Shown here one piece after another: positions 1-38,191 of a stretch of DNA of 38,191 nt. Position 1 is the first letter of the stretch. Every line of letters starts with the position of its first letter. This DNA comes from Minisyncoccota bacterium. GTDB lineage: Bacteria > Patescibacteriota > Minisyncoccia > Minisyncoccales > Minisyncoccaceae. Below the pieces are notes generated by a model. That model was not told the origin of the DNA and ran no database searches. It was given only the letters and a program-made list of their open reading frames with translations. The stretch covers positions 1 to 38,191 of the forward strand of contig JAQWEU010000004.1 in NCBI GenBank assembly GCA_028704755.1, in the 5' to 3' direction. The translations under genes and the position numbers were made by a program.

Positions 1-430
1 CGTAGGAGCATCGACGAATGTGCCACCATTTGATGAACCACATTGTCCGTTTACTGGATCAGCGCCCTTAGTAGCATAACAATTAGATGTCGAACCGCCA
101 TTTGAACCGGCACAAGTCCAGATCCATCTTGATCCGCTCAAGTATGGGCTAGTAGAAGTGCCTGAATTACATAGTCCTGACGTAGGAGCATCGACGAATG
201 TGCCACCATTTGATGAACCACATTGTCCGTTTACTGGATCAGCGCCCTTAGTAGCATAACAATTAGATGTCGAACCGCCATTTGAACCGACACAAGTCCA
301 GATCCATCTTGATCCGCTCAAGTATGGGCTAGTAGAAGTGCCTGAATTACATAGTCCTGATGTAGGAGCATCGACGAATGTGCCACCATTTGATGAACCA
401 CACTGTCCATTGATTGAAGGATTTATACAA
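1..430 (-). repeat. 180-bp tandem repeat array, C-terminal side of the surface-protein gene
   Basis: Units repeat with an exact 180-bp period, so the reading frame is kept. Bases 1-180 and 181-360 differ at one position (110 versus 290) and at the phase boundary near 361. A third unit starts at 361 and breaks off near 410, where the inserted domain begins. Such identity points to recent duplication or gene conversion, or to a collapsed assembly. The array may continue beyond base 1. Confidence 0.9.
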
Positions 431-1974
431 GCTAAATAAAGATTATTAGAACCAATATATGCACCGTAGTAATCCACAGCATATACTTCTAAAGTATTAT
501 TTCCTTGTGATAGTATTCCCTGTATCTGAGCTATTCCAGTCCAAACAGCATTAGAAAATGGTCCGAATGATATTTCTCTTCCATTACTGATATTCTTTAC
601 CTTTAATATATCATCTACGCCTGTATTCGTTGTTCCTGCTGAATTTCCTGCTATAACTACTGACCCATTTCCACTCCAATTAAAATTACCAGTAACTAAT
701 AGTAATGACATTCCTCTTGTTGTAACTGCTTGTGAAGATCCATTAACTATCAATTGTCCACAAGAAATATTTACTACGGGGCTAGGAGCTTTATTAGCAT
801 AGCAACTAGCTGTGCTTCCTCCGTTTGAACCTGCACAAGACCAGATCCATCTAGATCCGCTCAAGTATGGGCTGGTTGATGTACCAGAATTGCATAATCC
901 TGATGTAGGAGCAGAACTGAATGTCCCGCCATTTGATGAGCCACATTGTCCGTTGATCGGAGAAGCAGATTTGTTGGCATAGCAACTAGCTGTGCTTCCT
1001 CCATTAGAACCAGTACAAGACCAGATCCATCTAGATCCGCTCAAGTATGGGCTGGTTGATGTTCCTGAATTGCATAATCCTGATGTAGGAGCAGAACTGA
1101 ATGTCCCGCCATTTGATGAGCCACATTGTCCGTTGATCGGAGAAGCAGATTTGTTGGCCGAACAATTAGCATTCAAGCCACCGTTTGAGCCTACACAAGA
1201 CCAGATCCAACTAGATCCGCTCAAGCGTGGACTGGTTGATGTACCAGAATTGCATAATCCTGATGTAGGAGCAGAACTGAATGTCCCGCCATTTGATGGT
1301 CCGCATTGTCCGTTTATAGGAGAAGCGGGTTTATTTGCCGAACAATTAGCAGTAGTTCCACCATTCGAACCAGTACATGACCAGATCCATCTAGACCCAC
1401 TTAAAGAAACATTAGAAGATGTTCCAGAGTTACATAGTCCGGTCGTAGGAGCAGAACTGAATGTCCCGCCATTTGATGATCCGCATTGTCCGTTGATCGG
1501 AGAAGCAGCCTTGTAAGCCTTACAGCTAGCGCCAGTAGTCTTACTATCATTCCAACAAGTCCAAGTCCAAGGACCAGTTCCGCTTAAGCCAGAAAAGCTT
1601 CCGCTTGCACAAAAACCACTTGTAGGAGCTGAAGAATATGTTTGCCCATTAGCAGAACCGCACCTTCCGCCTGGCTTATTTGCATAACAATTAACAGTCC
1701 TCTGAGTAGAAGGACTAGAACATACCCACTTCCACTGGTCAAGATATCCAGGCTTCCAATACTCATTATTAGTATATGCGCCAGAAGTAGTACATCCGGC
1801 AACACAAAGATTTGCAGTTGGTGCTGTAGCAAAAGTCCCCCCGCTAGCAGTACCACAAGCTGGCTCAACGATTGGAGGACATCCTCCGCAAGAAGCCGCA
1901 AATGCCTGTCCTGCAAACCCTAAAAATATCAAAACTGGCATCAAAAAGTATTTAAAAATTGTTATTTTGTTCAT
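1..1974 (-). CDS. Secreted Cys-rich tandem-repeat surface protein (N-terminal 658 codons; runs off the window)
   Basis: The frame is open from the ATG at 1974 to base 1, so the C-terminus lies outside the window. Residues 1-26 form a Sec signal peptide ending in QAFA, with cleavage before ASC. About nine modules of roughly 60 residues follow, each with four cysteines and the pattern NGQCGSSNGG, then SAPTSGLC, then an SGSRWIWSC stretch, then C and ANK. The first two modules are diverged and the later ones nearly identical. A Cys-poor, Ser/Asn/Gly-rich domain of about 120 residues (roughly 414-783), probably beta-rich, interrupts the array. The paired cysteines and secretion suggest a stiff disulfide-bonded stalk or adhesin on the surface. 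The same module occurs in the pilin-like protein at 13231-14454. The leader has a purine run (AGAAGAAGAAT) rather than a clear SD. Secretion is seen; adhesion is inferred. Confidence 0.85.
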   Translation of the reverse strand, partial: MNKITIFKYFLMPVLIFLGFAGQAFAASCGGCPPIVEPACGTASGGTFATAPTANLCVAGCTTSGAYTNNEYWKPGYLDQWKWVCSSPSTQRTVNCYANKPGGRCGSANGQTYSSAPTSGFCASGSFSGLSGTGPWTWTCWNDSKTTGASCKAYKAASPINGQCGSSNGGTFSSAPTTGLCNSGTSSNVSLSGSRWIWSCTGSNGGTTANCSANKPASPINGQCGPSNGGTFSSAPTSGLCNSGTSTSPRLSGSSWIWSCVGSNGGLNANCSANKSASPINGQCGSSNGGTFSSAPTSGLCNSGTSTSPYLSGSRWIWSCTGSNGGSTASCYANKSASPINGQCGSSNGGTFSSAPTSGLCNSGTSTSPYLSGSRWIWSCAGSNGGSTASCYANKAPSPVVNISCGQLIVNGSSQAVTTRGMSLLLVTGNFNWSGNGSVVIAGNSAGTTNTGVDDILKVKNISNGREISFGPFSNAVWTGIAQIQGILSQGNNTLEVYAVDYYGAYIGSNNLYLACINPSINGQCGSSNGGTFVDAPTSGLCNSGTSTSPYLSGSRWIWTCVGSNGGSTSNCYATKGADPVNGQCGSSNGGTFVDAPTSGLCNSGTSTSPYLSGSRWIWTCAGSNGGSTSNCYATKGADPVNGQCGSSNGGTFVDAPT
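783..1520 (-). repeat. 180-bp tandem repeat array, N-terminal side of the surface-protein gene
   Basis: Four in-frame 180-bp units are seen, marked by CATTGTCCG at about 943, 1123, 1303 and 1483. They are more diverged from each other than the left array, mainly at the segment encoding the region around the third cysteine, and less diverged in the NGQCGSSNGGTFSSAPTSGL segment. A further diverged unit lies at 1510-1690. Confidence 0.88.
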
Positions 1975-1995
1975 ATTCTTCTTCTAATTTATTAT

Positions 1996-2057
1996 TATAT
2001 ATAAAATAATCTAATTATTTGTCAATATAAATATAACATATTTAAAATAATTGTCAA
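1996..2057 (-). promoter_or_regulatory. Tandem promoters of the surface-protein gene
   Basis: On the minus strand TTGACA (2057-2052) is followed 16 bases later by TATATT (2035-2030). A second TTGACA (2025-2020) is followed 18 bases later by TATATA (2001-1996), giving a start near 1989 and a leader of about 15 bases. Confidence 0.6.
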
Positions 2058-2105
2058 TACTAATATTAGCAAATCCCCTCTTTGGGATATGTCAATGATT
2101 CGATA

Positions 2106-2138
2106 TAAAAACCAAAAATCTGTGGAATTATCCACAGA
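2106..2138 (-). terminator. Intrinsic terminator after mreB
   Basis: The hairpin is TCTGTGGA-TAAT-TCCACAGA followed by TTTTTGGTTTTT on the minus strand, 23 bases past the mreB stop. Confidence 0.85.
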
Positions 2139-2160
2139 CCTTCTAAGACTCTAATGATTT

Positions 2161-3228
2161 TTACTCCTTGTCTCCATAGAAATCATCTGTTTCTACGAGG
2201 ACTTCATGATATTCATCAAGATTTTCAAGCACCATTCCAGCCCCTCTAGCTACTCCTGTCATCGGATCTTCCATCACATAACAAGGCATTTTTGTCTCTT
2301 TCGTGACTAATTTATCCAAACCTCGGAGCTGAGCCCCTCCTCCTGCTAGATATATTCCCTTCTTCATTATATCCGACAGGAGCTCTGGTGGAGTTATCTC
2401 TACTGTATTCTTGATCTCATTTATTATCTGATTGACTGATTTCTCAAGCGCCTTCTTGACATCGAGCTGATTGATTATCACCTCTTCAGGCAATCCAGTT
2501 ATGAGATTCCTTCCCCTCATCGCTATCTCCTTTATATCCTTTTTATCAGGTTCCTTCTCGAAATAGACTATTCCGATGTTTATCTTTATCCTCTCAGCTG
2601 TCCTCACTCCGATCAATAGCTTGAACTTTTCCTGAGCATAATCGATTATATCCTGATTCAATTTATCCCCAGCTATTCTCAGGCTCTTCGAAACCACTAT
2701 TCCTCCGAGAGATATGACTCCTACCTCGGTCGTTCCTCCTCCGATATCGACTACGAAATTACCAGCTGGCTCATTGACAGGCATCCTAGCTCCGATTGCC
2801 GAAGCCATCGGTTCCTCTATCAGGAACACATCCCTAGCTCCAGCTGATTTAGCTGCATCAATAACCGCTTTCTTCTCTACCTCAGTCACTCCTGAAGGTA
2901 TTCCAATGATCACCCTTGGCTTGAAAAGATTGAACTTGTCCTGCCTTGATCTGTCTATCAGATAACGGAGCATCTGTTCAGTCACCTCGAAATCAGAAAC
3001 CACCCCAGAGACTAAGGGTCTGATTGCTACGATATGCCCCGGAGTCCTTCCGACCATCTTTTCCGCCTCTCTTCCTATTGCCAATACCTGGTTATTCTTC
3101 TTATTCAAAGCCACTACTGAAGGTTCAGAAAGTATGATACCTCTTCCTTTTACATAGACTAGGCAATTAGCGGTTCCAAGATCGATCGCTACGTCTTGGG
3201 ATAAGCTTGAAAAAATTTTATTGAACAT
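2161..3228 (-). CDS. mreB: Rod-shape-determining protein MreB (first copy)
   Basis: A 355-aa actin-like ATPase that forms membrane-bound filaments guiding lateral wall synthesis. It begins MFNKIFSSLSQD, an amphipathic membrane-binding helix, followed by the phosphate-1 motif (IDLGTANCLVY, about 17-27), the phosphate-2 motif (DIGGGTTEVGVISLGG, about 161-176) and the adenosine motif (AGGGAQLRGLD). It is the last gene of the holB-frr-rseP-proS-mreB operon and overlaps the end of proS by 11 bases. No real SD is present; GGAAAAAA abuts the ATG. A second MreB without the N-terminal helix is at 10690-11691. Confidence 0.97.
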   Translation of the reverse strand: MFNKIFSSLSQDVAIDLGTANCLVYVKGRGIILSEPSVVALNKKNNQVLAIGREAEKMVGRTPGHIVAIRPLVSGVVSDFEVTEQMLRYLIDRSRQDKFNLFKPRVIIGIPSGVTEVEKKAVIDAAKSAGARDVFLIEEPMASAIGARMPVNEPAGNFVVDIGGGTTEVGVISLGGIVVSKSLRIAGDKLNQDIIDYAQEKFKLLIGVRTAERIKINIGIVYFEKEPDKKDIKEIAMRGRNLITGLPEEVIINQLDVKKALEKSVNQIINEIKNTVEITPPELLSDIMKKGIYLAGGGAQLRGLDKLVTKETKMPCYVMEDPMTGVARGAGMVLENLDEYHEVLVETDDFYGDKE

Positions 3229-4492
3229 TTTTTTCCAAATAATTATTTAAGTCATTAATCTTGATCAGAACAGCTTCACCTCCCTTTCTCTCTTTCACCT
3301 CTACAGAATCTTCGGCCAATGTTTTCTTGCTTATTATGATTCTCAGAGGAATTCCTATCAGATCAGCATCATTCAATTTTTCTCCAGCTGTTTTTTCGCT
3401 CCTATTGTCATATAATACTTCAAACCCTTGTTTTTGTAAAACTTCATAAAGGGATTCAGCCCTCTCGACGATGGATTGGTCTCCGCCATCTATCGCGATC
3501 AGATGGATATCGAACGGAGCGACTGTCTTTGGCCAGATCATCCCTTTCTCATCATTATTAAGCTCCACTACCGCCCCCATCAGTCTCGAAGGACTCATTC
3601 CATAAGATCCCATATAGACCAACTCCTCTTTTCCTTCTTCGTCCTTATAGGTCAGATTGAAAGCTTTCGAATACTTATGCCCCAAGGAATAAATATCTCC
3701 TACTTCAATTGATTTCTTTGTCGGCAGATCCTTCTCCTTAACGTCCAAACCGAAATCAGCCAAGACTTCCTGATTGAAGTCATCCTTGTTGATAGCCACC
3801 TTATTATTCTCATCTATTATATAGATAATATCTTCCCCTGCATCAGAAACGGTCTGGAACTCATAAGAATATTTAGAAAATGATCCGCCAGAAGAAATAG
3901 TCAGATAAGTCTTATCCTTCATGCCTAACCTATCGAATACTTTCATATATACATCTTTCATCTTTTCATAGAATATTTCATGTTCCACTTTACCCCTGGA
4001 AAAAGAATAGAAATCCTTCATGAAGAATTCCCTCCCTCTCATCAATCCTGACTTGGCTCTCGATTCATTACGGAATTTAGTCTGTATCTGATAGACGTAA
4101 ATAGGCAGATCCTTATAAGAACTGATATAGCTCTTCATCAATTTTGCCAGAGGTTCTTCATGAGAAAAACCCAATCCTACCTCATTCCCGTTCTTGAGAG
4201 AGGTCTTGAACCAATTATCGACTACTTCATCACTCCATCTTCCTGTCTTCTCCCAGGTCTCTTTTTCCTGCAAGGCTGTCATGAGTAACTCCTGCCCGCC
4301 TACCGCATCCATCTCCTCCCTTATGATATTCGATATCTTATTGATCACTCGGAGTCCAAGAGGCAGAAAAGCATAAGCCCCTGCCAATTCCTTGCTTACG
4401 AACCCTGCTCGGATAAGATACTGAGCATTAGTACTCACCTCTCCTGTCGGAGTCTCTTTTTGTGTTTTAGTAAAAAGCTGCGATTGCTTCAT
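3218..4492 (-). CDS. proS: Prolyl-tRNA synthetase, short form without editing insertion
   Basis: A 424-aa class II synthetase that charges tRNA-Pro. Motif 2 (KFRNESRAKSGLMRGREF) and the following KDFYSF are clear, motif 3 includes MSPSRLMGAVVE, and a C-terminal anticodon-binding domain follows (APFDIHLIAI to the end). Bacterial ProRS of the E. coli type has about 570 residues because an editing domain (INS) of about 180 residues lies between motifs 2 and 3. Here only about 140 residues separate them, so INS is missing, as in mitochondrial and alphaproteobacterial forms. Removal of mischarged Ala-tRNA-Pro would need a separate protein, not seen here. The ATG is preceded by AAAGGAC with almost no spacing. 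It lies 11 bases after rseP. Confidence 0.95.
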   Translation of the reverse strand: MKQSQLFTKTQKETPTGEVSTNAQYLIRAGFVSKELAGAYAFLPLGLRVINKISNIIREEMDAVGGQELLMTALQEKETWEKTGRWSDEVVDNWFKTSLKNGNEVGLGFSHEEPLAKLMKSYISSYKDLPIYVYQIQTKFRNESRAKSGLMRGREFFMKDFYSFSRGKVEHEIFYEKMKDVYMKVFDRLGMKDKTYLTISSGGSFSKYSYEFQTVSDAGEDIIYIIDENNKVAINKDDFNQEVLADFGLDVKEKDLPTKKSIEVGDIYSLGHKYSKAFNLTYKDEEGKEELVYMGSYGMSPSRLMGAVVELNNDEKGMIWPKTVAPFDIHLIAIDGGDQSIVERAESLYEVLQKQGFEVLYDNRSEKTAGEKLNDADLIGIPLRIIISKKTLAEDSVEVKERKGGEAVLIKINDLNNYLEKNVQ

Positions 4493-4503
4493 GTCCTTTA
4501 ATA

Positions 4504-5637
4504 TTATAATTTGAATATGATGTCCTTGAACTGTATTATATCCTTGAAGAGCAAGACTATTGCGAGAAGGATCAAGAAGGCAAAACCTCCCATCTCGATC
4601 TTGTCCTGTATGTTCTTATTGAATATCTTCTTATTTATCGATTCGAGCGCGATAAAGATCAGCTTGGCTCCATCTAAAGCCGGTATAGGCAAGAGATTGG
4701 TCAGACCCAGTGCTAATGATAGGACAGCGACAAGATTTATCACCTCTATCAATCCGTTCTGGACGATGATCTTAGTTACCGCAAAGATTCCCACTGGACC
4801 TGCCATAGAATTTGCCAATGGCTCAGTACTCTTCTCAGCTATGGACTTATTGAACATATATCCCATAGCAGAAAGAGAATAATCCATGTAGTTATAGGCA
4901 TGTAAGAATCCAGAAATGGCAGCGTCAGAGCTGTAATCAATAATCGATATCTCGCTCATCCCGATTCCCATAATACCTTTTCCATTCGAATCCTTAGTAA
5001 CCTCTGGAATCACCTTTGCCTCCACCTCCTTCTTCGATGCCCAGTCAAGGAACTTTATAGTTACTTCCTTGCCAGTATTCTCATTCATCACATTGCTCGC
5101 ATCGCTGAAAGCGTATACATCCTTACCATTAGCCGATAAGAGGATATCATGAGGTTTCACTCCTGCCTTGGCTGCGGGGGTATTCTCTCCTACATAACTC
5201 ACTAACACTCTTTGTTCCTGATGTCCGAACTTAAAACTATAATTATCCATTATCATCGGCATATATGCTTTGAAATTATATGCGAACATCACGATATAGA
5301 ACACCAGACTGGCAAAGATGACATTCATAACCACTCCAGCCACGCAAATCAAGGCCTTTTCCCAAGGACCTTTTACATTATAACTATGAGGATCACTTCC
5401 ACTATTCTCATCTTCACTATCCATTCCATATATCTTATTATAACCTCCGAGAGGTATTGCTCCGATCGTATAATTCGTGTCACCCTTCTTCTTCTGCCAG
5501 ATCCTTGGCGGAAATCCTATGCTGAATTCATCGACTCGCGTTCCTGTCAGCTTTGCAGCCCAAAAATGTCCTAATTCATGAATCAAGACGACTATTCCAA
5601 GTATGAATAAAAATATTATTATATCTAATATGAACAT
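4504..5637 (-). CDS. rseP: Site-2 metalloprotease RseP family (M50)
   Basis: A 377-aa intramembrane zinc protease. The first TM segment carries HELGH (residues 20-24), the zinc site and catalytic Glu. A second TM lies near residue 95-120, one PDZ domain spans about 140-220 (ENTPAAKAGVKPHDILL), and the third ligand is in the LLPIPALDG motif near residue 315 in the penultimate TM region. In other bacteria this family cuts anti-sigma factors or remnant signal peptides; no anti-sigma factor is seen nearby, so the substrate is unknown. It lies between frr (25 bases upstream) and proS in one operon. There is no SD before the ATG. Confidence 0.95.
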   Translation of the reverse strand: MFILDIIIFLFILGIVVLIHELGHFWAAKLTGTRVDEFSIGFPPRIWQKKKGDTNYTIGAIPLGGYNKIYGMDSEDENSGSDPHSYNVKGPWEKALICVAGVVMNVIFASLVFYIVMFAYNFKAYMPMIMDNYSFKFGHQEQRVLVSYVGENTPAAKAGVKPHDILLSANGKDVYAFSDASNVMNENTGKEVTIKFLDWASKKEVEAKVIPEVTKDSNGKGIMGIGMSEISIIDYSSDAAISGFLHAYNYMDYSLSAMGYMFNKSIAEKSTEPLANSMAGPVGIFAVTKIIVQNGLIEVINLVAVLSLALGLTNLLPIPALDGAKLIFIALESINKKIFNKNIQDKIEMGGFAFLILLAIVLLFKDIIQFKDIIFKL

Positions 5638-5662
5638 AACGAAAAAAATTAACTAATGTTTC

Positions 5663-6217
5663 TTATCCTTCGATCTCTACCCTCTTCCTACTGACGAATT
5701 CATCTATCTTCTTATTATATTTGTCAATGACTTCCTGTAATTTTTCTTTTGCCTTGAACTTATCATCCTCCCTGATCAAGCCTTCTCTTGTCTTTGCTTG
5801 GATATCTGTCCATGCTTCGTCCCTATACTTCCTGATAGTCTCCTTAGCACTGTTCTCGATCTGTGATAATGACCTAGAAAGCTCCTTTCTCAATTCTTCT
5901 GACATAGGAGGAAGATTGATGATTATACTGTTCCCCTCTACTTTTGGAGATAGCCCACCTACCTCTCTCGTAATAGCTCTTTCAATGAGCTCGATATATG
6001 ACCTATCCCACGGCTGGACGATCAATTGCCTTGCTGAAGGAACAGAAATAGCTGCCATCTGCTTGATTGGCAACATATCACCGAAACACTCTACTTTGAT
6101 ATCCTCGATCAAAGCAGGATTAGCTCTTCCAGTCCTGAAAGAAGCTACTTTTTTCTGAGCAAAATCCAAAGCTTTCTCAAACTCTGGTTCTATTGATTTG
6201 ATTATTTCTATATACAT
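5663..6217 (-). CDS. frr: Ribosome recycling factor
   Basis: At 184 aa it matches the usual family length. Typical segments are present: FRTGRANPALIEDIKVECFG near residues 27-46, PWDRSYIELIERAI, and the C-terminal helix KYNKKIDEFVSRKRVEIEG. With EF-G it splits post-termination ribosomes. It follows holB by 27 bases and precedes rseP. The ATG at 6217 has no SD (GTAACAAGTAT precedes it). Confidence 0.97.
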   Translation of the reverse strand: MYIEIIKSIEPEFEKALDFAQKKVASFRTGRANPALIEDIKVECFGDMLPIKQMAAISVPSARQLIVQPWDRSYIELIERAITREVGGLSPKVEGNSIIINLPPMSEELRKELSRSLSQIENSAKETIRKYRDEAWTDIQAKTREGLIREDDKFKAKEKLQEVIDKYNKKIDEFVSRKRVEIEG

Positions 6218-6244
6218 ATACTTGTTACTTATTTATTATTTTGA

Positions 6245-7183
6245 TTATAATTCCATCATCAATCCGTCGAGTACTAATTTCTTATTGGAATTAGTGCTCT
6301 CTATGAGATTCTTGGATTGACTGATTTTTTTTAATATTCCTTTTACCTTTAAGATCGAATATTTTTCCAATCTCGATTCAGAAGGCTTCATTATCTTTAT
6401 GAGCAATTCCTTCCTGAAATACCTCTCCCATACCTCGAACATCTCAACCAGACTTTCATAATTCTCAGAATTCTCTTTTGAATAAGCGAATTTCTTTCCT
6501 AGATTCGCCCTCATCAGCATATTGAGATCCTTTATGGCAGAATCGAACCATTCCTTTCTTTCTGGATTTTCATGGTACTCTACCGCTTTTCCTATCTGAC
6601 CAGACGATATGGCCGCTATTTCCTTGGCTTTTTCCGCCTCCTCTCCCAATGACAACAGATGATTCTCTATCTCTTTCTTGGGTAATATCGAGAACTTTAT
6701 ATTCTGCACTCTCGACCTTATTGTCGGCAAGAGCATATCAGGCCTATCAGAGACAAGGATGATTATCGTCTTACCCCTAGGTTCTTCTAGGAATTTCAAG
6801 AAAGAATTCTGGGTATGCTGGTTCATCAGATGCGCGTCGTCTACTACCACCATCTTGTAATTCCCTCCGAAAGACGTAAGAGTAAACCTCTCTTGCATAT
6901 CCCTGATCTGCTCTATCTTGATATCCTTCGAATCTTCCTCTGGCTTGATGAAGATAAAATCAGGAAAAGTATTTGACTCCAGGTTACGACAACTATAACA
7001 ATTATCACAGAAACCCCAATCATTCCCACTATTAGTACAAGAAATGGACTTGATAAATTCCAATGCAACCCGTTTCTTTCCGATCTTTTTCGGACCAGAA
7101 AAAAGAAACGCATGAGGAACGGTATCATTCCTTATCAACTTTGCCAAAAGCCCCTTCTCTGTTTTGTGTCCGATCGAATTCAT
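6245..7183 (-). CDS. holB: DNA polymerase III delta-prime subunit (clamp-loader)
   Basis: A 312-aa AAA+ clamp-loader subunit. Walker A is degenerate (GPKKIGKKRVA, no Ser/Thr after GKK), as expected for the non-hydrolysing delta-prime subunit. A four-cysteine zinc module follows (CTNSGNDWGFCDNCYSC, about 50-66), then a Walker-B-like VVVDDAHLM and the TIRSRVQ segment corresponding to the family SRC motif, with Val in place of Cys. It is the first gene of the operon. The ATG at 7183 is preceded by AAGTAGAATACC, not an SD. DnaX is the main alternative, but a competent Walker A is missing. Confidence 0.88.
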   Translation of the reverse strand: MNSIGHKTEKGLLAKLIRNDTVPHAFLFSGPKKIGKKRVALEFIKSISCTNSGNDWGFCDNCYSCRNLESNTFPDFIFIKPEEDSKDIKIEQIRDMQERFTLTSFGGNYKMVVVDDAHLMNQHTQNSFLKFLEEPRGKTIIILVSDRPDMLLPTIRSRVQNIKFSILPKKEIENHLLSLGEEAEKAKEIAAISSGQIGKAVEYHENPERKEWFDSAIKDLNMLMRANLGKKFAYSKENSENYESLVEMFEVWERYFRKELLIKIMKPSESRLEKYSILKVKGILKKISQSKNLIESTNSNKKLVLDGLMMEL

Positions 7184-7244
7184 GGTATTCTACTTGCCGC
7201 TTGGATTAATTTTTATATGAAAAATCAAAAGGATTTTTCGCTTC

Positions 7245-7273
7245 AGTATAACTTGCTTTTCCTATTTTTGCAA
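7245..7273 (-). promoter_or_regulatory. Proximal promoter of the holB-mreB operon
   Basis: TTGCAA (7273-7268), a 17-base spacer and TATACT (7250-7245) on the minus strand. The start is expected near 7238, with a leader of about 55 bases. Confidence 0.65.
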
Positions 7274-7291
7274 TTATCCTAACCTAGGGTG

Positions 7292-7320
7292 ATTATAGCT
7301 AAGAAACTTAGCTTTGACAA
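7292..7320 (-). promoter_or_regulatory. Distal promoter of the holB-mreB operon with a palindromic spacer
   Basis: TTGTCA (7320-7315), a 17-base spacer and a perfect TATAAT (7297-7292). The spacer is filled by a perfect inverted repeat, AGCTAAG-TTT-CTTAGCT (7297-7313), a good candidate for an operator between the two promoter boxes. Confidence 0.7.
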
Positions 7321-7341
7321 GAAAATCCAGATATTCTCAAT

Positions 7342-7366
7342 AAAAAAAGAGGGCTTTAAAAACCCT
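7342..7366 (-). terminator. Intrinsic terminator overlapping the end of the Nudix gene
   Basis: GGGTTTTTAAAGCCC followed by TCTTTTTTT on the minus strand. The stop codon lies inside the hairpin. Confidence 0.7.
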
Positions 7367-7904
7367 TTTCTTCCTGATAACGGAATACTTCCATTATGAG
7401 GAATTTCATCCTTTCGGATATGATCTCTATTCCAGCAATATCTTCCTTGCTGAAAAAGGCAATCTTTTTGGTGAGTATCCCCTCATCAAAAATAGAGAAA
7501 TAATCACCTCCATCGACGAGCTCAAGATTTACGAACTCAAGTGGTACTACGAAGGCAAGGTCAATGATACCCTCCTTCTTTAACCAGGCAGGAATCATCA
7601 CGATCTGATCAGACCTTTGATAACCCAGACAGACTTCCTCTCTGAGTTCTTTATCCAAAGCCTTAATAACAGCCGACTGATAAGGAATGCAAGAATTGTC
7701 AAAGTCAGAAATATCGACTCCACCGCCAGGAAGCTCCCACTTCCCAGACATATCCTCATGAGAAATAAGGGAACCTTTTTCTATTCTCCGACGAAGAAGG
7801 ATCTTTCCCTGGTAGAATATACCAGCAAAGACTCCGACACCAGTAGCGATTGCTCGCCCACGCTCAATATTCTTTTGTGCGCTTTCGATCAATTTTTCAC
7901 TCAT
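7356..7904 (-). CDS. Nudix hydrolase-like protein
   Basis: A 182-aa Nudix-fold protein. The beta strands before the box (GVGVFAGIFYQGKILLRRR) and KWELPGGGVD are typical. The Nudix helix reads ALDKELREEVCLG (consensus AxxRExxEExG), with a longer than usual loop (about 20 residues) between GGG and that helix. Metal-binding acidic residues are present, so it may cleave a nucleoside-diphosphate-linked substrate, not identifiable here. A clear paralogue is at 17145-17693, sharing KILLR, GSL, KWEL, IPA and the C-terminal RMKF segment but without the catalytic Glu residues. The leader has AAGGTAAGA before the ATG, an SD-like site. Confidence 0.82.
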   Translation of the reverse strand: MSEKLIESAQKNIERGRAIATGVGVFAGIFYQGKILLRRRIEKGSLISHEDMSGKWELPGGGVDISDFDNSCIPYQSAVIKALDKELREEVCLGYQRSDQIVMIPAWLKKEGIIDLAFVVPLEFVNLELVDGGDYFSIFDEGILTKKIAFFSKEDIAGIEIISERMKFLIMEVFRYQEEKGF

Positions 7905-7917
7905 TCTTACCTTCTAT

Positions 7918-7946
7918 AGAATAAACTAAATACTATATATTGTAAA
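7918..7946 (-). promoter_or_regulatory. Promoter of the Nudix gene
   Basis: TTTACA (7946-7941), 17 bases, TATTCT (7923-7918). The start is expected near 7911, leaving only about 7 bases before the ATG. Confidence 0.6.
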
Positions 7947-7959
7947 TACTAAAAGGTAA

Positions 7960-8979
7960 TGTGCACAGACATATGGCGGTTTTTAGACAAATATGAAAAC
8001 ATCATATATTATGTGTACGAAAATACCAGAAAGTCCTCTAGAAGAGAGGCTTAGATGGGTCCTTCCTATCGTGAACAAGGAAGTAAGGCTCAAGGATGTA
8101 GCCATTCTCTTCCCTGGAGGGAAAAGGACCTTGGAGAGATGGGTTTCCTCGTATAAGAAGCATGGAGAACAAGGACTAGTCCCTAGATCTACTAGGCCTA
8201 GGAGTAATCCCAATGAGACACCTATTAGGATAAAGGAAAGGATTATTGAGATGAGGAACGAGGAGAAGCTATGTAGTAAGAAACTAAACTACAAATTACT
8301 TAAAGAAGGTATCTATGTTTCTGATAGCTTAATAGGAAAACTGATTAAGAAAGAAGGATTAACTAGGAAGTACAGGGCTAGGAAATTAAAATACAAGTAT
8401 ATCAAAGTTCCTTTGTCTTGTGGCGATTTAGTGGAAATAGATATAAAGTACGTCCCAGATAGCATTAACGGGCTTAAATACTACCAATTCACTGCTATAG
8501 ATTGTGCTAGTAGGTGGAGATACTTGAAAGTCTACAATGGAATGGGAAATGATTGCAGTATCCATTTCCTTGAGGAGGTACTAAGAATAGCTCCATTCAG
8601 GATAAGAGCAGTCAAGACGGATAACGGGGCCTGTTTCACTAACTACTATGTCGGATACAGGAAATCCACTGATACGAGTAATCCTAGACTTCATGGATTC
8701 GATATAGCTTGTATGAGGAACAGGGTGATCCATTATCTCATAGATCCAGGAAAGCCTGCTCAGAACGGGAAAGTGGAACGGAGTCATAGGACAGATCAAG
8801 AGATGTTCTATGATAGGAATAGGTTCAAGGATATCAGGGATCTGGAGAAGAAGATCAGGATATGGAACGAGAGATATAATGACTTAGAACATTGTGGATT
8901 AAAAGGAAAGACGCCCAATGAAATGGTCGTCCTTAGTGGGAAATAATCAATTAATTAATCCGCCAAATGTGTGTGCCTA
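7960..8979 (+). mobile_element. IS481-type insertion sequence
   Basis: An approximately 1.02-kb element with one transposase. The ends are imperfect inverted repeats: GCACAGACATATGGCGG at 7963-7979 and, inverted, GCACACACATTTGGCGG at 8960-8976, matching at 15 of 17. No convincing target-site duplication is visible, so the exact outer bases are uncertain. It lies between the promoter of the leftward Nudix gene and that of the rightward small membrane protein, and interrupts neither. Confidence 0.8.
7993..8946 (+). CDS. IS481-family DDE transposase
   Basis: A 317-aa transposase, apparently intact. Residues 10-125 form the DNA-binding helix-turn-helix region (a helix pair around KDVAILFPGGKRTLERW). 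The RNase-H-like integrase core follows with D150 (VEIDIKYV), D210 (KTDNGACF) and E262 (GKVERSHRT), the DDE triad, and the family signature PGKPAQNGKVERSH. The C-terminal RIWNERYNDLEHCGLKGKTPNEM segment is also typical. Length matches the family. No frameshift or stop is present, so it may still be active. Confidence 0.93.
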   Translation: MKTSYIMCTKIPESPLEERLRWVLPIVNKEVRLKDVAILFPGGKRTLERWVSSYKKHGEQGLVPRSTRPRSNPNETPIRIKERIIEMRNEEKLCSKKLNYKLLKEGIYVSDSLIGKLIKKEGLTRKYRARKLKYKYIKVPLSCGDLVEIDIKYVPDSINGLKYYQFTAIDCASRWRYLKVYNGMGNDCSIHFLEEVLRIAPFRIRAVKTDNGACFTNYYVGYRKSTDTSNPRLHGFDIACMRNRVIHYLIDPGKPAQNGKVERSHRTDQEMFYDRNRFKDIRDLEKKIRIWNERYNDLEHCGLKGKTPNEMVVLSGK

Positions 8980-9016
8980 AAACAAAAATTTTAAACATAT
9001 CTGGCTGCCTATACTA

Positions 9017-9045
9017 TTGACATATATATCACATTATTTTATAAT
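9017..9045 (+). promoter_or_regulatory. Consensus promoter giving a leaderless mRNA
   Basis: TTGACA (9017-9022), exactly 17 bases, TATAAT (9040-9045). With the usual 6-base discriminator, +1 falls on the A of the ATG at 9052. Confidence 0.8.
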
Positions 9046-9051
9046 AAATAT

Positions 9052-9279
9052 ATGGAAACCGAAGAAAGTATGGAGTGGAAAAAAGTGAAAATGATTTCCC
9101 TCCGAGCAGCTATAGAACTGGAAGTGATGAAGAATATAATTCTTCCAGGAATAGCAGCAATAATATTCTACATTGCAGCTATCTCATGGAAGCTTGATAA
9201 CGAAACTGCGATCATCGCAGGAGGAGGGATTTGGGGATTTTTCCTGATCATCTCCTGGTTAGAAACGGCTTTTAAATAG
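9052..9279 (+). CDS. Small two-TM membrane protein, leaderless
   Basis: A 75-aa protein not recognised as a known family. An acidic, charged N-terminus (METEESMEWKKVK) is followed by two hydrophobic segments (about 29-46 and 54-68) joined by a short KLDNET loop, so probably a membrane hairpin. The ATG is six bases after a perfect TATAAT, which predicts a transcript starting at the start codon. A strong terminator follows at once. It stands alone as a transcription unit beside the insertion sequence. Confidence 0.7.
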   Translation: METEESMEWKKVKMISLRAAIELEVMKNIILPGIAAIIFYIAAISWKLDNETAIIAGGGIWGFFLIISWLETAFK

Positions 9280-9286
9280 CCGCAAT

Positions 9287-9314
9287 ATCGCTTTTTTAAA
9301 AAGCGATTTTTTTT
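9287..9314 (+). terminator. Intrinsic terminator after the small membrane protein
   Basis: ATCGCTTTTTT-AAAAAGCGAT hairpin followed by a run of eight or more T. Confidence 0.85.
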
Positions 9315-9328
9315 ACTAAATACTATCT

Positions 9329-9358
9329 AAAAAAACCTCACCAAAAAAGATGAGATTT
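9329..9358 (-). terminator. Intrinsic terminator after murA
   Basis: CTCATC-TTTTTT-GGTGAG hairpin followed by GTTTTTTT on the minus strand, 26 bases past the murA stop. Confidence 0.75.
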
Positions 9359-9383
9359 TTGAATGACCTTGATAGATTAAACC

Positions 9384-10688
9384 TTATTTCTCCACTCTCT
9401 TTATATCCGCTCCTATCTTTCCTAGCCTCTCCTCTATCTTCTCGTAACCCCTATCTACTTGATAGATATTGCTGATAGTCGTCTGCCCCTCTGCTATCAA
9501 CCCAGCTATAATTAGCGAAGCTCCTCCCCTGAGATCGAATGATCCAACATCCTGTCCATACAATCTTGTAGGACCATTGACAATAGCCCTATGAGGATCA
9601 GCTAGAAATATATCAGCCCCCATCGAAGTCAGGCCTTCTAGATACTTCAATCTTCCTTCATAAAGCGGATCGTGAAGAATTGTCTGCCCCTTGGTCTGAG
9701 TAGCTAAGACTCCCATGACTTGTAATAGGTCTGAAGGAAATCCTGGAAAAGGCAGAGCTTGCACCTTTTTCACATTCAGATTCTTTGAAGGATTTATCTT
9801 TACATCGACTAACCCGTTCTCTCTTGGGATTATATCCATACTTACTCCGAATGATTTCAATTTCTTCAAGGGAAAGCTCAGGAATTTATACTCGACGTTC
9901 TTGATCAAGATATCTCCTTTCGTAGCGATCGCAAGGACGATGAACGTTCCAGCCTCTATCGGATCATACATTACGAAATGTCGGAACCCTTTCAGCTTCC
10001 TATTGCCCTCTATCTGAATATTATGAGTCCCTCCTCCGATTACCTTGACTCCCATTTCCTGCAATACCTCTATCAATTGAGTGTTAGGATAATCTACGTC
10101 AGCACCGAAAATAGACGTCTTGTTGAAAGTCGTAGCTAAAAGGACTGCATTAGCTGTTCCTGTCACACTTATCTCGTCCAATATCACGAAACAATCATCT
10201 TTTTTATTCTTGAGAACAAAAGAATAGATACTATGATCCTTATTCTTCTTTTTCTTCTTCTCCTTCTTGATATCCACTCCCATCTGCCTAAAAACATCCA
10301 AATGAGTATCGATTGATCTCACTCCGATCACACAACCTCCTGGTTGAGGCAATACAGCCTTTCCAAACCTAGCGAGCAGAGCCCCGATAAGAAGCACCGA
10401 CCCCCTGAACTTAAGAGCTAATTCTAAATTTATCTTCTTTGGATTAAGATTCTTAGCATTGATCCTGACCTTCCTCTCACTGAGCCATTCCACTTCCACC
10501 CCCATACTAGCATATATCTCAAAAAGCCTGAAAATATCTTCTATTAAAGGAATATTATCGACATAACAATCTTCATCAGTCAATAAAGTAGCAGCTAAGA
10601 CTGGAAAAGCTGCATTTTTTGAGCCAGCGACCTCTAATTCTCCAGAAAGTTTCTTCTTTCCCTGTATAATAAGTTTTTCATTGATCAT
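9384..10688 (-). CDS. murA: UDP-N-acetylglucosamine 1-carboxyvinyltransferase
   Basis: A 434-aa enzyme for the first committed step of peptidoglycan synthesis (transfer of enolpyruvate to UDP-GlcNAc). The active-site Lys-Asn pair is at K24-N25 (AGSKNAAFPVLAA) and the catalytic Cys is in QPGGCVIGVRSIDTHL near residue 120, so the enzyme is of the fosfomycin-sensitive Cys type. A lysine-rich surface insertion (KKEKKKKKNKDHS, about 145-157) is unusual. It follows the second mreB by one base, so the two are translated from one mRNA; this links wall precursor supply to the cytoskeleton. No SD: GCAAAAAAATAAG precedes the ATG. Confidence 0.96.
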   Translation of the reverse strand: MINEKLIIQGKKKLSGELEVAGSKNAAFPVLAATLLTDEDCYVDNIPLIEDIFRLFEIYASMGVEVEWLSERKVRINAKNLNPKKINLELALKFRGSVLLIGALLARFGKAVLPQPGGCVIGVRSIDTHLDVFRQMGVDIKKEKKKKKNKDHSIYSFVLKNKKDDCFVILDEISVTGTANAVLLATTFNKTSIFGADVDYPNTQLIEVLQEMGVKVIGGGTHNIQIEGNRKLKGFRHFVMYDPIEAGTFIVLAIATKGDILIKNVEYKFLSFPLKKLKSFGVSMDIIPRENGLVDVKINPSKNLNVKKVQALPFPGFPSDLLQVMGVLATQTKGQTILHDPLYEGRLKYLEGLTSMGADIFLADPHRAIVNGPTRLYGQDVGSFDLRGGASLIIAGLIAEGQTTISNIYQVDRGYEKIEERLGKIGADIKRVEK

Positions 10689-10689
10689 C

Positions 10690-11691
10690 TTATTTTTTTG
10701 CCATTATACTTCTCTTATAAACATCCAAGTTATCAAGCATTGCTCCAGTCCCCTTAGCCACGCAGGACAAAGGATCCTCGGCTAAGAAACAAGGAACACC
10801 CGTTGCTTCAGAGAACAATGAAGCGATATTCCTCAGGCATGCTCCACCTCCAGCTATTACCATTCCTTTATCCATTATGTCAGCTGACAACTCTGGTGGC
10901 GTCTCTCTCAAAACATTCTTGATGCACTGGATTATGTCCTTGAGCGGATCTGCAATCGCAATACATATCTCATTCGAACTGACTTTGATCGTCTTAGGTA
11001 ATCCGAGCATCAGATCGCGTCCTTTGATCTCCAGATACTTCGGATCCTTTTCATGGACAGCTGTTCCGATCTTTATCTTGATATCCTCGGCAGTCTGTTC
11101 TCCTATAGCTAGATTGTACTTATCCTTTATGAAATCAGTAATAGCGATATCAAGCTTATCTCCCGCCACTCTCAAGGAATAAGAATTAACGATTCCTCCG
11201 AGCGAGATCACCGCTACTTCCGTAGTTCCACCACCGATATCGACTATCATATGCCCAGAAGAAGAATTGATCGGTATTCCCGCCCCGATTGCTGACAATA
11301 TCGGCTCTTTAGCTAAAAAAACATCCTTGGCTCCTGCCCAAATTCCAGATTCTATTACCGCCCTCTTCTCAGTAGAACTCACGCCAGCTGGGACTCCGAT
11401 CAGAAGTTCTGGCTTGAAAAACCTCATAAAACCAGTATTTACCGTATTAATAAAATGTTTGAGCATCGCTTGAGTAGTCCTATAATCCGCGATAACTCCC
11501 TCCCTAAGAGGTCTATAGACCCTTATCGTATCAGGAGTCCTTCCTATCATCTCTTTTGCCTCCAACCCCACCGCCATTACCTTATTATCGGTCAAAGAAA
11601 CAGCCACAACTGATGGTTCATTCATTACAATACCCTTGTTTGGTATGAATACCAAAGAATTTTTTGTCCCTAAGTCGATTCCTATTTTCAT
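10690..11691 (-). CDS. mreB: MreB paralogue lacking the N-terminal membrane helix
   Basis: A 333-aa actin-like ATPase. It starts directly with MKIGIDLGTKNSLVF, so the amphipathic helix seen in the other MreB (2161-3228) is absent. The nucleotide motifs are intact: IDLGTKN, DIGGGTTEVAVISLGG and IAGGGACLRN. It could be a second MreB or an Mbl-like protein that co-polymerises with the first, or a cytosolic form. It forms an operon with murA. SD-like GAGAAAAGG directly abuts the ATG. Confidence 0.93.
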   Translation of the reverse strand: MKIGIDLGTKNSLVFIPNKGIVMNEPSVVAVSLTDNKVMAVGLEAKEMIGRTPDTIRVYRPLREGVIADYRTTQAMLKHFINTVNTGFMRFFKPELLIGVPAGVSSTEKRAVIESGIWAGAKDVFLAKEPILSAIGAGIPINSSSGHMIVDIGGGTTEVAVISLGGIVNSYSLRVAGDKLDIAITDFIKDKYNLAIGEQTAEDIKIKIGTAVHEKDPKYLEIKGRDLMLGLPKTIKVSSNEICIAIADPLKDIIQCIKNVLRETPPELSADIMDKGMVIAGGGACLRNIASLFSEATGVPCFLAEDPLSCVAKGTGAMLDNLDVYKRSIMAKK

Positions 11692-11741
11692 CCTTTTCTC
11701 AATATTATTAATAATTTATCCTTATCCGTTGGATCAAGTTA

Positions 11742-11770
11742 ATTCTAGCCAATAAAACCCACTTTGGCAA
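11742..11770 (-). promoter_or_regulatory. Promoter of the mreB-murA operon
   Basis: TTGCCA (11770-11765), 17 bases, TAGAAT (11747-11742) on the minus strand. Confidence 0.6.
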
Positions 11771-11787
11771 GTCTAGGAATGGATGAC

Positions 11788-11816
11788 AAAAAAAGAGCAG
11801 GAAAACCCTGCTCTTT
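11788..11816 (-). terminator. Intrinsic terminator after the PEGA protein gene
   Basis: AGAGCAGG-GTTTT-CCTGCTCT hairpin followed by TTTTTTT on the minus strand. Confidence 0.88.
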
Positions 11817-11823
11817 GGATAAT

Positions 11824-13179
11824 TTATGGCAATATCTGGCTCGATTTCAGCAACTGTCCATCATTGAGGACGATCAAGACTTTCTGGACCTTATTGAACC
11901 AGATACTCGAGTATTTGCTTCCTGATAATTCGAAGAAATTTATCCTATCCCTTATATCTATCTCACTTATCCTTATCTTTCCTCCGATTATCGCTGAAAA
12001 ATAATCATCATCCACCCAGACAATATCATTTATCTTCTCAGAGAACCTGGATAAGAAGATGAAGGAATCAGCCTTCTTGAAAAACGGACTCTCAAAATCC
12101 TTAAGGAGCATCAACCATATCTCATTCCCGTTAGTGAATATTATCTTATCAGACCATATCCTATACTTCACCTCACTCGAAGACTCAATAACCTTCACGA
12201 AGCTCTTGGTCGGATTGTTATAAAAATAATAGACTTTATCATTTTCTATCATGAATATCCTTCCTTCTATGGTCTTCAGCCTATAATCAGCATCTTTCTT
12301 GAAAGGAAAAGGATTCTTAGTCAGTACCTCCTTTGTCTTTATATACACGTTAGTCCTCACAAGAATGCCATTTTCTAAGGTATATAATCCATCCCCATGC
12401 AAGGCAAAACCAGTCACGCTCTCTTCCTTTATCAGATCCTTCTTATTAGTCGTCAAGTTCAAGGAATAAAGCTTGTTCTTGGATAAATAATATATGTTAT
12501 TATTCCCATTGAATTCAGGGTATTGGATCGTCTTATCGAGAGCAGTGATAAGTTTTAGCTTTTCTGTTGCTCCCTCAATCATCGACAGGATATAATACTT
12601 AGAATCAGTCAAGGTTATCAAGGCTTTTTGTTGATCAGGAGAAAACTCCACTTTTTTAACCTTCTTTATCGCCTTGAACTCTTCAGCCGACAGAACATCT
12701 CGATTAATATCATTTATCACATCAAAAAACACCAGCTTATCAGCAGTAGTCTGGATCAAGAACTTGAAATCTCCTATCTCGAAGACATTCTTCACATCCT
12801 TCAAGATCGGACTGAAAGAAATGTTCTCAGGGAATAAGATGACGTTCTGGGCCTTAGTCACTAGCTGCTCTTCCACTTCCAGGTCCTTCTCCCAAGAGAA
12901 ATAGCCATCTTTCTTGATCTTGATATTATGGATAGCCGGATGCAATTTCTGTATCAATAGGTCCCTGCTGAAAGGACTGGTAATATCGACGTACTTATCG
13001 TCAATAAAAACAGACGCCTCTGATTGCAAAGTCTTTATATATACCCCACCCGTCTCGACGAACTTCCTCTTGCCAAAATCAAGATTATATCCTTGTGCAT
13101 TCAATAGCACCAAAGCAGTAACAACGATAAAGCCTAAAGTCAGGATTGAAACAAAGACAAACTTAATATTCTTATTCAT
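11824..13179 (-). CDS. Membrane-anchored PEGA-domain protein with a beta-propeller-like body
   Basis: A 451-aa protein. One N-terminal TM helix (about 6-27, FVFVSILTLGFIVVTALVLL) anchors it, with the rest outside. Residues about 44-115 match the PEGA pattern (GGVYIKTLQSEASVFIDDKY, then LHPAIHNIKIKKDGYFSWEK). The rest has repeated short strands (KVEFSPDQQKALIT, YYILSM, DNDKVYYFY-like) resembling a beta-propeller, as is common for PEGA proteins of this phylum. Function is unknown, probably binding at the envelope. The leader is predicted to be only about 3 bases. It lies 51 bases after the pilin-like gene. Confidence 0.75.
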   Translation of the reverse strand: MNKNIKFVFVSILTLGFIVVTALVLLNAQGYNLDFGKRKFVETGGVYIKTLQSEASVFIDDKYVDITSPFSRDLLIQKLHPAIHNIKIKKDGYFSWEKDLEVEEQLVTKAQNVILFPENISFSPILKDVKNVFEIGDFKFLIQTTADKLVFFDVINDINRDVLSAEEFKAIKKVKKVEFSPDQQKALITLTDSKYYILSMIEGATEKLKLITALDKTIQYPEFNGNNNIYYLSKNKLYSLNLTTNKKDLIKEESVTGFALHGDGLYTLENGILVRTNVYIKTKEVLTKNPFPFKKDADYRLKTIEGRIFMIENDKVYYFYNNPTKSFVKVIESSSEVKYRIWSDKIIFTNGNEIWLMLLKDFESPFFKKADSFIFLSRFSEKINDIVWVDDDYFSAIIGGKIRISEIDIRDRINFFELSGSKYSSIWFNKVQKVLIVLNDGQLLKSSQILP

Positions 13180-13189
13180 ATTAGGATAT

Positions 13190-13218
13190 ATAATATAATA
13201 AAATTAGGATATTGTAAA
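13190..13218 (-). promoter_or_regulatory. Promoter of the PEGA protein gene, near-leaderless
   Basis: TTTACA (13218-13213), 17 bases, TATTAT (13195-13190). +1 is expected near 13183, about 3 bases before the ATG. Confidence 0.5.
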
Positions 13219-13230
13219 TATACCGAAATA

Positions 13231-14454
13231 CTACCTGAACCAGGTTCTTGACCACTTAGTCCCATTTGCTTCAACGCCATTAATACATGGACCAGACCCT
13301 CTACAAGAGGAACAATAATTAGTACTCCTTGAGAACCAACAAGAGCCAGTTCCATGTATATCGGTCTGGAAACCGACCGCAGCATAATTAGTACTCAATA
13401 GATCGTTCTCGTTCACTGAATAATTACTACAATGAGTAACATTATCCGAACTTCCAGAATAAGTCATCCTACAATTAGGAACCTCATACCAATGATGAGT
13501 TATCTTTTCTTGATAAGAGTAAAGATCCCTCAATACCTCTAGGTGAGAAGGTGTCAGATTCCTTGCATAAGCCATATTCGCACCCGAATTCACCTCTTCT
13601 CTTATTTCAGAAAAAGGAGCTAGGGTACCTTTATAAATACCAGTCGTAGTAGGCTCCCCTCCTTGGATGTCGAATGTGATCGGCCAAGCAGCCTCATTGG
13701 CATAAGGAGTGCTAGTCTTCATGAAAGTTATAAGAAGAGTCCATCCACCTCCATCAGTGGTCATATCGCAATAAGCTTGGAATTTGTTAGAAGGATCACC
13801 TCCATCAGTATCAAGGTAATATGCCTTGTCTCCAGTAGAACTTCCATCATCCAAAATAGCTTTGCAGGATGAAGCAGGATTACTGACAATGCCGAGCAGA
13901 GTATTGGCAGAACAACTGTCTACAGTCGAACCACTACATATCCAAGTCCATGGACCAGTTCCAGAAACAGAGGAAGGAGTTCCAGAAATACATAGACCGC
14001 TAGTAGGAGCTGAAGCTAGATTATCTCCATCAGCAGGACCACAAGCTCCTGAGATGGGCGACCTCTCTATATACTCCCCGGTAGGAGAATCAAAATAGTA
14101 TTCATTAGTATTGGATAACCTGGAAGTGATGGTGAAATTGACTCCATCAGCTGATTCATATGAATAATATGAACCATTAGGATCACGCAGTACTGAAGCA
14201 CTGCCGAATATCTCATCAGAACTGCAATCGCTTCCGATATTGCATCCGTCTGCATCAATCAGTAATGGAGTATCAGGATGATTGGTCTTGTATATCATGA
14301 TCGCCTTGGATAGCTGGTTGATATCAGCCTTTCTCCTCGCGTCGCTAGCTGCCCCCTGTGCTCCACCCATGGAAGCGATGATGAAACCAGCCAGGATACC
14401 GATGATGGCTATGACTACTAATAATTCGATAAGAGTGAAACCTCTTCTTTGCAT
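13231..14454 (-). CDS. Type IV pilin-like protein with Cys module and fibrinogen-like C-terminal domain
   Basis: A 407-aa prepilin. The leader MQRRG is cut before FTLIELLVVIAIIGILAG, the classical class III signal with E5. A pseudopilin-like region (about 35-130) includes DARRKADINQLSKAI. Residues about 135-190 repeat the module seen in the 1-1974 protein (GACGPADGD, SAPTSGLC, GPWTWICSGS, C). From about 195, SCKAILDDG, a YYLDTDG segment and YCDMTTDGGGWTLL match the start of fibrinogen-related domains, followed by a Cys-rich end ending KWSRTWFR. Likely a surface-exposed minor pilin or adhesin; fibrinogen-related domains often bind sugars. The size, about three times a normal pilin, supports a tip or adhesive role. 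Confidence 0.85.
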   Translation of the reverse strand: MQRRGFTLIELLVVIAIIGILAGFIIASMGGAQGAASDARRKADINQLSKAIMIYKTNHPDTPLLIDADGCNIGSDCSSDEIFGSASVLRDPNGSYYSYESADGVNFTITSRLSNTNEYYFDSPTGEYIERSPISGACGPADGDNLASAPTSGLCISGTPSSVSGTGPWTWICSGSTVDSCSANTLLGIVSNPASSCKAILDDGSSTGDKAYYLDTDGGDPSNKFQAYCDMTTDGGGWTLLITFMKTSTPYANEAAWPITFDIQGGEPTTTGIYKGTLAPFSEIREEVNSGANMAYARNLTPSHLEVLRDLYSYQEKITHHWYEVPNCRMTYSGSSDNVTHCSNYSVNENDLLSTNYAAVGFQTDIHGTGSCWFSRSTNYCSSCRGSGPCINGVEANGTKWSRTWFR

Positions 14455-14697
14455 ATAATTCTTTAAATATGATTATAAATACATTTTACCAAAAAAAGAA
14501 GTATGCTACAAATAAAAAAAATAAGCTTTAAAAAAAGCTTTATTTATGAATACTATTATAAATATTCGATATTAAATATTAGAAATTTAATATTACTATG
14601 AAAAGTGCTATATGATTTTTATCTTCAATGAACGATATTGGATGAAATTGATATGAATATTGAAATTTAATATATTAAGAGTTGTTTCAATATGGTT
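14455..14697. other. Gene-free AT-rich gap
   Basis: It holds the leader of the pilin-like gene (possible -10 TATAAT at 14477-14472), the terminator at 14511-14543 and about 150 bases of AT-rich sequence with short inverted repeats that would be the 3' UTR of the 14698 gene. No ORF of note. Confidence 0.5.
14511..14543 (-). terminator. Intrinsic terminator of the 6-TM gene group
   Basis: AAGCTT-TTTTTA-AAGCTT hairpin followed by ATTTTTTTT on the minus strand, about 150 bases past the last stop codon. Confidence 0.65.
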
Positions 14698-15516
14698 TTA
14701 TACGCCTTCTGGCCTTCTATAATATCTTCGATCTCTAGAATATCCGAAACAATCGATAAAATCGTTACTTTCAGGTGTGGGGACAGGTTCATATCTTTGC
14801 CCTCCCCTATAATAACAGGTCTTTCCTGAATAATTCAGATTACGATATATGTATTTATCGAGACTTTCATAATTATACGACTCTTCGACGATAAAGTTAT
14901 AAATATATGCCACAATGCCGGCAATTATTATTCCAGAAAAGAATATCTCTGAATAATTAACTACCCCCTTTGCAACATAACAGAATATTAGAAGTCCTCC
15001 TATTCCGCATGAAAATGCCATCTTTCCCTTTTCTATCCGATTGATCCCGAGAAACACGATGCCCTGATGATTCAACATAGCCATCTTCAACTGGTCAAAG
15101 CCGAGCAAAGATGAAACTTCTTCCTTGAAAATTACTATATATAGCAACGCTAATAATGTAGGAAATGCTCCTAAGGGGAACATGATATATCCCAGATTAC
15201 CAAGCAAGGCGACTATTGATAGTCCGACTCCGCATTTCGCGAAGAATAATAACTTCAGAGAATTAAGGTGACGTATCTCCTTCTCCAACTGCTTGAACGT
15301 TTTATCAATATGCGAGCTTACGATAGACGAAAACCCTCTACGAAATTCAGAATAAAGATATACTCCGAAAAATAATACACCAGCTGTCGCGAAAAAGACC
15401 CTAGCATTTTCCATTCCCCCCGCAAATAATGCAAAGATCAGGAATGTGGTCGACATCAATCCGATACCTTTGAGTTCCTCATCAAGGACCCTTATGACAT
15501 ACTTCTTACTGCTCAA
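14698..15516 (-). CDS. Orphan multi-TM protein, third member of a paralogous trio
   Basis: No family is recognised. It has about six hydrophobic segments in two groups separated by cytosolic loops, the same layout as the genes at 15590 and 16377, but is more diverged. The C-terminal tail of about 55 residues is soluble and rich in Tyr, Arg and Cys (CYYRGGQRYEP, GYSRDRRYYRRPEGV). The frame is open from an ATG at 15561, but AAGGTGA five bases before the TTG at 15516 is the best SD, and the encoded protein then starts near SSKKYV like its relatives. A GTG at 15525 is another option. It may be co-transcribed with the 15590 gene. Confidence 0.65.
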   Translation of the reverse strand: MSSKKYVIRVLDEELKGIGLMSTTFLIFALFAGGMENARVFFATAGVLFFGVYLYSEFRRGFSSIVSSHIDKTFKQLEKEIRHLNSLKLLFFAKCGVGLSIVALLGNLGYIMFPLGAFPTLLALLYIVIFKEEVSSLLGFDQLKMAMLNHQGIVFLGINRIEKGKMAFSCGIGGLLIFCYVAKGVVNYSEIFFSGIIIAGIVAYIYNFIVEESYNYESLDKYIYRNLNYSGKTCYYRGGQRYEPVPTPESNDFIDCFGYSRDRRYYRRPEGV

Positions 15517-15589
15517 CGGAGTCACCTTTATCCAAAATACCTCTTGGACGATTATCATCATGAACTATGATGACAAATTTCAATAAAGT

Positions 15590-16285
15590 TTACACGTATG
15601 CACAACCTCTTCTTCTCCTCGTTTCCCTCGGATTAAGACTACCGACCATATTACTGTAGATATTATCTACATCATAATCGAATAGCCCTCTATAGAAATA
15701 AAGTACCATGCCTACTATGAATACATAAACGAATAAGGCACTCAGGCTATCGATCAATGCCAATGACGTTACGAAAATCATTCCCATCGCAAGAGCGATA
15801 AGGATAAAGATTGCCCTAGAAGAATACACGGAACTGATTATCTCCAGCTCAGTCTCTTCAAGAGATTTTACTACTTTCCTTCCTTTGAAATAATCTATAT
15901 ATTCAACAATTTCCTTCCTGAATATGAAAGCTAGGCCGAACATAAGCAAAAGCAATGCATTCGAAGAATCGAACGAAAACCTGCCAGTTACATCAATTAC
16001 CCTGAAGAACGTGATGAACACGATCAGGTAAAAAAGACTGGTCCATCTCTTGAAATTCAAGGACTCGATCAGTTTTTCATGCTGCTCGAAATCCACTTTC
16101 GTGTCGAAAGAGAATCTTGTGGCATCCTCGATAAAATAATTTTTAAAGAGCAACGCGCAAGAGAATGCTACTAGCATCAGGCAGCTCATCGGTTGACTGA
16201 TAATGTCAGCAAAGAGCATTATCACGGCAATACACAAGACCGATCCGAAAATCAGCCACTCGTTGTTCTTGACTTTTTTTGCCAT
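15590..16285 (-). CDS. Orphan 6-TM protein, second member of the trio
   Basis: The chosen start at 16285 gives MAKKVKNNEW and is preceded by AGAGGTG with six bases of spacing. The ATG at 16312 would lie at the promoter start and is rejected. The 231-aa protein has six hydrophobic segments in a 2+2+2 pattern. A conserved loop shared with the 16377 protein reads EETELEIISSVYSSRAIF here and EEVELGLMSSIYNARAIF there, and HEK after TM2 is also shared. The tail is Arg-rich (RETRRRRGCAYV). Function unknown. The SD lies in a small hairpin ACACC-AAGA-GGTGT, which could modulate translation. Confidence 0.72.
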   Translation of the reverse strand: MAKKVKNNEWLIFGSVLCIAVIMLFADIISQPMSCLMLVAFSCALLFKNYFIEDATRFSFDTKVDFEQHEKLIESLNFKRWTSLFYLIVFITFFRVIDVTGRFSFDSSNALLLLMFGLAFIFRKEIVEYIDYFKGRKVVKSLEETELEIISSVYSSRAIFILIALAMGMIFVTSLALIDSLSALFVYVFIVGMVLYFYRGLFDYDVDNIYSNMVGSLNPRETRRRRGCAYV

Positions 16286-16324
16286 TTGAAACACCTCTTG
16301 GTGTAAGGTCATTATTTATCATTT

Positions 16325-16352
16325 TTTCCCATAAGTCAATCAATTATTCAAC
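16325..16352 (-). promoter_or_regulatory. Promoter of the second 6-TM gene
   Basis: On the minus strand TTGACT is followed 17 bases later by AATAAT, just downstream of the terminator of the preceding gene. The mRNA would start close to CTTACACCAAGAGGTG. Box limits are approximate. Confidence 0.5.
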
Positions 16353-16385
16353 AAAAAAAGCATCTATATTATATATTTAGATGCT
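16353..16385 (-). terminator. Intrinsic terminator overlapping the end of the first 6-TM gene
   Basis: AGCATCTA, an AT-rich loop and TAGATGCT followed by TTTTTTT on the minus strand. The stop codon is in the stem. Confidence 0.8.
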
Positions 16386-17069
16386 ATGAATATGCTGGTG
16401 ATGATTATGATATCGTGAAAATATTGTCGAGTTGAACTCCGTCGAGTGCACAACCCGATAAGTATAATATATTATTGCGATAATTATTATATATGCTAAT
16501 ACTGACTGTATTGGATCCGTCAACTGTTTTACTGACAGGGAAAATATAAATATTGCAGTTATTGACCCGGCAAATATTGCCCGAGCATTATATATTGAGC
16601 TCATCAGACCGAGCTCTACTTCCTCATAATCCTCTGTCATCAAGACGTCTGGATTATGACTGACGAAATATTCGTAATACTCCTTCATTTCCGGCAGGAA
16701 TAAATATATTATACCGGATACGAAAAGTACCGTACTCATGCCCGATGAGAAAAGAATCACATCGAACATCGCTCCAATCTTCAGGGCTGCGATTCCGCCT
16801 ACCCACAGGAATAAGGTTTCCCATTTCATCTTATGGAAATGTTCAAGACACTTCTCATGGGTATCAATACAGACATGCTCACTAAGGAGACATATCCGCA
16901 TTTTTTTCTCAACAATATACTCCCTGAACACTACTGCAGTGAATACTGCAAGAGTGATCAATAGTCCGGTCAAGCTATCCAGGACATCGAATGTCCATAG
17001 ACCCCAGACCGTGCCCAACAGTAATCCGAACTTCTTCCAGTCATTTGAATGAACATACTTTTCTACCAT
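16377..17069 (-). CDS. Orphan 6-TM protein, first member of the trio
   Basis: The start chosen is the ATG at 17069 (MVEKYVHSNDW), preceded by CAGGTGATTGAAA, a clear SD with good spacing. A TTG six bases earlier is rejected. The 230-aa protein has six TM segments and a conserved loop (EEVELGLMSSIYNARAIF) shared with the 15590 protein. The tail is His-rich (SRYHNHHQHIHSI), unlike the Arg-rich and Tyr-rich tails of its relatives. No known family is recognised. It has its own promoter and terminator. Confidence 0.72.
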   Translation of the reverse strand: MVEKYVHSNDWKKFGLLLGTVWGLWTFDVLDSLTGLLITLAVFTAVVFREYIVEKKMRICLLSEHVCIDTHEKCLEHFHKMKWETLFLWVGGIAALKIGAMFDVILFSSGMSTVLFVSGIIYLFLPEMKEYYEYFVSHNPDVLMTEDYEEVELGLMSSIYNARAIFAGSITAIFIFSLSVKQLTDPIQSVLAYIIIIAIIYYTYRVVHSTEFNSTIFSRYHNHHQHIHSI

Positions 17070-17094
17070 TTTCAATCACCTGATTGATATTAAT

Positions 17095-17123
17095 ACTATA
17101 AACTATTTTTCTAATTTTGTCAA
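17095..17123 (-). promoter_or_regulatory. Consensus promoter of the first 6-TM gene
   Basis: TTGACA (17123-17118), 17 bases, TATAGT (17100-17095). +1 near 17088 gives a 19-base leader with the SD CAGGTGA. The -35 box touches the U-tract of the preceding terminator. Confidence 0.8.
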
Positions 17124-17124
17124 T

Positions 17125-17147
17125 AAAAAAAGGTGTGTAAACACCTA
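17125..17147 (-). terminator. Intrinsic terminator of the degenerate Nudix gene
   Basis: AGGTGT-TTAC-ACACCT hairpin followed by TTTTTTATTG on the minus strand. The T-run leads straight into the next TTGACA. Confidence 0.85.
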
Positions 17148-17693
17148 TAGACCAGATACCCTCTTCCTGAACAGGAATGCCTGCTCAATCATGAACTTCA
17201 TCCTGTTTGAAACGATATCCAGGGTCTGGACCTCATCGAAATCGAAAAAACCCACATTGTTGGATCCTTCGAGATCCTCGAATCCATTTACTCTCACATC
17301 TGACCAATTCAAGGGACAAACCATTGCCTCATCGATAAGGTCATTTTTTGCATAAAGTGCTGGAATGACGACGATCTGCATCCCGTCATTCAGATTGAAA
17401 TCTAGCTGAAGCCCGGCCTTGTCGAACAAATGCCTACCCAGGGCATCAATATACGGAACCTGATAAGCAGAACCCTCTCGCAGCTCTCCCAGCTCATCCA
17501 ATCCGATTACTCCTCCGACAAGCTCCCACTTATGGGACAAATCTTCATTCATCAACGAACCGGTTTCTTTCCTAAAACGGAGCAAGATTTTCCCATTCCT
17601 GAAGACTGCTGCATAGATAGACTTTCCAGTCGTGATCATTACCCCTTTGTCGAAAGATTTTCCGACATTATCCAGTACTTTCCTTTTATACAT
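17145..17693 (-). CDS. Degenerate Nudix-fold paralogue
   Basis: A 182-aa paralogue of the 7356-7904 protein, equal in length and alignable throughout (GKILLRFRKETGSL, KWELVGGVIG, IVVIPALY, SNRMKFMIE). The Nudix helix reads ALGRHLFDKAGLQ, so the Glu residues that bind metal (ELREE in the paralogue) are gone. It is therefore probably not a hydrolase and may bind a ligand or another protein. A good SD, AAGGTGAAGAA, precedes the ATG. It diverges from the gene at 17806. Confidence 0.75.
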   Translation of the reverse strand: MYKRKVLDNVGKSFDKGVMITTGKSIYAAVFRNGKILLRFRKETGSLMNEDLSHKWELVGGVIGLDELGELREGSAYQVPYIDALGRHLFDKAGLQLDFNLNDGMQIVVIPALYAKNDLIDEAMVCPLNWSDVRVNGFEDLEGSNNVGFFDFDEVQTLDIVSNRMKFMIEQAFLFRKRVSGL

Positions 17694-17717
17694 TTCTTCA
17701 CCTTAGAATGCCATATG

Positions 17718-17745
17718 ATAATAACACATTTTATTCATTAGTCAA
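17718..17745 (-). promoter_or_regulatory. Promoter of the degenerate Nudix gene
   Basis: TTGACT (17745-17740), 16 bases, TATTAT (17723-17718) on the minus strand. Confidence 0.65.
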
Positions 17746-17805
17746 TGATTACGGGCCACTACCACAACTTTTTAAAATATGTTAAAATATCATCAGGAGA
17801 TTAAG

Positions 17806-18279
17806 ATGTACCTTGATAGACCGGAAATGCATGATTTTGAAATGATGGAACTAGAATACTTAAGAATGATCCGCATCAAGAAAATCCTCCCCTTCAATTC
17901 ACGGGAATTCATCAACTTTCTTCTACATCCTAGGACTAGAGAAAGCAAAATGAAGATATTCAACATGAAAAATGGGATTGATATTCTTGAGATCGACAAA
18001 GAAATTAAGGATAGATTATTTCTTGAGCAAATAACCAAGAATAGTTATGATAATTTCTACGAATGGCAATTAGCCTTATACTACACTCCTCTCGCAGGAA
18101 GAAAGGCAAAAAATGAAATGCTGATAATGGCTCAGCTCTTGACTAAGTTCGCTTTTACTGCCAAGGACTGGTGGAACATCCTCCACTCCTACACTGATCA
18201 GGATTTCAAGCTAGTCTACCCTATCATCCATGATTTTTGTGAATCTAGATTAGATTCATTCAGTTCCAACTTTTCATAA
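17806..18279 (+). CDS. Orphan soluble helical protein
   Basis: The start at 17806 (MYLDRPEMHDF) is chosen because CAGGAGATTAAG precedes it, a strong SD; an in-frame ATG at 17779 lies before that site. The 157-aa protein is predicted mostly helical, charged, with aromatic clusters (YDNFYEWQLALYY, KDWWNILHSYTD). It has no TM or signal peptide. No family is recognised. A TG-extended -10 (TGTTAAAAT, 17781-17788 region) gives a short leader starting near the SD. It is convergent with the 18304 gene and shares a terminator. Confidence 0.65.
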   Translation: MYLDRPEMHDFEMMELEYLRMIRIKKILPFNSREFINFLLHPRTRESKMKIFNMKNGIDILEIDKEIKDRLFLEQITKNSYDNFYEWQLALYYTPLAGRKAKNEMLIMAQLLTKFAFTAKDWWNILHSYTDQDFKLVYPIIHDFCESRLDSFSSNFS

Positions 18280-18312
18280 AAAAACAGAGACACATGTCTC
18301 TTTTTATTTTTT
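18276..18312. terminator. Bidirectional terminator between convergent genes
   Basis: AGAGAC-ACAT-GTCTCT hairpin (18286-18301) with A-run on the left and T-run on the right, so it works for both strands. Confidence 0.8.
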
Positions 18313-18543
18313 TCCTCTCCCTTTCCTTATTTCAACTATCTGCTGCTCAAGGATCCTCCTATCCAGCTTATACCTACCAACAAGGCAATTCAACAAATCA
18401 TCCTCATTGACAAATATGACCTTCCCGAATTCATACCTCTCAAACTTCTCCATTCCAAGGAAATTGATAGTCTTGAAGCGGTCAAGCTTTATGATCTTCC
18501 CGACCTCATCGACTGAAAGCAATTTTTCCCTAATTTTGATCAC
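18304..18543 (-). CDS. Small putative helix-turn-helix protein
   Basis: A 79-aa protein with a GTG start. The sequence LLSVDEVGKIIKLDRFKTINFLGMEKFERYEFGKVIFV has the layout of a MerR/excisionase-type helix-turn-helix with wing (helix, turn, helix, then a strand pair and a short NEDDLL helix), followed by a basic tail. DNA binding is an inference from pattern only. A promoter TTGACA (18589-18584), 17 bases, TATTAA (18566-18561) precedes it, and its -35 contains the stop codon of the preceding kinase gene. No SD is seen. Confidence 0.5.
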   Translation of the reverse strand: MIKIREKLLSVDEVGKIIKLDRFKTINFLGMEKFERYEFGKVIFVNEDDLLNCLVGRYKLDRRILEQQIVEIRKGRGKK

Positions 18544-18560
18544 CGTAAAAAACTATATAT

Positions 18561-18589
18561 TTAATAATATAAAAAATTAGTTATGTCAA
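18561..18589 (-). promoter_or_regulatory. Promoter overlapping the stop codon of the kinase gene
   Basis: TTGACA-N17-TATTAA. The TGA stop of the upstream gene (18588-18586) is part of TTGACA. Confidence 0.6.
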
Positions 18590-19152
18590 AATTTTTTCTT
18601 CAGATAATCCGTCAACATCCTATCAACCTCTACGAACAAAGAATCTTTTTCTCCATCATTATTTATTGTGTAATCAACTGAGAAGCAAAGGTCTTCGATC
18701 CTTTTTTCCGATTCCAATTCTTCCCTATCCAGAAAATCCTCGAAAGATACTTTATCATCAGCCTTGATCTGCCTGCTTGTCATCCTCTGCCACCTTATCT
18801 CTGGATCAGCCTTTACTGCGATGAATATATTCTTCTGAAACGATCTTATCATTTCCAATTCTCCGAAATCCCTGACCCCAGAAATCACCAATATTTCCTC
18901 CTTAGAAGATGATACCCTCCTCTTCATCCCTCTCGCAAGCACCCCTTCTCCATATTTATCTCTCAAGTTAGTAGAAAGCCAAGACATATCTAAACGACCT
19001 ATCTCATTATCATCAATGAAGATAGATAATGCTTCCTTGAGCATATCCGAAAATACTAATTTCCTTGCTCCATAATTATCCACTAAGAAATCAGCTACCG
19101 AATCCTTTCCACTACCATTCTTGCCTACTATACCAATGACTAATTTTTCCAT
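18586..19152 (-). CDS. P-loop nucleotide kinase (dephospho-CoA kinase / dNMP kinase-like)
   Basis: The start at 19152 (MEKLVIGIVGKNGSGKDS) puts Walker A at the N-terminus and is preceded by AGAAGGAT close to the ATG; the frame is open further to 19233. The 188-aa protein has Walker A GKNGSGKDS, a substrate region around FSDMLKEALSIF, VISGVRDFGELEMI (a conserved DxR-like segment) and a lid with RWQRMTSRQ and FLDREELESEKR. This fits the AAA_18/deoxynucleoside monophosphate kinase group; the substrate cannot be told. Dephospho-CoA kinase is an alternative. Confidence 0.72.
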   Translation of the reverse strand: MEKLVIGIVGKNGSGKDSVADFLVDNYGARKLVFSDMLKEALSIFIDDNEIGRLDMSWLSTNLRDKYGEGVLARGMKRRVSSSKEEILVISGVRDFGELEMIRSFQKNIFIAVKADPEIRWQRMTSRQIKADDKVSFEDFLDREELESEKRIEDLCFSVDYTINNDGEKDSLFVEVDRMLTDYLKKKF

Positions 19153-19261
19153 ATCCTTCTTTGAAGATTTATCTTGATTATTGTGATCTACTGAAATCAT
19201 AAACCATATCTGAATAATATCATAAAAATACAATAACCAAAATATAACCTTTACAACTCAA

Positions 19262-19290
19262 TTGACATTATTAATAATGTATTTTATTAT
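19262..19290 (+). promoter_or_regulatory. Consensus promoter of the 19321 gene
   Basis: TTGACA (19262-19267), 17 bases, TATTAT (19285-19290). +1 near 19297. Confidence 0.75.
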
Positions 19291-19320
19291 GCTTATGCAA
19301 CTTAAAAACTGAGGTTCATT

Positions 19321-19983
19321 ATGACAAAGACAGCGGTAATTCTAACTGGCTACAGCAGTAGGCCGAAGATCATTTCCCAGCTCCCTCTTGCTAACGGGCT
19401 TTTCAAACGAGGTTGTGAGGTCGTAATCATCGACCCGTTCCACACGAAACGGAGTGACTGGGTCTTCCAGCATACCATGATCACAAGCATGACTACGGAA
19501 GAAATAGTCTATTCCGTCGAAAAGGATATCGACTGCACCTTCATAAAAGAAGCTGATATAGCTTTCTTTTATAGCTACGGAGCGATTCCAGGAATACTCC
19601 AAGAGGAATTCGAAGCGAGACAGAACGTCTTCCTTTCGCCATTCATCGGCAAAGGCACAGCTAAATGGAGCATGTTCCAGAAACTCCTCCTCAAGCTCGC
19701 TAAAGCTTCGCCAAATGTATTACCAGCCTTGCTTGACGCAGACAGTGAAAGCCTACAGAAAAAGCTTTTCGAGAAAATGATAAATATGGAATTAAGAGGA
19801 GAGAACTTCTTCTTCATTCCGAAGAATAGGGATAACCAATTCTTTGATGAAAAAGTATGTTATCCAAAAAACATAATCAATTCCCTGCCTGGAGCAATCC
19901 ATCTTCTAAAAGTAAAGCACCATCAAGATATGATCAATAACCCTACGATCGTCAATCAGATACTCGATACGATCAAATGCTGA
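19321..19983 (+). CDS. Putative alpha/beta-hydrolase-like protein
   Basis: A 220-aa protein without a secure family. The N-terminus (VILTGYSSRPKIISQLPLANGLFKRGCEVVIIDPF) resembles the first strands of alpha/beta hydrolases, IAFFYSYGAIPGI could hold a nucleophile elbow (S in YSYGA), and VKHHQDMINNP near the end is placed like the catalytic His. These are pattern-level hints, and the elbow lacks the usual first Gly. SD GAGGT lies six bases before the ATG. It is a single-gene unit with its own promoter and terminator, divergent from the kinase gene. Confidence 0.55.
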   Translation: MTKTAVILTGYSSRPKIISQLPLANGLFKRGCEVVIIDPFHTKRSDWVFQHTMITSMTTEEIVYSVEKDIDCTFIKEADIAFFYSYGAIPGILQEEFEARQNVFLSPFIGKGTAKWSMFQKLLLKLAKASPNVLPALLDADSESLQKKLFEKMINMELRGENFFFIPKNRDNQFFDEKVCYPKNIINSLPGAIHLLKVKHHQDMINNPTIVNQILDTIKC

Positions 19984-19984
19984 T

Positions 19985-20009
19985 GCAACTCAAAAAGTTG
20001 CTTTTTTTT
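19985..20009 (+). terminator. Intrinsic terminator of the 19321 gene
   Basis: GCAACT-CAAAA-AGTTGC hairpin followed by T8, two bases past the stop. Confidence 0.9.
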
Positions 20010-20078
20010 ATAAAAATTACCCCGAAGGACATTTTCTATCGGATAGTACCATTAGCTTTCCATTTCTAGATTGCTAAT

Positions 20079-20107
20079 TTGACTAAAAATAATATTTATT
20101 GTATGGT
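20079..20107 (+). promoter_or_regulatory. Promoter of the 20128 gene
   Basis: TTGACT (20079-20084), 17 bases, TATGGT (20102-20107). +1 near 20114. Confidence 0.6.
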
Positions 20108-20127
20108 AATCACAAGGAATGGTATCG

Positions 20128-20532
20128 ATGAAAGTTATAGCACTAATTATGTTCTTTATTATTATTTCCTGTTCAACGGCCTTAGCCGATGATCCAGGAA
20201 ATGGGTATTATCTCAAGAACACGACGAAAAACTTACTTTCCTTGAATGAAAGGATCATAGACAACTTTGCTCCAATGGTCTTCTCAGAAGAAGAACAGCA
20301 AGAACTAAGGACGATCTTAAAAAAAGAAGATCTGCTGACCGTTCAGGATCAATTGCTCGATCAGAACAATCTATTAAAAAATGATTACCTTGGAGGACTG
20401 AGTAATGAGCCAGGAGACGAATCAGTTTACAAGTCTTACGCCACCTGCGCTTACTATCAAAAAATTGTCCTATTGGATGATTATTTTGCCGGAATGGATT
20501 TCGTAGTGCGCCAACTCGGCAAATTCCTATAA
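20128..20532 (+). CDS. Small secreted protein or lipoprotein
   Basis: The ATG at 20128 (MKVIALIMFF) is preferred: AAGGA lies nine bases upstream and the product is a typical signal peptide. An in-frame ATG at 20119 is possible. Residues 1-20 form a signal peptide ending ALA before DDPG; IISC at about 12-15 could also serve as a lipobox. The mature part (about 115 aa) is acidic and helical, with NLLSLNERIIDNF and SEEEQQELRTILKKEDLL. No family recognised. It sits alone between its promoter and terminator. Confidence 0.65.
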   Translation: MKVIALIMFFIIISCSTALADDPGNGYYLKNTTKNLLSLNERIIDNFAPMVFSEEEQQELRTILKKEDLLTVQDQLLDQNNLLKNDYLGGLSNEPGDESVYKSYATCAYYQKIVLLDDYFAGMDFVVRQLGKFL

Positions 20533-20554
20533 TAGCTTAAAAGCTATTTTTTTA
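20531..20554 (+). terminator. Intrinsic terminator of the 20128 gene
   Basis: AATAGCTT-AA-AAGCTATT followed by a T-run, overlapping the stop codon. Confidence 0.8.
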
Positions 20555-20561
20555 TTTCAAG

Positions 20562-20589
20562 AAAAATAAAAAGCACTAATTATAGTGCT
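20562..20589 (-). terminator. Intrinsic terminator of the 20580 gene
   Basis: AGCACTA-TAAT-TAGTGCT followed by TTTTATTTTT on the minus strand; the TAA stop lies in the loop. Confidence 0.85.
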
Positions 20590-21206
20590 GTTGTTTTCCT
20601 TTGACTGAAAAGATTTACCTCTGTCTGGATATTACGTTGGATAAGCTTCTCAAGCTCAGACTCATCTGTCCCGATATCCTCGAGAGCAAGACCTGCCTTA
20701 TTAAGAGAGAACTTCATCTGACGTATGACTTTTTCAGAATGAAAAGTTCCTACTCGCAGATGCCTAAGCCATAACTCAGAAGTTGCCCGGTATCCCTTAG
20801 TCTCGAAATCAAGAATTTGATCAGCAGAAAGGATAATACCTACGTCTTTTCCCATCTCCTTCATATCATTCAGATAAAAAGCAAATCTAGGATCACCTCT
20901 TCTCAAAATAACTAAAGCCATTTGCATAGCAGAAGAAATAGCTCTCAAACGCAAAGAATTAAGATCATCCTTCGTCAATCCGACATCATCAAGAGACAGA
21001 TCCTCTGCTGCAAGACTCTTCTGCAATACATCAAGATAATCGATGATCCTCATCAAGGAGTTATAATTCTCCTCATTATTCCTAACACCGCTCTTGCACA
21101 GATCTACCCTTATTCTTCTGATAGAAAGAGCGAACGACTTGGCATCCATACAATTCTCTTCAGACTCAGATAAACCAAATACTTTTCTTAAGAATACTGA
21201 TAACAT
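20580..21206 (-). CDS. Orphan soluble helical protein
   Basis: A 208-aa protein, predicted nearly all helical, no TM and no recognised family. It contains two similar Leu/Asp-rich segments: LAAEDLSLDDVGLTKDDLNSL (about 65-85) and LALEDIGTDESELEKL (about 174-189), suggesting an internal repeat. SD GAGGAAAAAGA precedes the ATG. The promoter (21233-21261) has a perfect inverted repeat in its spacer. Confidence 0.65.
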   Translation of the reverse strand: MLSVFLRKVFGLSESEENCMDAKSFALSIRRIRVDLCKSGVRNNEENYNSLMRIIDYLDVLQKSLAAEDLSLDDVGLTKDDLNSLRLRAISSAMQMALVILRRGDPRFAFYLNDMKEMGKDVGIILSADQILDFETKGYRATSELWLRHLRVGTFHSEKVIRQMKFSLNKAGLALEDIGTDESELEKLIQRNIQTEVNLFSQRKTTAL

Positions 21207-21232
21207 TCTTTTTCCTCAAAATTACTTACTAT

Positions 21233-21261
21233 TTTATAACATAATTACGTCATTATGTAAA
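21233..21261 (-). promoter_or_regulatory. Promoter of the 20580 gene with palindromic spacer
   Basis: TTTACA (21261-21256), 17 bases, TATAAA (21238-21233). Bases 21239-21258 are an inverted repeat, ACATAAT-N6-ATTATGT, filling the spacer: a likely operator. Confidence 0.65.
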
Positions 21262-21265
21262 TATA

Positions 21266-21991
21266 TCACTTGCCTAATCCCATCCTCCTAAGAACATCTC
21301 CATAATTGTTCATGAACGTCTTATAGAAATCAAAACAGTCAGTCTCTTCGAATCTTACCTTACGTATCCCCTCATCAGAAAACTGTAATATTTCTGCCTT
21401 CGGATGGGACATGATGATTGGAGAATGAGTAGCGATTATGAATTGGCTCCCCTCTCCTATCAATTCATCCATCCTAGCCAGAAAAGCTAATTGCCTCTGA
21501 GGAGAAAGAGCTGCCTCTGGCTCATCGAACAGATAGAATCCTTCACCCCTCAATCTATTGAGAAACAAAGAAAAGAATGATTCGCCATGAGACTGATCAT
21601 GCAAAGAAACTCCTCCATAAGAAGAAATAACCCCTATGTCATCGATATTGGAAGCTAAGTTATAGAAACTCTCAGCTCTGAAGAAATAATCATCCCTAGG
21701 CCTCTTATAACCCCTTGCGAGCTGCAATTCCTCTCCAAGCAGGCTAGATATCTTCTTAGTCTCAAAATTGAAGTTCCTAGACCCTCCCTCGAGATTGAAC
21801 CCATACTTGAAAGCTATCGCCTCGACGACAGTCGACTTCCCCGTTCCATTTTCTCCAGTAAATATGGTTATAGGAGAAGAAAAGACTAAGTTTTCCATAT
21901 CTTTCACTATAGGCAAAGAAAAAGGATAATCTCCATTTTTTCTCTTACCATCCTTCAAGCCGATTGAAGACACGAACAGATTGCTTATCAT
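21266..21991 (-). CDS. ABC-type/AAA ATPase (COG3910-like predicted ATPase)
   Basis: A 241-aa soluble ATPase. Walker A is GENGTGKST (about 45-53), the signature region is HDQSHGESF, Walker B is FYLFDEPEAALS and the switch His is in IIATHSPIIMSHP. This matches small stand-alone SMC/RecF-like ATPases grouped as COG3910; their biological role is poorly known. It has no TM partner in the neighbourhood, so it is not an obvious transporter. A TATAAT (22008-22003) lies 11 bases before the ATG, implying a leader of about 5 bases. Confidence 0.85.
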   Translation of the reverse strand: MISNLFVSSIGLKDGKRKNGDYPFSLPIVKDMENLVFSSPITIFTGENGTGKSTVVEAIAFKYGFNLEGGSRNFNFETKKISSLLGEELQLARGYKRPRDDYFFRAESFYNLASNIDDIGVISSYGGVSLHDQSHGESFFSLFLNRLRGEGFYLFDEPEAALSPQRQLAFLARMDELIGEGSQFIIATHSPIIMSHPKAEILQFSDEGIRKVRFEETDCFDFYKTFMNNYGDVLRRMGLGK

Positions 21992-22115
21992 ATTCCCTGC
22001 TCATTATAATAATATATACACTTTAACACCTTGAAAACTACAAATCAAATCAATAAATGATTATCATTGATAAAAAAACACATCAATAATATGCATTTAA
22101 TAGTATGCGATAATT

Positions 22116-22673
22116 CTAACCAAGGACTTGAGCACTATTCTCCTTCATCCTCCTTTTACATATTTCCCCTATCTTCTCTGCATTTCCTATGTTCACCATT
22201 GATAAACAATATGTACCACTAGCAGGAATCATACTTTTTATAGGTTTTGTATTCTTACATGTCAGGACGACAGTACTCCCGTATACATCAGCACGTATCA
22301 CATCTTTCCATTCAATCTCAGTGACAACGTCACACATTGATCTGAATATCTTCTTGGAATTACTAGCGAAATAAATGCCACTCCTCAAAAGACCGATTCC
22401 GAACTTAAGTCCATAAAACGCAAAAGCAACAGATAATAAGAAAAGGAGAATAAAAAATATTATCAAGAATAAGTTTTCAAAAGAAAAAACTGTCAGCCAC
22501 GAATTAGTGACAAAAGAATATAAAATACTGAATGACATCAATACACCCATAACTCCTAGTGAAATGTTTTGCATTGCAAGTTTTCTTGAATATCTTTCTG
22601 CAACTACAACAAAATCACTTTCTATCCCTAATACTTGTGATAATTTCTGAGGAACGTTTGTCTTTATTTCCAT
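22116..22673 (-). CDS. Orphan membrane protein with a cytosolic C-terminal domain
   Basis: A 185-aa protein. Two or three hydrophobic segments lie at about 38-60 and 68-100, followed by a soluble region with alternating strands (EIEWKDVIRADVYGSTVVLTCKN) that resembles a bacterial PH-like fold. No firm family. The ATG is nine bases after a TATAAT (22688-22683), and no SD is present. Confidence 0.55.
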   Translation of the reverse strand: MEIKTNVPQKLSQVLGIESDFVVVAERYSRKLAMQNISLGVMGVLMSFSILYSFVTNSWLTVFSFENLFLIIFFILLFLLSVAFAFYGLKFGIGLLRSGIYFASNSKKIFRSMCDVVTEIEWKDVIRADVYGSTVVLTCKNTKPIKSMIPASGTYCLSMVNIGNAEKIGEICKRRMKENSAQVLG

Positions 22674-23108
22674 ATAGTAATAATTATAATTTTTCTATAT
22701 GATACCATTATCAATCAAAAAAATCTACTAATAATGAAATATATAAATCTATAATAAAAATCATAATAATTTCTAAATTACTTAAGATTGCCAGTACTTG
22801 TATGGATATGACAGGTCTTATCCGCAGCTGATACACGATTAAAACTAAAACAATAAATATCTACCCTTGTTCAACCCAGTGTCCAGTGCTTGAGATTACT
22901 AAACAGTTATTGTCAGACTTACAAATCATGACCATTCAAGAATTCCCAAAATTATATAAAACAAACCACACATATATAGATGCGGTTTTTGAAATACACT
23001 AAACAAGATCATCCGCAGAAATAATATATAATAAGAATCAAAAAAATCAAGCAAAAACCAATAATAAAGCACATCAAAATGACATGCTTATGACTTCCAT
23101 AGATATCC
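22674..23108. other. Gene-free gap of about 430 bases with only tiny ORFs
   Basis: AT-rich, no clear gene. On the minus strand two very short ORFs occur: 23074-23009 (21 aa, MCFIIGFCLIFLILIIYYF.., one hydrophobic helix) and 22935-22861 (24 aa, ending STGHWVEQG). Neither has a convincing SD. No strong terminator or structured RNA is recognised. It could hold remnants of a decayed gene. Confidence 0.3.
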
Positions 23109-23750
23109 TTAATTATTCTTAAATGCTACGATTTCGAAAGCATTACCATGATCAATTGCATATCTGAATAAACGATCAGGACTGATTTCATCTTTTTCAG
23201 AAACAACAAGCCCCTCCTCTATCAGCCTTTCAGCTATCAACCCAGAACAAGTATGCTTATTCTTTCCTAATCCGAATATCTGAGTGTCATCCTCGGCTAT
23301 TTCTTTAGCTTTTTCTCTCATCCTATCAATGACTTCCTTATCAGACTTGATCCTTATTACCACCCATTCTACCATATCCTCATTCAACCAATCTGTCTCA
23401 TTGATACCCCTGATTTGTATCTCCCTCGAATCATCGGGATCGTCACCCAAAGCTTCTATTACTAGACCATCACCATAATAAATAGCAGAATGAGTAAAAT
23501 ATGGATTAAAAATAGCTTCATACAACCTTGTCCTATTCGTAGGATAATTCCTAAGCAAGATATCCCCTGGCAAGAGAGGACAATCAATTATCTTTAAGCA
23601 CGAACTACTTCTTCCTGATAATGAACTTCTTACTTCCTCATCAGAAATTACATAAATTTTTGGCATTAGATTGAATGACCCAAAAATAAAAAATACCAAT
23701 AAGAATAAACAAATTAAAATTAGTCTATTCTTAAAGAAAGATACAGTCAT
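23109..23750 (-). CDS. YiiX-like permuted NlpC/P60 (papain-like) hydrolase, membrane-anchored
   Basis: The start at 23750 (MTVSFFKNRLILICLF) lies one base after the stop of the upstream gene, so the two are coupled; the frame is open further upstream. The 213-aa protein has an N-terminal TM or signal anchor (about 9-30). LLPGDILLRN, then FTHSAIYYGDGLVIEALG with the His, then KHTCSGLIAERL with the Cys gives the His-before-Cys order of permuted NlpC/P60 proteins (YiiX/YaeF). Such enzymes act on amide or thioester bonds in lipids or peptides; the substrate here is unknown. Confidence 0.72.
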   Translation of the reverse strand: MTVSFFKNRLILICLFLLVFFIFGSFNLMPKIYVISDEEVRSSLSGRSSSCLKIIDCPLLPGDILLRNYPTNRTRLYEAIFNPYFTHSAIYYGDGLVIEALGDDPDDSREIQIRGINETDWLNEDMVEWVVIRIKSDKEVIDRMREKAKEIAEDDTQIFGLGKNKHTCSGLIAERLIEEGLVVSEKDEISPDRLFRYAIDHGNAFEIVAFKNN

Positions 23751-23751
23751 A

Positions 23752-24297
23752 TTAAGACTCTCCACCCTTCTCATCTCCAAAGATTTTCCTATTATCAAGC
23801 GATCCTTTCTTTTTTTTCTTCGAATAAAAGAATCTGAGTCCGAAATAGATCAAAGCAATATTGATAGCCCAGGATACAATAAACCCACAAAAAGAATTCT
23901 GGCAAACATAAGAAATAGGCATCCCTAAATATAAAGTAAAAGATAGTGGATAGAGAACAACAAGTCCACAAAATTTTTCCCTACAAGTCAAAGCATATAA
24001 TATGATTGGCGTAGACCAGATGATATAACCAACCGAAACTATCATAGGAAATAATTCCTTCTCTCTATAAGGAGCAATGTCTTTTCTTATCCTCTTAGCA
24101 ATCTCGTAAATCAAGATCGACAATAGTAAGAATTCGAACAATATAAAAATCTGTAATTGAGCAAAACCAAAAAAAGAAAATAAGGAAAAGAAATGTTGGA
24201 AACCTTCTATGGGTGCAAAAAATACAAATAAAGAAAAAATGCATATATACAATACTACTGGGATATAAAGAATTGAGCCTTTTTTACTTTTTTCCAT
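23752..24297 (-). CDS. Orphan multi-TM protein coupled to the NlpC/P60-like gene
   Basis: A 181-aa protein with about five TM segments (near 10-28, 38-65, 82-103, 110-130 and 138-158) and a basic tail (SKKKKKGSLDNRK). No family recognised. Two extracytoplasmic Cys pairs (CREKFC and CQNSFC) may form disulfides. Its stop is separated by one base from the ATG of the hydrolase, implying joint function. A possible -10 TATAAT lies at 24318-24313. Confidence 0.6.
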   Translation of the reverse strand: MEKSKKGSILYIPVVLYICIFSLFVFFAPIEGFQHFFSLFSFFGFAQLQIFILFEFLLLSILIYEIAKRIRKDIAPYREKELFPMIVSVGYIIWSTPIILYALTCREKFCGLVVLYPLSFTLYLGMPISYVCQNSFCGFIVSWAINIALIYFGLRFFYSKKKKKGSLDNRKIFGDEKGGES

Positions 24298-24382
24298 AAA
24301 AATATATTAATGATTATAATAAGCTTATTTAAAAAATAAGTACCTACTGTACATAGTATAGCATGAAACAAAATATTCTTTA

Positions 24383-24414
24383 AGAAAGAAAAGCACACCC
24401 TCTCGGGTGCGCAT
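24383..24414 (-). terminator. Intrinsic terminator of the ribosomal protein operon
   Basis: GCGCACCC-GAGA-GGGTGTGC hairpin followed by TTTTCTTTC on the minus strand, 37 bases past rpsI. Confidence 0.88.
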
Positions 24415-24448
24415 AGAAAAATGAAAAAAATGTATAAAGGGTAGATGA

Positions 24449-25144
24449 TTACCTCTTTGACCATTGTGGAGCCCTTCTAGCTCTCTTAAGACCAAACTTC
24501 TTCCTCTCTTTCATTCTCTGGTCTCTGGTCAGAAGTCCTAACTTCCTCAACCTTCTCCTGAACTCTGGATTCAAGACAGTCAAAGCTCTGGAAATTCCAT
24601 GCCTTACAGCTTCTGCCTGGGAATGGATTCCTCCTCCGTTGACTATGATAGTGACTTTGAACTTATTCAAAAGATTAACCTTATCCAAAGAAGATATTGC
24701 TAATTTCTGAAGGTTCTTGTCAGTAAAATAATCTTCAAAAGCCTTGCTATTTACAGTAATAGTCTTATCACCTTTTGTATAAAGCCTTATTCTTGCGACA
24801 GAAGTCTTTCTTCTTCCTGTTGCATTATAATAAGCAGTACTGTTCTCGTCATACTTTATCTCAATAGATAAAGCGTCGTCGTCATCCTCATATCCGACCA
24901 AACCGAACATCTCATTCAAAGCCTTAGTCTTCTCTCTCTTTGTCTCTTCGCTCATTGGAGCTACTTCAGCAGCAAGAGTTCCTGTAGCTTCTGGAACAGC
25001 AGCCTCAGCCTTCTTCTTTGTAACTTTCTTTTTTGTTTCTTTTTGTTCTGAAGCTTCCTTCTTGACAGCAACTTTCTTCTCCTTGACTGCTTTTGTTGCT
25101 ACCTTTTTTTCTTCAGCTTCAGCAGCTTTTTTTTCTTTTACCAT
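24449..25144 (-). CDS. rpsI: 30S ribosomal protein uS9 with a long charged N-terminal extension
   Basis: The C-terminal part (about 103-231) is a complete uS9, starting YYNATGRRKTSVARI and ending RAPQWSKR, the conserved tail that reaches the P-site tRNA. uS9 usually has about 130 residues. Here about 100 extra residues precede it: a Lys/Glu/Ala-rich, low-complexity stretch (about 1-55) and an acidic segment (YEDDDDALSIEI). The start MVKEKK at 25144 is chosen; an in-frame alternative begins three codons earlier at 25153, overlapping the end of rplM. No SD. Confidence 0.93.
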   Translation of the reverse strand: MVKEKKAAEAEEKKVATKAVKEKKVAVKKEASEQKETKKKVTKKKAEAAVPEATGTLAAEVAPMSEETKREKTKALNEMFGLVGYEDDDDALSIEIKYDENSTAYYNATGRRKTSVARIRLYTKGDKTITVNSKAFEDYFTDKNLQKLAISSLDKVNLLNKFKVTIIVNGGGIHSQAEAVRHGISRALTVLNPEFRRRLRKLGLLTRDQRMKERKKFGLKRARRAPQWSKR

Positions 25145-25145
25145 A

Positions 25146-25502
25146 TTACTCAAATTTAATACGTTTTAATTGCTTATCTCTAAGGCGATTCTTTGGTAAC
25201 ATTCCAGACACTGCCTTCTTCAGGATCTCTCCAGGATTCTTTTCAAAAATAGTCTTCATTGGGATATGCTTATCACCACCGAGGTATCCAGTATGGTGAA
25301 AGTAAGTCTTATCTTGCATCTTATTCCCAGTCACTACGATCTTCTCAATGTTCTTGATAATCACATAATTCTCACTGTCCTTATTAGGCATGAAATCAGG
25401 ACTGTTCTTACCTCTCAAGATAGAGACTATCTCAGTAGCCAATCTTCCTAAGATCTTGCCATCGGCGTCAATAACAAATGTATTTTTATCTACGTTTTCC
25501 AT
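25146..25502 (-). CDS. rplM: 50S ribosomal protein uL13, short
   Basis: A 118-aa protein; uL13 usually has about 142. VIDADGKILGRLATEIVSILRGK, KIVVTGNKMQDKTYFHHTGY and VSGMLPKNRLRDKQLKRIKFE are typical. The usual last 20 or so residues are missing. It lies between rplQ and rpsI, with no SD before the ATG. Confidence 0.95.
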   Translation of the reverse strand: MENVDKNTFVIDADGKILGRLATEIVSILRGKNSPDFMPNKDSENYVIIKNIEKIVVTGNKMQDKTYFHHTGYLGGDKHIPMKTIFEKNPGEILKKAVSGMLPKNRLRDKQLKRIKFE

Positions 25503-25520
25503 AATTTTGATTCTTTACGA

Positions 25521-25868
25521 CTAAACTAATTCGATGATTGCCATCTTAGAGCTGTCTGACTTCCTAGCTCCTAATTTTACGACCCTAGTGTATCCACCGT
25601 TCCTCTCTTTGTATCTAGGAGCGATTTCATCAACTAATTTCTTTACAGTACTATCACAAAAAAATCTTGCTAAATATCTTCTTGCATTAACATCGCCTTT
25701 CTTTGCTTTAGTGATTTTCTTTTCAACGAAAGGTGATAACTCTTTTGCTTTCGCTTCTGTGGTCTTGATCCTCTCTTTTATTAGAAGAGAATTAGCGAGA
25801 GTCTTGAGCAAAGCCTTTCTCTGTCCAGCTTCCCTATGGAATTTTCTGCCTTTTATTATTTTTTTCAT
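25521..25868 (-). CDS. rplQ: 50S ribosomal protein bL17
   Basis: 115 aa, normal length. REAGQRKALLKTLANSLLIKERI and the C-terminal GYTRVVKLGARKSDSSKMAIIEL are diagnostic. It follows rpoA by 45 bases, the usual order. The leader has AAGAAAA next to the ATG, no true SD. Confidence 0.96.
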   Translation of the reverse strand: MKKIIKGRKFHREAGQRKALLKTLANSLLIKERIKTTEAKAKELSPFVEKKITKAKKGDVNARRYLARFFCDSTVKKLVDEIAPRYKERNGGYTRVVKLGARKSDSSKMAIIELV

Positions 25869-25913
25869 TTTTCTTAATACTTTATTACTATTTTATCAAT
25901 AGCGTTTAGCTAT

Positions 25914-26717
25914 TTACTCAGCTTTCTTCTTTTTCGTCTTCTTAACCTTCTTTTCTTCCTTTTCTTCGACTACTTCTTCCTCCACTACTACTGCTTCTTC
26001 CTTCACTTCTTCAGTGACAGCCTCAACAGCTTCTTTTCCGAAGAAATCATCTTTCAAGAAAGAAAAGTGGGATATGAGGATATTCAATGCTTCTGAAAGG
26101 GATTCCTCCGGAGTGATTGTTCCATCGGTTTCAACTTCCAAACTCACCTTATCGAAGTCAGTCCTCTTTCCGACTCTCATATTTTCTACGATATAGTTTA
26201 CTTTCCTTATAGGAGTGAAAGCAGCATCAAGTCCGATGACTCCGATCGCTTTCTTATTCTTAGGATCATCATTGAATTCATAACCTACGCCCTTCTCGAT
26301 CTTTATCTCGATTTCAAGTTCAGTAGACTTTTCAGTAACAGTTGCAATATGTAGTTCAGGATTTGCTAATTCTAGCTGAGGATTAAGTTCGAAATTCTTG
26401 GCCAAAGCCTCCTTTTCTCCTTTTACCTTCAAAGTAATCCTCTGAGGTTCATCTCCATACATCTTGAACCTCAATTGCTTCAGATTCATCAATATGTTCA
26501 AGACATCCTCCTTGACTCCTGGTATAGTAGAGAACTCATGCGGAGCGTCTTTAATCTTTACTTCAGTAACAGCTGCGCCTACTAAAGAAGATAAGATTAT
26601 CCTCCTTAAAGCGTTTCCGATCGTAACACCATACCCTGGATACAAGGATTCTATCTCAAATATAGAATGATTTTCCTTTATTTTTTTGTTTTTGATAGAA
26701 GTTGGTAATGGGATCAT
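25914..26717 (-). CDS. rpoA: RNA polymerase alpha subunit lacking the C-terminal domain
   Basis: 267 aa against about 315-330 in most bacteria. Residues 1-228 are a full N-terminal assembly domain (GYGVTIGNALRRIILSSLVG, the dimer and beta/beta-prime contacts, GVIGLDAAFTPIRKVNYIVE). After about residue 228 only a low-complexity Glu/Val/Lys tail follows (EEVVEEKEEKKVKKTKKKKAE). The helical alpha-CTD that binds UP elements and activators is absent, so promoters here should depend on their -35/-10 boxes, which are indeed near consensus. No frameshift is seen near the tail. Confidence 0.95.
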   Translation of the reverse strand: MIPLPTSIKNKKIKENHSIFEIESLYPGYGVTIGNALRRIILSSLVGAAVTEVKIKDAPHEFSTIPGVKEDVLNILMNLKQLRFKMYGDEPQRITLKVKGEKEALAKNFELNPQLELANPELHIATVTEKSTELEIEIKIEKGVGYEFNDDPKNKKAIGVIGLDAAFTPIRKVNYIVENMRVGKRTDFDKVSLEVETDGTITPEESLSEALNILISHFSFLKDDFFGKEAVEAVTEEVKEEAVVVEEEVVEEKEEKKVKKTKKKKAE

Positions 26718-26795
26718 ATTATATTTATTTTAGTCTTAAATAACACTTACAATTTTTTTATAAAACTATTTTAAAACTTGATTTTTAATTACCGT

Positions 26796-27428
26796 TTATC
26801 TTGAGTAATGTTCGAATACCGTTGTTACATCACTTGGCAATTGCACATCTTCAAAAACTGGAAGCTTCACAATCTTAGCCTCATTCTTCTGAGCATCGAA
26901 AGCGATCCAACCAGGAACCTTGGCTTTTTTCATAGTTTCAGGAATATCCTTCAAGACATCCTTGGTCTTTGAGCCTTCTCTGACAGATACTGTATCTCCG
27001 ATCTTCAATTGAGCAGAAGGGATATCGATCTTTCTTCCATTCAATAAGAAATGACCATGGCTAGCGAGCTGATTTGCATGCCCCCTAGACCTTGCCCATC
27101 CTAATCTGAAAATGACATTATCGAGCCTAGTCTCTAATTTTCCTACTAGAGCGTTAGCAACATTATCAATCTTTGCCCTATCCTTGTTGATAGCCTTGAC
27201 ATATTGCTTCAGCTTTGACTCTGATAATTGATACCATCTCTTCATCTTCTGCTTAGCAGCAAGTTCTCTTCCGTATTCAGATAAGGAACCTCTTCTCTTC
27301 TTCGCTCTTTGCCCAGGAGCAAAAGGCCTTTCGATCATAGGACACTTAGTGGATAAGCATTTGTCTCCTTTTAAGAAGAGCTTATCTCCTAATCTCCTAC
27401 AAATTTTACATTTAGCTTGTGTTTTCAT
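26796..27428 (-). CDS. rpsD: 30S ribosomal protein uS4
   Basis: 210 aa. An N-terminal four-Cys zinc site is present (CKIC at 7-10, CLSTKC at about 24-29), followed by PFAPGQRAKKRRGSLSEYG and the S4 RNA-binding domain (ETRLDNVIFRLGWARSRGHANQL). It initiates 30S assembly on the 16S 5' domain. It lies between rpsK and rpoA; no SD. Confidence 0.97.
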   Translation of the reverse strand: MKTQAKCKICRRLGDKLFLKGDKCLSTKCPMIERPFAPGQRAKKRRGSLSEYGRELAAKQKMKRWYQLSESKLKQYVKAINKDRAKIDNVANALVGKLETRLDNVIFRLGWARSRGHANQLASHGHFLLNGRKIDIPSAQLKIGDTVSVREGSKTKDVLKDIPETMKKAKVPGWIAFDAQKNEAKIVKLPVFEDVQLPSDVTTVFEHYSR

Positions 27429-27451
27429 ATTAGTAACAAATCTCTACAAAA

Positions 27452-27904
27452 TTATAATCTTCTTGGCTTCTTAGGACGACAACCATTGTGAGGTATTGGA
27501 GTTGAATCTTTTACTGAAAGAATCTCGAATCCCTGATTAGCAATTGACCTCAAAGCAGATTCTCTGCCAGAACCGACTCCTTTTACAGCGACATGAAGTC
27601 TCTTCATACCAGTCTTTTCCCCAATCTGTCCGACTGCTTCAGCAACCTTAGAGGCTGCGAAAGGAGTAGACTTCTTAGTCCCCTTGAAACCTAATTTTCC
27701 AGAAGACTTACTAGCTAAAGCATTTCCATTTGCATCAGTCAATGTGATGATTGTGTTGTTGTATGAACTGAAGATGTAGATCCTTCCCTCTTTTCCGATA
27801 GCAGATTTAGAGGATGCGATATTTTTCTGCATTGCCTTCTCCACTGCTTCCCCCTCCTTAATCATCTCTTCTTCAGTTTTTTTGATAACATGTTTTTTAC
27901 CCAT
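27452..27904 (-). CDS. rpsK: 30S ribosomal protein uS11
   Basis: 150 aa, with about 20 extra charged residues at the N-terminus (MGKKHVIKKTEEEMIKEGE) compared with the usual 129. The core is typical: GRIYIFSSYNNTIITLTDANG, VGSGRESALRSIANQG and the C-terminal PIPHNGCRPKKPRRL. The leader has no SD. Confidence 0.97.
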   Translation of the reverse strand: MGKKHVIKKTEEEMIKEGEAVEKAMQKNIASSKSAIGKEGRIYIFSSYNNTIITLTDANGNALASKSSGKLGFKGTKKSTPFAASKVAEAVGQIGEKTGMKRLHVAVKGVGSGRESALRSIANQGFEILSVKDSTPIPHNGCRPKKPRRL

Positions 27905-27961
27905 AGGATAATCAATCTTTAAATTAATCTTATATACTTAAATAATCGAATTCACTTCGGA

Positions 27962-28351
27962 CTATTTCGGTGAAGGAGGAGCTTTTCTTCCAGACCCAAC
28001 AGTCTTCTTTACATTACCTCTTACGGTCCTGCTATTTATTCTTGATGTCTGACCTCTGACAGGTAAGCCCTTAGCGTGCCTGCTACCTCTCCAAGAATTT
28101 ATATCTTTTAATCTCTTGATGTTCATCATCACGTCTCTTCTCAAATCTCCTTCCACTCTGTAGTTCTTCTCAATAACTTGTTTCAATCTTGCAATCTCGT
28201 CTTGCGTTAGATCCTTTGACTTCTTCTTCAGATCGATCTGACATTCAGATAAAACCTTCTTACTCAAAGAAGGTCCTATGCCGTAAACATAAGTCAATCC
28301 AATATCAATTGTTTTTTCATCAGGAATATTGATTCCTATAATTCTTGCCAT
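27962..28351 (-). CDS. rpsM: 30S ribosomal protein uS13
   Basis: 129 aa. ARIIGINIPDEKTIDIGLTY at the start and RGSRHAKGLPVRGQ with a basic SGRKAPPSPK tail are diagnostic; it contacts the P-site tRNA and 50S subunit. It follows rpmJ by 39 bases, the usual order. Confidence 0.97.
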   Translation of the reverse strand: MARIIGINIPDEKTIDIGLTYVYGIGPSLSKKVLSECQIDLKKKSKDLTQDEIARLKQVIEKNYRVEGDLRRDVMMNIKRLKDINSWRGSRHAKGLPVRGQTSRINSRTVRGNVKKTVGSGRKAPPSPK

Positions 28352-28390
28352 AGTTTATCTTTAATTTACTGGTTTATCTTATTGTTAAAT

Positions 28391-28510
28391 TTATGAACCC
28401 TGTTTCTGCTTATGTTTTGGATTCTTCTTGCATATTACATAAACGCGCCCTTTCCTGCGGACGATTTTACAATCAGTACACATTTTCTTAACCGATGGAT
28501 TTACTTTCAT
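28391..28510 (-). CDS. rpmJ: 50S ribosomal protein bL36
   Basis: A 39-aa protein, [20 protein letters not shown] at the start. C11, C14, C27 and H33 form the zinc site. It is in its normal place between infA and rpsM. The ATG at 28510 has no SD (TATTAAAAAAAT precedes it). Confidence 0.95.
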
Positions 28511-28530
28511 ATTTTTTTAATAACTTCTAT

Positions 28531-28758
28531 TTATTTTTTTCTAAATACGATTCTTCCCCTTTTTTCGTCATAAGGAGAGAATTCAACTGTAACTCGATCC
28601 CCGGGAAGTATTTTTATCTTGAATATACGAAGCTTTCCAGCTAAATGAGCTAGGACTTCAGGACCGTCACTATTTTCTATAGCAACCCTAAAAAACCCAT
28701 CGGGCAAGCTTTCTGTAACTTTTCCTTCCTTTAGTATTTTATCATTTTGTTTAACCAT
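28531..28758 (-). CDS. infA: Translation initiation factor IF-1
   Basis: The start at 28758 gives a 75-aa protein ([20 protein letters not shown]), the normal length; the frame continues upstream across the promoter and is rejected there. OB-fold residues ([37 protein letters not shown] and RGRIVFRKK) are clear. It binds the 30S A site during initiation. It is the first gene of the ribosomal protein operon. GGAG lies directly against the ATG, too close to act as a standard SD. Confidence 0.96.
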
Positions 28759-28774
28759 CTCCAAAGATAATAAA

Positions 28775-28803
28775 ACAGTAGCAAAAAATTTAATTTTGGT
28801 CAA
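28775..28803 (-). promoter_or_regulatory. Promoter of the infA-rpsI operon
   Basis: TTGACC (28803-28798), 17 bases, TACTGT (28780-28775). +1 near 28768 leaves about 10 leader bases. Confidence 0.7.
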
Positions 28804-28820
28804 GAGACGAACCCCTTCCA

Positions 28821-28856
28821 CAAACCAAGAGCTAATCCTCAAAGAATTAGCTCTTA
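28821..28856 (-). terminator. Hairpin after the baseplate-J-like gene, probable weak terminator
   Basis: AAGAGCTAAT-N9-ATTAGCTCTT (10-bp stem) followed by GGTTTG; the U-tract is poor, so read-through is possible. Confidence 0.5.
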
Positions 28857-28873
28857 CCCCTGGCCGATATCAC

Positions 28874-30166
28874 TTATTTTGCCAATGCTTCAATTTTTAT
28901 ATTAATGTTCTCTTTATTGCTAGAAATTTGATTTTTCCACCCTGGCTTTATATCAATATCTGCTTTTTCGACTTTTCCATCCTTTACAAGTACCGCATTC
29001 GCTTCCTCCTTCGATTTCATGGCTATCTGGCTGATGATCGAATCATTGCTCCCTAGACTATAATAATCCGCCACTACTGATAATTTCATCTCATAATGAT
29101 TGTCCTTCTCGCTCAAGTCAGAAACATTCATATCCTTTATCACATATCCGAAATTGCCATCTTCCTCAACACTGGCCATACTCTTCAATAGACTATCCAG
29201 ATCCTGCTTCTTTATCACTATCATCTTTGTCTTTATAGTTCCCGAAATATCGAAACTATCTACTTTATCACCTGCCTTGGCTTTTACCTTGAAATCAGTG
29301 ACTTCCTGCGAAACAGTCTTATCCAATACCATATATTCATCTGATATGTTCATCATCAGCCTATTCTTCACTCCTTCGAACTGTTGCTGCTTGAACTTTT
29401 CCTTTGCTCCGTTGATATCGCTTTCAGAAACAGCAACCCCTACTCCTTTTGATCCTCCAGAGATAGCAGTAACAGTTTCTGCCTTGGTCGTTTCATAATA
29501 TGGACTGTTTTGTTCCTTGAAACCAGGAACAGTGAAAGTAGAAGAATCGATATTATAATCCTCGCCTGGCTGATCAGCTACCACCTCGACTTCGATAATC
29601 CCCGGCTTACCATCGCTTCCAGCAGGAACGCTTATCGCGCTCTGGATACGGTATATCTTCCCATTCTTATCTGAAAGGAATCTTGTTCCCTTGAGTAGAG
29701 GCAAAGCAGTCTCTGGAGTATGGGAAGCTGTTATCTTTATCTTTCCTTTCGCAAATCCTTCTCCATCAGCACTCCCAGTAGCTTTTATCTGGTCATCATA
29801 TGACTGTTCTTCGGTCAGGACTTTTCCAGAAATGACGAACCTATCAGCTCCTTCCTCTGCCTGATAATCATCGCTCAGGGCAATAGTCGCATTCCTTTCT
29901 GCTTGCAAATTCTCCACCTTTGGATATATGTTGATATCCGTCTTAGTATCAGTGAAGTAATAGAAGGCTACTAAGCATCCAGCTAAAGCCAATAAGATGA
30001 TGGAAAAGAGGAATCCCTTTCCAAGCGGCTTTCTCGGTTGCTTGAACTTCTGCTTCTTGAAAGGCTCATCCTTCACCTCTATCTCTACCTCTTCGCTTTC
30101 TTCTTCCCGTACCTCCTGTCTGCCGATCTCTTTAGGTGGTACGATATCATAAATTTTTTTTCGCAT
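28874..30166 (-). CDS. Baseplate-J-like membrane protein
   Basis: A 430-aa protein. A charged cytosolic N-terminus (about 1-48, Glu/Lys-rich) is followed by one TM (about 51-70, FLFSIILLALAGCLVAFYYF) and a large outer part. Residues about 155-215 fit the baseplate J/gp47 pattern (LLKGTRFLSDKNGKIYRI, GIIEVEVVADQPGEDYNI). Such proteins are common in Patescibacteria, but their role is unknown; a relation to a contractile apparatus is not implied. It starts 21 bases after alaS ends, so the two are likely co-transcribed. No SD. Confidence 0.75.
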   Translation of the reverse strand: MRKKIYDIVPPKEIGRQEVREEESEEVEIEVKDEPFKKQKFKQPRKPLGKGFLFSIILLALAGCLVAFYYFTDTKTDINIYPKVENLQAERNATIALSDDYQAEEGADRFVISGKVLTEEQSYDDQIKATGSADGEGFAKGKIKITASHTPETALPLLKGTRFLSDKNGKIYRIQSAISVPAGSDGKPGIIEVEVVADQPGEDYNIDSSTFTVPGFKEQNSPYYETTKAETVTAISGGSKGVGVAVSESDINGAKEKFKQQQFEGVKNRLMMNISDEYMVLDKTVSQEVTDFKVKAKAGDKVDSFDISGTIKTKMIVIKKQDLDSLLKSMASVEEDGNFGYVIKDMNVSDLSEKDNHYEMKLSVVADYYSLGSNDSIISQIAMKSKEEANAVLVKDGKVEKADIDIKPGWKNQISSNKENINIKIEALAK

Positions 30167-30187
30167 ATTTTTGATTTTTATTACTAC

Positions 30188-31996
30188 TTATTCTTTTGTT
30201 AAGATAGCTTTTATTCTTCGTACCCCAGCGCTCGAACTCTCCTCCTTGATGATCTTGAAATGGCCGAGTTCACTAGTCTTGTCAACATGAGGTCCGGCGC
30301 ATATTTCCTTCGAGAACCATTCTCCTGTTTCAGGATTACCTATGGTCCACACTTTGACTACTTCAGGATACTTCTCCTTGAAGAAAGCCAATGCCCCAGA
30401 TTCCAGAGCCTGTTCCAATGATAATTCTTCTTTCTTTACTATTAGATCGCTCTTTATTGCTTCATTGACCAATTCTTCCACCTTCTTGACCTCTTCAGGG
30501 GTCATCTTCTGGTTATGGGCGAAATCAAATCTCAGTCTCTCGATGTTTATATCAGATCCCATCTGCTGCACGCTCTCACCAAGGACTTTCCTTAAGGCAG
30601 TATGCAATAGATGAGTAGCTGTATGGAGTTTTGCCCCCTCTACTCCAGCATCTTTCCCCACTCCTCCGAACTTCTTCTCTGCTCCTGCCCTAGAAAGATC
30701 CTGATGCTTCTTCAAGGATTCATCGAATCCAGCTTTATCTAATCCAAAACCCTTCTCCTTGACTATCTCTTCAGTGAGTTCGAAAGGAAATCCATAGCTC
30801 TGGTAAAGATCAAACACCTTTTCCCCTGAAATCATCTTATTATCCTTTTCTTCCTCTATCAACCTTTCCAGGACAGAAAGTCCTGACTTGATCGTCTTCT
30901 CGAACTTCTTCTCCTCTTTTTCTATTATATCATATATCATAGATTTCCTCTCTTCCAGTTCTGGATACACATCCCTATATTTAGAAATCACATGATCTCC
31001 CAACCCGACATCATTCTCTATTCCGATCATCTTCGAATATCTGACACATCTCCTTATGATCCTCCTCAACACATACCCTTGTCCGACATTTGAAGGCTCT
31101 ATCCCGTCTCCTGCTAAGAATATCGCACTCCTAGTATGATCGGCTATTACCCTGAAAGCTAATATATTGTCCTCATACTTCTTTTGAGAAACTCCTTCAA
31201 GTCTAGCGATCATATCCTTGAAAATATCAGTCTCATAAGAAGAATTCTTATGATTGAGCAAGGAGAGCAATCTCTCGAATCCGATCCCTGTATCGATATT
31301 TGTCTGATCCAATAATTCATACTCTCCATTCTCATTACGATTATACTGCATGAACACTAGATTCCATATTTCTACCACCCTCTTACAATGATCACAGTTA
31401 GGTCCGCAATCAGGCCTTCCACAGCCATACTCCTCACCTCTATCATAATGGATCTCAGAACAAGGACCACAAGGGCCTATATCACTTACCGGCCCCCAGA
31501 AGTTATCCTTCTTGCTACATTCGATTATCCTATCCCTAGCTATGCCTTGCTTGAGCCAGAGATCGATCGCTTCCTCATCCTTGCCGATCCCACCTTCGCC
31601 CTTGAAGACAGTCACATAGAACCTGCTCTTATCTAATCTTAATTCATTTACGAGAAAGTCCATAGCGAACTCGATAGCCCCCTCCTTGAAATAGCCTGTC
31701 TCGTCCTGACCGATGGACCAATTGCCGAGCATCTCGAAAAAAGTATGATGTGTATCATCTCCTATCTCCTCTATGTCACCAGTTCGGAAGCACTTCTGAC
31801 AAGATGCTAAGTGCCTGCTCTCAAAATCCTCCAAAGGGTCTTTTTTGCCCGATAAATACAAAGAAAACTGCTGCATGCCTGCAGTTGTTAGTAATACGCT
31901 TGGATCATTTGGCAATAATGATGATGATTTTATTATCTTATGATTTTTTCCTTTGAAATATGAAAGAAACTTATCTCTTAATTCCTGTGAATTCAT
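30188..31996 (-). CDS. alaS: Alanyl-tRNA synthetase, short form without C-Ala domain
   Basis: 602 aa against about 875 in E. coli. The class II catalytic core (LTTAGMQQF, RCFRTGDIEEIGDD, the Cys-rich CGRPDCGPNCDHC insert, GYVLRRIIRRCVRYSK) and the tRNA-recognition helices are present. The editing domain has its zinc residues HTATHLLH and CAGPHV. The protein stops after the editing domain (RRIKAILTKE), so the oligomerisation/C-Ala region is missing. The matching tRNA-Ala at 37388 has the G3:U70 pair AlaRS reads. An extended -10 promoter gives a leader of about 28 bases. Confidence 0.96.
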   Translation of the reverse strand: MNSQELRDKFLSYFKGKNHKIIKSSSLLPNDPSVLLTTAGMQQFSLYLSGKKDPLEDFESRHLASCQKCFRTGDIEEIGDDTHHTFFEMLGNWSIGQDETGYFKEGAIEFAMDFLVNELRLDKSRFYVTVFKGEGGIGKDEEAIDLWLKQGIARDRIIECSKKDNFWGPVSDIGPCGPCSEIHYDRGEEYGCGRPDCGPNCDHCKRVVEIWNLVFMQYNRNENGEYELLDQTNIDTGIGFERLLSLLNHKNSSYETDIFKDMIARLEGVSQKKYEDNILAFRVIADHTRSAIFLAGDGIEPSNVGQGYVLRRIIRRCVRYSKMIGIENDVGLGDHVISKYRDVYPELEERKSMIYDIIEKEEKKFEKTIKSGLSVLERLIEEEKDNKMISGEKVFDLYQSYGFPFELTEEIVKEKGFGLDKAGFDESLKKHQDLSRAGAEKKFGGVGKDAGVEGAKLHTATHLLHTALRKVLGESVQQMGSDINIERLRFDFAHNQKMTPEEVKKVEELVNEAIKSDLIVKKEELSLEQALESGALAFFKEKYPEVVKVWTIGNPETGEWFSKEICAGPHVDKTSELGHFKIIKEESSSAGVRRIKAILTKE

Positions 31997-32030
31997 TTCG
32001 CTTTATATCTTATATTTATTCTTTCATCCC

Positions 32031-32039
32031 ATTATAACA
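32031..32039 (-). promoter_or_regulatory. Extended -10 promoter of alaS
   Basis: TGTTATAAT on the minus strand (TG, one base, TATAAT); +1 near 32024. No good -35 box. Confidence 0.6.
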
Positions 32040-32043
32040 GATT

Positions 32044-32202
32044 TTAGAACAAATTAAAGGGCAAAGTCAGTAAATAAAAAATGAGGCTTTCGTTAGTCTG
32101 CCTCTTTTTGAGTTCAGGACAAGCCCGACAAGGATGCTCTTCCTGCATAGCCCATTCATATAGGAAAATATCATCATTCCTATACGCACAATAATTGCAC
32201 AT
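32044..32202 (-). CDS. Small putative zinc-binding protein (CxxC...CxxC)
   Basis: A 52-aa ORF: MCNYCAYRND at the start and EEHPCRACPE at 21-30, so two CxxC pairs spaced for a zinc finger. GTGGTG lies upstream as a weak SD. A hairpin GAGGC...GCCTC with a T-run lies inside the last third of the frame (32079-32107), so either the true product is shorter or that hairpin is not a terminator. It is downstream of leader cassette copy 1 and could be its expressed gene. Confidence 0.4.
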   Translation of the reverse strand: MCNYCAYRNDDIFLYEWAMQEEHPCRACPELKKRQTNESLIFYLLTLPFNLF

Positions 32203-32267
32203 TTTAAACACCACGCTTAGAAATTCTCCTGAACCTTTCGAAAAGACTCAGGAGGACTGCCAAACGA

Positions 32268-32378
32268 TTAGAGCAATCCATATCCGATTTTTAAAACGAA
32301 ATGAATAACGATAACACGAACGATTGTCAGAGTGGAGGTTTTGATAAGGATCAATTTTGCAATATTCTCGCTTCTCAT
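32268..32378 (-). CDS. Leader-peptide ORF of cassette copy 1
   Basis: A 36-aa ORF, MRSENIAKLILIKTSTLTIV then a hydrophobic end. The first 17 codons lie inside the 135-bp repeat and are shared with copy 2 with E/D and T/A changes and silent changes, hinting at coding. SD AAAGGGGG is about nine bases before the ATG. An alternative is a non-coding regulatory RNA. Confidence 0.4.
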   Translation of the reverse strand: MRSENIAKLILIKTSTLTIVRVIVIHFVLKIGYGLL

Positions 32379-32442
32379 TGTTTGCTTCCCCCTTTCACCT
32401 TGGCACTCATACTATAGCATATTATTATATATTTGTCAATAG
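32308..32442 (-). repeat. 135-bp promoter-leader cassette, copy 1
   Basis: Aligns without gaps to 34079-34213, offset 1771. It contains TTGACA (32439-32434), 17 bases, TATAGT (32416-32411), then AAGGTGAAAGGGGGAAGC, an ATG at 32378 and, further on, AAAACCTCC, which can pair with the GGGGG of the SD. The promoter half is identical between copies except near the start site. Confidence 0.9.
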
Positions 32443-32452
32443 TAACAGTGCA

Positions 32453-32478
32453 TAAAAAAAGAGCTATTGAGGCTCTTC
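32453..32478 (-). terminator. Intrinsic terminator of the 32477 gene
   Basis: AAGAGC, a short loop and GCTCTT followed by TTTTTT on the minus strand. It overlaps the stop codon and is followed within 15 bases by the cassette promoter. Confidence 0.75.
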
Positions 32479-32911
32479 ATCCAAACGATATCTGGCTATT
32501 GCTCTTGATAAAAGCCTCTGCTTCACCAAAAGGAAAATATATTCTCTTCCCAGAAACAATATCCAGGACCATCTGCCTTATATTCTCTATCTTGGCAAAA
32601 AAAGGTATTTCTTTACCATATTCAGCCAATATATTCCCTAACTCCAAAGACCAAATGACCTTAAGAACACTATCAGGATCACAATCGCATATATCCCCCA
32701 CTACATGAGCGAGTTCATCGCCATACAGCTTGAAGGAATCCAATATGCTCAATAATCCATATTCCGGAGAATCCACTCCTAATAACTGCTTTGCCCTATC
32801 ACATACGGCAAAGAATGTCATGATCACTCCGACATCACCCTCGGTCACCTCAAAGATGCACTCCTCGAATGGCATCCCAGGGCTTAACCGGTTAAGCTTC
32901 AATGTTCCCAT
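32477..32911 (-). CDS. Orphan soluble protein with a strong SD
   Basis: A 144-aa protein, acidic, mixed helix and strand, with four Cys (including DICDCDPDSV). No TM, no recognised family. Its leader holds GGGAGGTGA four bases before the ATG, the best SD in the window, although the 16S gene here has no matching anti-SD. Promoter TTGAAA (32965-32960), 16 bases, TATAAA (32943-32938). Confidence 0.65.
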   Translation of the reverse strand: MGTLKLNRLSPGMPFEECIFEVTEGDVGVIMTFFAVCDRAKQLLGVDSPEYGLLSILDSFKLYGDELAHVVGDICDCDPDSVLKVIWSLELGNILAEYGKEIPFFAKIENIRQMVLDIVSGKRIYFPFGEAEAFIKSNSQISFG

Positions 32912-32937
32912 TATTCACCTCCCAATTGACTTCTTAA

Positions 32938-32965
32938 TTTATAACACAGAAAGGATATTTTTCAA
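32938..32965 (-). promoter_or_regulatory. Promoter of the 32477 gene
   Basis: TTGAAA, 16 bases, TATAAA; +1 near 32931, giving a leader of about 20 bases with the SD. Confidence 0.6.
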
Positions 32966-32978
32966 TACCGAGGAATAA

Positions 32979-33800
32979 TTACCTATCAAGCCATCTCCTG
33001 ATGATTCTAGCCACTTTCTCAGGTTCCTCGAGCGGAATTAAATGTCCACCCTCTTCTATGACCTCCAGCTCTGCATTCGGTAATAATGAAGCCAAATCAC
33101 TTATCGCTCCGATCGGAGAAATTTCATCAAGACCTCCAGCTATCACCAATGAATCGGTTTTCACCTTCTTACCACTAGGCACAAGATCATAATTATTGAA
33201 TTCATCGAATATTTCCATACTTGTCTTGGTATCTATTCTTTTCACCTCCTCAGCATCTCTTTTCATTATTTCCTTACGCCTAAGAGTATTCTTTGACTTG
33301 AAGATTACCATATCTCCGACTTTCTTACCTAATCCATTAGAAAGCATCATCCTCTTCATGTATTCAGGCATTACGCCAGCTAAGGAATAATATGCAGAAA
33401 TGATCCTATCGAATACCCCTTCCACTCTCAATACAGGAGCGATCAGGATCAACCCCTCCACCCTATCAGGATGATTTCCAGAATATACAAGAGCTACTCT
33501 TGATCCAAAAGAATGACCCATGATACTGACCTTCTCCACGCCAAAAGAATCAAGGAAGGTGTCAAGCCAATTTTCATAATCAGCTAAATATGCCTTTACG
33601 AGCGGATCAGACTTTCCACAGGCAGGCAAATCCGGTATCACTATCCGATAACCTTCCCCTATCAGATTAGCCAATTCTAACAAACCCAGATGATTACCTG
33701 GAAAACCATGAAGCAGTATTAGTACTTTCCCCGATGCATTATTATCAAGATAAAACACCTTCCTATTATTAATTATAATCAGGTTCTGTTGGAATTCCAT
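32979..33800 (-). CDS. Alpha/beta hydrolase
   Basis: A 273-aa hydrolase. The oxyanion region is LLHGFPGNH (about 29-37), the nucleophile elbow is GHSFGS (about 95-100), an acid lies around GGLDEISPIG and the catalytic His is in GGHLIPLEEP. This matches esterase/MhpC-like enzymes; the substrate is not evident. No signal peptide. The -10 box TACCAT is only about nine bases upstream of the ATG, so the mRNA is nearly leaderless, and a perfect palindrome covers the -10 and start codon. Confidence 0.88.
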   Translation of the reverse strand: MEFQQNLIIINNRKVFYLDNNASGKVLILLHGFPGNHLGLLELANLIGEGYRIVIPDLPACGKSDPLVKAYLADYENWLDTFLDSFGVEKVSIMGHSFGSRVALVYSGNHPDRVEGLILIAPVLRVEGVFDRIISAYYSLAGVMPEYMKRMMLSNGLGKKVGDMVIFKSKNTLRRKEIMKRDAEEVKRIDTKTSMEIFDEFNNYDLVPSGKKVKTDSLVIAGGLDEISPIGAISDLASLLPNAELEVIEEGGHLIPLEEPEKVARIIRRWLDR

Positions 33801-33837
33801 ATACCTATATGGTATAGAAATTTTACTATTAAGTCAA
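33797..33837 (-). promoter_or_regulatory. Promoter with start-site palindrome, alpha/beta hydrolase gene
   Basis: TTGACT (33837-33832), 17 bases, TACCAT (33814-33809); +1 near 33802, two bases before the ATG. Bases 33797-33812 form CCATATA-GG-TATATGG, a perfect inverted repeat and possible operator. Confidence 0.6.
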
Positions 33838-33905
33838 AATATTTATCAATGAAATACTATTGTCCTTATACCACCTCAAAAAAAGATGGGCAGAACTGGA
33901 ATAAA

Positions 33906-33933
33906 CATAAAAATAGGCACATCGATGCCTATT
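33906..33933 (-). terminator. Intrinsic terminator of the copy-2 leader transcript
   Basis: AATAGGCA-TCGATG-TGCCTATT hairpin followed by TTTAT on the minus strand. Confidence 0.65.
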
Positions 33934-34032
33934 ATTATGTTACTAAGTAATATCAAAGAACGCACTATTCTGACAATTCTGCTCAATGCTCCTTTTGCTC
34001 GAATATTCACACATATCCAGAAAAACAAGGAT

Positions 34033-34149
34033 TCAGCAGGATTGTCGAACCATTTCGACATCCATATTGAATTTTGAATGATAATACGAACCATTAGTCA
34101 AAGCGGAGGTTTTAATAAGGATCAATTTTGCAATATTGTCGCTTCTCAT
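34033..34149 (-). CDS. Leader-peptide ORF of cassette copy 2
   Basis: A 38-aa ORF, MRSDNIAKLILIKTSALTNG at the start, diverging from copy 1 after about codon 18 (then YYHSKFNMDVEMVRQSC). It shares the AAAGGGGG SD. It could be a leader peptide or part of a non-coding RNA. Confidence 0.35.
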   Translation of the reverse strand: MRSDNIAKLILIKTSALTNGSYYHSKFNMDVEMVRQSC

Positions 34150-34213
34150 TGTTTGCTTCCCCCTTTCACCTTGGCACCTATACTATAGCATATTATTATA
34201 TATTTGTCAATAG
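34079..34213 (-). repeat. 135-bp promoter-leader cassette, copy 2
   Basis: Matches 32308-32442 without gaps. TTGACA (34210-34205), 17 bases, TATAGT (34187-34182). The boxes, the spacer and the AAGGTGAAAGGGGGAAGC leader are identical in both copies. Confidence 0.9.
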
Positions 34214-34229
34214 ATAATGTTCAAAATTT

Positions 34230-34252
34230 AAGAGGATATTAGCTATCCTCTT
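34230..34252 (-). terminator. Hairpin at the end of the 34243 gene
   Basis: AAGAGGATA-N5-TATCCTCTT, then TAAATTTTG; good stem, weak U-tract. The stop codon is in the stem. Confidence 0.55.
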
Positions 34253-34443
34253 CTTGCGATCCAATACCAACCTCTCAATAAGAAGCTCATTTCTTCAGCA
34301 TCAAGCTCCTCTCTGAGCTCTTCTTCTGAGACGAATACCCTTACGATATTTGCTTTTTCAGGAACTGGAACAAAAGTCTTGGTCTCCCACCTCACATGAA
34401 TATATCCTCCAGGAAGTGAGTATTCACCGATAAAAATCTCCAT
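34243..34443 (-). CDS. Small orphan soluble protein
   Basis: The start at 34443 is chosen because GAGGTG lies just before it; an upstream GTG at 34452 is part of that SD. The 66-aa protein (MEIFIGEYSLPGGYIHVRWE) looks like a small strand-rich domain with an acidic helix (SEEELREELDAEEM). No family. Consensus promoter at 34464-34492. Confidence 0.6.
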   Translation of the reverse strand: MEIFIGEYSLPGGYIHVRWETKTFVPVPEKANIVRVFVSEEELREELDAEEMSFLLRGWYWIARRG

Positions 34444-34463
34444 CTCTTCCACCTCATGCTTAT

Positions 34464-34492
34464 ACTATAAAATAATATTATAATTATGTCAA
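34464..34492 (-). promoter_or_regulatory. Consensus promoter of the 34243 gene
   Basis: TTGACA (34492-34487), 17 bases, TATAGT (34469-34464). The TGA stop of the tiny ORF upstream (34491-34489) lies inside TTGACA. Confidence 0.75.
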
Positions 34493-34563
34493 TATATATC
34501 CCCCGCTCTGGCAGCTTCCTTGATCTCCTTTGACTTCTTCCACCTATCCCACTGCTTCTTCAC
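34489..34563 (-). CDS. Tiny basic ORF with a strong SD, overlapping the preceding one
   Basis: A 24-aa ORF with GTG start, reading VKKQWDRWKKSKEIKEAARA in the early part. GAGGAGG lies about eight bases upstream. It overlaps the 34544 ORF in another frame. The two could be a coupled pair or halves of one frameshifted gene of about 60 codons. Confidence 0.4.
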   Translation of the reverse strand: MKKQWDRWKKSKEIKEAARAGDIY

Positions 34564-34654
34564 TTTTCAGAGCCTCCTCAGCCAGGATATCATCCTTCTT
34601 AATATCCCCGAACTCTGTCCCTAATCTCTTTCTTAAATCCTCTTTCAATTCCAT
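34544..34654 (-). CDS. Tiny charged ORF upstream of and overlapping the previous one
   Basis: A 36-aa ORF, MELKEDLRKRLGTEFGDIKK at the start and a Glu-rich end. AGAGG lies seven bases before the ATG. No family recognised. A frameshift near its end would join it to the basic ORF. Confidence 0.4.
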   Translation of the reverse strand: MELKEDLRKRLGTEFGDIKKDDILAEEALKSEEAVG

Positions 34655-34690
34655 TTTTATTCCTCTTATCCATTATGATATCCCTTTTGA

Positions 34691-34725
34691 TAAATTAAAA
34701 ACTGCTGATTAAAAGCAGTTTTTAA
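34691..34725 (-). terminator. Intrinsic terminator of the MscS-helix gene
   Basis: AAACTGCT-N7-AGCAGTTT followed by TTAATTT on the minus strand. Confidence 0.7.
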
Positions 34726-34736
34726 ATCCTGATTGA

Positions 34737-35414
34737 TTATTTCTTCAATCTGTTCCTAAAATCCTTTATGCACTCACTAGCAGCATCCTTGCCTCCTAGT
34801 CCGAATGACAATCCCAATGCTAAGGTAATAGTCGCGATAAGCCCCATTGCGAGCGTATTGACGATACTTACTGCTATCCCTAATTGGATCAAGACAGCGA
34901 AGATAACAAAGATGAAGATTGACCACTTTACCAATGAACCGAAGAAATTGACTGATCTCACTCCCATAGAACGAGTACTAGCTTTGACGATCTTTTCCAT
35001 GATATCAGATATCACGATAGCGACTACCATAATAGCTATAGCCACTGCTAGATTAGGAACCCACTGGATAATCGAATTCAAGAGCATCGTAAAGGATGCC
35101 CAACCGATGATCTCAGTCGAGATCATCAAGAACATCACCATGAATACCCATTTGAATATATTTCCTATGAAATCAGATGGAGTGATTTTCAACTCAGCAC
35201 TGTCTAATGCTTCATCCCAGCCAGTACTATTGAACAGTTTATCGAATTTAAATACCTGTAAAATACCAGCTATGATCTTCCCTAACCAGACAGAAATGAA
35301 CCAACCGATTACCAGGATAATTACTGCGGCTAATAGATTTGGAATGAGCGCTATGGCATTTTCAAATAATTTTTGAAATGCTCCAGATGTTACATGTAAC
35401 CAATATTCAAACAT
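34737..35414 (-). CDS. MscS-type conserved TM helix protein
   Basis: A 225-aa membrane protein with about five hydrophobic segments. It has two related halves, each starting with an amphipathic helix and a TM, then a Gly/Ala-rich helix (NLLAAVIILVIGWFISVWLG and LAVAIAIMVVAIVISDIMEK), typical of the TM_helix (PF05552) proteins related to mechanosensitive channels. The MscS beta domain and C-terminal cage are missing, so channel activity is not proven. The end has LALGLSFGLGGKDAASE, as in MscS TM3 pores. Extended -10 promoter and a leader of about 65 bases with a hairpin GCTATC...GATAGC. Confidence 0.8.
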   Translation of the reverse strand: MFEYWLHVTSGAFQKLFENAIALIPNLLAAVIILVIGWFISVWLGKIIAGILQVFKFDKLFNSTGWDEALDSAELKITPSDFIGNIFKWVFMVMFLMISTEIIGWASFTMLLNSIIQWVPNLAVAIAIMVVAIVISDIMEKIVKASTRSMGVRSVNFFGSLVKWSIFIFVIFAVLIQLGIAVSIVNTLAMGLIATITLALGLSFGLGGKDAASECIKDFRNRLKK

Positions 35415-35483
35415 ATATTTATTTCGCTATCTGTCCGATGAAGATCGATAGCTTTATATTTAATTATTATAACTTACGCATAT

Positions 35484-35511
35484 ATTATACCATAAAACCC
35501 AAAACAGTAAA
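35484..35511 (-). promoter_or_regulatory. Promoter of the MscS-helix gene
   Basis: TTTACT (35511-35506), 16 bases ending TGG, TATAAT (35489-35484): an extended -10 (TGGTATAAT). Confidence 0.7.
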
Positions 35512-35523
35512 AGTATTTTCCAG

Positions 35524-36453
35524 CTATTTTACTGGATTCTTCTTCAATTCACGGAATGACAAACTCAAGAATATTCCCAATATTGCAAAAGAACAAAGAG
35601 GAATGAACCAGAATGGGAACTCATGACCGAAAGCCTCTAATGACATTATCGCCCCCAAGACTCCGACAGCATACATCGCTCCATTCTTAAGATATGCATA
35701 CTTGCTTATAGTATCTATTCCTTTTATGGTCAGATCTCTTACGATAAAAGCTCCTAGGCCATTACCGATGATGATAAGCGGTATGGACATAGTGAAAGCA
35801 AATGCCCCGATAACTCCGTCGATTGAGAAAGAAGCATCTATCGCTTCAAGATAGAGTATCTTGCTCCAAGCACTCATATTACCCGATCCAGACATCATCT
35901 CCCTCTCCTTCTCTTCTGCGTTCTTCTTGAATCCATCAGTTATGAAGAATGCACTGACTCCGATCGTTCCCGCTAAGGCTAACATCGGATTGACTTTTAT
36001 CGAGAAATAGACCATCAATGTCGTAAAGATGGAAGCAAGAGCATAGAACCATACTCCTTGCTTATGGATGAACTTCTCAGCCAGAAAAGCATATTTCTTC
36101 TCTTCTAGGAATAACCAAGAGATGAATACTAAGAACAAGTACGAACCACCCCCCAGCAATAACAATGGCTTAGAGGCCTCTAACGACTCAGCAACGGCCG
36201 TATCTCCCGAGAAAGCTGCTCCTACCACTTGGAAGATAGAAAGCGATGGATCAGTCAACCATACTATCAAGAAAGGAAGAACACCTCTTACCACTAAGAC
36301 TGCAAAGATTATTCCCCAAAAAAGGAATATCTTTCTGAATTTCTCTGGCAATGTCTTCAAGACATGCGCATTTATTATCGCATTATCGATACCGCTGACT
36401 ACTTCGAATATGCACAAACCAAGAACCACTATTACGATTTCAAAAATATCCAT
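35524..36453 (-). CDS. TerC/DUF475-family integral membrane protein
   Basis: A 309-aa protein with about nine TM segments. GIDNAIINAHVLKTLPEKFRK near residue 22 and YLEAIDASFSIDGVIGAFAF (about 200-220) are the two conserved acidic intramembrane motifs of the TerC/DUF475 group, probably for metal ions such as manganese or for tellurite resistance in relatives. It follows the atypical pilin by six bases and is probably co-transcribed. No SD, no clear terminator. Confidence 0.85.
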   Translation of the reverse strand: MDIFEIVIVVLGLCIFEVVSGIDNAIINAHVLKTLPEKFRKIFLFWGIIFAVLVVRGVLPFLIVWLTDPSLSIFQVVGAAFSGDTAVAESLEASKPLLLLGGGSYLFLVFISWLFLEEKKYAFLAEKFIHKQGVWFYALASIFTTLMVYFSIKVNPMLALAGTIGVSAFFITDGFKKNAEEKEREMMSGSGNMSAWSKILYLEAIDASFSIDGVIGAFAFTMSIPLIIIGNGLGAFIVRDLTIKGIDTISKYAYLKNGAMYAVGVLGAIMSLEAFGHEFPFWFIPLCSFAILGIFLSLSFRELKKNPVK

Positions 36454-36459
36454 ATATTT

Positions 36460-36864
36460 TTAATTATTATTTTCAGTATAAACATAGCTCGAACCGTTTG
36501 CCATGATTGCTTTCAAGGAAAAACTCTTACCATCTGATCTATAGTAATAATAATACCCCTCTCCTCGTGGATCCTTAGGGATATACAATAGCTTATCAGT
36601 CAATATCTTATCAAAATTAGCACAATCCTTTCCTATCGCACACTCCATCGGTTGGATCGGAAACTCTCCAGAATCTATCCTCAGGGTAAGAAGGATTCTC
36701 ATGAGCTGAGCTATACAAGACTTTCGCTCAGCATCATTCGCTTCTTTCACCGCCCCAGCCATGAAGATCATTATACAGCCTATCAGGAAAAAGATTATTA
36801 TTATCACTACAAAAAACTCTACAGTAGCAAGTCCTTGATCATATTTTATCTTTTTATTATTCAT
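36460..36864 (-). CDS. Atypical type IV pilin-like protein
   Basis: A 134-aa protein. The leader KIKYDQG may be cut before LATVEFFVVIIIIFFLIGCI: Glu at +5 and a long hydrophobic helix, as in prepilins, but without the FTLIE signature. Then KEANDAERKSCIAQLMRILLTL and a mature region with CAIGKDCANFD and RGEGYYYYYRSDGKSFSL resembling pseudopilins and the 13231 protein (DPNGSYYSYESADGVNF there). Probably a minor pilin. A -10 TGATAAAAT lies 18 bases upstream; no SD. Confidence 0.72.
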   Translation of the reverse strand: MNNKKIKYDQGLATVEFFVVIIIIFFLIGCIMIFMAGAVKEANDAERKSCIAQLMRILLTLRIDSGEFPIQPMECAIGKDCANFDKILTDKLLYIPKDPRGEGYYYYYRSDGKSFSLKAIMANGSSYVYTENNN

Positions 36865-36912
36865 AGAGATAAGATATGTAATATTTTATCATATATATAA
36901 TATAATTTCTAG

Positions 36913-36937
36913 TAAAAAAAGGTACTATCAGTACCTC
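36913..36937 (-). terminator. Intrinsic terminator of the 36937 gene
   Basis: AGGTACT-GAT-AGTACCT followed by TTTTTT on the minus strand, overlapping the stop codon. Confidence 0.85.
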
Positions 36938-37323
36938 TAAGGATATCCGTTTGAGAAAGTATCATTTTCATAATACTCCGAAGAAAGCCTGACTAATTCC
37001 CGACTGAGCTCATCTTTCTCAAGTGGCGTAATATCGCCGACAATGAACAGATCATCATGCCTCATCAACTCATTCAATAATTCATCCTTGGAAGGAGCAG
37101 AACTCAGCATTTGACGAAGACATAACATTCTGATTTCTTCTAACATGTCTAATCTCACACAATTAGTCCTCTTCAGCGAAACCCAATAATAATTCCGATA
37201 AACTTTTGCCCACTCATAAAAACTTCGAGCAGCTAATAGCATGCAGAATAATTCATCACAATTCTGAGTAGTAATATACCTCCTATAGTACTCCCTGAAC
37301 GGCAACATGTTTTTAATGTTCAT
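36937..37323 (-). CDS. Orphan soluble protein, leaderless
   Basis: A 128-aa protein, mainly helical, rich in Tyr, Arg and Leu (MNIKNMLPFREYYRRYITTQ, FYEWAKVYRNYYWV). No TM and no recognised family; its FYEW segment and general layout faintly recall the 17806 protein. The -10 box TATGAT (37335-37330) places +1 exactly on the A of the ATG, so the mRNA should be leaderless. It occupies the place where a 23S gene would usually follow the tRNAs. Confidence 0.65.
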   Translation of the reverse strand: MNIKNMLPFREYYRRYITTQNCDELFCMLLAARSFYEWAKVYRNYYWVSLKRTNCVRLDMLEEIRMLCLRQMLSSAPSKDELLNELMRHDDLFIVGDITPLEKDELSRELVRLSSEYYENDTFSNGYP

Positions 37324-37329
37324 GAGGAC

Positions 37330-37357
37330 ATCATAGCAAATTATTGATATTATTCAA
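37330..37357 (-). promoter_or_regulatory. Promoter giving a leaderless mRNA for the 36937 gene
   Basis: TTGAAT (37357-37352), 16 bases, TATGAT (37335-37330), then GTCCTC and the ATG. The -35 begins at the end of the tRNA-Ala terminator. Confidence 0.65.
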
Positions 37358-37383
37358 TAAGAAAAAAGAGCATCTCTGCTCTT
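37358..37383 (-). terminator. Intrinsic terminator after tRNA-Ala
   Basis: AAGAGCA-GAGA-TGCTCTT followed by TTTTCTTATT on the minus strand, five bases past the tRNA. Confidence 0.9.
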
Positions 37384-37387
37384 CCTA

Positions 37388-37463
37388 TGGTGGACCCAAG
37401 GAGATTCGAACTCCTGACCTCCTCTTTGCAAAAGAGGCGCGCTACCAACTGCGCTATGGGCCC
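37388..37463 (-). tRNA. tRNA-Ala (anticodon TGC)
   Basis: A complete 76-base cloverleaf with encoded CCA. Acceptor GGGCCCA pairs with TGGGTCC, and pair 3:70 is G:U, the alanine identity element. The anticodon loop is TTTGCAA (TGC) and the T-arm has GTTCGAATC. Confidence 0.97.
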
Positions 37464-37476
37464 ATGATCATCCTAC

Positions 37477-37553
37477 TGGTGGGTATGCCTGGACTCGAAC
37501 CAGGGACCTCGTCATTATCAGTGACGCGCTCTAACCAGCTGAGCTACACACCC
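37477..37553 (-). tRNA. tRNA-Ile (anticodon GAT)
   Basis: A complete 77-base cloverleaf with encoded CCA. Acceptor GGGTGTG pairs with CATACCC with one G:U pair, the anticodon loop is CTGATAA (GAT) and the T-arm has GTTCGAGTC. It lies 13 bases before tRNA-Ala and after 16S, the usual spacer pair. Confidence 0.97.
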
Positions 37554-37554
37554 T

Positions 37555-37585
37555 CTAAAAATAAAGAGCCTTTAAAAAGGCCCTT
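37555..37585 (-). terminator. Terminator-like hairpin between 16S rRNA and tRNA-Ile
   Basis: AAGGGCCTTT-TT-AAAGGCTCTT followed by TATTTTTAG on the minus strand, ending right at the tRNA-Ile 5' end. It may end most 16S transcripts or be a processing stem. Confidence 0.6.
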
Positions 37586-37624
37586 CATTTTAACATTAAC
37601 ATTAAGTTCCTTAGAGTTGTCCCA

Positions 37625-37656
37625 CTTGGTCTCTGCTTTAAGGTACAGCGACCAAG
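37625..37656 (-). other. Stem-loop in the 16S 3' spacer
   Basis: CTTGGTC-G-CTG ... CAG-A-GACCAAG: a 7-bp plus 3-bp stem in the 170-base spacer, perhaps an RNase III processing stem. No boxB or other known element is recognised. Confidence 0.5.
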
Positions 37657-37723
37657 ACCTTTAGATTAATTCAGTGATCACTCGCGAACTAATCCAAACC
37701 GACACTTTCAAAATATAAATAAA

Positions 37724-38191
37724 TGATCCACGAGCAGCTTCCGCTACCCGTGCCTTGTTACGACTTCGTCCCTCTCGCTGAGCTTACCTTAGGTCCACAT
37801 AGTGGAACTTCGGGCACTCCCAACTCGCTTGACGTGACGGGCGGTGAGTACAAGACCCAGGGACATATTCACCGCAGCGTGGCTGATCTGCGGTTACTAG
37901 CGATTCCGGCTTCATGAGGTCGGGTTTCAGACCTCAATCCGAACTGAGGGGCCGTTTGATAAGATTGGCTCCGCCTTACGGCTTGGCTACTCTTTGTCGG
38001 CTCCATTGTATCACGTGTGCAGCCCAGGGCATCAAAAGGCCATGCTGATTTGGCGTCATCCTCACCTTCCTCCCGGTTGTCCCGGGCAGTCCCCTATGAC
38101 ATATAAAACATAGGGCAAGGGTTGCGCAGGTTAACCCATTTAAGGGAGCAACTCAAGCCACCTGCTGACGACAACCATGCAGCACCTGGTC
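37724..38191 (-). rRNA. rrs: 16S ribosomal RNA, 3' part (468 bases), without anti-SD
   Basis: The 3' domain matches well: GTGCTGCATGG, GGGAGGAAGGTGAGGATGACG-like, CACACGTG, GGAATCGCTAGTAA, TCACCGCCCGTCA, GAAGTCGTAACAAGG and helix 45 (GTAGC-GGAA-GCTGC). The end is GGATCA and then TTTATTTATATTTTG, where CCTCC is expected. Between CAGC and GCGCAACCC the length is normal but the sequence is swapped in a compensated way (CTCGT/ACGAG becomes CAGGT/ACCTG; GGGTTAAGTCCC becomes CCCTTAAATGGG). TACTCACC replaces TACACACC, a change also known in Patescibacteria. The 5' part lies outside the window. Confidence 0.96.

Follow-up and report, generated by a model that had tools for sequence, protein, structure and literature searches.

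The 38,191-nt stretch of DNA from a Minisyncoccota bacterium that was analyzed here (the window) carries a promoter and the leader behind it twice on its minus strand, at 32308-32442 and at 34079-34213, spaced 1,771 bp. This arrangement raises the question of what has been duplicated: a mobile regulatory leader, a short peptide or a family of RNAs. All three had been considered in a sequence-only reading of the window, which described the cassette and a consensus promoter in each copy. Both descriptions are correct: the two copies are real, and each starts with TTGACA-17-TATAGT and a TG extension of the -10 box.

The duplicated cassette and its surroundings

We compared the two copies with each other and with the 1.1-Mb genome from which the window comes (G000). 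BLAST aligned copy 1 and copy 2 at 93% identity across ~137 bp (E = 2e-52). By region, 31 of 33 promoter positions and 77 of the next 81 nt are identical (93-95%), while upstream of the -35 box the copies show no homology. They had been described as gapless and divergent thereafter. They are indeed near-identical, but a 1-nt indel separates them after CTxTGAC (~32326 / 34097), and homology is still recognizable, if indel-rich, for ~80 nt past it (score 47, compared to a best of 35 in 5,000 shuffles). Therefore, the unit common to both copies begins near the -35 box and is well preserved to just past CTxTGAC. The features of the two copies are as follows.

32411..32439, minus strand: promoter of copy 1, TTGACA-17-TATAGT with extended -10 (TG), 11 of 12 consensus positions
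32323..32407, minus strand: predicted RNA element of copy 1 (P1/P2 hairpin), onset ~4 nt past the -10 box; 90.1 bits with covariance model R2, whose training set includes copy 1
32271..32378, minus strand: 36-codon ORF of copy 1, proposed as a leader peptide but not considered to be what is conserved here (no matches elsewhere, frame lost in homologues)
32226..32254, minus strand: strong hairpin 3' of the element in copy 1, CUCCUGAGUC..GGUUCAGGAG, from folds; sequence not conserved
32044..32202, minus strand: 52-aa CxxC..CxxC mini-ORF (MCNYCAYRND...), a doubtful gene from translation that overlaps the terminator-like hairpin; no Pfam match
32074..32104, minus strand: terminator-like hairpin of copy 1, GAGGC..GCCTC then ATTTTTT, read from the sequence, 78 nt before alaS
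34182..34210, minus strand: promoter of copy 2, TTGACA-17-TATAGT with extended -10
34094..34178, minus strand: predicted RNA element of copy 2 (P1/P2 hairpin); 88.2 bits with R2, copy 2 being in the training set
34033..34149, minus strand: 38-codon ORF of copy 2; past codon 18 its frame is shifted against that of copy 1
33972..34046, minus strand: long imperfect hairpin 3' of the element in copy 2, from folds
33912..33933, minus strand: intrinsic-terminator-like hairpin of copy 2, from the terminator scan

Copy 1 is thus followed by a hairpin, the CxxC mini-ORF, a terminator-like hairpin and alaS. Behind copy 2 lie the long hairpin and its terminator-like hairpin, and then an alpha/beta hydrolase gene. 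Copy 1 had been said to lead to the mini-ORF and copy 2 to a terminator. Both are present, but a terminator-like hairpin ends copy 1 as well; it is absent from the terminator scan because its loop exceeds 8 nt. A terminator-like site is also located upstream of the copy 1 promoter. No transposase or terminal repeats were seen beside the cassette. As a separate observation, the start of the contig (window 2-1564) contains ~180-bp repeats, six copies in register that are 66-82% alike.

Further members and the predicted hairpin

A diverged third member (own3) is located elsewhere in the same genome, at G000:C14:3082. It first appeared as a weak BLAST match, and reading its sequence revealed TTGATT-17-CATAAT followed by GTGCCAAGGTGAGTGGGGGA and, ~40 nt later, by CCCTCACTTTGAC; the promoter geometry is that of the window copies, and GTGCCAAGGTGANNGGGGGA is identical. 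It is preceded by a terminator-like site and followed by a 143-aa ORF that has no family match and is unrelated to the accessory ORFs of relatives described below. A pattern search of G000 allowing up to three mismatches returned exactly three sites, the two window copies and own3, and none with the reversed control. Since the pattern was derived from these three copies, the result is informative only about close copies, of which G000 has no more. We then searched 60 relatives with a model of the window copies that was based on sequence only, the promoter being left out. It identified G003:C7:100914 (E = 1.5e-5) and, weakly, G002:C24:5610 (E = 0.025), the latter recognized by its motif and promoter, given the weak E-value. 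Both carry GCCAAGATGANNGGGGGA and a strong promoter directly upstream, which had not been used in the ranking.

The family therefore comprises five members in three genera of one bacterial family: copy 1, copy 2, own3 and those of G002 and G003. In all of them the element begins within a few bases of a sigma-70-like promoter, and all share GCCAAGRUGANNGGGGGA. A single duplication would not account for this distribution over unrelated loci, with three sites in G000 and a further one in G002/G003. The search for more copies in the genome and its relatives, whose failure had been named as the observation that would speak against the cassette, yielded own3 and the G002 and G003 members, so this objection no longer applies. 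Moreover, as these members share promoter, start position and structure with the window copies, they favor the proposed mobile regulatory leader or RNA family.

We subsequently built a covariance model (R2) after adding own3, G002 and G003, so that all five members form its training set. They score 71-90 bits, and the next best match in 247 genomes of the order reaches 24.6 bits. The best other match in 384 genomes of the class scored 27.4 bits and is no further member, and 380 genomes of the phylum gave none besides the five at E <= 1e-4; these genome sets overlap, and R2 was scored on a capped set of candidates from each genome, which means that distant members may be missed. Among the matches listed, the exact 18-nt motif occurs in the 247 genomes of the order at these five places only. 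Matches to R2 in order and class with E between 1e-4 and 0.1 were inspected and dismissed, as none combines the motif with a promoter. The 18-mer also matched nine sites in GTDB species genomes, about the number expected by chance, and four in viral contigs; all are from unrelated organisms and none fits the model. Further patterns on viral contigs gave nothing, or sequence lacking the promoter or the 3' strand. BLAST-level promoter matches in relatives turned out to be AT-rich promoters with unrelated sequence downstream, and a frequent near-match across the order, GCCAAGGTGAACGGGTGA (L112), is presumably a stretch of 23S rRNA, judging from its surroundings. With Rfam 15, the window matched 16S rRNA and two tRNAs only, none on the element, and the three weak matches at loci L005, L057 and L058 (E up to 5) are not on the element either. 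Judged by these comparisons, the element represents an orphan RNA family that is new and narrow but familiar in kind, with no Rfam match.

The core of the predicted structure is P1, a 9-bp helix of CAAG[G/A]UGA[A/G] with [U/C]UCA[C/U]UUUG, as drawn from the best-paired members. In the five-row alignment (A4) it consists of C7-G82, A8-U80, A9-U79, G10-U78, 11/77, U12-A76, G13-C75, A14-U74 and 15/73. A one-base bulge follows, then GG-CC (G17-C72, G18-C71), a one-sided AU-rich internal loop and P2, GGGA-UCCU (19-22 with 59-62), which closes a variable loop. The loop letters GGGGGA and AAACC are near-invariant across genera. A covariance analysis of the leader, as had been suggested, identified compensatory changes at two P1 pairs. 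At pair 11/77, G002 and G003 have A-U where the three G000 members have G-C. At 15/73 the division is different: own3 and G002 have G-C, the remaining three (copy 1, copy 2, G003) A-U. Hence, on any tree that groups the members by genome, both sides of 15/73 changed more than once. The P1 covariation score is 0.240, compared to a shuffled mean of 0.159; this value is reached in 7 of 500 shuffles. When the partner strand is shifted by 1-3 columns, the paired cells fall from 95% to at most 64%. RNAalifold recovers P1 unprompted, as does single-sequence folding for most of the helix in G003, G002 and own3. The covariation rests on two pairs because there are just five members, two of them nearly identical. 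Folding energies were not clearly lower than those of dinucleotide shuffles (z from +0.4 to -1.6), P1 contains A-C mismatches (two in copy 1, one in copy 2), and neither P2 nor GG-CC shows compensatory changes among the five members; for these reasons the structure as a whole is likely rather than proven. Taken together, the alignment makes a conserved P1 helix in the five members likely.

Coding potential and the 16S rRNA tail

The leader also contains an ORF, which had been read as ~17 codons of a possible leader peptide. It is present in both window copies but is broken between them by the 1-nt indel. The element would in that case encode a leader peptide or small protein, MRS[ED]NIAKLILIKTS..., and the ATG and 18 codons common to copies 1 and 2, where two of the four differences are silent, are compatible with this. 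In G003, too, an ATG begins a frame that stays open across this stretch; its residues are similar, which follows from the similarity of the DNA. In own3, however, the nearest ATG runs straight into TAA, and G002 lacks an ATG, with a stop interrupting the corresponding frame. Members further differ by indels of 1 nt and 5 nt, lengths that are not multiples of three and so break the frame. The peptide (starts 32378 and 34149) had no match in 20 other family genomes, phages or plasmids. With start codon and frame absent in two of the five members, we rejected the leader peptide on frame conservation and consider it highly improbable.

A second suggestion concerned AAAACCTCC in the leader of both window copies, which was said to be able to mask a GGGGG Shine-Dalgarno (SD) sequence and to equal the anti-SD core that the 16S rRNA has lost. 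The loss is genuine: the window 16S 3' end (37716-37761, minus strand) reads GGATCATTTATT, without CCTCC, and 15 of 15 tails recovered in the family (loci L178-L192) read GGATCA[TA]TTATTT, again without the core. An SD-like stretch is likewise missing ahead of most window genes; exceptions are the 144-aa gene at 32911 with GGGAGGTGAATAATG and, in relatives, the accessory genes of G014 and G020 with GGAGGAAAA..ATG. The proposed role of AAAACCTCC did not hold up. This stretch is the 3' strand of P1 and corresponds to AAAACCTTC in G003, TAAACCCTC in G002 and TTATCCCTC in own3; its variation (CCTTC/CCCTC) follows that of the 5' strand at pair 15/73. Since CCTCC varies along with its helix partner, we rejected an anti-SD mimic. 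GGGGG does pair with the AAAACCTCC region but is not a credible SD sequence, because the 16S rRNA of this lineage lacks CCUCC.

Genomic context and possible roles

The members in G002 and G003 are located at one syntenic locus, rnhB - element - ORF - rpmF - nusB - rnc - rpsP (gene names from protein sequences, by homology and order). Here, the element heads the ~240-nt leader of an accessory ORF, and no terminator was found between the two. Its position in a 5' leader is therefore clear for G002 and G003 and less so for the window copies. The leader contains a second common hairpin, GGTAGCGC..GCGCTGCC, found nowhere else in 21 family genomes. The accessory ORFs of G002 and G003 are 26% identical. 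They match (hhalign probability 95.6%, E = 1.2e-8) the accessory ORFs that genus g5 carries at this locus behind a short leader without the element. This indicates that the RNA is better conserved than the protein downstream and that the gene can exist without the RNA. The same locus lacks the element in G004, G010, G013 and G016. Pfam gave no match for the downstream ORFs, including the G002/G003 accessory ORFs and the 143-aa ORF of own3.

The rnhB-rpmF interval (L141, L142, L154-L162) is a variable spot in the family, with accessory ORFs that differ by genus; in one accessory ORF family, to which the G002 and G003 ORFs belong, a CxxC motif is often found at the end. G000 has no bL32 (rpmF) match at E <= 0.001, compared to 17 of 21 family genomes with one, which may reflect a missing contig, loss or a divergent copy. 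In G016 (L154), G013 (L158), G020 (L159) and G014 (L162), a short inverted repeat lies directly at the predicted transcript start of the accessory genes, e.g. AGTCCTTAAAGGACA in G014 and G020. Going by these repeats, it looks as if 5'-terminal stems might be a habit of the clade.

What the element does can be narrowed down by its surroundings. We see roughly an even chance that it is an orphan structured RNA domain at the extreme 5' end of transcripts, promoter-borne, duplicated here and probably acting in cis as a leader. A promoter would lead, very close to the predicted transcript start, into the conserved hairpin of ~80 nt, which would be transcribed (transcription is predicted only) and might, as a 5'-terminal leader domain, set the stability or expression of its own transcript. 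In G002 and G003 this transcript would encode the accessory protein between rnhB and rpmF; copy 1 would head a short transcript with the CxxC mini-ORF, and the transcript of copy 2 may have lost its ORF. The promoter common to all members suggests that promoter and hairpin were copied together, and they may have spread as one cassette. The downstream genes share no theme that would point to a ligand or a regulated pathway.

For the window copies, the rival that appears to fit best is a family of free-standing small RNAs, short transcripts (~265 nt for copy 2, ~330 nt for copy 1) with their own terminator that would act on other RNAs or on protein. Each window copy has its own promoter and terminator-like hairpin, copy 1 and own3 are each preceded by a terminator-like site, and copy 2 lacks a convincing ORF. 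This reading seems to fit G002 and G003 less well, where the element is part of an ORF leader, and outside the hairpin nothing is conserved in all five members that could be a shared target site; we regard it as possible, if on balance unlikely. Less likely still is a plain 5' stem-loop that guards the mRNA from decay and hitch-hikes with a strong duplicated promoter, with neither ligand nor specific regulator. The helix onset 4-7 nt from the predicted start would suit such a role, and accessory genes without the element (G013, G014, G016, G020) also have their inverted repeats at this position. However, mere protection does not need GGGGGA and AAACC to be near-invariant across genera, and the invariant loop letters rather argue for something that recognizes them. 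Copy 1 could also be an attenuator controlling alaS (alanyl-tRNA synthetase), which starts 78 nt past its terminator-like hairpin. But ~220 nt and the mini-ORF lie between element and hairpin, the other four members are not near alaS or other synthetase genes, and Rfam gave no T-box match upstream of alaS, so we give this very little credence. An extension of the promoter-borne leader domain would be a transferable, SD-independent expression element, in which the structured 5' end brings ribosomes or a regulator to genes acquired recently and the cassette moves from locus to locus as a unit; the family 16S rRNA without an anti-SD core would accord with this idea, which we consider improbable.

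Stem-loops of the ompA type, located a few bases from the transcript start, stabilize mRNAs. The element resembles them in lying within a few bases of its predicted start and differs in its nearly invariant loop and in the presence of the same sequence at unrelated loci. In horizontal regulatory transfer, or with duplicated promoter regions, a promoter with its leader occurs at several loci independently of the downstream gene. The same is true for the promoter and leader described here, which in addition carry a structured RNA. The term 'horizontal regulatory transfer' is found in PMC5890482. With the orphan structured leader RNAs from comparative genomics (candidate motifs of Weinberg et al. 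2010, PMC2864571), the element shares a short hairpin upstream of genes, conserved loop letters, compensatory pairs and the absence of a known ligand. In contrast to these motifs, it has five members in one bacterial family, its promoter and start are conserved, its downstream genes are unrelated, and it is not in Rfam 15.

Genomes of the order measure 0.3-1.4 Mb, which suggests that the organism belongs to the Candidate Phyla Radiation. A literature search on riboswitches and noncoding RNA in this radiation returned nothing, and there seems to be little on regulatory RNA in reduced-genome lineages. The consensus defined here, with its five members and the two compensatory pairs of the helix, can be used to search larger metagenome collections. 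Should promoter and leader move together as a cassette, this would be an unusual example of a regulatory RNA that spreads independently of the gene it controls.
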